From a bacterium (lineage in GTDB: Bacteria; Planctomycetota; UBA1135; GCA-002686595): a stretch of 39,350 nt of DNA. The notes under the pieces are model-generated. The model saw nothing but the letters and a program-made list of their open reading frames with translations. It had not been told where the DNA came from and searched no databases. A program made the translations under genes and the position numbers. Shown here piece by piece: positions 1-39,350 of the stretch (position 1 is the stretch's first letter; each line of letters begins with the position of its first letter). Where the stretch lies: NCBI GenBank assembly GCA_030428395.1, contig JAUIDW010000018.1:1-39350 (forward strand), read 5' to 3'.

Positions 1-66
1 GGGGGCGCGCGACCGCCCGGCGCGGCGCGCCCGCTGCACCTGCTGCACCAGGTCTGGCGGCTCTGA
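1..66 (+). CDS. C-terminal tail of an upstream gene (partial)
   Basis: Frame 1 is open from the window edge to a TGA at 64-66 and reads a 21-residue tail ending L-H-Q-V-W-R-L. Nothing in it identifies a family. It may simply be an open stretch by chance, because stops are rare in DNA this GC-rich. Confidence 0.3.
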   Translation, partial: GGARPPGAARPLHLLHQVWRL

Positions 67-255
67 GGAGCCCGCCCCCCGCGTTCCGGTGACGCGCCCG
101 CCGCTCGTGTGCGAGCGGCCCTTCCGCGCTCGCGTCCGCGCAGGTCGCGGCGCCGGTGCGTCCCGATCCGGTCGCCTCCACGCCCGAGGTGCGTCCGCGA
201 CGCGGCGCCCTCCGGCCGGCTCCTCCCGCGGCGCCCACCGACGCCGCCCGCCCCG

Positions 256-1713
256 ATGCCCACGAACACCAGCTCCGCTCCGTCCACGTCCGCCGCGGCG
301 ACCGCCGCGCGCGTCGCCCGCCTCGCGGTCGTCGCGCTGCCCGCCGCCCTCGTCTGCGCCGGCGGGTGCGCCTCGCCCGTCGACCGCGATCTCGCCGACC
401 GGCGCGCGCACTCGCTGTACGCGGACGGCGCGCCCCCGCCGCGCTCGACCCCACCGGCCGCGCCCGCGCCGGAGGGCGCCCCGGACTCCGGGCAGGACCC
501 CGGGCAGGACCCGGACCCGTTCGACGCCACGGACCTGCGCGCCTGCGTCCAGCACGGCCTGGCCCGGAGCGCGGAGCTGCGCGCCGCGTTCGAGGAGTGG
601 CGCGCGCTGACCGAGCGCGTCGACCACGTCGCGGCCCTGCCCGACCCGCGCTTCACGTGGGGCGAGTTCCTCGAGGAGGTCCAGACGCGCACGGGACCCC
701 AGGAGCGTCGCCTGGCGCTCTCGCAGGCGTTCCCCTGGCCGGGGAAGCTCGAGGCCGAGGCGCGCGTGGCCGACCGCCGCGCGGAGGCCGCGTGGCACCG
801 CGTGGACGCCGCGCGCCTGCGCGTCGCGCGCGACGTCGAGGTCGCCTTCCACGAGTACGCGTTCCTGGCGCGCGAGCTGGGGATCACCGCGGACCTGGTC
901 GAGCTGCTGCGCGGGCTCGAGCCGGTCGTCCAGAGCCGCGTGCGCGCCGGCGCGGGCCAGGCGGACCTGCTGCGCCTGCAGGTCGAGATCGGGAGGCTCG
1001 AGGACGACCTCGCGAGCCTCCGCCGGCGCCGCCCGGCCACCTCCGCGCGGCTGGCGGACGCGATGAGCGTCGCCGAGGGCGCGGCGCTGCTCCCGCTGGC
1101 GCCGCTGGCCGAGCCGGACCCGCGCCGGGTCGACGCGGCGGCGGCGTACGCGCGCGCGCTCGAGCGCAGCCCGTCCCTGCGCGAGCTCGACGAGCACCTC
1201 GCCGCGGACCAGGAGGCCGAGGGGCTGGCGGGCTACCGGCGCAAGCCCGGGTTCGCCGTGGGCGTCGACTACATCCAGACCGGCGACGCGGTCGTCCCGA
1301 TGACGCCCGGCAGCGGGGACGACCCGATCCTGGTCAGCCTGTCGGTGTCGCTGCCCGTGTGGGGGGCGAGCTACTCGGCGGCCGAGCGCGAGGCGCGCCA
1401 CCGCGTGCAGGCGGCCGCCGAGCGCATCGTCGCGGCGCGCTCGGGCCTGCGGGCGCAGGTCGAGGAGCAGGCGTACCGCGTCGAGGACGCGGCGCGGCGC
1501 ATCGAGCTGTACCGCGACTCGCTGATCCCGCGCGCGCGGGAGGCGCTCGACCTGACGCTCGCCGCGTACCGCACCGGCGGCGTCTCCGTGCTCGACCTGA
1601 TCGACTCCGAGCGCGCCCTGCTCGAGTTCGAGCTGTCCTTCTGGCGCGCCTGCCGCGAGCAGCTCCAGGGCGAGGCCCGGCTGCGCGCCCTCACCGGAGG
1701 GGACCCGCGATGA
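256..1713 (+). CDS. cusC: TolC/CusC-type outer membrane efflux lipoprotein
   Basis: Outer-membrane channel component of a tripartite heavy-metal RND efflux pump, 485 aa. The ATG at 256 is chosen because it is followed by a typical lipoprotein signal: a basic/Ala-rich start, a hydrophobic stretch at residues 22-34 and a lipobox A-G-G-C with Cys38, as in lipid-anchored CusC-type proteins. The remainder is long alpha-helical, Ala/Arg/Glu-rich sequence with two similar halves, as in the outer membrane efflux protein (OEP) family. Near the C-terminus it has the family-like stretch A-Y-R-T-G-G-V-S-V-L-D-L-I-D-S-E. The reading frame is open further upstream to 109, but those residues are low-complexity and Arg/Pro-rich. 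Its stop overlaps the next start (ATGA at 1710-1713), so it is co-translated with the adaptor and the pump. Family call is firm; metal specificity comes only from the neighbours. Confidence 0.85.
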   Translation: MPTNTSSAPSTSAAATAARVARLAVVALPAALVCAGGCASPVDRDLADRRAHSLYADGAPPPRSTPPAAPAPEGAPDSGQDPGQDPDPFDATDLRACVQHGLARSAELRAAFEEWRALTERVDHVAALPDPRFTWGEFLEEVQTRTGPQERRLALSQAFPWPGKLEAEARVADRRAEAAWHRVDAARLRVARDVEVAFHEYAFLARELGITADLVELLRGLEPVVQSRVRAGAGQADLLRLQVEIGRLEDDLASLRRRRPATSARLADAMSVAEGAALLPLAPLAEPDPRRVDAAAAYARALERSPSLRELDEHLAADQEAEGLAGYRRKPGFAVGVDYIQTGDAVVPMTPGSGDDPILVSLSVSLPVWGASYSAAEREARHRVQAAAERIVAARSGLRAQVEEQAYRVEDAARRIELYRDSLIPRAREALDLTLAAYRTGGVSVLDLIDSERALLEFELSFWRACREQLQGEARLRALTGGDPR

Positions 1714-3635
1714 CCACCCGCCGCTTCCTGCTGTTCGCCGCCGCGGCCCTCGCGCTGTTCCTGCTGGGACGTCTCTCGGTCGACGGGGGCGCGCCCGCGC
1801 CGGCGCCGGCCGAGGGGCCGACGGCGGAGGCCGACGAGCCCGCCCGGCCGACGACCTGGACGTGTCCGATGCACCCCCGGATCCGCCTGCCCGACCCCGG
1901 CGACTGCCCGATCTGCGGCATGGACCTGGTGCCCCTGGCCGAGGCCGGGGCCGAGGGGGAGGAGTCGGCCCGGCTGGTCCTGTCGCCCGCGGCGCGCGAG
2001 CTGGCGAGCATCGAGACCGAGCCCGCCCGGCGCCGCGCCGTCGAGCGCACGGTCCGGATGGTCGGCAAGGTGGCCTTCGACGAGACCGCCGTGCGCACGA
2101 TCTCGGCCTGGGTCGCCGGGCGCCTCGACCGCCTGTTCGTCGACTACACGGGCCTGCGCGTGGAGGCGGGCGACCACATGGTGTGGCTCTACAGCCCGGA
2201 GCTGCTGACGGCCCAGGAGGAGCTGCTGTCGGCGCGCGAGCGCCTGGCGGGGTCCGGCGAGGAGCCGAGCGAGTTCCTGGCGGAGAGCACGCGGCGCACC
2301 TACGAGGCGGCGCGCGAGAAGCTCCTGCTCTGGGGCCTGACCGAGGCCCAGGTCGACGAGGTGGAGGCCCGCGGCACGGCCGAGGACCACGTGATGATCA
2401 CGGCGCCGAGCTCCGGCGTCGTGATCGAGAAGCTCGTCGACGAGGGAGCCTTCGTCGACATGGGGACGCCCATCTACCGCCTGGCGGACCTCGGGCACCT
2501 GTGGGTGCTGCTCGACGCCTACGAGAAGGACCTCCCGTGGCTGCGGTACGGCCAGGACGTCGTCATCGAGGTCGAGGCGCTGCCGGGCGAGACGCTCGAG
2601 GGGCGCATCGTGTACATCGACCCGTTCGTCGACGAGCGGACGCGGACCGCCCGCGTCCGCGTGAACGTCGAGAACACCCGCGGGCGGCTGAAGCCCGGCG
2701 CGTTCGTGCGCGCGGCGGCCCTCGCGCGGCTGGGCGCCGGCGGCCTGGTGCTCGACACGTCGCTGACCGGGAAGTGGGTCAGCCCGATGCACCCGGAGGT
2801 CGTCAAGGACGGCCCCGGCTCCTGCGACGTCTGCGGCATGGACCTCGTCCCCGCCGAGGAGCTGGGCCTCGTGCCCGACGCGGGGGAGGCTCCCGGCCTG
2901 CCGCTGGTGGTGCCGGCCTCGGGCGTGCTCGTCACCGGCAAGCGCGCGGTGGTCTACGTCGAGGTACCCGGCGCGGAGCGGCCGACCTACGAGGGGCGCG
3001 AGGTCGTCCTCGGGCCGCGCGCGGGGGACGAGTACGTCGTGCTCGGCGGCCTGGAGGAGGGCGAGCGCGTCGTCGTGCGCGGCGCCTTCCGGGTCGACAG
3101 CGCGATGCAGATCCGCGCCCGGCCCAGCATGATGTCCGTGCGGCCGGACGCGCCGGCCCTCGAAGGGCCCCAGACCCTGCTCCTGCGGCGGGCGCTGGCG
3201 CCGGCGCTCGACGCCTACCTCGCCGGGCAGGACGCCCTCGCGGACGACGACGGGGACGCGGCCCGCGCCGCCCTGCGGCGTCTCGAAGCGGCGGCGGGCC
3301 CGGTCGAGGGGCTCGGCGCGAGCGCGGAGGAGGTCTGGGCCGAGGCGCGCCGTGAGCTCGGGATCGCGGGGGCCGAGGCCGACGCCGCGGGGGACCTGGA
3401 GGCGCTGCGGGCCGCCTTCGAGCGTGCCTCGAAGGCCCTCCTGCCGGTCGTCGAGCGCCTCGGGCACGACCGCGCCGGAGCGCTGGTCGAGGCCTGGTGC
3501 CCGATGGCCTTCGACGGTCGCGGCGCGGCCTGGCTGCAGCCGGAGGGCGCGCTGCGCAACCCGTACTTCGGGGAGAGCATGCTGCGCTGCGGCGAGGTCC
3601 GCGCGACGCGCGCGCCCGGCGAGGAGGCACGATGA
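1710..3635 (+). CDS. cusB: CusB-type RND periplasmic adaptor with two heavy-metal-binding domains and a DUF3347 tail
   Basis: Membrane-fusion protein (641 aa) linking the inner-membrane pump to the outer-membrane channel. A GGAGG sits 9 bases before the ATG, which overlaps the cusC stop. Residues 5-20 form an N-terminal membrane anchor. Residues 50-76 are a heavy-metal-binding domain (T-C-P-M-H-P then C-P-I-C-G-M-D-L). Next come the coiled-coil hairpin, lipoyl and beta-barrel regions of the HlyD/CusB family. A second copy of the metal motif lies at about 357-381 (S-P-M-H-P, then C372 and C375 followed by G-M-D-L), with Ser in place of the first Cys. The C-terminus matches DUF3347 (W-C-P-M-A-F-D and R-N-P-Y-F-G motifs), a domain associated with copper handling. 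The multiple Met/Cys/His sites point to Cu/Ag export rather than Zn/Co, but this is inferred. Confidence 0.9.
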   Translation: MTTRRFLLFAAAALALFLLGRLSVDGGAPAPAPAEGPTAEADEPARPTTWTCPMHPRIRLPDPGDCPICGMDLVPLAEAGAEGEESARLVLSPAARELASIETEPARRRAVERTVRMVGKVAFDETAVRTISAWVAGRLDRLFVDYTGLRVEAGDHMVWLYSPELLTAQEELLSARERLAGSGEEPSEFLAESTRRTYEAAREKLLLWGLTEAQVDEVEARGTAEDHVMITAPSSGVVIEKLVDEGAFVDMGTPIYRLADLGHLWVLLDAYEKDLPWLRYGQDVVIEVEALPGETLEGRIVYIDPFVDERTRTARVRVNVENTRGRLKPGAFVRAAALARLGAGGLVLDTSLTGKWVSPMHPEVVKDGPGSCDVCGMDLVPAEELGLVPDAGEAPGLPLVVPASGVLVTGKRAVVYVEVPGAERPTYEGREVVLGPRAGDEYVVLGGLEEGERVVVRGAFRVDSAMQIRARPSMMSVRPDAPALEGPQTLLLRRALAPALDAYLAGQDALADDDGDAARAALRRLEAAAGPVEGLGASAEEVWAEARRELGIAGAEADAAGDLEALRAAFERASKALLPVVERLGHDRAGALVEAWCPMAFDGRGAAWLQPEGALRNPYFGESMLRCGEVRATRAPGEEAR

Positions 3636-6600
3636 GCGGCGACGACGCGCGCCCGTCGATCCTGGATCGCGCGCTGGAGTTCTTCCTGCGCAACAAGCTC
3701 GTCGTGGCGCTGCTCACCGCGTTCACGGTCGTGTGGGGTCTGCTCGTGGCGCCGTTCGACTGGGAGCTCGCGAGCCTGCCGCGCGACCCGGTCCCCGTCG
3801 ACGCCATCCCCGACACCGGCGAGAACCAGCAGATCGTGTTCACCCCCTGGCCGGGACGCTCGCCCCAGGACGTCGAGGACCAGGTCACCTACCCGCTCAC
3901 GGTCGCGCTCCTCGGCGTCCCGGGGGTGCAGAGCATCCGCAGCAACTCGCTCTTCGGGTTCTCCTCGGTCTTCGTGATCTTCGACGAGGACGTCGAGTTC
4001 TACTGGTCGCGCAGCCGCCTGCTCGAGAAGCTGAACAGCCTGCCCGACGGGACGCTGCCGCCGGGCGTCCAGCCCGCGCTGGGGCCCGACGCGACCCCGC
4101 TCGGCCAGGTGTTCTGGTACACGCTCGAGGGGCGCGACGACGCGGGCCGCCCCGCCGGCGGCTGGGACCTGAACGAGCTGCGCACCGTCCAGGACTGGTA
4201 CGTGCGCTACGCGCTGGCGAGCGTCGAGGGCGTCGCCGAGGTCGCGTCGATCGGCGGGTACGTGCAGGAGTACCAGATCGACGTCGACCCCGACGCGATG
4301 CGCGCCCACGGCGTGACCCTGGAGCAGATCTTCCGGGCGGTGGCCGCGTCGAACGTGGACGTCGGGGCGCGCACGATCGAGGTCAACCGGGCGGAGTACG
4401 TCGTCCGCGGGCTCGGCCTGCTGGAGTCGATCGAGGACATCGAGCAGGTCGTCGTCGCGGTCGAGCGCCACGTCCCGATCACCCTGCGAGAGCTCGCCAC
4501 GGTGTCCCTGGGGCCGGCGCTGCGGCGGGGCGCCCTGGACAAGGGGGGCACGGAGGCCGTCGGCGGCGTCGTGGTGGCTCGCTACGGAGCCAACCCCATG
4601 GAGGTGCTCGACGCGGTGCGCGCGAAGCTCGAGCAGATCGCCCCGGGGATGCCGTCGAAGGACCTGGAGGACGGGCGCACGTCGCGGGTCACCGTCGTGC
4701 CCTTCTACGACCGCTCCGGCCTCATCCGGGAGACGCTGGGGACGCTCGACTCGGCCCTGCGCCTCGAGATCCTGGTCACGATCGTCGTCGTGCTGGTCAT
4801 GCTCGGGCACCTGCGCAGCGCCGTGCTGGTCTCGGGGCTGCTCCCGCTCGCGGTGCTGATGTGCTTCATCGCGATGAAGCACGTCGGGGTGGACGCCAAC
4901 ATCGTCGCGCTGTCGGGCATCGCCATCGCCATCGGCACGATGGTGGACGTCGGGATCGTGCTGACGGAGAACATCGTGAACCACGTGGAGCCCGGCCAGA
5001 CCGCGCGCGAGCGGCTCGAGAGCGTGCACCGCGGCGCGTCCGAGGTCGGTGGAGCGGTGCTCACGGCCGTCCTGACCACGGTGGTGGGGTTCCTGCCCGT
5101 GTTCGCGATGGAGGGCGCGGAGGGGAAGCTCTTCAAGCCGCTCGCGTACACGAAGACCTTCGCGCTCCTGGCCTCGATCGTCGTCGCGCTCGCGATCGTC
5201 CCGCCCGCGGCGCACTTGCTGCTGGGGCGCGGCCGCGAGCGGGGCGCGGGCGGCGGCGTCCGCGCCGCGCTCGCCCTCGTCGCCGCGGGTGCGCTGGCAG
5301 CCGTCGCGGTGCGCCCCTGGGTCGGCGCCCCGCTCGTGATCCTGGGGGCCTGGCGGCTCGCGGCCCCCCGGCTCCCCGCCCGCGTCCGCGCGGCGGCGGC
5401 CGGCGCCTCGGGGCTGGTGCTCGCGCTGCTCGTCGCCGCGCTCCTCGCGCGGCTGTGGGAGCCGCTGGGCCCGACCCGCGCGCTCGGCAACCTGCTCTTC
5501 ACCGCGGGCCTCCTCGGCGGCGTGCTGCTCCTCTTCCGCCTGGTGCTGGTCGTCTACGAGCCGGTCCTGCGCTGGTGCCTGCGCCACAAGCTGCTGTTCC
5601 TCGGGTTGCCGACGGGGCTCGTGCTGGCGGGGCTCGTGGTCTGGCTCGGCTTCGACCGGCTGGCCGCGCCGCTCGCGCGCCCGCTCGCCGGCGCGGCGAA
5701 CGCGGCCCGGACCGTGCTGCCGGCGTCCGTCGCCGGGGAGGGGAGGGCGACCGCCGACTCCGTTCGCCGGTGGCGTCCCTGGAGCGCGCTCGGGCACGCG
5801 TTCCCCGGGCTGGGCAGGGAGTTCATGCCCCCGCTGGACGAAGGCTCCTTCCTGCTGATGCCCGTCACCATGGCCCACGCCTCGATCGGCGAGGCGCTCG
5901 AGCTTATGCAGCTGCAGGACGTGCGCATCCGCGCCATCCCCGAGGTCGAGGAGGTCGTCGGGAAGATCGGGCGCGCCGAGAGCCCGCTGGACCCGGCGCC
6001 GATCTCGATGGTCGAGACCCTGATCACGTACCGCACGGAGTACGCGCAGGACGAGGCGGGTCGCCTGCTGCGCTTCGCCTGGGACGACGCGGCCGGCCGG
6101 CACGTCCGCGACGAGCGCGGAGCGCTCGTGCCCGACGAGGACGGGCGTCCGTTCCGCCAGTGGCGCGACCACGTGCACGGCCCGCCGGACATCTGGGCGG
6201 AGATCGAGCGGGCCGCGCGCGTACCCGGGATGACGACCGCGTCCATGCTGCAGCCGATCGAGACGCGCCGGATCATGCTGCAGACCGGCATGCGGGCCCC
6301 GATGGGCGTCAAGGTCCAGGGTCCGGACCTGGAGACGATCGAGCGCGTCGCGCTCGACCTCGAGCGGATGCTGAAGGAGGTGCCCTCCGTCCGGCCCGAG
6401 ACCGTCCTGGCCGACCGCGTGATCGGCAAGCCCTATCTCGAGATCGACATCGACCGCGCCGCGATCGCGCGGTACGGGCTGGCGGTCCGCGACGTCCAGG
6501 ACGTGATCGAGGTGGCGATCGGGGGCCGCCGGCTGACGACCACCGTGGAGGGACGCGAGCGCTACCCGGTGCGCGTGCGGTACCTGCGCGAGCTGCGCGA

Positions 6601-7483
6601 CCAGATCGAGGACCTCGGGAACATCCTGGTGGCGGCGCCCGGCGGCGCGCAGGTCCCGCTCGGCCAGCTGGCCGCGATCCGGTACACGCCCGGGCCGCAG
6701 GTCATCAAGAGCGAGGACACGTTCCTCACGGCCTACGTGCTGTTCGACCGGCAGCCGGGGTACGCGGAGGTGGAAGTGGTCGAGGAGGCCCGGGCCCACC
6801 TGGCCGAGCAGATCGCCTCGGGGGCCTATCGCCTGCCCCCGGGCGTCTCGTACCGCTTCGCGGGCAGCTACGAGAACCAGCAGCGGGCCGCGCGGCGGCT
6901 GCGCGTCGTCCTGCCGCTCGCGCTGTTCGTGATCTTCCTGATCCTCTACCTCCAGTTCCGCTCGACGCTGCTCGCGGGGATCGTGTTCTCCGGGGTGCTC
7001 GTGGCCTGGTCGGGCGGCTTCCTGCTGCTCTGGCTGTACGGCCAGCCCTGGTTCCTCGACGCCGCGCCGTTCGGCGTCGACCTGCGCGACCTGTTCCAGG
7101 TGCGGCCGCTCAACCTCTCGGTGGCCGTGTGGGTCGGGTTCCTGGCCCTGTTCGGCATCGCCACCGACGACGGGGTCGTCCTGGCGACGTACCTCGGCCA
7201 GTCCTTCGAGCGCAACCGGCCGCGCGACGTGCAGGCGGTCCGGGAGGCGGTGGTCGAGGCCGGCAAGCGACGCATCCGGCCCTGCCTGATGACCACCGCC
7301 ACGACGATCCTCGCGCTCGTGCCGGTGGTCACCTCGACGGGCCGCGGCTCCGACGTCATGGTCCCGATGGCGATCCCGTCGGTGGGCGGGATGGTCGTGG
7401 CGCTCGTGACGGTGTTCGTGGTTCCGACGCTCTACTCCCTGGTCCAGGAGTGGCGCCTGCGGCTCGGCGACGGCGACGCGTGA
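3632..7483 (+). CDS. cusA: CusA/CzcA-family heavy-metal efflux RND pump
   Basis: Inner-membrane proton-driven pump of the HME-RND family, 1283 aa. The start is the ATG that overlaps the cusB stop (ATGA at 3632-3635), preceded by GAGGAGG at 3621-3627. Family hallmarks are an N-terminal TM segment followed by D-A-I-P-D-T-G-E-N-Q-Q, T-Y-P-L-T, a TM4 region with G-T-M-V-D-V-G-I-V-L-T-E-N carrying the proton-relay acid, and a C-terminal TM bundle ending I-P-S-V-G-G-M-V. The porter region has M-L-Q-T-G-M-R-A-P-M-G-V-K-V, with several Met residues in the region that binds Cu in CusA. It is about 240 residues longer than E. coli CusA. Most of the excess is one insertion at about 528-728 containing three to four extra hydrophobic helices, plus a short insertion in the periplasmic loop at about 805-855. 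Cu/Ag as substrate is inferred from the adaptor. Confidence 0.92.
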   Translation: MSGDDARPSILDRALEFFLRNKLVVALLTAFTVVWGLLVAPFDWELASLPRDPVPVDAIPDTGENQQIVFTPWPGRSPQDVEDQVTYPLTVALLGVPGVQSIRSNSLFGFSSVFVIFDEDVEFYWSRSRLLEKLNSLPDGTLPPGVQPALGPDATPLGQVFWYTLEGRDDAGRPAGGWDLNELRTVQDWYVRYALASVEGVAEVASIGGYVQEYQIDVDPDAMRAHGVTLEQIFRAVAASNVDVGARTIEVNRAEYVVRGLGLLESIEDIEQVVVAVERHVPITLRELATVSLGPALRRGALDKGGTEAVGGVVVARYGANPMEVLDAVRAKLEQIAPGMPSKDLEDGRTSRVTVVPFYDRSGLIRETLGTLDSALRLEILVTIVVVLVMLGHLRSAVLVSGLLPLAVLMCFIAMKHVGVDANIVALSGIAIAIGTMVDVGIVLTENIVNHVEPGQTARERLESVHRGASEVGGAVLTAVLTTVVGFLPVFAMEGAEGKLFKPLAYTKTFALLASIVVALAIVPPAAHLLLGRGRERGAGGGVRAALALVAAGALAAVAVRPWVGAPLVILGAWRLAAPRLPARVRAAAAGASGLVLALLVAALLARLWEPLGPTRALGNLLFTAGLLGGVLLLFRLVLVVYEPVLRWCLRHKLLFLGLPTGLVLAGLVVWLGFDRLAAPLARPLAGAANAARTVLPASVAGEGRATADSVRRWRPWSALGHAFPGLGREFMPPLDEGSFLLMPVTMAHASIGEALELMQLQDVRIRAIPEVEEVVGKIGRAESPLDPAPISMVETLITYRTEYAQDEAGRLLRFAWDDAAGRHVRDERGALVPDEDGRPFRQWRDHVHGPPDIWAEIERAARVPGMTTASMLQPIETRRIMLQTGMRAPMGVKVQGPDLETIERVALDLERMLKEVPSVRPETVLADRVIGKPYLEIDIDRAAIARYGLAVRDVQDVIEVAIGGRRLTTTVEGRERYPVRVRYLRELRDQIEDLGNILVAAPGGAQVPLGQLAAIRYTPGPQVIKSEDTFLTAYVLFDRQPGYAEVEVVEEARAHLAEQIASGAYRLPPGVSYRFAGSYENQQRAARRLRVVLPLALFVIFLILYLQFRSTLLAGIVFSGVLVAWSGGFLLLWLYGQPWFLDAAPFGVDLRDLFQVRPLNLSVAVWVGFLALFGIATDDGVVLATYLGQSFERNRPRDVQAVREAVVEAGKRRIRPCLMTTATTILALVPVVTSTGRGSDVMVPMAIPSVGGMVVALVTVFVVPTLYSLVQEWRLRLGDGDA

Positions 7484-7544
7484 GACCGGCGCCGCGGCCA
7501 GCGCGCGAGCCGAGATGGTCGCGCCGCCCGGACCCGGCGCGCGC

Positions 7545-7550
7545 TAGACT
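7545..7550 (+). promoter_or_regulatory. Putative -10 box of the tRNA-Sec gene
   Basis: TAGACT lies 11 bases before the first base of tRNA-Sec, in a region that is otherwise almost pure G/C. No convincing -35 hexamer is visible 16-18 bases upstream. The same hexamer occurs in the minus-strand promoter at 34983-34988. Confidence 0.4.
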
Positions 7551-7561
7551 GTCCGCCCTGC

Positions 7562-7659
7562 GGGAGCGGATCGGTGCTGGTGTGCCGCCCGGCCTTCAAA
7601 GCCGGTCGGGCTTCGTGAACAGCGAGGCCGGTGGGTTCGATTCCCATGCGCTCCCGCCA
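7562..7659 (+). tRNA. selC: tRNA-Sec (selenocysteine, anticodon TCA)
   Basis: This 98-nt gene with encoded GCCA end folds as a bacterial tRNA-Sec. Acceptor 7562-7568 pairs with 7649-7655 (7 bp; the eighth position, 7569 with 7648, is a G-G mismatch). The long 6-bp D stem is 7572-7577/7582-7587 with the 4-nt loop TGGT. The anticodon stem is 7589-7593/7601-7605 with loop CTTCAAA, placing TCA at 7596-7598. The large variable arm is an 8-bp stem 7609-7616/7622-7629 with a 5-nt loop. The T stem is 7631-7635/7643-7647 with loop TTCGATT. Long D stem, long variable arm and a UGA-reading anticodon are diagnostic. The organism should therefore decode UGA as selenocysteine. No selA, selB, selD or recognisable selenoprotein is in this window. 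Confidence 0.95.
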
Positions 7660-7668
7660 CCTCCGCCC

Positions 7669-8670
7669 GTGACCGATCGCAGCGCGCTCACGATCCGCGA
7701 GTACGCCCCCGGCGACGAGGAGCGCATCCTGGCGACGTTCAACCGGGTGTTCGCGGCCGTCGACCCGGGCTTCGCGCCGCGCGACCTGGCCACCTGGCGC
7801 TGGCTGTACCGCGACAACCCCTCCGGCGCGCGCATCTGGCTCGCCGTGGACGAGGCGGGCGAGGTCGTCGCGCAGTACGCCGGCCTGCGCCAGCGCGCGT
7901 TCGTGCGCGGCGAGCGCGCGAGCTTCGCCCAGGCGGTCGACTCCATGAGCTCCCGCGGCGGCCTGCGGCGCCCCGGCCCGTTCGTGCGGACCTGCCGGGC
8001 GTTCGTCGAGCACGGCTGCGGCGAGGGCGCCGGCCGGGACGTCTTCGCCTGGGGCCTGCCCGTGCCGGCGGCCTGGCGGGTGGGGCGCGAGCTGCTGGGC
8101 TACGAGCTGATCCGGACCCAGCTCGAGCTGTTCGCGGCGCCGGGCGACGTGCGCCCGGAGTCCGCCGCCGGCGTCCGGGTCGAGGAGTGCGCGCACTTCC
8201 CCGACGAGGTCGACGCGCTCGCCGACCGGCTGGGCCGCGAGCGCGACGCCGTCGCCGTGCGCGACCGGGCCCAGCTGGCCTGGCGCTTCGAGCGGCACCC
8301 GCGGAACGCCTACCGCGTCGCGCTCGCGCGCACCGGCCGCGGGCTCGCGGGCCTCGCCGTGTGCCGGGCGGGGACCTTCGACGGCCGGCCCGGCCTGCTC
8401 GTGGCGGACTGGGCGGTGCCCGCCGGCGAGGAGGGCGCGCGCGCCGCGCTGCTGGCCTGGCTGGCGGGCGTGGCGACCGAGCTGGGCGAGGCCGAGGTGC
8501 GCGCGGTCCTCCCCGAGACGGCGCCGGAGTGGCTGCCGCTCCAGCGCGCCGGCTTCCGCGCGCGCGGCACCCGCTACGTGCTGGCGGGCCGGCCCTTCGC
8601 GCGCACCCTCGACGTGCCGTTCCTGCGGCGCGGCTGGTCGTACACCCTCGGCGACACGGACCTGGTGTGA
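7669..8670 (+). CDS. Double-GNAT acetyltransferase-like protein, copy 1
   Basis: A 333-aa cytosolic protein of GNAT type, predicted to move an acyl group from acyl-CoA to an unknown acceptor. The GTG at 7669 is chosen because it gives a full N-terminal strand (T-I-R-E-Y-A-P-G-D-E) and lies only 9 bases after the CCA of tRNA-Sec. Two GNAT-like halves are visible: W-R-W-L-Y-R-D-N-P at about 43-51 followed by V-V-A-Q-Y-A, and L-A-W-R-F-E-R-H-P at about 202-210 followed by L-A-G-L-A-V. It ends with G-D-T-D-L-V, shared with the next gene. The stop overlaps the next start (GTGA at 8667-8670). The substrate is unknown. The family is a structural guess from the fold-type motifs; I do not recognise a characterised orthologue. 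Confidence 0.65.
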   Translation: MTDRSALTIREYAPGDEERILATFNRVFAAVDPGFAPRDLATWRWLYRDNPSGARIWLAVDEAGEVVAQYAGLRQRAFVRGERASFAQAVDSMSSRGGLRRPGPFVRTCRAFVEHGCGEGAGRDVFAWGLPVPAAWRVGRELLGYELIRTQLELFAAPGDVRPESAAGVRVEECAHFPDEVDALADRLGRERDAVAVRDRAQLAWRFERHPRNAYRVALARTGRGLAGLAVCRAGTFDGRPGLLVADWAVPAGEEGARAALLAWLAGVATELGEAEVRAVLPETAPEWLPLQRAGFRARGTRYVLAGRPFARTLDVPFLRRGWSYTLGDTDLV

Positions 8671-9632
8671 GCGGCGCGAAGGTCGAGATCCGGCCCCTGC
8701 GGGCCGCGGACGAGGCGAGCGTGCTGGGCACGTTCCGCGAGGTCTTCGGCGCCGCGCGGACCCCCGCGGAGTGGCGCTGGGCCTTCCTGCGCAACCCCGC
8801 CGGCACGCGCGCCTGGGTCGCGGTCGAGGGCGACCGCGTCGTGGCCCAGTACGCCGCGCTCCCCTCGCGGGTGTGGACCGGCGGCGAGGACCGCGTGTTC
8901 GCGCAGATCGTCGACTCGATGAGCCACCCCGACCGCCGCGGCGCGGGCCTGTTCGTGCGCACGGCGGAGGCGTTCTTCGACGCCCACGGCGGGCCCGACC
9001 GCGACCTCGTGCACTTCGGCTGGCCCGTCGAGCGCGCCTGGCGCCTGGGGCGTCGCAAGCTGCGCTACGAGGCGGTGCGGACGCAGGTGGCGCTCGCGCG
9101 CGAGCTCGAGCCCGGCCCCGACGCGGTCCCGGCGGGCGTCGAGGTCCTGGCGGAGGTCGACGAGCAGGCCCGCTGGCTGTACGACCGCTGCGTCGGCGCC
9201 TGGGGCGCCAGCACGGTGCGCGACGCGGAGTGGCTGCGCTGGCGCTACCTGGAGCACCCCACGCACCGCTACGTCCTGCTGGGGGCCCGGGACGCCGCGG
9301 GCGTCCTGCGCGGGCTGGCCGTCTACCGCCGCGCGAGCTTCGGGCTGCCCGACCTGGGCGTCCTGGTCGACTGGCTCGTGCCCCCCGAGGAGCCCGAGGT
9401 GGGCGAGCTCCTGCGGGCCGCCGCCGCCGCCCGCGCGCGCGCCGACGGCGCCCCGGCCCTCGTCGCCTGGCTCCCGGAGTGGTCGCCGTGGTTCGACCGG
9501 TTCCAGCGCGACGGCTTCCGCGTGCACCCGACCGACTACCTGACCGTGGCGCGGAACTTCCACCCGCGCTACCGCATGGAGTGGCTGCGCGCGCACTGGT
9601 GGTACCAGCCGGGGGACTCGGACCTGGTGTGA
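8667..9632 (+). CDS. Double-GNAT acetyltransferase-like protein, copy 2
   Basis: A 321-aa paralogue of the preceding gene, starting at the GTG that overlaps its stop. The layout is the same. It begins V-E-I-R-P-L-R-A-A-D-E, has a first half with E-W-R-W-A-F-L-R-N-P at about 35-44 and V-V-A-Q-Y-A-A-L. The middle segment contains I-V-D-S-M-S (V-D-S-M-S in copy 1). The second half has L-R-W-R-Y-L-E-H-P at about 188-196, and the protein ends G-D-S-D-L-V. The pair looks like a tandem duplication that has diverged considerably, and the 4-base overlap suggests a heteromeric or shared pathway role. Function beyond acyl transfer cannot be read from sequence. Confidence 0.65.
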   Translation: MSGAKVEIRPLRAADEASVLGTFREVFGAARTPAEWRWAFLRNPAGTRAWVAVEGDRVVAQYAALPSRVWTGGEDRVFAQIVDSMSHPDRRGAGLFVRTAEAFFDAHGGPDRDLVHFGWPVERAWRLGRRKLRYEAVRTQVALARELEPGPDAVPAGVEVLAEVDEQARWLYDRCVGAWGASTVRDAEWLRWRYLEHPTHRYVLLGARDAAGVLRGLAVYRRASFGLPDLGVLVDWLVPPEEPEVGELLRAAAAARARADGAPALVAWLPEWSPWFDRFQRDGFRVHPTDYLTVARNFHPRYRMEWLRAHWWYQPGDSDLV

Positions 9633-9702
9633 CGCGCGCCGGGTCCACGCGGCTGCGGCGGGCTCGCCCCGGGGCGGGCCTGGAGGGCGCCGCGCGCTGG
9701 GC

Positions 9703-9708
9703 TAGGAT
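9703..9708 (+). promoter_or_regulatory. Putative -10 box directly in front of nfeD (leaderless start)
   Basis: TAGGAT ends 6 bases before the GTG at 9715. A transcription start 6-7 bases downstream of a -10 box would fall on the start codon itself, giving a leaderless mRNA. No Shine-Dalgarno sequence is possible in so short a gap, and no clear -35 is seen. Confidence 0.4.
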
Positions 9709-9714
9709 GGCCGC

Positions 9715-11361
9715 GTGCGCGCCCCCGGTCTCGCCGCCTTGCTCTGGCTCGCCGTGCTCGTCCCCGCGCCGCGGGGGCAGGAGCGCGACGCGTCGCAGGA
9801 CCCCGTCGAGGTCCGCGGCGGCGAGTCGTTGCTCGACACGCTGCCCGACGCCGACCCGCCGTCCGGCGGGCGCGGCGCGCAGGCGGGCGACCCCGGGGAC
9901 CCGGACGCGGCGCGGCCCCGCCTCGCGCCCACCGGCCGCACCGCCGCGCACCTGCGCATCACCGGCCCGCTCGACACGGGCGCCCTGGGCCACCTCCAGC
10001 GGGTGATCCGCACGTCGCGGGGCGTGCACGACGCGATCGTGCTCGAGCTCGACACGCCCGGCGGCTCGGTGCCGCTGATGTGGCAGCTCGCGCGCATGAT
10101 CGACGCGGCCGCCGAGGAGGGCTTCCACACGGCGGCGTGGGTGAACGACCGCGCCGTCTCGGCGGGGGCCCTGCTGGCGCTGTCGTGCGAGACGATCGCC
10201 ATGCGGCCGTCGGCGACGATCGGCTCGGCCCTGCCGGTGACGATCAGCCCCACGGGCGAGCTGCAGCCGACCGCGGCCGACCCGGCCGTCGTCGAGAAGC
10301 AGCTCTCGGCCTTCCGCGCCGAGTTCCGCGCCTGGGCCGAGGACCACGGCCGGCCGGCGATCCTGGCCGAGGCCATGGTGGACCCCCGGGTGCGCGTGTA
10401 CGAGATCGACCACGACGGCGTCCGCAAGATCGTGAGCGGCGTCGAGTGGGACGACCTGCGCGCGCGGAACGAGCCCGTCTCGCTGCTGCGCACCATCGTC
10501 GACGACGAGACGCTGCTGAACGTCTCCGCGCGCGAGGCCGTGGAGCTGGGCCTGGCCGACGGCGAGGCGGACGACCTGGGCAAGGTCCTGGAGCTCGCGC
10601 GCCTGCCCGGGGCCGACGCCGTGCTGTACGAGCGCACGCGCTCGGAGGACCTGGCGAGCTTCCTGGCCTCGATCCGCTTCCTGCTGCTCGTGGTCGCGCT
10701 GGTGGCGATCTACGCCGAGCTCAAGATGCCGGGCTTCGGCGTGCCGGGGATCCTGGGCATCGCGGCCCTCGCGCTGCTGCTGTTCGGCCAGTACCTGGTC
10801 GGGCTCGCGGACGTCCTGCACGTCGTCGCCGTGGCCGCGGGCATCGTGCTGATCGCCGTCGAGATCTTCTTCCTGCCCGGCGGGATGTGGGCGGGGCTGC
10901 TGGGCGGCCTGCTCGTGCTCGGCGGGCTCGTGTTCGCCTCGCTGGGGCCGTCGGCGGACTTCGAGTACGCGCTCGACCGCCAGCTCGCCGTCGACGCCGC
11001 GCTGAACCTCATGCTGGGGCTCGCGGTCGGCGTGGTCGCGGCGGCCCTGCTGGGGCGCTTCCTGCCGAACGCGCCCGTGCTGCGCCGGCTCGTGCTCGCG
11101 CCGCCGGCCGTCGGCGACGCGCACGGCGCCGCGATGCCCGCGGGCGTCGGCCGGGCCGCCGAGGTGGCCCAGCCGGGAGCCAAGGGGCGCGCGCTGACCG
11201 ACCTGCGGCCGGTCGGCAAGGTGCAGCTCGACGCCGCGCCCGATCGCGACTGGGAGGCGCGCGCCCCCGGCGACCCGCTCGAGCGCGGGGACCGCGTCGT
11301 GGTGGTCGAGGTCCGCGGCGGGCGCCTGGTCGTCGAGCCCTTCCGGGAGGGAACCGCGTGA
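9715..11361 (+). CDS. nfeD: NfeD-family membrane-bound serine protease (ClpP-like domain, NfeD1b type)
   Basis: A 548-aa membrane protease of the NfeD/1510-N type, thought to cleave hydrophobic C-termini of membrane partners such as stomatin/flotillin-like proteins. A short signal sequence (2-20) is followed by a Pro/Gly/Asp-rich linker. The ClpP-like domain at about 78-300 has L-E-L-D-T-P-G-G-S at 110-118 and the nucleophile region [10 protein letters not shown] with candidate Ser149. Lys195 is a candidate general base. Four to five hydrophobic segments occupy about 318-410, with one more at about 424-445. The C-terminal 90 residues form an OB-like NfeD domain. The GTG start is supported by the signal sequence and the -10 box just before it. 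It heads an operon with a short NfeD and FloA, the same association as yqeZ-yqfA in Bacillus. Confidence 0.85.
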
Positions 11362-11957
11362 TCCTCACCGCCGTCCTGCTGCTGGGCGTGGGCCTCGCCC
11401 TGGTCGTGGCCGAGGTGCTGTTCCCGAGCTTCGGGGTGCTCAGCATCCTCGCCACCGCGAGCATCGTCGGCGCCGTGGCGCTCGCCTTCAGCGTCGACAC
11501 CGGCACCGGCGTGCAGTTCCTCGTCGCGGTCGCGCTGCTCGTGCCCACCGCGATCGTCCTCGGCTTCAAGGTGCTGCCGAACACGCCGATCGGCCGGCGC
11601 CTGACCGTCACCGGGCTCTCGTTCGAGTCCGCCGCCGCCACCGACGACCGCGACCTGGCCCTCGTGGGCCGCGAGGGCGTCGTCGAGGCGGTGCTGCGGC
11701 CGGCCGGCATGGCGCGCATCGACGGCCGCCGCGTCGACGTCGTCAGCCGCGGCGAGATGATCGAGGCCGGCGAGCGCGTGCGCGTCGTGGACGTGCGCGG
11801 CAACCGCGTCGTCGTCGCGCGCGCGCCCGGCGGTCCGCCGGCCGATCCACCGGCCGGCTCGCCGTCCGATCCACCGGGCGAGGACCCGTCCTCCGCGCCC
11901 GGCGACCCCCCGTCCACCCCTTCCGCTCCGGCCGCGCCGGACAAGGAGACCCCATGA
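11358..11957 (+). CDS. Short NfeD-like membrane protein with C-terminal OB fold
   Basis: A 199-aa protein starting at a GTG that overlaps the preceding stop (GTGA), with GGGAGGGAA just upstream as ribosome binding site. It has two membrane segments (about 2-23 and 30-48) followed by further hydrophobic sequence to about 75. A C-terminal OB-like domain at about 98-155 includes [15 protein letters not shown] and G-N-R-V-V-V. These are typical of the NfeD short form, which lacks the protease domain. The last 40 residues are a Pro/Ser/Asp-rich tail. The stop overlaps the floA start (ATGA). It probably scaffolds or modulates FloA in the membrane; this role is inferred from the family and the operon. 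Confidence 0.8.
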
Positions 11958-13033
11958 CCCCGCTCGTCGCGCTCGCGGCCCCGCTCCTCGTCCAGGACGG
12001 AGACGGCCCCTGGACGATCGTCAAGACGCTCCTCGGGATCGTCCTGGCGATCGGCTTCCTCGTCTTCCTCGTGCTGCTGCTGCGGTACGCGAACCTGTGG
12101 ATCCGCTCGCTGCTCACCGGGGCCGGCGTGGGGCTCTTCGACATGTTCGGGATGAGCCTGCGGCGGGTGAACCCCGCCGCGATCGTCAACGGCATGGTCA
12201 TGCTGGTGCAGGCGCGCATCACCAAGGTGGACAAGCGCGACCTCGAGGCGCACCTGCTGGCCGGCGGCCACGTCGAGCGCGTCGTGCGCGCCCTGATCGC
12301 CGCCGACCGCGCGGGCATCGACCTCGACTTCCGCACGGCCTCCAGCATCGACCTGGCCGGTCGCGACGTGCTCGACGCCGTGCGCACGAGCGTGACGCCC
12401 AAGGTCATCGACTGCCCCAACCCGAACTCCGGCAAGACCGAGGTCGCCGCGGTCGCCAAGGACGGCATCCAGGTCCTGGCCAAGGCCCGGGTGACGGTGC
12501 GCACGAACATCGCGCGCCTCGTCGGCGGCGCCGGCGAGGAGACCATCATCGCGCGCGTCGGCGAGGGCATCGTCTCGACCATCGGATCGAAGGACACGCA
12601 CAAGCACGTGCTCGAGAACCCCGACGACATCTCCAAGACCGTGCTGACGCGCGGCCTGGACGCCGGCACGGCCTACGAGATCGTGTCGATCGACATCGCG
12701 GACGTGGACATCGGCCACAACATCGGCGCGCGCCTGCAGGCGGACCAGGCCGAGGCGGACAAGCGCGTGGCCCAGGCCATGGCGGAGAAGCGGCGCGCGA
12801 TGGCCGTGGCCGCCGAGCAGGAGTTCAAGGCGTCGGTCGTCGAGAACCGCGCGAAGGTCGTGCTCGCCGAGGCCGAGATCCCCAAGGCCATGGCCGAGGC
12901 GTTGCGCACGGGCAACCTGGGCGTCATGGACCTGTACCGCCTGCGCAACATCGAGTCGGACACGAAGATGCGCTCGAACATCGCCGGCGAGGGCGGTGCG
13001 CAGCCGCCCGCGGGCGGCGGCCAGCCGAAGTAG
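11954..13033 (+). CDS. floA: Flotillin-like protein FloA
   Basis: A 359-aa membrane scaffold protein of functional membrane microdomains. It has a short periplasmic N-terminus, one hydrophobic segment at about 22-44, then the band-7/PHB-like FloA core. That core includes the [10 protein letters not shown] region, the [11 protein letters not shown] strand, and the long Ala/Glu/Lys-rich helix with [12 protein letters not shown]. It ends [11 protein letters not shown] and a Gly/Gln-rich tail. Length and motifs match Bacillus YqfA/FloA and planctomycete relatives. The ATG overlaps the upstream nfeD stop. Gene order nfeD-long, nfeD-short, floA supports a membrane quality-control or microdomain module. 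Confidence 0.92.
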
Positions 13034-13042
13034 GCCCGCGCC

Positions 13043-13900
13043 GTGGTCCCCCTGCTGCAGCGCACCGGGTTCCGGATCGAGGAGCTCTTCCAGGCCCTCG
13101 TCTTCTTCGTGATCTTCCTCCTGCCGGTGGTGCGCGGGATCGTCGAGTCGCGCCGCAAGCGCGCCGAGGCCGAGGCCGCGCGCCAGGCGACCGGGCGCGC
13201 GACCGACGACCCCGACGAGACCCGCGACTCCGGGGAGCCCTCGACCGGGCGCGAGATCTGGGAGCAGCTGCTGCGCGGCGAGCGGGGCTCGTCGGACGCC
13301 CCGGAGGCCGACTCGACTCCGCCTCCGGCACGCCCGCGGCAGCGTCCGCCGTCCCAGCCGCGCACGACCCTGGGCACCCCGCCGGATCCGCGCACCCCGC
13401 GCCGCCGGCGACGGCGCCCCGCACCGGCCGCGTCCGCCGAGCGCCCGCGGCCCGTGGGGGGCTCCCCCCTGGGTCGCCTCGAGGACACCGTCTCCGAGAA
13501 CCAGCTCGAGACGCGCCGGCCCGCCGCGCCGTCGCTGGAGGGCCTCTCGCTCGAGCGCTCCGCCCCGGCGTCGACGGGGGGGCTGTCGCTCGAGGGGTCC
13601 TCCCCCGGGTCGACGGGGGGCGCCTCTCCTCCGCGGAGGAGCACGCGCCGGAAGCGCTCCGCCGCCCCGGGCGCGTCGCCGTTCGCCGGCCTGGGGCCGG
13701 GGCTGCCGGCGGTGGACCTCGGCGGCCTGGGCTCCGCCTTCGGAGAGGAGCCCCTCCCCGACCTCGGCGACCTGGACGGCGCCGCGCCGCAGGCGACGGC
13801 CTGGCGCCGCGCGGTGGTCCTGGCCGAGCTGCTGGGCCCGCCGCTCGCCCTGCGCGCACCCGGGAGCGGCCCCTCCGCGCCTCCCGGCCTGGACACCTGA
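13043..13900 (+). CDS. Unknown membrane-anchored protein with low-complexity repeats
   Basis: A 285-aa protein with a GTG start 9 bases after the floA stop. Residues 15-35 are one hydrophobic helix (F-Q-A-L-V-F-F-V-I-F-L-L-P-V-V), followed by a charged stop-transfer and a long Pro/Arg/Ser/Gly-rich region. Around residues 165-195 it has repeated units of the form S-L-E-G-(L/S)-S and (A/G)-S-T-G-G. The C-terminus has a compact segment A-W-R-R-A-V-V-L-A-E-L-L-G-P-P-L-A-L-R, which looks like the only conserved domain and may be a short interaction motif. Its position as last gene of the floA operon suggests a membrane partner of FloA. I do not recognise a named family. Confidence 0.65.
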   Translation: MVPLLQRTGFRIEELFQALVFFVIFLLPVVRGIVESRRKRAEAEAARQATGRATDDPDETRDSGEPSTGREIWEQLLRGERGSSDAPEADSTPPPARPRQRPPSQPRTTLGTPPDPRTPRRRRRRPAPAASAERPRPVGGSPLGRLEDTVSENQLETRRPAAPSLEGLSLERSAPASTGGLSLEGSSPGSTGGASPPRRSTRRKRSAAPGASPFAGLGPGLPAVDLGGLGSAFGEEPLPDLGDLDGAAPQATAWRRAVVLAELLGPPLALRAPGSGPSAPPGLDT

Positions 13901-13924
13901 ACGAGACCTCGACGAGGAGCGCCG

Positions 13925-14413
13925 ATGCCCCCGAAGCGACGCTACTGGCTGTTCAAGTCCGAGCCCGACGCCTTCTCCTTCGACGACCTCTGGAAGGCGA
14001 AGAAGCGCACGACCCTGTGGGACGGCGTGCGCAACTACCAGGCCCGCAACCTGCTGCGGGACGACGTCCAGGTCGGCGACGGCGTGCTGTACTACCACTC
14101 GAGCTGCCAGCCTCCCGGCGTGGCCGGCATCGCCGAGGTCGTGCGCGCCGGCTATCCCGACCCGACGCAGTTCGACCCCGCGGACGCGCACCACGACCCC
14201 AAGAGCGACCCCGGGGACCCGCGCTGGTACGCCGTGGACATCCGCGCCGTCGCGAGGGGCGGGCGCTTCGTGCCGCTCGAGGAGCTGCGCGGCGAGCGCC
14301 GCCTGGCCGACATGGGCGTGCTGCGCCGGGGCAACCGCCTCTCCGTCCAGCCGGTGAGCGCCGCCGAGTGGAAGGTGGTGCTCGGCCTCCTCGGCCTGCC
14401 TTCCCGCTCCTGA
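13925..14413 (+). CDS. EVE domain protein (DUF55, PUA-like)
   Basis: A 162-aa single-domain protein. The start Y-W-L-F-K-S-E-P and the W-D-G-V-R-N-Y-Q-A-R-N-L-L-R motif at about 36-49 are hallmarks of the EVE family. So are the Y-Y-H-S-S-C segment and the V-A-G-I-A-E-V strand. EVE domains have a PUA-like fold and bind modified bases in DNA or RNA; the actual role of this stand-alone bacterial type is not settled. The ATG at 13925 has GACGAGGAG a short distance upstream. It follows the floA operon by 24 bases and may be read through from it. Confidence 0.88.
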   Translation: MPPKRRYWLFKSEPDAFSFDDLWKAKKRTTLWDGVRNYQARNLLRDDVQVGDGVLYYHSSCQPPGVAGIAEVVRAGYPDPTQFDPADAHHDPKSDPGDPRWYAVDIRAVARGGRFVPLEELRGERRLADMGVLRRGNRLSVQPVSAAEWKVVLGLLGLPSRS

Positions 14414-14708
14414 GCCCCCCGCGGCCGCCCGCGGGCCGACAGGGCGGTTTCGGGGTTCAACTGGTCGTCAACGGGGCCCCGAGTGGCGTCAGAGTGGGCG
14501 CCCACCGGCGCCGCGTGCCGCTCCCGGGACGCCCTCCAGGGCGCCTGCGGGGCCCTCGGAGGGGCCTGGGGCCTTGATCCCGACCCCCGAATGTGTCTCC
14601 TAGAGCCCTCGATCGCCGTTCGAGAAGGGCCCCCGGCGCGCCGGAGCTCGCTCGCAGGGGATCCCGACAACCCGAATCACCGAGGCCAGAAGGAAGGCAA
14701 GAGCACCC
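14414..14708 (+). other. 295-bp leader region before the histone-like gene
   Basis: No gene is seen here. It is rich in G/C inverted motifs just after the EVE stop (CCGCGGCCGCCCGCGG), which could end transcription. A TTGATC at 14574-14579 resembles a -35 element, but no good -10 lies at the proper distance; the nearest candidates are CTCCTA at 14597 and TAGAGC at 14601. AAGGAAGG about 10 bases before 14709 is the ribosome binding site of the next gene. Confidence 0.4.
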
Positions 14709-14891
14709 ATGACCCAGAACTACCAGAATCTGGTCGCGACCGTGGAGAACGCCCGCGAGGACGTCGAGAAGGCGGCCGCGGGCAACAAGGCCGCGTGCGC
14801 CCGGGTCCGCAAGGCCATGCAGGAGATCAAGTCCATCGCGCAGGACATCCGCAAGGAGATGCTGGAGCTGCGCGACTCGGGCGGGAACTGA
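14709..14891 (+). CDS. Histone H1/Hc1-like small nucleoid protein
   Basis: A 60-aa, wholly helical, Lys/Glu-rich protein. The central segment G-N-K-A-A-(C/A)-x-R-V-R-K-A-M-Q-E-I-K followed by A-Q-D-I-R-K-E matches the small bacterial histone H1-like (Hc1) family found in Chlamydiae, Bacteroidota and Planctomycetota, where such proteins are reported to bind and compact DNA or RNA. It lacks the Lys/Ala-rich repeat tail of long Hc1/Hc2 proteins, so it is the short core form. A strong ribosome binding site (AAGGAAGG) and a downstream pair of hairpins suggest a well-expressed single gene. Family assignment is by motif memory, not by a search. Confidence 0.75.
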   Translation: MTQNYQNLVATVENAREDVEKAAAGNKAACARVRKAMQEIKSIAQDIRKEMLELRDSGGN

Positions 14892-14910
14892 CGCCTGACC
14901 CCACCGTCCG

Positions 14911-14930
14911 CGCGGGCCCTCGGGCCCGCG
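14911..14930 (+). terminator. Hairpin after the histone-like gene
   Basis: An 8-bp perfect stem (14911-14918 with 14923-14930, loop CTCG) lies 19 bases after the stop. It has no T tract, so alone it is a weak terminator. It is followed by a second hairpin at 14942-14975. Confidence 0.4.
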
Positions 14931-14941
14931 ACGAAGCAACG

Positions 14942-14975
14942 GGACGCCCCTGGGCCACCGCGCCCGGGGGCGTCC
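14942..14975. terminator. GC-rich stem-loop, probable (bidirectional) terminator
   Basis: GGACGCCCC at 14942-14950 pairs perfectly with 14967-14975 (9 bp), with a further GGC/GCC pairing inside. It lies between convergent genes and directly abuts the inverted-repeat element. There is only a weak T-containing tail (TGTCA). Confidence 0.45.
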
Positions 14976-14982
14976 TGTCACA

Positions 14983-15206
14983 ACGGGACTGACTGGGTTC
15001 CGTGTGGACGGCGGATCCGGCGCCCGGCGCAACCCCCGCGCCCGACCGCGCCTGAGGCAGCCACCTCGCCGTCGAGGGCCCTGCGCCTCGCCCCCAGGAC
15101 GGGTCGAGGCGAGCGCTGCGCGGGGAAGTGGCCCGGCGAGGAGCGCGGCGCGGACGGGGCGGCGGCCCCCTGGCGGCGCGTCCACACGGAACCCAGTCAG
15201 TCCCGT
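14983..15206. repeat. 28-bp perfect inverted repeats enclosing 168 bp (MITE-like or invertible element)
   Basis: The 28 bases at 14983-15010 (beginning ACGGGACTGACTGGG) recur exactly, inverted, at 15179-15206. With one mismatch the arms extend outward to 32 bp (14979-15010 and 15179-15210). The arms are about 60% GC, clearly lower than the surroundings. The enclosed 168 bp has no convincing gene. No target-site duplication is evident next to the arms. The position between convergent genes fits a small non-autonomous mobile element, a recombinase-controlled invertible segment, or a long RNA hairpin shared by both 3' ends. Confidence 0.75.
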
Positions 15207-15285
15207 CGTGGGACCCGGCGGGGCTGCCTGGTGCCCTCGCCTCCCTCCGGGGCGCCCGTCGCGATCCCGGGCGCGGCGACGCCGC

Positions 15286-16515
15286 TCACGCGCCGGGCGC
15301 GCGGCCCGGGTCGGGGTCGCGCCCGGGCGCGAGGGCCAGGCGCGGGAGCGTCCAGCCCGCTCCCGTCCGGGCCAGCGGCCACGTGCGCAGCACGTCGGCG
15401 GGGGCCACGGCGCGGTACAGGTGGGGGAAGCGCTCGCCGCCGCGGGAGGGCTCGACGCGCAGGTCCGACGGACGCGGGTCGAGCTCGACCAGCACGAGCT
15501 CCGCGGTCTCCGCGAAGTGCGCGGCGAGCGTGCCCGCCAGCTGGTCGGCGTAGGAGAGGTGCACGAAGCCCTCGGCGGCGAGCGACGGGGGCGCGAGGCG
15601 GGCGCCGGGGTCGCGCTGCGCGGCCGCCAGGAAGGTGGCGCAGGCGGCGGGGTCGGCCAGGTGGAAGAGGCGGTCGTCCAGCACCGCGAGCGGAGCGTCC
15701 CCGCGCGGGACGAGCCCGGCGCGTTCCGCCTGCCGCGCCAGCTCGTCCAGGGCCGCGCGCGCGGTCGGGCCGAGGTGCTCGGTGTCGGAAGTGACGTACA
15801 GCTCGACGTGCTTCCACAGCACGGCGTCCGCGTGCTCCTGCGCGTGGCGGCGCATGGCCGGCAGCGCCGAGTCCGGGTCGCGCCGCGCGGCGGCGAGGGA
15901 GTCGGCCAGCACGGCGTGCACGCGCCGCGCGACGCCCGCGTCGAGGTCGCGGCGCGCGACCAGCCCGCCGAGCGGCAGGGGGGCGCCCGTGGCGTGCTCC
16001 CAGGTCTCGCCGAGGTCCTCGACCAGCTCGAGGCCCTGCTCGCGCCACGTGAAGCGGCCCTCGTGGATGCACACCCCGAGGTCCGCCTCGCCGCGGCGCA
16101 GGGCCGGGACGATCTCCGAGAACACGACGTGCTCGGGGCGCGCGTCGCCGGCGTGGAAGAGGCGCCACAGGAGCGCCGCGGTCGTGTGCTCGCCGGGCGC
16201 GAGGACGCGGCGCGCGGGCGACGCGCGGCCGGGCGCGCCGAGCACGACCGGGCCGACGCCGAACCCGAGCGCCGATCCCAGGGGCAGCACGCCGCGCGTG
16301 TCGCCGGCGGCCAGGGCGGCGGCGAAGCTGACCTTGGCGACGTCGAAGTCGCCGGCCAGCGCGCGGCGGTTCAGCTCCTCGACGTCCAGCAGCTCGACGT
16401 CGAAGGCCAGGCCGCGCCGGTCCACGCGGTCCTCGAGGAGCGCGGCGTACGCGTACGTGTCGTTGGGGCACGTCGACACGCCCAGGTGGACGCGCGTCTC
16501 GGCCGCCGCGGTCAC
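15286..16515 (-). CDS. mqnD: 1,4-dihydroxy-6-naphthoate synthase (MqnD) fused to a DUF952 domain
   Basis: A 409-aa two-domain protein. Residues 7-272 are MqnD, which converts cyclic dehypoxanthine futalosine to 1,4-dihydroxy-6-naphthoate in menaquinone synthesis. The signature S-T-C-P-N-D-T is at 14-20, with the D-V-E-L-L-D-V-E-E-L-N-R strand, V-A-K-V-S-F, and L-G-V-C-I-H-E-G-R-F-T. Residues 282-383 look like DUF952: L-F-H-L-A, then E-G-F-V-H-L-S-Y-A-D-Q, L-V-L-V-E-L-D, and F-P-H-L-Y. MqnD alone is normally about 270-290 aa, so this is a fusion; the frame is continuous without a break. The GTG start overlaps the mqnB stop (GTGA at 16512-16515), so the two menaquinone enzymes are co-translated. 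Confidence 0.88.
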   Translation of the reverse strand: MTAAAETRVHLGVSTCPNDTYAYAALLEDRVDRRGLAFDVELLDVEELNRRALAGDFDVAKVSFAAALAAGDTRGVLPLGSALGFGVGPVVLGAPGRASPARRVLAPGEHTTAALLWRLFHAGDARPEHVVFSEIVPALRRGEADLGVCIHEGRFTWREQGLELVEDLGETWEHATGAPLPLGGLVARRDLDAGVARRVHAVLADSLAAARRDPDSALPAMRRHAQEHADAVLWKHVELYVTSDTEHLGPTARAALDELARQAERAGLVPRGDAPLAVLDDRLFHLADPAACATFLAAAQRDPGARLAPPSLAAEGFVHLSYADQLAGTLAAHFAETAELVLVELDPRPSDLRVEPSRGGERFPHLYRAVAPADVLRTWPLARTGAGWTLPRLALAPGRDPDPGRAPGA

Positions 16516-17198
16516 GCGGGCGGGCCCCAGGGCTCGCTCGAGTGCAGCACGTCCAGGGCCAGCCGGCGCGCGGCGGCCAGGGCCGCGGGGATGCGCCAGT
16601 GCTCCGGACGCCGGTCGCCGACCTCGTTCGAGATTCCGCGCACGATGCGCAGCGGGACGCCGGCGAAGGCGCAGGCGAGCGCCACGCCGAACCCCTCCAT
16701 GTCCTCGGCCACGGCGGCGGGGTAGCGCTCGCGGCGCTGCGCGGCCAGCTCCGGCGTGTCCGAGGCGGCGCAGGTCGTCAGCAGCAGCTCGGTGTGCAGG
16801 CCCTCCGGACCGGACAGCGGCACGACGTCCGCCAGCGGGTGCGGCGCGCCCTCCTCGCCGGCGTCCTGCCCGGGCCACTGCGGGAAGCCGAGCGAGGGCG
16901 GCGGGACGAACGTGTCGCCCACCCCGACGCCGACGCCGTCGATCGCGGCGCGGCCGAACTCGATCGCGCTGCCGACGGGGTGCTCGGCGAGGTCGTAGGC
17001 GCCGGCGATCCCGACCAGCAGCACGCGCGCGGGGCGGCGCGCGGCCACGAGCTGGGCCGTGCGCGCGGCGGCGGCGACGGGGCCGAAGCCGCACAGGTCG
17101 ACGTCCGCCAGCTCGGCGTCGATGCCGCCCTGGTCTCCGAACCGGCGGCGCTCGAGCTCGGTGGGGAACAGGATCAGGGTCCGGGAGGCCTCCGACAT
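16512..17198 (-). CDS. mqnB: Futalosine hydrolase (MqnB)
   Basis: A 228-aa nucleoside phosphorylase/hydrolase-fold enzyme that releases hypoxanthine from futalosine, giving dehypoxanthine futalosine in the alternative menaquinone pathway. Visible features are I-L-F-P-T-E-L-E near the N-terminus, V-L-L-V-G-I-A-G-A-Y and V-G-V-G-D-T-F. The C-terminal A-V-A-E-D-M-E-G-F-G-V-A-L-A and R-G-I-S-N-E-V-G-D-R motifs contain the purine/ribose-binding Glu-Met-Glu-type region and the active-site Asp. Length matches MqnB. It lies directly upstream of mqnD with a 4-base overlap, a pairing that strongly supports both calls. The ATG at 17198 is the only good start before the conserved first strand. Confidence 0.9.
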   Translation of the reverse strand: MSEASRTLILFPTELERRRFGDQGGIDAELADVDLCGFGPVAAAARTAQLVAARRPARVLLVGIAGAYDLAEHPVGSAIEFGRAAIDGVGVGVGDTFVPPPSLGFPQWPGQDAGEEGAPHPLADVVPLSGPEGLHTELLLTTCAASDTPELAAQRRERYPAAVAEDMEGFGVALACAFAGVPLRIVRGISNEVGDRRPEHWRIPAALAAARRLALDVLHSSEPWGPPA

Positions 17199-17454
17199 GG
17201 GCGGAGTGTCAGGAAGTCCGCCGCCGCGGGCAAGCCCTCGCCCGCGGCGGCGCGGTGGGGTAGAACCGCGTCGCGCCCGCGCGCCGGCGGATCCTCGACG
17301 CCCGCGCCCTGCGGGCCCCGCGCGCTCGCGCGTCCGCCGCCGCCCCGCCGCCGCCCATGGATTCCCCGCGCGTCCCCCGCCCGCCGCGCGGTCCCGCGGA
17401 CGTCCGCGCGGGTCGCGCCGCCCGCGGGCCGCGCCCGGCCGGAGCCGCGCGGCC

Positions 17455-18786
17455 GTGAAGCCCTGGCTCGAGCGCCTCGGCCTGCACCGCCCCGAGCTGC
17501 GCGCGTGGGCGATGTACGACTGGGCGAACTCGGCGATGGTCACGGTGATCGTCACCGCGGTATTCCCGATCTACTTCGCGCGCGTCTGCGCGGCGGACCT
17601 GGAGCCGGGCGCGGCCACCGAGCGCTTCACCCTGGCGACCACGGTCAGCCTGGTGTGGGTCGCGGTGCTCGCGCCGCTGCTCGGCGCGCTCGCCGACCAC
17701 GGGGGGACGCGCAAGCGCTTCCTCGTGGCGTTCCTCGGCCTCGGCGTGGGCGCGGTGGGGGCGATGTTCCTGCTCGAGCGGGGCGCGTGGCTGCCGGCGC
17801 TCGTGCTGTTCGGCCTGGCCAACGCCGGGGCGATGGGCAGCTTCGTGTTCTACGACTCCCTGCTGCCGCACGTCGCGCGCCCCGCCGAGGTCGACCGCGT
17901 CTCGACCGCGGGGTACGCGCTGGGCTACCTGGGCGGCGGGCTGCTGCTGGCGCTGAACCTGGCGTGGATCCAGCGGCCGGAGCTGTTCGGCCTGCCGTCC
18001 GGCGACGACCTGACGCCGTCGCAGGCGACGCTGCCCACGCGGCTGGCGTTCCTGTCGGTGGCGCTCTGGTGGCTGGGCTTCTCGCTGCCGCTGCTGCGCC
18101 GCGTGCCCGAGCCGCCCGCCGAGGGCACCCCGGCCGGCGCGCTGCGGGCGGTCGGGGCGGCGGTGGGGCGCCTGCGCGGGACGTTCTCGGAGCTGCGCCG
18201 CTACCGCCAGGCCGGGCTGATGGTGGCCGCCTTCCTGCTGTACGGCGACGGCATCCAGACGATCATCCGCCTGGCGGCGATCTACGGGGACGAGAAGCAG
18301 ATCCCGCGGGGCGCCCTGATCGGCGCGATCCTGCTCGTGCAGTTCGTCGGCGTGCCGTTCTCGCTGCTCTTCGGGCGCCTCGCCCGCGGCATCGGGGCCA
18401 AGCGCGCGATCCTCGTCGCCATCTCCGTGTACGTGCTGGTGACGTTCTTCGCCTTCCGGCTCGAGACGGCCACCGACTTCCTGGTCATGGCGCTGCTCGT
18501 CGGCACCGTGCAGGGCGGCTGCCAGTCGCTGTCGCGGTCGCTGTTCGCCAGCATGATCCCGCGGCACAAGTCCGCCGAGTTCTTCGGCCTGTTCGGCGTC
18601 CTCGAGCGCTTCGCCGGCTTCGTCGGCCCCGCCGTGTTCCTGCTGGTGCGGACCTGGACCGGCTCCAGCAGCACCGCGATCGGCTCGATCGTCTTCTTCT
18701 TCGTGGCCGGCGCCCTGGTCCTGTCCCGGGTCGACGTCGAGGCCGGTCGCAGCGCCGCCCGCGAGGCCGAGGCGGAGCAGCCGTAG
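17455..18786 (+). CDS. MFS transporter, UMF1/Atg22-like
   Basis: A 443-aa inner-membrane transporter with about 12 hydrophobic segments. The N-terminal A-W-A-M-Y-D-W-A-N-S-A signature just before TM1 is typical of bacterial UMF1 (Atg22-like) MFS proteins. It also shows the loop-2 motif G-A-L-A-D-H-G-G-T-R-K-R at about 77-88, the C-terminal S-L-S-R-S-L-F-A-S-M-I-P motif, and P-x-x-K-S-A-E-F-F-G-L-F. Relatives in eukaryotes export amino acids from vacuoles; the bacterial substrate is unknown. The GTG at 17455 sits immediately before the conserved N-terminus. The frame is open further upstream, but that stretch is Arg/Pro-rich and unlike a membrane protein. A TAGAAC at 17261-17266 could be its -10 box. 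Confidence 0.87.
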   Translation: MKPWLERLGLHRPELRAWAMYDWANSAMVTVIVTAVFPIYFARVCAADLEPGAATERFTLATTVSLVWVAVLAPLLGALADHGGTRKRFLVAFLGLGVGAVGAMFLLERGAWLPALVLFGLANAGAMGSFVFYDSLLPHVARPAEVDRVSTAGYALGYLGGGLLLALNLAWIQRPELFGLPSGDDLTPSQATLPTRLAFLSVALWWLGFSLPLLRRVPEPPAEGTPAGALRAVGAAVGRLRGTFSELRRYRQAGLMVAAFLLYGDGIQTIIRLAAIYGDEKQIPRGALIGAILLVQFVGVPFSLLFGRLARGIGAKRAILVAISVYVLVTFFAFRLETATDFLVMALLVGTVQGGCQSLSRSLFASMIPRHKSAEFFGLFGVLERFAGFVGPAVFLLVRTWTGSSSTAIGSIVFFFVAGALVLSRVDVEAGRSAAREAEAEQP

Positions 18787-18799
18787 CGGCGCGCCGGGC

Positions 18800-19648
18800 T
18801 CAGACCTCGACGTGGTCCTGGATCTCGGTCGCGTAGAGGACGATGTCGGCCACGTCGTCGGTGGACAGGCCGAGGAACTGGCGGACCTGGTCGTCGATCA
18901 CCGACGTCGCCGCCAGCATGTCGCCGGCGCGCACGCGCGAGACGAGCAGGTTCATGTTGGCGATGATCGACACGCGCGGGTCGCTGGCCACGGCCTCGCG
19001 CGGGCCGTGGTGGTAGCGGATCGCCTCGCACACGAGCGGCGGCAGCTTCCAGTGGTCGGCGACGAGCGAGCCCACGTCGGCGTGGTGGAAGCCGAAGGCC
19101 TCGCGCTCGACCACGTGGATGGGGCGGTCCTCGCGCTGGGCGGCGCCGAGGACCTCGGTGTACTCCGCGCGCAGGCCGTCGAGCATCACGAACTTGCCGA
19201 TGTCGTGCAGCAGGCCGATGACGTAGAACTCCTCGGGCGCGAGCCCGAGCTCCGCGCGGCAGCGGAAGGCGAGCGTCCAGCACATCTGCCCGGTCAGGAT
19301 CGAGTGCTGCCAGAGCTGCTGCAGGTCGACCCCCGAGCCGCGCAGGTGCTTGAACATCTTCATCACCGACGCCTGCAGGACGATGTTGCGCAGGACGCGA
19401 CCGCCGAGCAGCGTCGCGGCGTGCTCGAGGGACACGACGCGCTGGGCGAAGCCGTAGTACGCGCTGTTGGCGGTGCGCAGCACCTGGCTCGCGAGCGGCG
19501 GGTCCTCGGCCACGACGGCGCCGATCTCGCGCAGCCCCACGTCGGGGTCGTCGAGCAGCCGCCCGAGCCGCGCGATCACCTGCGGCAGGGTCGGGATGCG
19601 CGCCCAGTCGCGGATCAGGTCCTCGGGTTGTGAGACGCGGCCGGCCAT
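18800..19648 (-). CDS. HDOD domain protein
   Basis: A 282-aa cytosolic protein with a full HDOD domain (about 15-215). It shows L-P-Q-V-I-A-R-L near the start, I-V-A-E-D-P-like V-V-A-E-D-P-P-L-A-S-Q-V-L-R-T-A-N-S-A-Y-Y-G, G-L-L-H-D-I-G-K with an intact HD pair, and E-x-x-x-F-G-F-H-H-A-D-V-G. HDOD proteins act in signalling, chemotaxis-like control and stress responses, usually as non-catalytic relatives of HD phosphohydrolases. Here the retained H-D and H-H residues leave catalytic activity possible. The ATG at 19648 is backed by a purine-rich GAGGAG about 12 bases upstream. It is convergent with the MFS gene (13 bases apart) and divergent from recQ1. Confidence 0.88.
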   Translation of the reverse strand: MAGRVSQPEDLIRDWARIPTLPQVIARLGRLLDDPDVGLREIGAVVAEDPPLASQVLRTANSAYYGFAQRVVSLEHAATLLGGRVLRNIVLQASVMKMFKHLRGSGVDLQQLWQHSILTGQMCWTLAFRCRAELGLAPEEFYVIGLLHDIGKFVMLDGLRAEYTEVLGAAQREDRPIHVVEREAFGFHHADVGSLVADHWKLPPLVCEAIRYHHGPREAVASDPRVSIIANMNLLVSRVRAGDMLAATSVIDDQVRQFLGLSTDDVADIVLYATEIQDHVEV

Positions 19649-19757
19649 GGGAGGGAGGGCTCCTCGGGGGCTTTCGGCCGCGCGCGCGCCCGAACTTGAC
19701 GCCCCCGGCCCGCCCCGGGCTTGCGCCGGAGGCCCGCGGGCGCCGGAATGGCCGCCC

Positions 19758-21920
19758 ATGGCGAGGAAGGCCTCGAAGCGACGCCCCGCGGGGGGGGACG
19801 GGCCGCGCCGTCGGCCGGGGGGAGCGGCCCGGGGGGACGGGGCCGGCGCCGGCTCGTCCGGTCCCCGCCGACGGCGGCGGCGCCCCCGCGCCGGGGGCGA
19901 CCCCGACGCGCGGCACCCGGGCGAGGGCGAGGACGCGGGCCGCACCGGCGCGCGAGGCGCGGCGAAGAGCCGCCCGGAGGGAGCGGCCCGGGGCGCGAAG
20001 AAGCGCGGCGCCCGGGGCGCGGCGAAGCACGGCGCGAGGCGCGGCGCGAAGGAGGGTGCCCCGGGGGCGGGGAAGGGGCGCGGGAAGAAGGCGGCGGCCC
20101 GGCGCGGCGGCGCGAAGGCGCGCGGGGGTCGGCGGCGGTCGGGCGGCGGCGACGGCGCGCTGCGCGAGGGCAGCGCGGTCGAGGTGCGCGCGCCGCGCGA
20201 GCTGGTGGACGCGGCCCGGCGCGCGCTGGTGGAGACCTTCGGGCTCGAGGAGTACCGCGGCCTGCAGCGGCAGGCGATCGAGGCCGTCCTGGCGGGCCGC
20301 GACGTGCTGCTGGTCATGCCGACCGGGGGCGGGAAGTCGCTCGCCTACCAGCTGCCGGCGGTGGTGCTGGACGGCCTGACGCTCGTCGTGAGCCCGCTGA
20401 TCGCGCTGATGAAGGACCAGGTCGACTCGCTGCGGGCGCGCGGGATCAAGGCGCAGTACGTCAACTCGTCGATCACGCCGTCCGAGCGCAAGCGCCGCAT
20501 CGCCTCCGCCCTGCGCGGCTCCTACGACCTGCTGTTCGTGACGCCGGAGCGCTTCCGCAGCCCGCAGTTCCAGGAGATCGAGCGGGACCTGAACGTCACG
20601 CGCCTCGCCGTGGACGAGGCGCACTGCGTCAGCCAGTGGGGCCACGACTTCCGGCCGGACTACTCGCGCCTGGGAGAGTACCGCGCGCGGCTGGGCAACC
20701 CGCCCACGATCGCGCTGACGGCCACGGCGACGCCGCGGGTGTCGAAGCACATCGTCCGCGAGCTGAACATGACCGACCCCGTGGTCCTGCGCAGCGGGAT
20801 CGAGCGCCCCAACCTGTTCCTGGCGGCGACCCGCGTCGACCTCGTGGACGACAAGGTCCCGCTGCTGGCCGACCGCGTCCGGGCCATCGACGGGCCGGGC
20901 ATCGTCTACAGCGCGCTGATCCGCGACCTGGAGGCGCTGCACGACGAGCTGCGCCGGCGCGGCATCGAGAGCCTCGTGTACCACGGCAAGCTCTCCGCCC
21001 AGGAGCGCCGGCGGATGCAGGAGCGCTTCATGGACTCGAAGCGCACCGTGGTCCTCGCCACGAACGCGTTCGGCATGGGGATCGACAAGGAGGACATCCG
21101 CTTCGTGCTGCACGCCCAGGTGCCCGGGCGGCTGGAGGGCTGGGTCCAGGAGGTCGGCCGCGCGGGGCGCGACGGGAAGCCGTCGTGGTGCGAGGCGCTC
21201 TACTTCGAGGAGGACGTCGCCATCCAGCAGCGCTTCGTCGAGTGGGTCAACCCGACGCGCGAGTACTTCCTGCACGTCTACGAGACCCTGCGCGCCTGGG
21301 GCGAGCGCATCCAGACGAAGGACCTGGACGACCTGCGCGACGAGCTGCTCGTCAAGCAGCGCGGCGACAACCGCGTCGACATCTGCCTGAAGTGGCTGGA
21401 GGTGCTCGGCGTCACCGAGGGGTCGTTCGAGACGCGCGACCTGGCGCTGGTGCGCGACCTCGAGCCCGGCGAGCTGCCGCCCTTCGTCGGCTCGCGGCGC
21501 AAGTACAAGGCCGACCTCGAGGGGCTGCTGGCGATGGCCAAGTTCGCCGGCGGCACGAAGCCGTGCCGGCGCGTCTCGATCGCGAAGTACTTCGGCCTGC
21601 GCGCGCCCAAGCCCCCCTGCGGCGCCTGCGACGTCTGCACCGACGCCGCCGCGTGGCGCGCCGAGCACTTCGAGCCCCGCCCGGTCGGGAAGGTCCGGGC
21701 GGAGGGCGCCCCCTCGCGGGGCAAGCCCGGGAAGGAGCCCGCCTTCCAGCGCGGCGACTGGGTGCGCGTCGGCCGCCACTACGGCCAGGTCGTCCGCGTC
21801 GAGGGCGAGGGCAGCCGCACGCGCCTGCTGGTCGAGTCCGTGAGCGACCTCAAGCGCCGCACCGTGAACCCCTCGCGCCAGAAGGTCGAGAAGCTCCCTC
21901 CCGGAGGCGGCGCGGGCTGA
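19758..21920 (+). CDS. recQ: RecQ-type DNA helicase with basic N-terminal tail and C-terminal SH3/KOW-like domain
   Basis: A 720-aa ATP-dependent 3'-5' DNA helicase. Residues 1-133 are an Arg/Lys/Gly/Ala low-complexity tail resembling a histone tail. The helicase core follows with Walker A M-P-T-G-G-G-K-S (187-194), D-E-A-H (286-289) and W-G-H-D-F-R-P. It continues with T-A-T-A-T, the Arg-finger region G-R-A-G-R-D-G-K, and a zinc site built on Cys residues in K-P-C-R-R and C-G-A-C-D-V-C. The last 60 residues (G-D-W-V-R-V, G-Q-V-V-R-V) look like a small beta-barrel of KOW/SH3 type, and there is no HRDC domain. The ATG at 19758 opens the basic tail; a later start near 20160 would remove it. A second recQ lies at 31515-33647. 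Confidence 0.9.
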   Translation: MARKASKRRPAGGDGPRRRPGGAARGDGAGAGSSGPRRRRRRPRAGGDPDARHPGEGEDAGRTGARGAAKSRPEGAARGAKKRGARGAAKHGARRGAKEGAPGAGKGRGKKAAARRGGAKARGGRRRSGGGDGALREGSAVEVRAPRELVDAARRALVETFGLEEYRGLQRQAIEAVLAGRDVLLVMPTGGGKSLAYQLPAVVLDGLTLVVSPLIALMKDQVDSLRARGIKAQYVNSSITPSERKRRIASALRGSYDLLFVTPERFRSPQFQEIERDLNVTRLAVDEAHCVSQWGHDFRPDYSRLGEYRARLGNPPTIALTATATPRVSKHIVRELNMTDPVVLRSGIERPNLFLAATRVDLVDDKVPLLADRVRAIDGPGIVYSALIRDLEALHDELRRRGIESLVYHGKLSAQERRRMQERFMDSKRTVVLATNAFGMGIDKEDIRFVLHAQVPGRLEGWVQEVGRAGRDGKPSWCEALYFEEDVAIQQRFVEWVNPTREYFLHVYETLRAWGERIQTKDLDDLRDELLVKQRGDNRVDICLKWLEVLGVTEGSFETRDLALVRDLEPGELPPFVGSRRKYKADLEGLLAMAKFAGGTKPCRRVSIAKYFGLRAPKPPCGACDVCTDAAAWRAEHFEPRPVGKVRAEGAPSRGKPGKEPAFQRGDWVRVGRHYGQVVRVEGEGSRTRLLVESVSDLKRRTVNPSRQKVEKLPPGGGAG

Positions 21921-21933
21921 CGGCGGCGCGCGC

Positions 21934-23745
21934 TCAGGGGTCGAGCCGCAGGATCTCGACGCCGGGTCCGAGGGCGCGCTGGCGCAGGATGCGGGCGAAG
22001 GCCCAGGGCTGGTCCTGGTAGTCGAGCCAGGGGACGTCGTCGCCCGGCGCGTGGGGGCGCAGGGCGGCGACCGGCGCTCCGCCGGCGGTCAGGGCGGCGA
22101 CGGCGTGCTCGAGGCCCTGGAAGGAGCGCATGCGCTGGGAGCGCTCGAGCACCGCGCAGGTCGGGCGCAGCTCGGCGCGGAAGGCGTCCACGCGGTCGCG
22201 GGCCTCCGCGGGGGTCGCGCGCCGCGGCACGCGCAGGAGGCCGACGCGCCACGCGTCCGGGCGCCGCGCCGCCGGCAGCTCACGCTGGTAGGTCAGCCAG
22301 TAGGTCTCGCGCGCGAACGAGTTGGCCATGCGGAAGAACGGCTGCTGGGCCAGCGCGTCGAGCGAGGCGTCGTCGAGGAACAGCGGCAGGAACATCCCCG
22401 GCGTGGTCGCGACGCGGTCGGTGGCGGGGTCCAGGTGCGCCTCCACCCAGGCGGCGGCCTCCTCGAAGGTGTCGGGCCGCGCGCGCAGGGCGACGAGCTT
22501 CGCCCCGGCCGCCACCGGCAGCGCGAGGACCGCGAGCGCGCCCGCGCCGGCGAGGACCGGGCGCGCCCGTCCGTCCCGCGAGGACGCGCGCGCGGCCGCG
22601 GCGTGCAGCGCGACGGCGCCGCGCGCGGCGAGCACGGCGAGGTACGGCAGCAGCGGCAGCAGGAAGCGGCCCCAGGTGTTGCGGTACGAGCCCATCACCA
22701 GCGTCAGCGGCACGACGTAGGCCAGCACGACGACGAGCGCGCGCCCGCGGCCCGCGGGCTCGCCGGGCTCGCGCGCGGGCGCGGCGCGGCGGCGCGACGC
22801 GAGCCACGCGAGCACGCCGACCGCGCCCAGGCCCAGCAGGACCGGGTCGTTCCACGCCAGGTACTGCGGCAGGCGCGCGAAGCCGCTGCCGTCGAAGCGC
22901 TCGAGGTCGAGGCGCTGGGGGCCCAGCTCGATCGAGCCGTCGCGCACGGCGAGCTCGGTGTACGCGCGGCGCTGGTCGTCCCGCTGCTGGACGAACAGAT
23001 AGGGGTGGAAGCGCGCGAAGGCCAGCGCGGCCAGCGCCAGGGCGAGCCCGAGGCGCGCCAGGGCGCGCGGCGCCAGGACGCGGGCCTCGCCGGGCGCGCG
23101 CGGCCGCAGCAGGTGCGCCGCGCCCAGGGCCGGCAGGGTGAACACGCCGTTCTGCAGCACGCCGACGGCCGCGGCCGCGCCGAGGCCGGCGCCGACGTAG
23201 TCGCGCCAGCGCCCGCGCTCGGCCACGCGCAGCGCGCCGAGCACCGCGAGCAGCGCCGCGGTGGCCTGCACCGCGTGGAGCCGCGCCTGGGTCGAGAAGG
23301 TCAGGTGCAGCAGCGACGTCGCCAGCAGCGCGGCGGCGAGGAGCGCCGGCCCGCGCCGCAGGAAGCGCCGGGCCAGCAGGTAGGTCAGCGGCACGGCCAG
23401 GGCCGCGAGCCAGGCGACGGCGGTCCGCACGCGCAGGATCGGCGCCAGCGCGGCGCGCCAGTGCTGCTCGACCGTCACGGCGTCGGGGTCCGGCGTGGGC
23501 ACGGGCGGCAGCAGCGCCAGCGCCTCGGCCACCATGGACGGGTACCACCAGAAGTCGACGGGCGCCTCGCGCAGGCGGCCGCCGGCCGCGAGGTAGTCGA
23601 CCTGCGCGACCAGGTAGCGGTCCGGTTCGGGGTAGTGCGGCAGCAGCCAGTCCCGCGCCGCCAGCCGCGCGCCGAGGGCGGCGAGCGTCAGCGCGGCCAC
23701 GGCGAGCGCGGCGCCCGTCCGGCCGAGCCCGGGGCCGCGGCTCAC
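21934..23745 (-). CDS. Polytopic membrane protein, probable GT-C type glycosyltransferase
   Basis: A 603-aa integral membrane protein with roughly 10 hydrophobic helices in the first 420 residues and a soluble C-terminal part of about 180 residues. The first loop carries Y-P-E-P-D-R-Y-L-V, with acidic residues where PMT/ArnT-like GT-C enzymes have their catalytic Asp/Glu. A membrane helix begins F-S-T-Q-A-R-L-H-A-V-Q. These fit the dolichyl-phosphate-mannose/ArnT superfamily, which transfers sugars from lipid carriers on the periplasmic face. The GTG start overlaps the stop of the upstream sulfatase-fold gene (GTGA at 23742-23745). The 3' end is convergent with recQ1, 13 bases apart. The substrate is unknown. 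Confidence 0.6.
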   Translation of the reverse strand: MSRGPGLGRTGAALAVAALTLAALGARLAARDWLLPHYPEPDRYLVAQVDYLAAGGRLREAPVDFWWYPSMVAEALALLPPVPTPDPDAVTVEQHWRAALAPILRVRTAVAWLAALAVPLTYLLARRFLRRGPALLAAALLATSLLHLTFSTQARLHAVQATAALLAVLGALRVAERGRWRDYVGAGLGAAAAVGVLQNGVFTLPALGAAHLLRPRAPGEARVLAPRALARLGLALALAALAFARFHPYLFVQQRDDQRRAYTELAVRDGSIELGPQRLDLERFDGSGFARLPQYLAWNDPVLLGLGAVGVLAWLASRRRAAPAREPGEPAGRGRALVVVLAYVVPLTLVMGSYRNTWGRFLLPLLPYLAVLAARGAVALHAAAARASSRDGRARPVLAGAGALAVLALPVAAGAKLVALRARPDTFEEAAAWVEAHLDPATDRVATTPGMFLPLFLDDASLDALAQQPFFRMANSFARETYWLTYQRELPAARRPDAWRVGLLRVPRRATPAEARDRVDAFRAELRPTCAVLERSQRMRSFQGLEHAVAALTAGGAPVAALRPHAPGDDVPWLDYQDQPWAFARILRQRALGPGVEILRLDP

Positions 23746-25283
23746 GGCGTGTCGTCCTCGTCGCCGAGGTAGCCGAGGGCGCCCAGCTCGCGGCGCAGGG
23801 CGTCGTCGACGGTCACCGGCGTGGTGCGTGCGCCGAGGCGCGCACGCAGCGCCGCGTCCGCGGCGCGGCGCTCGTCGAGCCGCTCGCGCAGCTCGGCCAC
23901 GACCTCGGGGTGCGCGACGGCGACGTCGGTGGTCTCGCCGGGGTCGGCCGCGCGGTCGTAGAGCCGGCCGGCGCCGTCGGCCTCCTCGACGTAGCGCCAG
24001 CGCGGCGTGCGCACGGTGCCGAGCGCGGCGGCGGCGTCGCGGTGCGCGCCGTGGCCGGACACGGCCAGCGCGTCGCCGGCGGAGGCGCCGCCCTCGAGCA
24101 GGGGCACGAGGCTCGCGCCCTGGGCGTTCGGCGCCGCGCCGCCCGCGCCGACCAGCTCGAGCACGGTCGGCATGACGTCCACCAGCGACACGACCTCCTC
24201 GACGTGGCGCGCGGGCAGGCCGCGGCCGGGGGCGGCGACCATCAGGACGATGCGCAGCGCCTCCTCGTGCAGGGCGTGGCCGTGGCCGACCTGGCCGTGC
24301 TCGCCGAAGGCCTCGCCGTGGTCGCTGACCACGACCACCACGGTGCGGTCGTCGACGCCGCGCTGGGCCAGGCGGTCCAGCAGGCGGCCGACCTGCTCGT
24401 CGGCGAAGCGGATCTCGGCGTCGTACAGCGCGCGCACGAGCTCGAGCACCCGCGCCCCCTCCGGTCCGGGGGGCAGCCAGCCGCCCTCCTGGAGCTCCCG
24501 CAGCAGGCGCTTGCGGCGCACCACCTCGCCGCCCTCGTCGAGGTGGCAGTGGTAGCGGTGCCGCGCGAGCGTTCTCCAGTCGTCGTCGGACAGCTCCTCC
24601 TGCGCGTTCCAGCGCGCGACGGCGGCGCGCAGCGCGGCCCGCTCCGCCGCCGGGTCCCAGGTCGGGAGCACGGCGACCAGGTCCTCGTCCCGCGGGTGGT
24701 AGGGGCCGTGCGGCTCGTAGGTGTGGAACAGCAGCAGGAACGGCTCGTCGGCGTGCTCGTCCAGCCAGGCCAGGGCGCGGTCCGCCGTCGCCTCCAGGCG
24801 GCTGGGGTAGCGCAGGTTCGAGGCGTGCGACTCGTCGTCGCCCGCGTGGCGCGGGAAGGCGTCGAAGCCCTGGTCGAGGCCGAAGTCGCCCTTGGCGAAG
24901 CCGCCCTCGGTGAACGCGCCGGTGGCGTAGCCGCGGTCGCGCAGCACCTCCGCCAGCGTGACGAGGCGCTCGTCCATGCGCGCGGGGCTCGGGAACTCGC
25001 GCACGCCGTGCACGGAGGGGTGCAGCGACGTCACCAGCGAGATCAGCGACGGCGCGGTCCAGGGCGCGACCGTCTGCGCGTTCTCGAAGACCGCCGCGCG
25101 CGCGGCGAGGGCGTCGAGCCGCGGCGAGGTCGGGCGGTCGTGGCCGTAGCACCCCAGGCGGTCGGGGCGCAGCGTGTCGAGCACGACCACCAGCACGTTC
25201 AGCGGCGGCTCGGCCGGCGCGCACGCGAGCGCCAGCGCGGCGAGGCTCGCGAGCGGGAGCGGGGCGAGGGGACGGAGGCGCAC
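23742..25283 (-). CDS. Sulfatase-fold lipoprotein with Thr at the nucleophile position
   Basis: A 513-aa alkaline-phosphatase-superfamily enzyme. The signal peptide ends in a lipobox A-L-A-C with Cys21, so it is likely membrane-anchored in the periplasm. The sulfatase core shows V-V-L-D-T-L-R-P-D-R-L-G-C-Y-G at 33-46, P-W-T-A-P-S-L at 74-80 and S-L-H-P-S-V-H-G. It also has H-T-Y-E-P-H-G-P-Y-H-P and a metal-binding V-V-S-D-H-G-E-A-F-G-E-H-G. The residue aligned with the formylglycine Cys/Ser of true sulfatases is Thr76, as in phosphoglycerol-transferase-like members, so phosphoester chemistry is possible. Co-translated with the GT-C-like gene, it may modify the same envelope glycan or lipid. 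The GTG at 25283 gives the signal peptide. Confidence 0.8.
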   Translation of the reverse strand: MRLRPLAPLPLASLAALALACAPAEPPLNVLVVVLDTLRPDRLGCYGHDRPTSPRLDALAARAAVFENAQTVAPWTAPSLISLVTSLHPSVHGVREFPSPARMDERLVTLAEVLRDRGYATGAFTEGGFAKGDFGLDQGFDAFPRHAGDDESHASNLRYPSRLEATADRALAWLDEHADEPFLLLFHTYEPHGPYHPRDEDLVAVLPTWDPAAERAALRAAVARWNAQEELSDDDWRTLARHRYHCHLDEGGEVVRRKRLLRELQEGGWLPPGPEGARVLELVRALYDAEIRFADEQVGRLLDRLAQRGVDDRTVVVVVSDHGEAFGEHGQVGHGHALHEEALRIVLMVAAPGRGLPARHVEEVVSLVDVMPTVLELVGAGGAAPNAQGASLVPLLEGGASAGDALAVSGHGAHRDAAAALGTVRTPRWRYVEEADGAGRLYDRAADPGETTDVAVAHPEVVAELRERLDERRAADAALRARLGARTTPVTVDDALRRELGALGYLGDEDDTP

Positions 25284-25304
25284 GGCGTCGCGGCCGGTCG
25301 GCCG

Positions 25305-26327
25305 CTACAGGTGGTGGACCGGGCCCGCGCCCTCGGCCGCGGCCAGCAGCGTCCGGCGCACGTACACCGGGACCATGGCGGCGCGGTACTCCGCGTCGCC
25401 GGGGACGTTCTCGAGCGGCGTCAGGCGGCGGTGGGCCTCGTCGGCGACGGCCTCGACCGCCTCGCGGAAGGACGCCTCGCCCGGGCGCGCGCCGACCAGC
25501 CGCTCGCGCGCGCCGCGCACGCGCACCGGCCGCGCGGCGAGCGCCACGGCCACCAGGTCGGCGTCCGCGACCGCGCCGTCGTCGCCGACGTCCAGGCGCG
25601 CCGCCACGCCCAGCAGGGGGAAGTCGATCGAGCCGCGGTCGCGCAGCTTGCCGTAGGCGCCGCGGTGTCCCGCCGCCTGGGGGGGGACGCGCACGCGGAC
25701 CAGGACCTCGCCCTTGCCGAGCTTCTTGTTCCAGATGCCGTCGGCGAGCCACAGGTCGTCGACCGGCAGCGTGCGGCGGCCCTCGGGGCCCTCGACGTCC
25801 ACCAGGGCCGAGAGGCTCATCAGCGCCGGCGCGGAGTCGTTCGAGGCCGCCGCCACGCACTTGCGCCCGCCGGCGACGACGTGGCAGACGGTGCCGTCCT
25901 TCTTCAGGCAGAACCCCAGCGACTTCCGCCAGAAGTACGTCTGGTTGTACCACTGGCAGCGCGTGTCGAGCATGACGTTGCCGCCCAGCGTCCCCATGGT
26001 CCGCAGCTGCGGGCCGGAGATCAGCGACACGGCCTGGGCCAGCGCCGGGGCGCGCGCGACCACGCGCTCGTCGGCGGCGACGTCGGCGAGGGTCGTCATG
26101 GCGCCGATCGAGAGCCAGCCGTCGGCGTCCACCTCGACCGCACGCAGCTCGTCCACGTCCTCGAGCGAGACCAGCACGTCCGGCTCGAAGAGCCCGTGCT
26201 TCATGTTCGGCAGCAGGTCCGTCCCGCCGGCGACGAGCAGCGCCTCGCGGTCGGGGTCGGCCAGCAGGGCGACCGCCTCGGCCACGGTGCGGGGGCGCTC
26301 GAGCGCGAACCTCGGCAGGCGCAGCAT
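25305..26327 (-). CDS. Molybdenum hydroxylase FAD subunit with HcrB-type [4Fe-4S] insertion
   Basis: A 340-aa medium subunit of a xanthine-oxidase-family enzyme, passing electrons through FAD. FAD-binding motifs are L-V-A-G-G-T-D-L-L-P at 31-40 and G-T-L-G-G-N-V at 112-118. An inserted loop carries Cys124, Cys140, Cys148 and Cys157 (spacing 16, 8, 9). To my knowledge the same spacing occurs in the beta subunit of Thauera 4-hydroxybenzoyl-CoA reductase, where the four cysteines bind a [4Fe-4S] cluster; ordinary XDH and CO dehydrogenase medium subunits lack it. The ATG overlaps the large-subunit stop by one base (TGATG at 26327), so synthesis is coupled. It is the last gene of the operon. Enzyme class is confident; the substrate (aromatic acyl-CoA or other) is inferred. 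Confidence 0.88.
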   Translation of the reverse strand: MLRLPRFALERPRTVAEAVALLADPDREALLVAGGTDLLPNMKHGLFEPDVLVSLEDVDELRAVEVDADGWLSIGAMTTLADVAADERVVARAPALAQAVSLISGPQLRTMGTLGGNVMLDTRCQWYNQTYFWRKSLGFCLKKDGTVCHVVAGGRKCVAAASNDSAPALMSLSALVDVEGPEGRRTLPVDDLWLADGIWNKKLGKGEVLVRVRVPPQAAGHRGAYGKLRDRGSIDFPLLGVAARLDVGDDGAVADADLVAVALAARPVRVRGARERLVGARPGEASFREAVEAVADEAHRRLTPLENVPGDAEYRAAMVPVYVRRTLLAAAEGAGPVHHL

Positions 26328-28720
26328 CAGCGGGCCTCCCGCTTCGAGGTGGCGGCGGCGGTCGAGCCGACCGCGGCGCCCTCGCCCTTGCCGCCCTGGT
26401 CGCGCAGGGCCCGCAGGACCGTGCCCGGCGTGAACGGCAGGTGGCGCAGGCGCACGCCGATGGCGTCGTGGATGGCGTTGGCCAGCGCCGGGATCGAGCC
26501 GTGCAGCGGGCCCTCGCCGGCCTCCTTGGCGCCGTACGGCCCCTCGGGGTCGACGCTCTCGACGATCATCGCGTGGATGTCGCCGACGTCCAGCGACGTG
26601 GGCATGCGGTAGTCCAGCAGCGACGGACCGCGGTGCAGGCCGAAGCGGTTCACGCCGTGCTCCTCGAGCAGCGCCTCGGCCAGGCCCATGTACGTCGAGC
26701 CCTCGATCTGGCCGGCGACCAGCGTCGGGTTCAGCGCGCGCCCGCAGTCGTGGGCGCACCAGGCGGCGGGCACCCGGACGATGCCGGTCTCGACGTCGAC
26801 GTCGACCTCGACGACGTGGGCGGTGAACGAGTACGCCGGCGACGCGCCGATCGTGCCGCCGCGGTAGTCGCCGCCGAGCTGTGGCGTGTTGTACGAGCCC
26901 GTGCTGCCGAGCGTGTCGAAGCGCGCCTCGGCGACCTGGAAGGCCTCGCGCGTCGGCACCGTCCGGTCGGGGTCCTCGACGTCGAACGCGCGGCCCTCCA
27001 TCAGGCGGATCCGGCGCGGGTCGACCTCCCACGCCTCGGCCAGGGCCGTGACGATCTGGTGGCGCAGCTTGCGGCACGCGTCGATGGTCGCGTTGCCGAC
27101 CATGAACGTGATGCGGCTGGAGTACGCCCCCAGATCGACCGGGCACAGGTCCGTGTCGGCGGCGACGACGCGGACGTGGTCGTACGCGACGCCCAGCTCC
27201 TCCGCCACGATGCTGCGCACGACGGTGTTCGAGCCCTGGCCGATGTCGTTGCCGCCGGTGAAGACGGTCACGACGCCCGAGCGGTCCAGCTTCAGCTGGA
27301 TCCCGGCCTGGGGCATGTCGTTGGGGTACACGGGGTAGTTCGTGCCCGAGATGTACATCGAGCCCGCGACGCCGAGGCCCCGGCCGTAGGGCAGCTGGCC
27401 CCGGCGCTGCTTCCAGCCGGAGGCCTCCTCGACCAGGTCGAGGCAGCGCAGGAACCCGTTCGACGTGATGCGCTGGCCGTTGACGGTCTGCGTGTCGTCG
27501 CCCTGGAAGTTGACGCGGCGGATCTCGATCGGGTCGATGCCGAGGCGCTCGGCGACCTCGTCGAACTGGACCTCGAAGGCGAAGCGCGGCTGGACCGAGC
27601 CGTGCCCGCGCTTGGGACCGCAGGGCGGCTTGTTGGTGAAGACGCGCGTCGAGTCGAAGCGGTACGAGGGGAAGTCGTACGGGCCGGTCAGGAGCTGGCC
27701 GGAGTAGTACGTCGTGACCAGGCCGAAGGAGCTGTAGGAGCCGCCGTCGATCAGGATCCTCGCGTCCACGCCCGTGATGCGGCCGTTCGACTTCGCGCCG
27801 CAGCGGTACTGCATCTGCATCGGGTGGCGGCCGCGGTGCGCGTAGAACACCTCCTCGCGCGTCCACAGCATCTTCACCGGGCGCCCGGTCCGCTGGGCCA
27901 GCAGGGCGACGCAGAACTCGAGCGCGAAGGGGTCCGACTTGCCGCCGAAGGCGCCGCCGAGGCACGGCTGGATCACGCGGATGCGCTCCGGGGCCAGCTC
28001 GAGCACCTGCGCCAGCGCGCGGTGGACGTAGTGGGTGATCTGCGTCGACGACCACAGCGTCAGCAGGCCGTCCGCGGAGACCTGCGCGACGGCGCAGTGC
28101 GGCTCGATCGGGGCGTGCGTGCTGCCGTGGAACGAGTACTCGCCCTCGAGCACGAGGTCGGCGCCGGCCAGGGCGGCCTCGACGTCGCCGAACTCCAGCT
28201 CGACGTGCTTGGACACGTTCCCGCGCACCGGCTTGCCGCGGATGTCGGCGTGGATCTGCGGCTCGGGCGTGGCCAGGGCCTCGCGCGGGTCGAGGAAGGC
28301 GTGCAGCGGCTCGTACTCGACCTCGATCGCGTCCAGGGCGGCGTTGGCGGTGTCCTCGTCGACCGCGGCCACCGCCGCGACCTCGTCGCCGACGAAGCGC
28401 ACCTTGTCCACGGCCAGGGCGTTCTCGTCCGGCGTCCACGGGATCACGCCGTAGCGGATCGGCAGGTCCGCGCCGGTGATCACCGCGTGCACGCCGGGCA
28501 GCGCCAGCGCGGCGGACGCGTCGATCGACACGATCCGCGCGTGCGCGTGGGGGCTGCGCAGGATCTTGGCGTGCAGCATGCCGGGCAGCTGGACGTCGTC
28601 GGCGTACAGCGCCTGGCCCGTGGCCTTGGCCAGGCCGTCCACCTTGCGCAGCGGCTGGCCGACGACGCGGAAGGCGTCGTCCCAGGGCGCGCCGGTCCCG
28701 TGGTTGTCCCGGGCGGCCAT
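26327..28720 (-). CDS. Molybdenum hydroxylase large (molybdopterin-binding) subunit
   Basis: A 797-aa catalytic subunit binding the molybdenum cofactor. The N-terminal a/b-hammerhead domain (about 20-135) has G-L-A-K-A-T-G-Q-A-L-Y-A-D-D. The Moco domains follow with G-G-A-F-G-G-K at 255-261, P-P-C-G-P-K-R-G-H-G, and G-G-N-D-I-G-Q-G. The C-terminal region is G-A-K-E-A-G-E-G-P with Glu736 at the position of the catalytic base of xanthine oxidase. Length and organisation agree with HcrA-type subunits of 4-hydroxybenzoyl-CoA reductase as well as with general XDH-family hydroxylases. The ATG at 28720 overlaps the small-subunit stop by one base (TGATG). No Tat signal is present, so it should act in the cytoplasm. 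Confidence 0.92.
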   Translation of the reverse strand: MAARDNHGTGAPWDDAFRVVGQPLRKVDGLAKATGQALYADDVQLPGMLHAKILRSPHAHARIVSIDASAALALPGVHAVITGADLPIRYGVIPWTPDENALAVDKVRFVGDEVAAVAAVDEDTANAALDAIEVEYEPLHAFLDPREALATPEPQIHADIRGKPVRGNVSKHVELEFGDVEAALAGADLVLEGEYSFHGSTHAPIEPHCAVAQVSADGLLTLWSSTQITHYVHRALAQVLELAPERIRVIQPCLGGAFGGKSDPFALEFCVALLAQRTGRPVKMLWTREEVFYAHRGRHPMQMQYRCGAKSNGRITGVDARILIDGGSYSSFGLVTTYYSGQLLTGPYDFPSYRFDSTRVFTNKPPCGPKRGHGSVQPRFAFEVQFDEVAERLGIDPIEIRRVNFQGDDTQTVNGQRITSNGFLRCLDLVEEASGWKQRRGQLPYGRGLGVAGSMYISGTNYPVYPNDMPQAGIQLKLDRSGVVTVFTGGNDIGQGSNTVVRSIVAEELGVAYDHVRVVAADTDLCPVDLGAYSSRITFMVGNATIDACRKLRHQIVTALAEAWEVDPRRIRLMEGRAFDVEDPDRTVPTREAFQVAEARFDTLGSTGSYNTPQLGGDYRGGTIGASPAYSFTAHVVEVDVDVETGIVRVPAAWCAHDCGRALNPTLVAGQIEGSTYMGLAEALLEEHGVNRFGLHRGPSLLDYRMPTSLDVGDIHAMIVESVDPEGPYGAKEAGEGPLHGSIPALANAIHDAIGVRLRHLPFTPGTVLRALRDQGGKGEGAAVGSTAAATSKREAR

Positions 28721-29295
28721 CAGGCGTCCTCGCCCTTCACGCCGCGCGCGCGCGGGCTCGGCTGCTGGCCGGCCTCGCGGTAGGTGGCCCAGGTCGGCTC
28801 GGCGGGCTCGATCCCGGCCGCCTCCGCGGCGACCTGCTCGACGGCCTGGAAGATCTGCGTGTAGCCCGTGCAGCGGCACAGGTTGCCGGCGAGCGCCTGC
28901 TGGATCTCCTCGCGCGTCGGGAACGGCGTGCGGTCCAGCAGCGCGCGCGCGGAGAGCATCATGCCCGGCTGGCAGAAGCCGCACTGGAGCGCGCCGCAGC
29001 GGTCGAAGGCGTCCTGCACGGGGTCCGCGCCCGCGCCGCCGCGCGCCACGTGGGCGGGCATCAGCCCCTCGATCGTGGTCACCTCGCGCCCCTCCGCCAG
29101 GGCGGCCAGGGTCAGGCAGGAGAGCACCGGCGCCCCGTCCACGAGCACCGTGCAGGCCCCGCAGTCGCCCTTGTCGCAGCCCTGCTTCGAGCCGATCAGC
29201 CCGAGCCGGTACCGCAGCACCTCGAGGAGGGTCCAGTGGTCCGGCGCCCCGACCTCGACCTCGTCGCCGTTGACCTTCAGACGCAGGCTCCGCAT
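28720..29295 (-). CDS. Molybdenum hydroxylase [2Fe-2S] subunit
   Basis: A 191-aa small subunit with two [2Fe-2S] clusters linking Moco to FAD. The plant-type ferredoxin site is Cys40, Cys45, Cys48 and Cys60 (G-C-D-K-G-D-C-G-A-C). The helical second site is Cys105, Cys108, Cys140 and Cys142 (C-G-F-C-Q-P-G-M and C-R-C-T-G-Y). The start is taken as the ATG at 29295 (M-R-S-L-R-L-K-V-N-G), because a TAAGAT -10 box ends 7 bases before it. The in-frame ATG at 29304 lies inside that box. It heads the three-gene operon in the order small, large, FAD subunit. It is divergent from the multihaem cytochrome gene. Confidence 0.93.
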   Translation of the reverse strand: MRSLRLKVNGDEVEVGAPDHWTLLEVLRYRLGLIGSKQGCDKGDCGACTVLVDGAPVLSCLTLAALAEGREVTTIEGLMPAHVARGGAGADPVQDAFDRCGALQCGFCQPGMMLSARALLDRTPFPTREEIQQALAGNLCRCTGYTQIFQAVEQVAAEAAGIEPAEPTWATYREAGQQPSPRARGVKGEDA

Positions 29296-29302
29296 CCGGC
29301 GC

Positions 29303-29308
29303 ATCTTA
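29303..29308 (-). promoter_or_regulatory. Putative -10 box for the molybdenum hydroxylase operon (leaderless)
   Basis: On the minus strand TAAGAT is followed by seven bases and then the ATG at 29295. Spacing places the transcription start at or next to the start codon. This is one of very few AT-containing hexamers in the divergent intergenic region. Confidence 0.4.
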
Positions 29309-29447
29309 GCCGATCGGCGGGGGGACGGAACCGGCCGGGCCCGCCGCGTGGGGCGAGGTTCCGGCCGGCCTGCGCAGCTCGGCGGATGGGAGCCCGGCGG
29401 CGCGAGTGGCAGGCTCGTGGACGGACCGCAGACCCGAGAGGCCCGAC

Positions 29448-31466
29448 ATGAGAGCAACCCTTCCCGGCTTCGCGTTCGGAGCGGCGCTCGTCGCCGTGCT
29501 GGGCGTGCAGTCGCCACCCGCCGCGGCCTTCCAGGCCACGACGGTCCCGACCGACATCCAGCAGCCCGGCACCCAGCCGCAGGAGGTGCCCGACCTGATC
29601 TCGAGCCTGAACTGCGACAACTGCCACGCGGGCTACGACGCCGCGGTGGAGCCCTCCACGCTCTGGCGCGGCAGCATGATGGCGCACGCGGGCCGCGACC
29701 CGCTGTTCTGGGCGACCGTGGCGGTCGCCGAGCAGGACTTCGACGGCAGCGGCGACCTGTGCCTGCGCTGCCACCTGGGCGAGGGCTGGATCGCGGGGCG
29801 GTCCACGCCGACCGACGGCTCGGCCATGCTCGACGACGACGCCGTCGGCGGGGTGTCGTGCCACCTCTGCCACACGCTGACCGACCCCGACGGCTCCGAG
29901 CACCTCGGCGTGCAGAACGCGCCCTTCCTGGCCCACGACGAGGGCACCCCGCCCGAGGCGTACCTCGGCAGCGGCATGTACGTGCTGTGGCCCACCAACG
30001 AGCGCCTCGGTCCGTACGACGACGCGCAGGCCGCGCCGCACGGCGTGATCCAGTCCGAGTTCCACCGCTCGTCGGCGCTCTGCGGCACCTGCCACGACGT
30101 CTCCAACCCCGCGGTCGGCGACCTGGCCCCGCACCACGGGGCGATGGTGCCGCTGGCGGCCGGCACCTACAGCGGCGTGCCCGGGACCCCGGTGGACGGC
30201 AAGGCGGCGTTCAACAACCCGCCGTTCCGGTACGGCGTGGTCGAGCGGACGTACAGCGAGCACGTGCTGTCGACGCTGACCACGAAGCGCATCTCCGAGT
30301 ACCCGACCTTCCCGCCCGAGCTGAAGCACGGCGCGATCGAGCAGGCCTTCCTGGCCGCGATGGCCGCGGACCCGAGCGGCGACTACGTGGACGGGACGCC
30401 GCGCACGTTCACGTGCCAGGCCTGCCACCTGCCGCCCGTCACCGGCAAGGGGGCCAAGCAGAACCAGGCGCCCGTGCGCTCCGACCTGCCCTGGCACGAC
30501 ATGACCGGGGGCAGCACCTGGATGCCCGCGGTGCTGCTGCACCTCGACGACCAGGACGACCTCCTGCTCGGCGGTCCGCTGACGGCGGCCGAGCGCTCCG
30601 CGCTCCAGTCGGGGGCCAGCCGCGCGAGCGCGCTGCTCGACTCGGCGGCCCGGCTCGAGGTCTCGGGCAACACGGTGCGCGTCGTCAACCTGACCGGGCA
30701 CAAGCTGATCAGCGGCTACCCCGAGGGCCGGCGCATGTGGCTGCGCACCACCTGGCGGGACTCCGTCGGAGGCGTGCTCCGCGTCGACGGCGAGTACGGG
30801 ACCCTGCAGGTCGTCCACGACGGCGCGCCGCTCGCCGTCGAGACGCTCCTCGACCTGGCGGACCCGCACGCGCGCGTCTACCAGGGCAAGCCCGGCGTCT
30901 CGCAGGAGTGGGCCGCGAAGCTGCTGACCGTCGGCGTCCCGGGCACCCTGCCGCTCGAGTACGACCGCACGACGGGGGCCGTGACGCGCACGCTCGGCGA
31001 GCTCGCCGCCGCGGCGCCGGGGACGGCGTGGGCCACCTTCCGCTTCGTGCTGAACGACGTGGTGGTCAGCGACACGCGCATCCCGCCGTGGGGGATGCCC
31101 TACGACGGCGCGCTGGAGCGCAGCGTCCTGCCGGTGCCGGACACGCAGTACGGGAACCCGGGTCCGGGCGGGGTCTTCGACCACTGGGACGAGGTCGTCC
31201 TCGCGCCGCCCCCCGGCGCCGCCACGGCCTCGATCGAGCTGCTGTACCAGTCGACGAGCTGGGAGTACGTGCAGTTCCTGTGCCTGGCGAACGATGGGAC
31301 GAACGCGTTCCTGGGGTCGGCGGGCGAGGAACTCCTCGAGGCGTGGCTCGCCACCGGCATGGCCGCGCCCGAGGTGATCGCGACGGCGGACTGGGACGGT
31401 CGCTCCGCGACGGTCCCGCAGTCCTCGGCGGGTCGACCGCGGAGGATCACGGTCCGCTCCCCGTGA
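29448..31466 (+). CDS. Periplasmic five-haem c-type cytochrome
   Basis: A 672-aa exported electron-transfer or redox enzyme. Residues 1-27 are a Sec signal peptide (basic start, hydrophobic core, A-A-A-F cleavage region). Five C-x-x-C-H haem c sites occur in the first half: C-D-N-C-H, C-L-R-C-H, C-H-L-C-H, C-G-T-C-H and C-Q-A-C-H. Extra His residues could serve as distal ligands. The C-terminal half (about 400-672) has no haem sites and looks beta-rich (L-E-V-S-G-N-T-V-R-V-V-N-L-T-G-H-K-L). It is divergent from the molybdenum hydroxylase operon, 152 bases apart, but nothing proves a functional link. GAGAGG upstream of the ATG is a plausible ribosome binding site. No characterised orthologue is recognised. 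Confidence 0.82.
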   Translation: MRATLPGFAFGAALVAVLGVQSPPAAAFQATTVPTDIQQPGTQPQEVPDLISSLNCDNCHAGYDAAVEPSTLWRGSMMAHAGRDPLFWATVAVAEQDFDGSGDLCLRCHLGEGWIAGRSTPTDGSAMLDDDAVGGVSCHLCHTLTDPDGSEHLGVQNAPFLAHDEGTPPEAYLGSGMYVLWPTNERLGPYDDAQAAPHGVIQSEFHRSSALCGTCHDVSNPAVGDLAPHHGAMVPLAAGTYSGVPGTPVDGKAAFNNPPFRYGVVERTYSEHVLSTLTTKRISEYPTFPPELKHGAIEQAFLAAMAADPSGDYVDGTPRTFTCQACHLPPVTGKGAKQNQAPVRSDLPWHDMTGGSTWMPAVLLHLDDQDDLLLGGPLTAAERSALQSGASRASALLDSAARLEVSGNTVRVVNLTGHKLISGYPEGRRMWLRTTWRDSVGGVLRVDGEYGTLQVVHDGAPLAVETLLDLADPHARVYQGKPGVSQEWAAKLLTVGVPGTLPLEYDRTTGAVTRTLGELAAAAPGTAWATFRFVLNDVVVSDTRIPPWGMPYDGALERSVLPVPDTQYGNPGPGGVFDHWDEVVLAPPPGAATASIELLYQSTSWEYVQFLCLANDGTNAFLGSAGEELLEAWLATGMAAPEVIATADWDGRSATVPQSSAGRPRRITVRSP

Positions 31467-31472
31467 TCGCTG

Positions 31473-31501
31473 CGCACCGGCGTCCCTCCCCAGCCGGTGC
31501 G
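31473..31501. terminator. Hairpin after the cytochrome gene
   Basis: A 9-bp perfect stem, 31473-31481 with 31493-31501, starts 7 bases after the cytochrome stop. There is no T run, so termination would rely on the GC stem alone or on Rho. Confidence 0.45.
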
Positions 31502-31505
31502 GTGC

Positions 31506-31532
31506 GCCGGCCGGTCACGACGACCGGCCGGC
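31506..31532. terminator. Strong 11-bp hairpin overlapping the recQ2 stop codon
   Basis: GCCGGCCGGTC at 31506-31516 pairs perfectly with 31522-31532 around a 5-nt loop, and the TGA of the minus-strand recQ lies in it (31515-31517). Placed between convergent genes, it can act for both directions together with the neighbouring hairpin. Confidence 0.45.
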
Positions 31533-33647
31533 GTACTCCTCGAGGGCGGCCAGGAAGATCGGGCCGAGGTCGGCGGCCTTCTTGTCGCCGACGCCCTTGA
31601 GGGCCAGGAACTCGGCGGGGGTGCTCGGGCGGTGGGCCGCCATCAGGGCCAGCGTGCGGTCGCTGAACACCAGGTAGGGGGGCACGCCGCGCTCGCGCGC
31701 CAGCCGGCGGCGCACGCCGCGCAGGTGCTCGAACAGGGCCTCGTCGACCGGGGGAGCGCCTTCCTCCGCCGCCACGGCCGCGGGCGCGGCGCGGCGCGAG
31801 CTCGAGCGCACCGGCTGCGGCGTTTCGAGCAGGACGACGGGGCGGTCGCCGGCGAGGGCCTCGCGTCCCTCGGCCGTGAGGAACAGCGTGGGGTACTGGC
31901 CGCTGGCGGTGGCGAGCAGGCCGCGGCCGAGCAGCTGGTCGATCCACCCGCGGACCTCGCGGGTGGTGCGGCCGGGCAGCGCGCCGTGCGCCTCCAGCCG
32001 GGAGTGCCCGGCGCGGCGGATGCGCTCGGTGTCGGCGCCGCGGAGGACGTCGGCGACGTGCTGGGCGCCGTAGCGCTCCTCGCACTCGAGCACGGCGCGC
32101 AGGACGCTGCGCGCGACGGCGTCGGCGTCCGGCAGGACGCGCAGCTCGCCCAGGCAGACGTCGCACGCTCCGCAGCCCTCGTCGCCCTCCGGGTCCGGCA
32201 GGCGCTGGCCGAAGTGCTCCACGAGGACCTTGTGGCGGCACACCGCGCCCGTGGCGAAGCCCATCATCTCGCCCAGCCGGTCCAGCTGACCGTCGAGGTC
32301 GCTGCCGCCGGAGTCCGCGCCGCGGCCGGCCTCGGCGGCGGCGCGCTCCATCAGGTTCTTCCAGGCGTGGTAGTCCGAGCCGGTGCTGAACAGCACGCAC
32401 TCGGCGGGCAGCCCGTCGCGGCCCGCGCGGCCGGTCTCCTGGCTGTACTGCTCGAGCCCCTTGGGCAGCGCCGCGTGCACGACGTAGCGCACGTCGGTGC
32501 GGTCGATCCCCATGCCGAAGGCGACCGTGGCGACGACCACGTCGACGTCCTCGCTGAGGAAGCGGTCCTGGTTGCGCGCGCGCTCGGCGGGGTCGAGGCC
32601 GGCGTGGTAGGGGACGCAGCGCACGCCGTCGCCGGCGAGCTCGCGCGCGAGCTTGTCGACGTCCTTGCGGCGGATGCAGTACACGATCCCGGCGTCCCCC
32701 GGGTGGCGCCGCACGACCTGCAGCACCTGGGCGTGCAGGTCGCCGCGCGGCAGGAAGCGGTACGTGAGGTTCGGGCGGTCGCAGCTGCCCACCAGCACGG
32801 CCGGGTCGCGCAGGTCGAGCTCGGTCACGATGTCGCGCTGGACCGTGGGCGTGGCGGTGGCCGTGAAGGCCTGGATGGGGACGTCGGGGCGCCGGCGGCG
32901 CAACTCGCCGAGCATGCGGTACTCGGGTCGGAAGTCGTGGCCCCAGTGGCTGATGCAGTGCGCCTCGTCGACGGCCAGGGCCGACAGCCCGTACTCGAAG
33001 AGCTCCGCCAGGAAGCCCTCCGCCATCAGGCGCTCGGGCGCGACGAACAGCAGCTTCAGCCGGCCCTCGCCGAGCAGCCCGCGCACCCGGCCGCGCTCGA
33101 GCCCGTCCTGCGCGCTGGTCAGCATGGCCGCGGGCACGCCGCTCGCCGCGAGCCCGTCGATCTGGTCCTGCATCAGGCTGATCAGCGGGCTGACGACCGC
33201 GGTCAGGCCGGGGCGCAGGATGGCGGGGGCCTGGTAGCAGAGGCTCTTGCCCCCGCCGGTGGGCAGCACGACGAGCGCGTCGCGTCCCGCCAGCGCGGCC
33301 TCCATCGCCTCCGCCTGCAGCGGGCGCAGCGAGTCGTAGCCCCAGGTGTGCTGGATGACGGAGCGCAGCTCGTCGAGGGTGCCCGCGGCCGTCTCCCGGA
33401 CGAGCCCGGCGTCCGCCGGCGGCGGTTCGGGCGGGGAGGGCCTCCGCGGCGCGGGCACGAAGTCGGCGGCCACGCCGGGGCCCGGACGGCGCTGCGCGTC
33501 GTCCCCCGCGGGGGGCGGGGCCGGGGAGGCCTCGTCCCAGTCGTCCCAGTGAAACTCGGTCTCGATGTCGGTCTCCTGTCGCGGCGAGGTCCCCGGGCGG
33601 GCCCCCGTCGGTGTGGACCATCGAACCAGCCGCGGGTTGCGTTTCAA
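31515..33647 (-). CDS. recQ: RecQ DNA helicase with RQC and HRDC domains
   Basis: A 710-aa classical RecQ for recombination and fork repair. Residues 1-85 are a variable acidic/Pro-rich extension. Walker A L-P-T-G-G-G-K-S is at 128-135, followed by V-D-E-A-H-C-I-S-H-W-G-H-D-F-R-P-E-Y, T-A-T-A-T and the G-R-A-G-R-D-G motif. The zinc site uses the Cys of V-C-R-H-K with C-G-A-C-D-V-C. A winged-helix RQC is at about 500-590 and an HRDC domain at about 625-700 (S-D-R-T-L-A-L-M-A, L-K-G-V-G-D-K-K). The start is uncertain. The longest frame begins with TTG at 33647, a GTG at 33473 (residue 59) is an alternative, and no ATG precedes the core. It differs from the RecQ at 19758 by having HRDC and lacking the basic tail. 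Confidence 0.92.
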   Translation of the reverse strand: MKRNPRLVRWSTPTGARPGTSPRQETDIETEFHWDDWDEASPAPPPAGDDAQRRPGPGVAADFVPAPRRPSPPEPPPADAGLVRETAAGTLDELRSVIQHTWGYDSLRPLQAEAMEAALAGRDALVVLPTGGGKSLCYQAPAILRPGLTAVVSPLISLMQDQIDGLAASGVPAAMLTSAQDGLERGRVRGLLGEGRLKLLFVAPERLMAEGFLAELFEYGLSALAVDEAHCISHWGHDFRPEYRMLGELRRRRPDVPIQAFTATATPTVQRDIVTELDLRDPAVLVGSCDRPNLTYRFLPRGDLHAQVLQVVRRHPGDAGIVYCIRRKDVDKLARELAGDGVRCVPYHAGLDPAERARNQDRFLSEDVDVVVATVAFGMGIDRTDVRYVVHAALPKGLEQYSQETGRAGRDGLPAECVLFSTGSDYHAWKNLMERAAAEAGRGADSGGSDLDGQLDRLGEMMGFATGAVCRHKVLVEHFGQRLPDPEGDEGCGACDVCLGELRVLPDADAVARSVLRAVLECEERYGAQHVADVLRGADTERIRRAGHSRLEAHGALPGRTTREVRGWIDQLLGRGLLATASGQYPTLFLTAEGREALAGDRPVVLLETPQPVRSSSRRAAPAAVAAEEGAPPVDEALFEHLRGVRRRLARERGVPPYLVFSDRTLALMAAHRPSTPAEFLALKGVGDKKAADLGPIFLAALEEYAGRSS

Positions 33648-33780
33648 GGGCCTGCCGATCGACCCGGGGCGAGGAACGGGCGAAGAGCGGTGCGCCCCGG
33701 ACGTGCGCGCGCCCGCCGCCGGGGTCTCCGGCGACGGGCGCGGGGCGCGCGGCGGACGCGCGCGGGGAGGCCGTCGAGGC

Positions 33781-34620
33781 CTAGCGGCCGCCCTTGGCCT
33801 TGCGGGGGGAGGCCTTGTCCTCGAGCCACTTGGCGATGTCGGCCGGCAGCCGCTTGTCGCCCAGGATCTCGTCGGGGTTCTTCGAGCGCGACACGTGGAT
33901 GTCGATCCAGCCGCGGCCGCCGTCCTGCTCCTCGATCTGCTCGGCCAGGCGCGTCGCCTCGGTCCGGCCCTCCTTCGAGACCGCCATGAGCGTGGGCAGG
34001 CCGCCCAGGTCGGCGAGGTCCTTCGGGAAGTTGAACCCGTGGTAGGGCTGGGCGGGCTCGACGAAGGCCAGGGCGCGGACGTTCTCGTCGCGCACCGCGT
34101 GGCGCGCCGCGAGGGTGCCGCCGTTGCCGTAGGCCACGAAGCTGATGTTCGTGCCGTGCATGCCCTCCTGACCGGTCAGGAACGCCGCGGCGGCGTCGAG
34201 GTCGCGCATGCTGAAGCTCCACATCCGGTCGCGCGACTCCTCGTCGCCCTGCTCCCAGCTCATGTCGGTCGTGGCGCTGTCGCCGTGGCCGCGCAGGTCG
34301 ACCGCCAGGACGCCGAAGCCCTGCTTCTGGAGGCGCGTCGAGATCGACTCGAGCTCGGCCCGGCTGCCGCCGGCGCGGTGGACGACCACGACGCCGGGGG
34401 CCAGGGACTTCTTCGACCGCGGGGTGTAGAAGTCCGCGGCCAGCACCACGTCGTCGCTGGTCTGGATCTGGACGACGTCGCGCCGGAGGGTGGAGCGGCC
34501 CGCGACCGCGGCGAGCGCGGGGGCGGGCACGAGGGCCGGAGCCGTACGGGCCGGGCCGTGCAACGCGGCGGGCGTCGACCAGAGGATCGACGCCGCCAGG
34601 ACGGAGGTCACTAGCTGCAT
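33781..34620 (-). CDS. Exported alpha/beta-hydrolase-fold protein lacking the nucleophile Ser
   Basis: A 279-aa protein. The ATG at 34620 gives a signal peptide (hydrophobic 5-20, Ala-rich to about 40), so it is probably periplasmic or secreted. The alpha/beta hydrolase core has V-V-V-V-H-R-A-G-G-S-R (oxyanion-hole strand, 77-87) and L-A-V-D-L-R-G-H-G-D-S (105-115). At the nucleophile elbow it reads V-A-Y-G-N-G-G (162-168), with Gly165 at the position of the catalytic Ser in G-x-S-x-G. The C-terminus is Lys-rich. Catalysis by the usual triad is therefore unlikely; a binding role or a different mechanism must be considered. Its promoter is probably at 34983-35010, leaving a leader of about 355 nt. 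An upstream GTG at 34812 would add a Pro/Arg-rich stretch and bury the signal peptide. Confidence 0.75.
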   Translation of the reverse strand: MQLVTSVLAASILWSTPAALHGPARTAPALVPAPALAAVAGRSTLRRDVVQIQTSDDVVLAADFYTPRSKKSLAPGVVVVHRAGGSRAELESISTRLQKQGFGVLAVDLRGHGDSATTDMSWEQGDEESRDRMWSFSMRDLDAAAAFLTGQEGMHGTNISFVAYGNGGTLAARHAVRDENVRALAFVEPAQPYHGFNFPKDLADLGGLPTLMAVSKEGRTEATRLAEQIEEQDGGRGWIDIHVSRSKNPDEILGDKRLPADIAKWLEDKASPRKAKGGR

Positions 34621-34945
34621 GCTGACCGGAGGCTGGAGTGGGACGGGTTGGTCGGGGGGAGTGGGGGAGGCTGGGCGGGCCCGGCCTCGCCGGGGAGCGA
34701 CTCCTGCGGAGGGCCGCGGGCGGGGGCCCGGAGGCGCCGCCGGAGGCGCGATCACACGGTGCAGGGGTGCGATGGGTCTGCCGCGAGGGAGCTCCTGGAC
34801 CCGCGGGGCCACCGTTGGGATCGGTGAACCTGTCGGGGCCGTCGGGGTTCCGGCGCGGCGATCCGGCCCTTCCTCGCGCCGCCGTCCAGGATTCGCCGGA
34901 GGAGCCGGCGTGGACGCAGCGACCCGGGGCGGGCCGATCCGAGTT

Positions 34946-34964
34946 GTCAGGTCGATCGGTCAGG
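34946..34964. promoter_or_regulatory. Operator-like direct repeat downstream of the hydrolase promoter
   Basis: GTCAGG occurs at 34946-34951 and again at 34959-34964, separated by TCGATCG (13-base period). The repeats lie about 12-30 bases downstream of the inferred transcription start of the minus-strand promoter, a common position for a repressor site. Confidence 0.3.
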
Positions 34965-34982
34965 AATGACCCGAGGACGGCC

Positions 34983-35010
34983 AGTCTAGGGACCGGCGCC
35001 GTCCTCGCAA
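34983..35010 (-). promoter_or_regulatory. Sigma70-type promoter for the hydrolase gene
   Basis: On the minus strand TTGCGA (35010-35005) is followed by a 16-base spacer and TAGACT (34988-34983). The -10 hexamer is identical to the one before tRNA-Sec. The predicted start near 34976 gives a long leader before the ATG at 34620. Confidence 0.5.
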
Positions 35011-35054
35011 CGCGCAAGTAGTTGCGGCTTCCAACCGGGATACCGCGGCCGTCG

Positions 35055-35088
35055 AAAAAAAAGGACCTGCCCTGCCGGAGCGGGTCCT
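35055..35088 (-). terminator. Intrinsic terminator of the Ski2-like helicase gene
   Basis: On the minus strand a 9-bp stem (35088-35080 with 35070-35062, one G-T pair, 9-nt loop) is followed directly by eight T residues (35062-35055). This is the clearest factor-independent terminator in the window. It lies 66 bases after the helicase stop. Confidence 0.8.
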
Positions 35089-35154
35089 GCGAGCACCCTC
35101 GAAGCCCTTAACTAAGGGATGTGCACGGGTTCTCCACAGGGGAGTGCGCCGGGC

Positions 35155-37491
35155 TCAGGAATCGGCCGCGTCCGTGCTGGAGAGCTCGAGATCGTGGATG
35201 GGGTCGCCCAGCTCGAGCTGGAGCCGCGGGTCCACCTCGTCCCTGCAGACCGCCCGGATGGCCTCCCCGAGCCGGTCGTGGAGGTCCCACTCGCGGTCGA
35301 TCGAGTGGCGCACCTGGCGCATCAGCTGCAGGGTCATGCGCAGCGTCCGGCAGAAGTCCCCGCCGGGGACGCCGACGTGCTCCTCGACCTCCTCGATCGG
35401 CGCGCCGTCGTACCAGGCCAGCACGCCCTCGGTCAGACCCCAGTCCGGCGCCTTGACGGCGGAGGGGATCCCGAAGGCCGCCTCGCGCGCCGAGAGGCGC
35501 CGGACCACCCGGTCGACGCCCCGACGCAGGTCGCCCAGCAGGGACGGCGGCGGACCGTCCTCGGCGAAGCGCCGGCGCTCCTCGTAGACCAGGCCGGCGA
35601 ACACGACGGCCAGCGAGCGCGGCGTCTCCTGCTCGAGCACGCCGGACTGCAGCAGCTCCGTGATGGAGAGCTCGAACGCGTTCAGCTTGCGCGCGATGCG
35701 CCCGCGCGGCGTCAGCGTGTCGTCGGGCTCGACGTAGCCGAGGTCCTTGAGGAACTCCACGTGCGCGTCCACCAGCGCGAGCTGCTTGCGCAGGTGCCGC
35801 TTGCGCGCCTTGGGCGTCTCCTCGCGCAGCCGGAAGTTCCGGAACGACTTCTCCCAGGCCACGATCAGGCGCTCGCGGCCGAGGTGCTCGAGCAGGTGGA
35901 GGATGGTCGAGTACGACAGGCGGAAGCGGCTCTCGACGGGCTCCGGCTCGCCCCGGATCAGGCGCTCGACGGGTGCGTCGTCCAGGTCGCGGTCGCCGAG
36001 CACGGCGAAGACGTGGCCGCTCTCGTCCAGGCCCTGGCGCCCCGCGCGCCCGGCCATCTGCATGTATTCCCGGGTGCGCAGGAAGTCGACCTTCTCGCCG
36101 TCGAACTTGCGCAGCGAGTGGAACACCACGCTGCGCGCGGGCATGTTGATCCCGAGCGCGAACGTCTCGGTCGTCATCAGGAGCTTCAGCAGGCCGGAGG
36201 CGAACAGGCGCTCGACGATCTCCTTGTGGATCGGCAGCACCCCCGCGTGGTGGTAGCCGATGCCGTGCAGGGCCATCGTCATGAGCTCGCCGCGCAGGAA
36301 CTGCCGGTCGAGCTGGAACGTCTCGATCAGCTCGTCCTGCAGCCCGCGCATGCGCCCGCGCTCCTCCTCGTCGAGCAGGTCGCGCTTCAGGTTCGCGCGC
36401 GCCAGGCGCTCGCAGTCGCGGCGGCTGAAGGCGAACACGAGCGCCGGGAGCAGCCCGCGCTCCTCGATGTCGTCCAGGAGCGCGAGGGTGGGCCCGTCCC
36501 GGTCGGCGGGCGAGCGGAACGGCCGCCCGCCGCGGCCCCGACCGCCCGGCCCGCGGCCCTTCGCCCGCCGCGGGCGCGGCAGCAAGGGCTTGCCCGCCTT
36601 GCGGGCCCAGCGCCGCTTGCGCTCGAGCTCGCGCGCCTCGATCGAGCCCAGCCGGGGGTGGTAGAGCCGGTGGGCCAGCGGCACGGGCCGCTCGACCGAC
36701 GTGACCACGTGCAGGCCGTGCTCGCGCACGGAGCGGATCCACCCGCCGAGCTCGTCGATGTTCGAGATCGTCGCCGACAGGCACACGAACCGCATCGGCG
36801 GCGGGGCGAAGATCAGGCATTCCTCCCAGACCGTGCCGCGGTCGGGGTCGTCCATGTAGTGGACCTCGTCGAACACGACGACGTCGACGTCGTGCAGGCG
36901 CGCCGGGTCCTCCAGGATCGTGTTGCGCAGGATCTCCGTGGTCATGATCAGGAGCTGCGCGCCGGGCTGGATCGTCACGTCGCCCGTCAGCAGCCCCACG
37001 TCCGCCCCGGGCGTCGCCCGGAAGTCGCGGAACTTCTGGTTGGAGAGCGCCTTGATCGGCGCCGTGTAGATCGCGCGGCGGCCGCGGGCGAGGGCGGTCT
37101 CCATGGCGATCTCGGCGACGAGCGTCTTGCCGGCGCCGGTGGGGGCGCCCACGAGCAGGTTCGAACCCGCCTCGAAGGCCGCGACGGCCTCCTCCTGGAA
37201 CTCGAGCAGCTGCAGGCCGCGCCAGGTGCGGCGCGCCGCGCCCCCGGCGGCCCCCGCGCCGGCGTCCCCGCGCCCGGAGCCCGCGCGGGTCCGCGATCCA
37301 CGCCGGCCGGCGCCGGGCTCGCGCTCCCTTCCCCGTTTCGTGTCGCCGGGGGCCGGCTCGACGGGGGCCCGCTCGACGGGCGAGTCGGCCGCGGGCTCGT
37401 CCGCGCGGCGGGCGCCCGGCGGCTTCGTCCGCGCCCGCCGGCGGCGCGGGCGTCGCTTCCGGCGATCGTCGGGGTCCCTCCCGTCGCTCAC
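35155..37491 (-). CDS. Ski2/Mtr4-like DEVH-box helicase with DSHCT domain
   Basis: A 778-aa superfamily 2 helicase. Residues 1-88 are a basic, low-complexity tail. The core has Walker A A-P-T-G-A-G-K-T (116-123), A-P-I-K-A-L-S-N-Q-K (motif Ia), D-E-V-H (208-211) and L-S-A-T-I-S-N. It continues with Y-H-H-A-G, T-E-T-F-A-L-G-I-N-M-P-A and Q-M-A-G-R-A-G-R-Q-G. A Gly/Arg-rich insertion lies at about 302-330. The last 180 residues resemble the DSHCT region (V-F-A-G-L-V-Y-E-E-R-R-R-F). Eukaryotic relatives unwind RNA for the exosome; bacterial members are presumed RNA helicases. The GTG at 37491 is used. A LexA-like palindrome lies 22 bases upstream and a strong terminator downstream. Confidence 0.88.
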   Translation of the reverse strand: MSDGRDPDDRRKRRPRRRRARTKPPGARRADEPAADSPVERAPVEPAPGDTKRGREREPGAGRRGSRTRAGSGRGDAGAGAAGGAARRTWRGLQLLEFQEEAVAAFEAGSNLLVGAPTGAGKTLVAEIAMETALARGRRAIYTAPIKALSNQKFRDFRATPGADVGLLTGDVTIQPGAQLLIMTTEILRNTILEDPARLHDVDVVVFDEVHYMDDPDRGTVWEECLIFAPPPMRFVCLSATISNIDELGGWIRSVREHGLHVVTSVERPVPLAHRLYHPRLGSIEARELERKRRWARKAGKPLLPRPRRAKGRGPGGRGRGGRPFRSPADRDGPTLALLDDIEERGLLPALVFAFSRRDCERLARANLKRDLLDEEERGRMRGLQDELIETFQLDRQFLRGELMTMALHGIGYHHAGVLPIHKEIVERLFASGLLKLLMTTETFALGINMPARSVVFHSLRKFDGEKVDFLRTREYMQMAGRAGRQGLDESGHVFAVLGDRDLDDAPVERLIRGEPEPVESRFRLSYSTILHLLEHLGRERLIVAWEKSFRNFRLREETPKARKRHLRKQLALVDAHVEFLKDLGYVEPDDTLTPRGRIARKLNAFELSITELLQSGVLEQETPRSLAVVFAGLVYEERRRFAEDGPPPSLLGDLRRGVDRVVRRLSAREAAFGIPSAVKAPDWGLTEGVLAWYDGAPIEEVEEHVGVPGGDFCRTLRMTLQLMRQVRHSIDREWDLHDRLGEAIRAVCRDEVDPRLQLELGDPIHDLELSSTDAADS

Positions 37492-37512
37492 GGGGGGCCG
37501 CCGTCGTGGGTG

Positions 37513-37526
37513 CGAACGAGCATTCG
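37513..37526. promoter_or_regulatory. LexA-like palindrome CGAAC-N4-ATTCG
   Basis: CGAAC at 37513-37517 and ATTCG at 37522-37526 form an imperfect palindrome, one mismatch from the Gram-positive-type SOS box core CGAAC-N4-GTTCG. It sits 21 bases before the helicase GTG and in the divergent region shared with the small gene at 37663. A chance occurrence is possible. Confidence 0.3.
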
Positions 37527-37570
37527 AGAACCGGTCGCGGAGCGCGAGGTCGAAGAGATCTCGCTGGCGC

Positions 37571-37599
37571 TTGAGCCCGTCTCCGCGCGGAGGTATCTA
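37571..37599 (+). promoter_or_regulatory. Sigma70-type promoter for the 85-aa gene
   Basis: TTGAGC (37571-37576), a 17-base spacer and TATCTA (37594-37599) make the best -35/-10 pair in the window. The predicted start near 37606 leaves a leader of about 57 nt before the ATG at 37663. Confidence 0.6.
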
Positions 37600-37662
37600 A
37601 ACAGTCCGGGCAACGGAACGGAAGCCGCCGTCCGTCCCCCTTTTCTCTACTCGGAGCTCGCG

Positions 37663-37920
37663 ATGCGTGATTCGGATTCCCCGGCCAAGTACGGTTCCCA
37701 GGTCAGCCGCCAGCTCTCGCACCTCAAGCTGATCTCGAGGTTGCTCGCGCACGAGCTGCACTCGCAGGGAGGCGCGAAGACCATCTCGCTGTCGCGCGAC
37801 GAGGTCCTCGAGATCCAGACCAGCCTGGACCTCTACATCGAGGAGGTCAGCCGCCGCCAGGGCCCCACGGGCCTCGGCTCCCAGCAGGAGACCACGCTGG
37901 TCAGCCCCCGCACGAACTGA
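37663..37920 (+). CDS. Small unknown protein, 85 aa
   Basis: The ATG at 37663 follows a good promoter and begins a charged, mainly helical polypeptide. A Ser/Leu/His-rich amphipathic helix (Q-L-S-H-L-K-L-I-S-R-L-L-A-H-E-L) is followed by S-R-D-E-V-L-E-I-Q-T-S-L-D-L-Y-I-E-E-V. There is no signal peptide or membrane segment. The less extreme amino-acid composition and lower GC than shadow frames, plus the promoter, support a real gene. No family is recognised. Confidence 0.7.
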   Translation: MRDSDSPAKYGSQVSRQLSHLKLISRLLAHELHSQGGAKTISLSRDEVLEIQTSLDLYIEEVSRRQGPTGLGSQQETTLVSPRTN

Positions 37921-38004
37921 CCGCCCCCCCGGCCGGCCCGCGGGGACGGCCGAATCGCCGGGGGCCCGGGCGCGGATCCGGCGGCGGCGCCGGGCCGTGA
38001 CCCC

Positions 38005-38040
38005 GGGTCCCGCCTCTTCCGCGGAGGCCGCGCGGGACCC
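38005..38040 (+). other. Stem-loop directly before the FtsQ-like gene
   Basis: GGGTCCCGC (38005-38013) pairs perfectly with GCGGGACCC (38032-38040), and an inner CCTC/GAGG can pair as well. The stem ends 6 bases before the ATG at 38047, so it could block ribosome access, or serve as a terminator without T tract for the upstream small gene. Confidence 0.4.
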
Positions 38041-38046
38041 CGAACC

Positions 38047-38949
38047 ATGACGCCCCGAGTCCAACGAGCGAGCCCCTCCGGCGCGGGCCGACGCGGCGCC
38101 GGGCGCGTGCCGTTCCTCGTCTGGATGCTGGCGCTCTCCGCCTGCGCCGTCGCGTGGGGGCGGACCCTGGCGCGGGAGGAGCGCTCGTTCGCGCGCATCG
38201 AGCCCGCGCGCGCGGTCCTGGACGTCCCCGGGGCGTGGGTCGACCCGGCCTGGGAGATCCTGCTCGCCGAGCAGCTCGCGCGGCTCGGCCCCTTCGCCCC
38301 GGACGACGTCGCGGCGGTCGCCGCCGTCCGCCGCGCGGTCGAGGACCTGCCCTTCGTCGTCGAGGCCGGCGCCCCGGAGGTGATCTGGCCCGACGGGCTG
38401 CAGCTCGCGGTGCGGCTCGCCGAGCCCGTCGCCTGCGTGGCGGTCGGACGGCACTACCTCGCCGTCGACGGGCAGGGGCGGGCGCTGCCGGGGCTCTGGA
38501 ACGCGCCGCCTCCGCGCGGCGCGGGGCACCTCCCCGTCCTCGGCCCGCTCGACGGCTCGACCGACGGCCTGCGCGCGGGCGACGTGGTCCCCGCCGCCCA
38601 GCTCGCCGCGGTCCCGGTCGCGAGCTCGCTGTGGACGCACCTGGGGGACGACGACCTGGCGACCCTCGGTCGCTGCATGATCGACGCGTCGCGCGCCGCG
38701 GAGGCCTCGGTCGAGGAGCCCGGGACGCGGCTCTACCTGGAGGGGCGTCGCCTGGTGCTCTTCGGGCGCGCGCCGGACACCGACGAGCCGGGCGAGCTGC
38801 CCGTCGTCGCGAAGTGGTCGTCGGTGGGGCGCGGCCTGCGCCGCCTGCGCCGCGACCGCGACTGGGACCTGCTCGACGTGCGCTGGGACGTGCCCGAGAT
38901 CCGCGCGCGCGACCTCGCGGCGGCGGGGCCGACCGCCCTGCCCCGATGA
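38047..38949 (+). CDS. Single-pass membrane protein, weakly FtsQ/DivIB-like
   Basis: A 300-aa protein with a basic cytoplasmic N-terminus, one TM helix (about 22-38) and a periplasmic domain. The stretch L-P-F-V-V-E-A-G-A-P-E-V-I-W-P-D-G-L-Q-L at 101-120, then V-R-L-A-E-P-V-A-C and Y-L-A-V-D-G-Q-G-R, resembles the end of a POTRA domain and the following strand in FtsQ. There the pattern is rxWP-x-x-L-x-V-x-V-x-E-r-x-P-v-A, followed by V-D-x-x-G. The C-terminal part has L-L-D-V-R-W-D-V-P-E-I, also FtsQ-like. The similarity is weak and unaided by neighbours. The stop overlaps the next ATG (ATGA at 38946-38949). Confidence 0.45.
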   Translation: MTPRVQRASPSGAGRRGAGRVPFLVWMLALSACAVAWGRTLAREERSFARIEPARAVLDVPGAWVDPAWEILLAEQLARLGPFAPDDVAAVAAVRRAVEDLPFVVEAGAPEVIWPDGLQLAVRLAEPVACVAVGRHYLAVDGQGRALPGLWNAPPPRGAGHLPVLGPLDGSTDGLRAGDVVPAAQLAAVPVASSLWTHLGDDDLATLGRCMIDASRAAEASVEEPGTRLYLEGRRLVLFGRAPDTDEPGELPVVAKWSSVGRGLRRLRRDRDWDLLDVRWDVPEIRARDLAAAGPTALPR

Positions 38950-39047
38950 GCGCAGCGCCGCCGCCGCCGGGCGAAGCGCGCCGGCCGATGCGTGCCGCGC
39001 CCTCGGCGCCGGGAAACGCGCGGGCGCGCCGGAGGCGCGCGCGGTGA
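38946..39047 (+). CDS. 33-codon Arg/Pro-rich ORF bridging two coupled genes
   Basis: The ATG overlaps the preceding stop (ATGA), and its own TGA overlaps the GTG of the next gene (GTGA at 39044-39047). The product is short, Pro/Ala/Arg-rich and unrelated to anything I know. It may be only a translational relay that delivers ribosomes to the membrane protein start. Confidence 0.3.
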   Translation: MSAAPPPPGEARRPMRAAPSAPGNARARRRRAR

Positions 39048-39350
39048 TCGCCGCCAGCGTGGTCGCGCTGCTGTTCCTCGCGCTGCCCGCGCTCGCGCCG
39101 GAGGCGGCCGCGGGGCTGCGGGGCGTGCCGCGCACGCCGGCCGTGCTGGTCCCGCTGCTCCTCGCCGCCGGGCTGCCGCGCCGCGCGGGATCCGAGGGGA
39201 ATCGCGGGCCGCTGGCCGTGGCGGCGGCGCTCGCCGCGGCCGCGCCGTGCCTGGCGCTCGCCGCGCGCACCGACGCGGCGCGCGGCGTCCTGGACGCGGG
39301 CACGCTGGCCGCGGGCGTGGCGCTGGCGGCGCTGCTCGGGATCGCGGCGG
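39044..39350 (+). CDS. N-terminal part of a polytopic membrane protein (truncated by the window)
   Basis: From the GTG at 39044 the frame is open to the window end (102 residues). It shows at least three hydrophobic segments: about 3-18 (signal-like), 33-42 and 56-70, with a further one at the end. No identifying motif is visible in the part present. Start choice rests on the GTGA overlap and on the absence of an in-frame ATG or GTG in the preceding 100 bases. Confidence 0.55.
   Translation, partial: MIAASVVALLFLALPALAPEAAAGLRGVPRTPAVLVPLLLAAGLPRRAGSEGNRGPLAVAAALAAAAPCLALAARTDAARGVLDAGTLAAGVALAALLGIAA

Follow-up and report, generated by a model that had tools for sequence, protein, structure and literature searches.

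A MITE family in an uncultured planctomycete, almost certainly derived from an IS1-like insertion sequence, and the persistence of its terminal repeats

Two convergent genes of a planctomycete genome, one for a small Hc1-like basic protein and the other mqnD-like, are separated by a perfect inverted repeat, and the locus raises the question of what this repeat is and why its arms are so well kept. The window, meaning the whole stretch of DNA analysed (39,350 nucleotides), is contig C49 of a genome of 5.83 Mb in 554 contigs (G000). A sequence-only reading had offered three interpretations, namely a MITE-like element, an invertible segment and a double-stranded RNA end; the first is upheld below and the other two are not. 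The element is almost certainly a non-coding MITE derived from a 1.24-kb IS1-like insertion sequence (IS) of the same genome, and its identity as a MITE, taken by itself, can be stated with a shade more confidence still.

The repeat, its locus and its family

The descriptive claims of the sequence-only reading proved accurate. The arms at 14983-15010 (ACGGGACTGACTGGGTTCCGTGTGGACG) and 15179-15206 are reverse complements at 28/28 positions, and extension to 14979-15210 gives 31/32, the single mismatch that had been described over 32 bp. The arms have 64% GC, clearly below the level of the very GC-rich surroundings, as noted, and the core is gene-free as claimed, since its ORFs are mechanical and the genes predicted by a codon-model caller lie on either side of it. 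The opinion that chance would not produce such a match is borne out by the 19-bp core of the arm (CTGACTGGGTTCCGTGTGG), which has 74 exact copies genome-wide (reversed-pattern control, 1). The parts of the locus are as follows.

14709..14891, + strand: gene for a small Hc1-like basic protein, left neighbour, kept beside mqnD in relatives
14939..14978, + strand: separate hairpin just 3' of the hc1-like gene, 17-nt arms, 88% complementary, outside the MITE
14985..15204, no strand: whole MITE copy, ~220 bp, with boundaries taken from the 9-bp target-duplication register of other members
14985..15008, + strand: left terminal repeat (TIR), conserved unit GRACTGACTGGGTTCCGTGTGGA (arm of the sequence-only reading, 14983-15010)
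14989..15081, + strand: left subterminal part, with 73-79% identity to the left ends of the genome's 1.24-kb insertion sequences
15009..15180, no strand: non-coding core, diverged among copies (mean 64% identity), with no covarying RNA structure
15181..15204, - strand: right TIR (arm of the sequence-only reading, 15179-15206)
15286..16515, - strand: mqnD-like gene, right neighbour, convergent, placed by the codon-model gene caller

The boundaries were moved inward to about 14985-15204 because of the target-duplication register of well-preserved members, and the 2 bp at the outer end of either 28-bp arm probably belong to the flank rather than to the element.

BLAST of this region of the window against its own genome returned dozens of relatives. 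The TIR core occurs there at 96 sites (74 exact, 14 with one mismatch, 6 with two and 2 with three), so that the multiple copies which the earlier reading had proposed to look for are present as 74 exact and 22 near copies. Most sites form inward-facing pairs with a span of ~210 bp, other pairs span 66, 189-201 or 237-269 bp, and a few arms are solitary, some of them at recognisable remnants; we put the family at about 35-45 MITE copies in this planctomycete genome. The short element is thus non-coding, bounded by TIRs and present in many copies, as a MITE is. One 66-bp element (L044, C204:21005-21070) has two intact arms and forms a near-complete hairpin, its 14-bp inner parts being almost perfectly complementary. 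In a second genome of the same family but another genus (G033), elements of 157 bp have this TIR at their ends, and 29 of them were aligned; at one mismatch or fewer the TIR was found in 9/154 genomes of the order. A search of the plasmid collection gave no match, and the core sequence occurs in none of the papers searched.

The hc1-like/mqnD convergent pair is kept in seven relatives with nothing arm-like between the genes, the best match to the TIR core in their intergenic regions having 6-10 mismatches out of 19. The gap measures 66-229 bp in six of them, 791 bp as computed in the seventh and 394 bp here. The empty sites anticipated by the earlier reading are therefore found, though in other genera, at a distance where the exact insertion junction cannot be aligned; given these empty regions, insertion in the lineage of the window is the simplest account. 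The wider arrangement of an EVE-domain-like gene, the small Hc1-like gene and convergent mqnD (window 13925-16515) shows synteny across at least seven of the family's genera.

An action mainly as RNA, either as a shared 3' terminator or as a long double-stranded end of the hc1-like and mqnD transcripts, is in keeping with the convergent genes at this locus, and is physically possible in that the strand gives a more stable fold than shuffled versions of itself (z = -5.2), as expected of such an inverted repeat. It is nevertheless very improbable. The relatives have the same gene pair without the element, and a terminator-like hairpin lacking a T run (14939-14978) already follows hc1. All 31 paired copies called in the genome are intergenic, and they are not confined to convergent pairs: 9 lie between convergent genes, 12 in tandem and 8 in divergent regions, with two at contig ends, and no terminator bias was found in the placement of the 31. 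Since members sit equally in tandem and divergent regions, a role as terminator or as simple promoter does not suit every copy. Consensus folding of the copies gave no interior covariation beyond the invariant arms, and an Rfam search no match above threshold.

The partner insertion sequence and the target duplications

Several TIR pairs of the same genome lie 1236-1237 bp apart and enclose an ORF of 349 aa, which delimits an IS of ~1.24 kb; near-identical TIRs around a transposase gene are the matching ends that the earlier reading had suggested seeking. The genome holds 13 full or partial copies of the transposase, homologues occur in 32/61 genomes searched (this one included), and a scan of the contig collection gave two relatives. 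The protein has an N-terminal cysteine (Zn-binding) motif, an HTH region and an RNase H-like DDE core, with D125, D214 and an acidic residue near 256 in an N253/H254 context conserved in most members as the predicted catalytic core. It matches no Pfam family at threshold; against the IS1 model NF033558 it scores 27.2 bits, short of the curated cut-off of 100, and that model is the best family match for 17/18 members. An AlphaFold model (mean pLDDT 83.5) has the ISCth4 transposase and retroviral integrases as its nearest solved structures, and a PDB search by sequence gave nothing useful. The transposase is distantly IS1-like and has a DDE/integrase fold.

The partner shares with the IS1/IS1595 family the cysteine motif, the HTH region, the RNase H-like DDE core and a 9-bp target duplication, the length usual for IS1, and differs in its single 349-aa ORF, its TIR and its score below the cut-off. 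We call it IS1-like because the IS1 domain order and 9-bp duplication are present but the curated score is not reached. A large family of such transposases with no Pfam model at threshold (L065, L066, L067, L071 and L072, with relatives L111-L129) occurs in several families within a single planctomycete order; its more distant members have TIRs of the related form ACTGnC..., and in one of the family (L115) the ends carry a perfect direct repeat of 11 bp.

Over its left ~93 bp the window copy matches the IS left end at 73-79% identity, and at the right end the resemblance covers the TIR and a further ~10-20 bp only. With matching TIRs and an IS-derived left end, the small elements are best understood as copies of the IS that have lost their internal part.

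Target duplications were sought by comparing the flanks of 36 elements in every register with permuted pairings. Only one register stood clearly above the permuted flanks (z = 6.0), and in it the duplication is 9 bp long and lies outside element ends of the form NGRA-CTGACTGG. Perfect (GGCCCGCTC/GGCCCGCTC) and imperfect (TGACGGTCA/TGATGGTCA) examples occur among the MITEs, a perfect TAATCCTAC pair was found in G033, and one IS copy has an 8/9 duplication (TTCGCTATC/TTCGGTATC) in the register of the MITEs; the other IS copies gave no readable duplication in the flank comparison. A copy with a perfect 9-bp duplication (L036) adjoins, in its left flank (C199, ~5240-5440), an apparent ~100-bp tandem duplication. 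The window copy itself has no recognisable duplication (0/9), like many others, and its presumed insertion rests on family membership and the empty sites in other genera.

These marks also bear on the suggestion that a site-specific recombinase flips the segment. Perfect inverted repeats around a short core are what such a segment would have, but the family has dozens of copies scattered through the genome, a 9-bp target duplication and a partner transposase of DDE type. These are the marks of a transposon and explain the arms, and neither a recombinase associated with the arms nor an inverted allele was found; we give this interpretation next to no weight.

The history that we favour runs as follows. 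An IS lost its internal part and left a non-coding MITE that kept the TIRs. We infer that the IS transposase, which would recognise the ~22-bp TIR and make the 9-bp duplications, moved the MITE in trans, and one copy inserted between the hc1-like and mqnD genes in the lineage of the window. The family expanded long ago, and the duplication of the window copy has since become unreadable.

Conservation of the arms

In 24 aligned copies the arms have a mean identity of 99.6% versus 64% for the interiors. Disjoint closest pairs differ at 512/2002 interior positions (25.6%) and at 2/456 arm positions (0.44%; p = 2e-48). No pair of copies in the genome is below 10% interior divergence, and the family is therefore an old burst rather than one in current movement. 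The duplications offer a second measure: for ten copies with recognisable duplications, three of them with just 6/9 and some of these possibly by chance, duplication decay predicts ~38 neutral arm substitutions and 0 were seen; the expectation is 19 for copies with at least 7/9 and 6.3 for those with at least 8/9. The contrast is weaker in G033 (25.5% interior, 2.6% arms), and it is also smaller among the IS copies (arms 3.2%, subterminal 19%, coding 10.6%).

Detection bias was considered as a cause and rejected, as queries with the interior only return copies with intact arms. Among the best 40 candidates scored for one such query, 13 other copies appeared, all of them known pairs, with a single mismatch in their 26 arms taken together; the best 40 for a second query held one further known copy and a weak 54-bp match away from arms that is probably chance. 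No clear armless copy was found among these candidates.

Directly repeated solo arms occur upstream of plsY. Contigs C94 and C156 hold two versions of one plsY-upstream region, 94% identical, which may be strain variants or paralogues, and each has three direct TIR-core copies between plsY and a hydantoinase-like gene.

L049:205-292 (C94): three direct TIR-core copies
L060:388-474 (C156): three direct TIR-core copies

The arms are spaced by 39-40 and 29 bp. Between the two versions 57/57 arm bases are identical and 8/30 spacer positions differ (Fisher p = 1e-4), as do many positions downstream. Because direct arms form no hairpin and, lacking an opposite arm, no transposable unit, this conservation points to DNA read by a protein.

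We consider that the arms are probably selected in place. They would be kept by selection copy by copy while the remainder drifts, through a sequence-specific DNA-binding protein that may still use the TIR, be it the transposase, a relative of it, a host regulator or an architectural protein. That a putative protein-binding site is the reason for the selection, with the binding and the host benefit it supposes, we infer at even confidence. More tentatively, and at somewhat less than even confidence, an old and now quiet MITE burst may have scattered ~80 copies of a 22-bp end that were domesticated as binding sites of one protein, which could be a regulator, of transposase or host origin, or a protein that organises the chromosome. 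These ends would persist in pairs, singly, and in triplets of direct repeats upstream of genes.

An ordinary MITE family with no host function, its arms conserved by selection for mobility until each copy landed, is an unlikely but appreciable alternative. Selection for mobility predicts that the arms of the IS are more conserved than its subterminal DNA, as they are (3.2% vs 19%), and the arms of G033 do vary more (2.6%). Against this, no pair in the home genome is younger than the 10% interior divergence given above, copies whose arms are perfect have decayed duplications, and the conserved direct solo arms make no transposable unit. Pre-insertion selection for mobility could be part of the cause and explains some of the pattern, but it accounts for neither the direct solo arms nor the decayed duplications.

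Concerted evolution, by gene conversion or by arm-by-arm correction during replication, might instead keep the arms identical with no selection. Many copies share one genome, one arm of a pair could serve as template for the other, and at positions -1 and -4, immediately beyond the core, a slight correlation within copies agrees with it. Correction from arm to arm predicts, however, drift between copies, which is not seen; the 19-22-bp tract is short for gene conversion; and direct-repeat arms are conserved too. We regard this process as improbable, and selection in place as the better account.

Bacterial MITEs such as Chunjie, QMITE and MITEAba12 (PMC10969869) resemble the family in being under 500 bp, non-coding, intergenic and present in tens of copies, with TIRs that match an autonomous element and direct repeats in the better preserved copies. 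Unlike them, the present family is GC-rich rather than AT-rich, has a distant IS1-like transposase as its partner, and has arms that far outlast interior and duplications and occur solo and in direct orientation. The Correia elements of Neisseria (CREE/NEMIS) are likewise small, TIR-bounded intergenic repeats, and their ends and internal sites are reused in regulation, as promoters, an IHF site and RNase III cleavage at the TIRs (PMC10969869, PMC2229807). They differ in TIR, size and target duplication, and in the present family conservation at the RNA level is absent and no binding protein is known; we would regard them as the best functional parallel, by function alone, and membership is not claimed.

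The result is a new MITE/IS pair in uncultured Planctomycetota that accounts for the inverted repeat, together with a transposase family covered by no Pfam model. The MITE family is new and its kind known, and the behaviour of the arms is the part worth following. If the arms are truly selected in place, the family would be a clear-cut example from bacteria of a transposon that has spread binding sites across a whole genome, and the decay of the target duplications would serve as an internal clock by which the claim can be measured.

In another genome of the comparison (G091), nearly all arms share the variant CTGCCTGGGTTCCGTGTGG, which suggests that a different version of the TIR is fixed in each genome.
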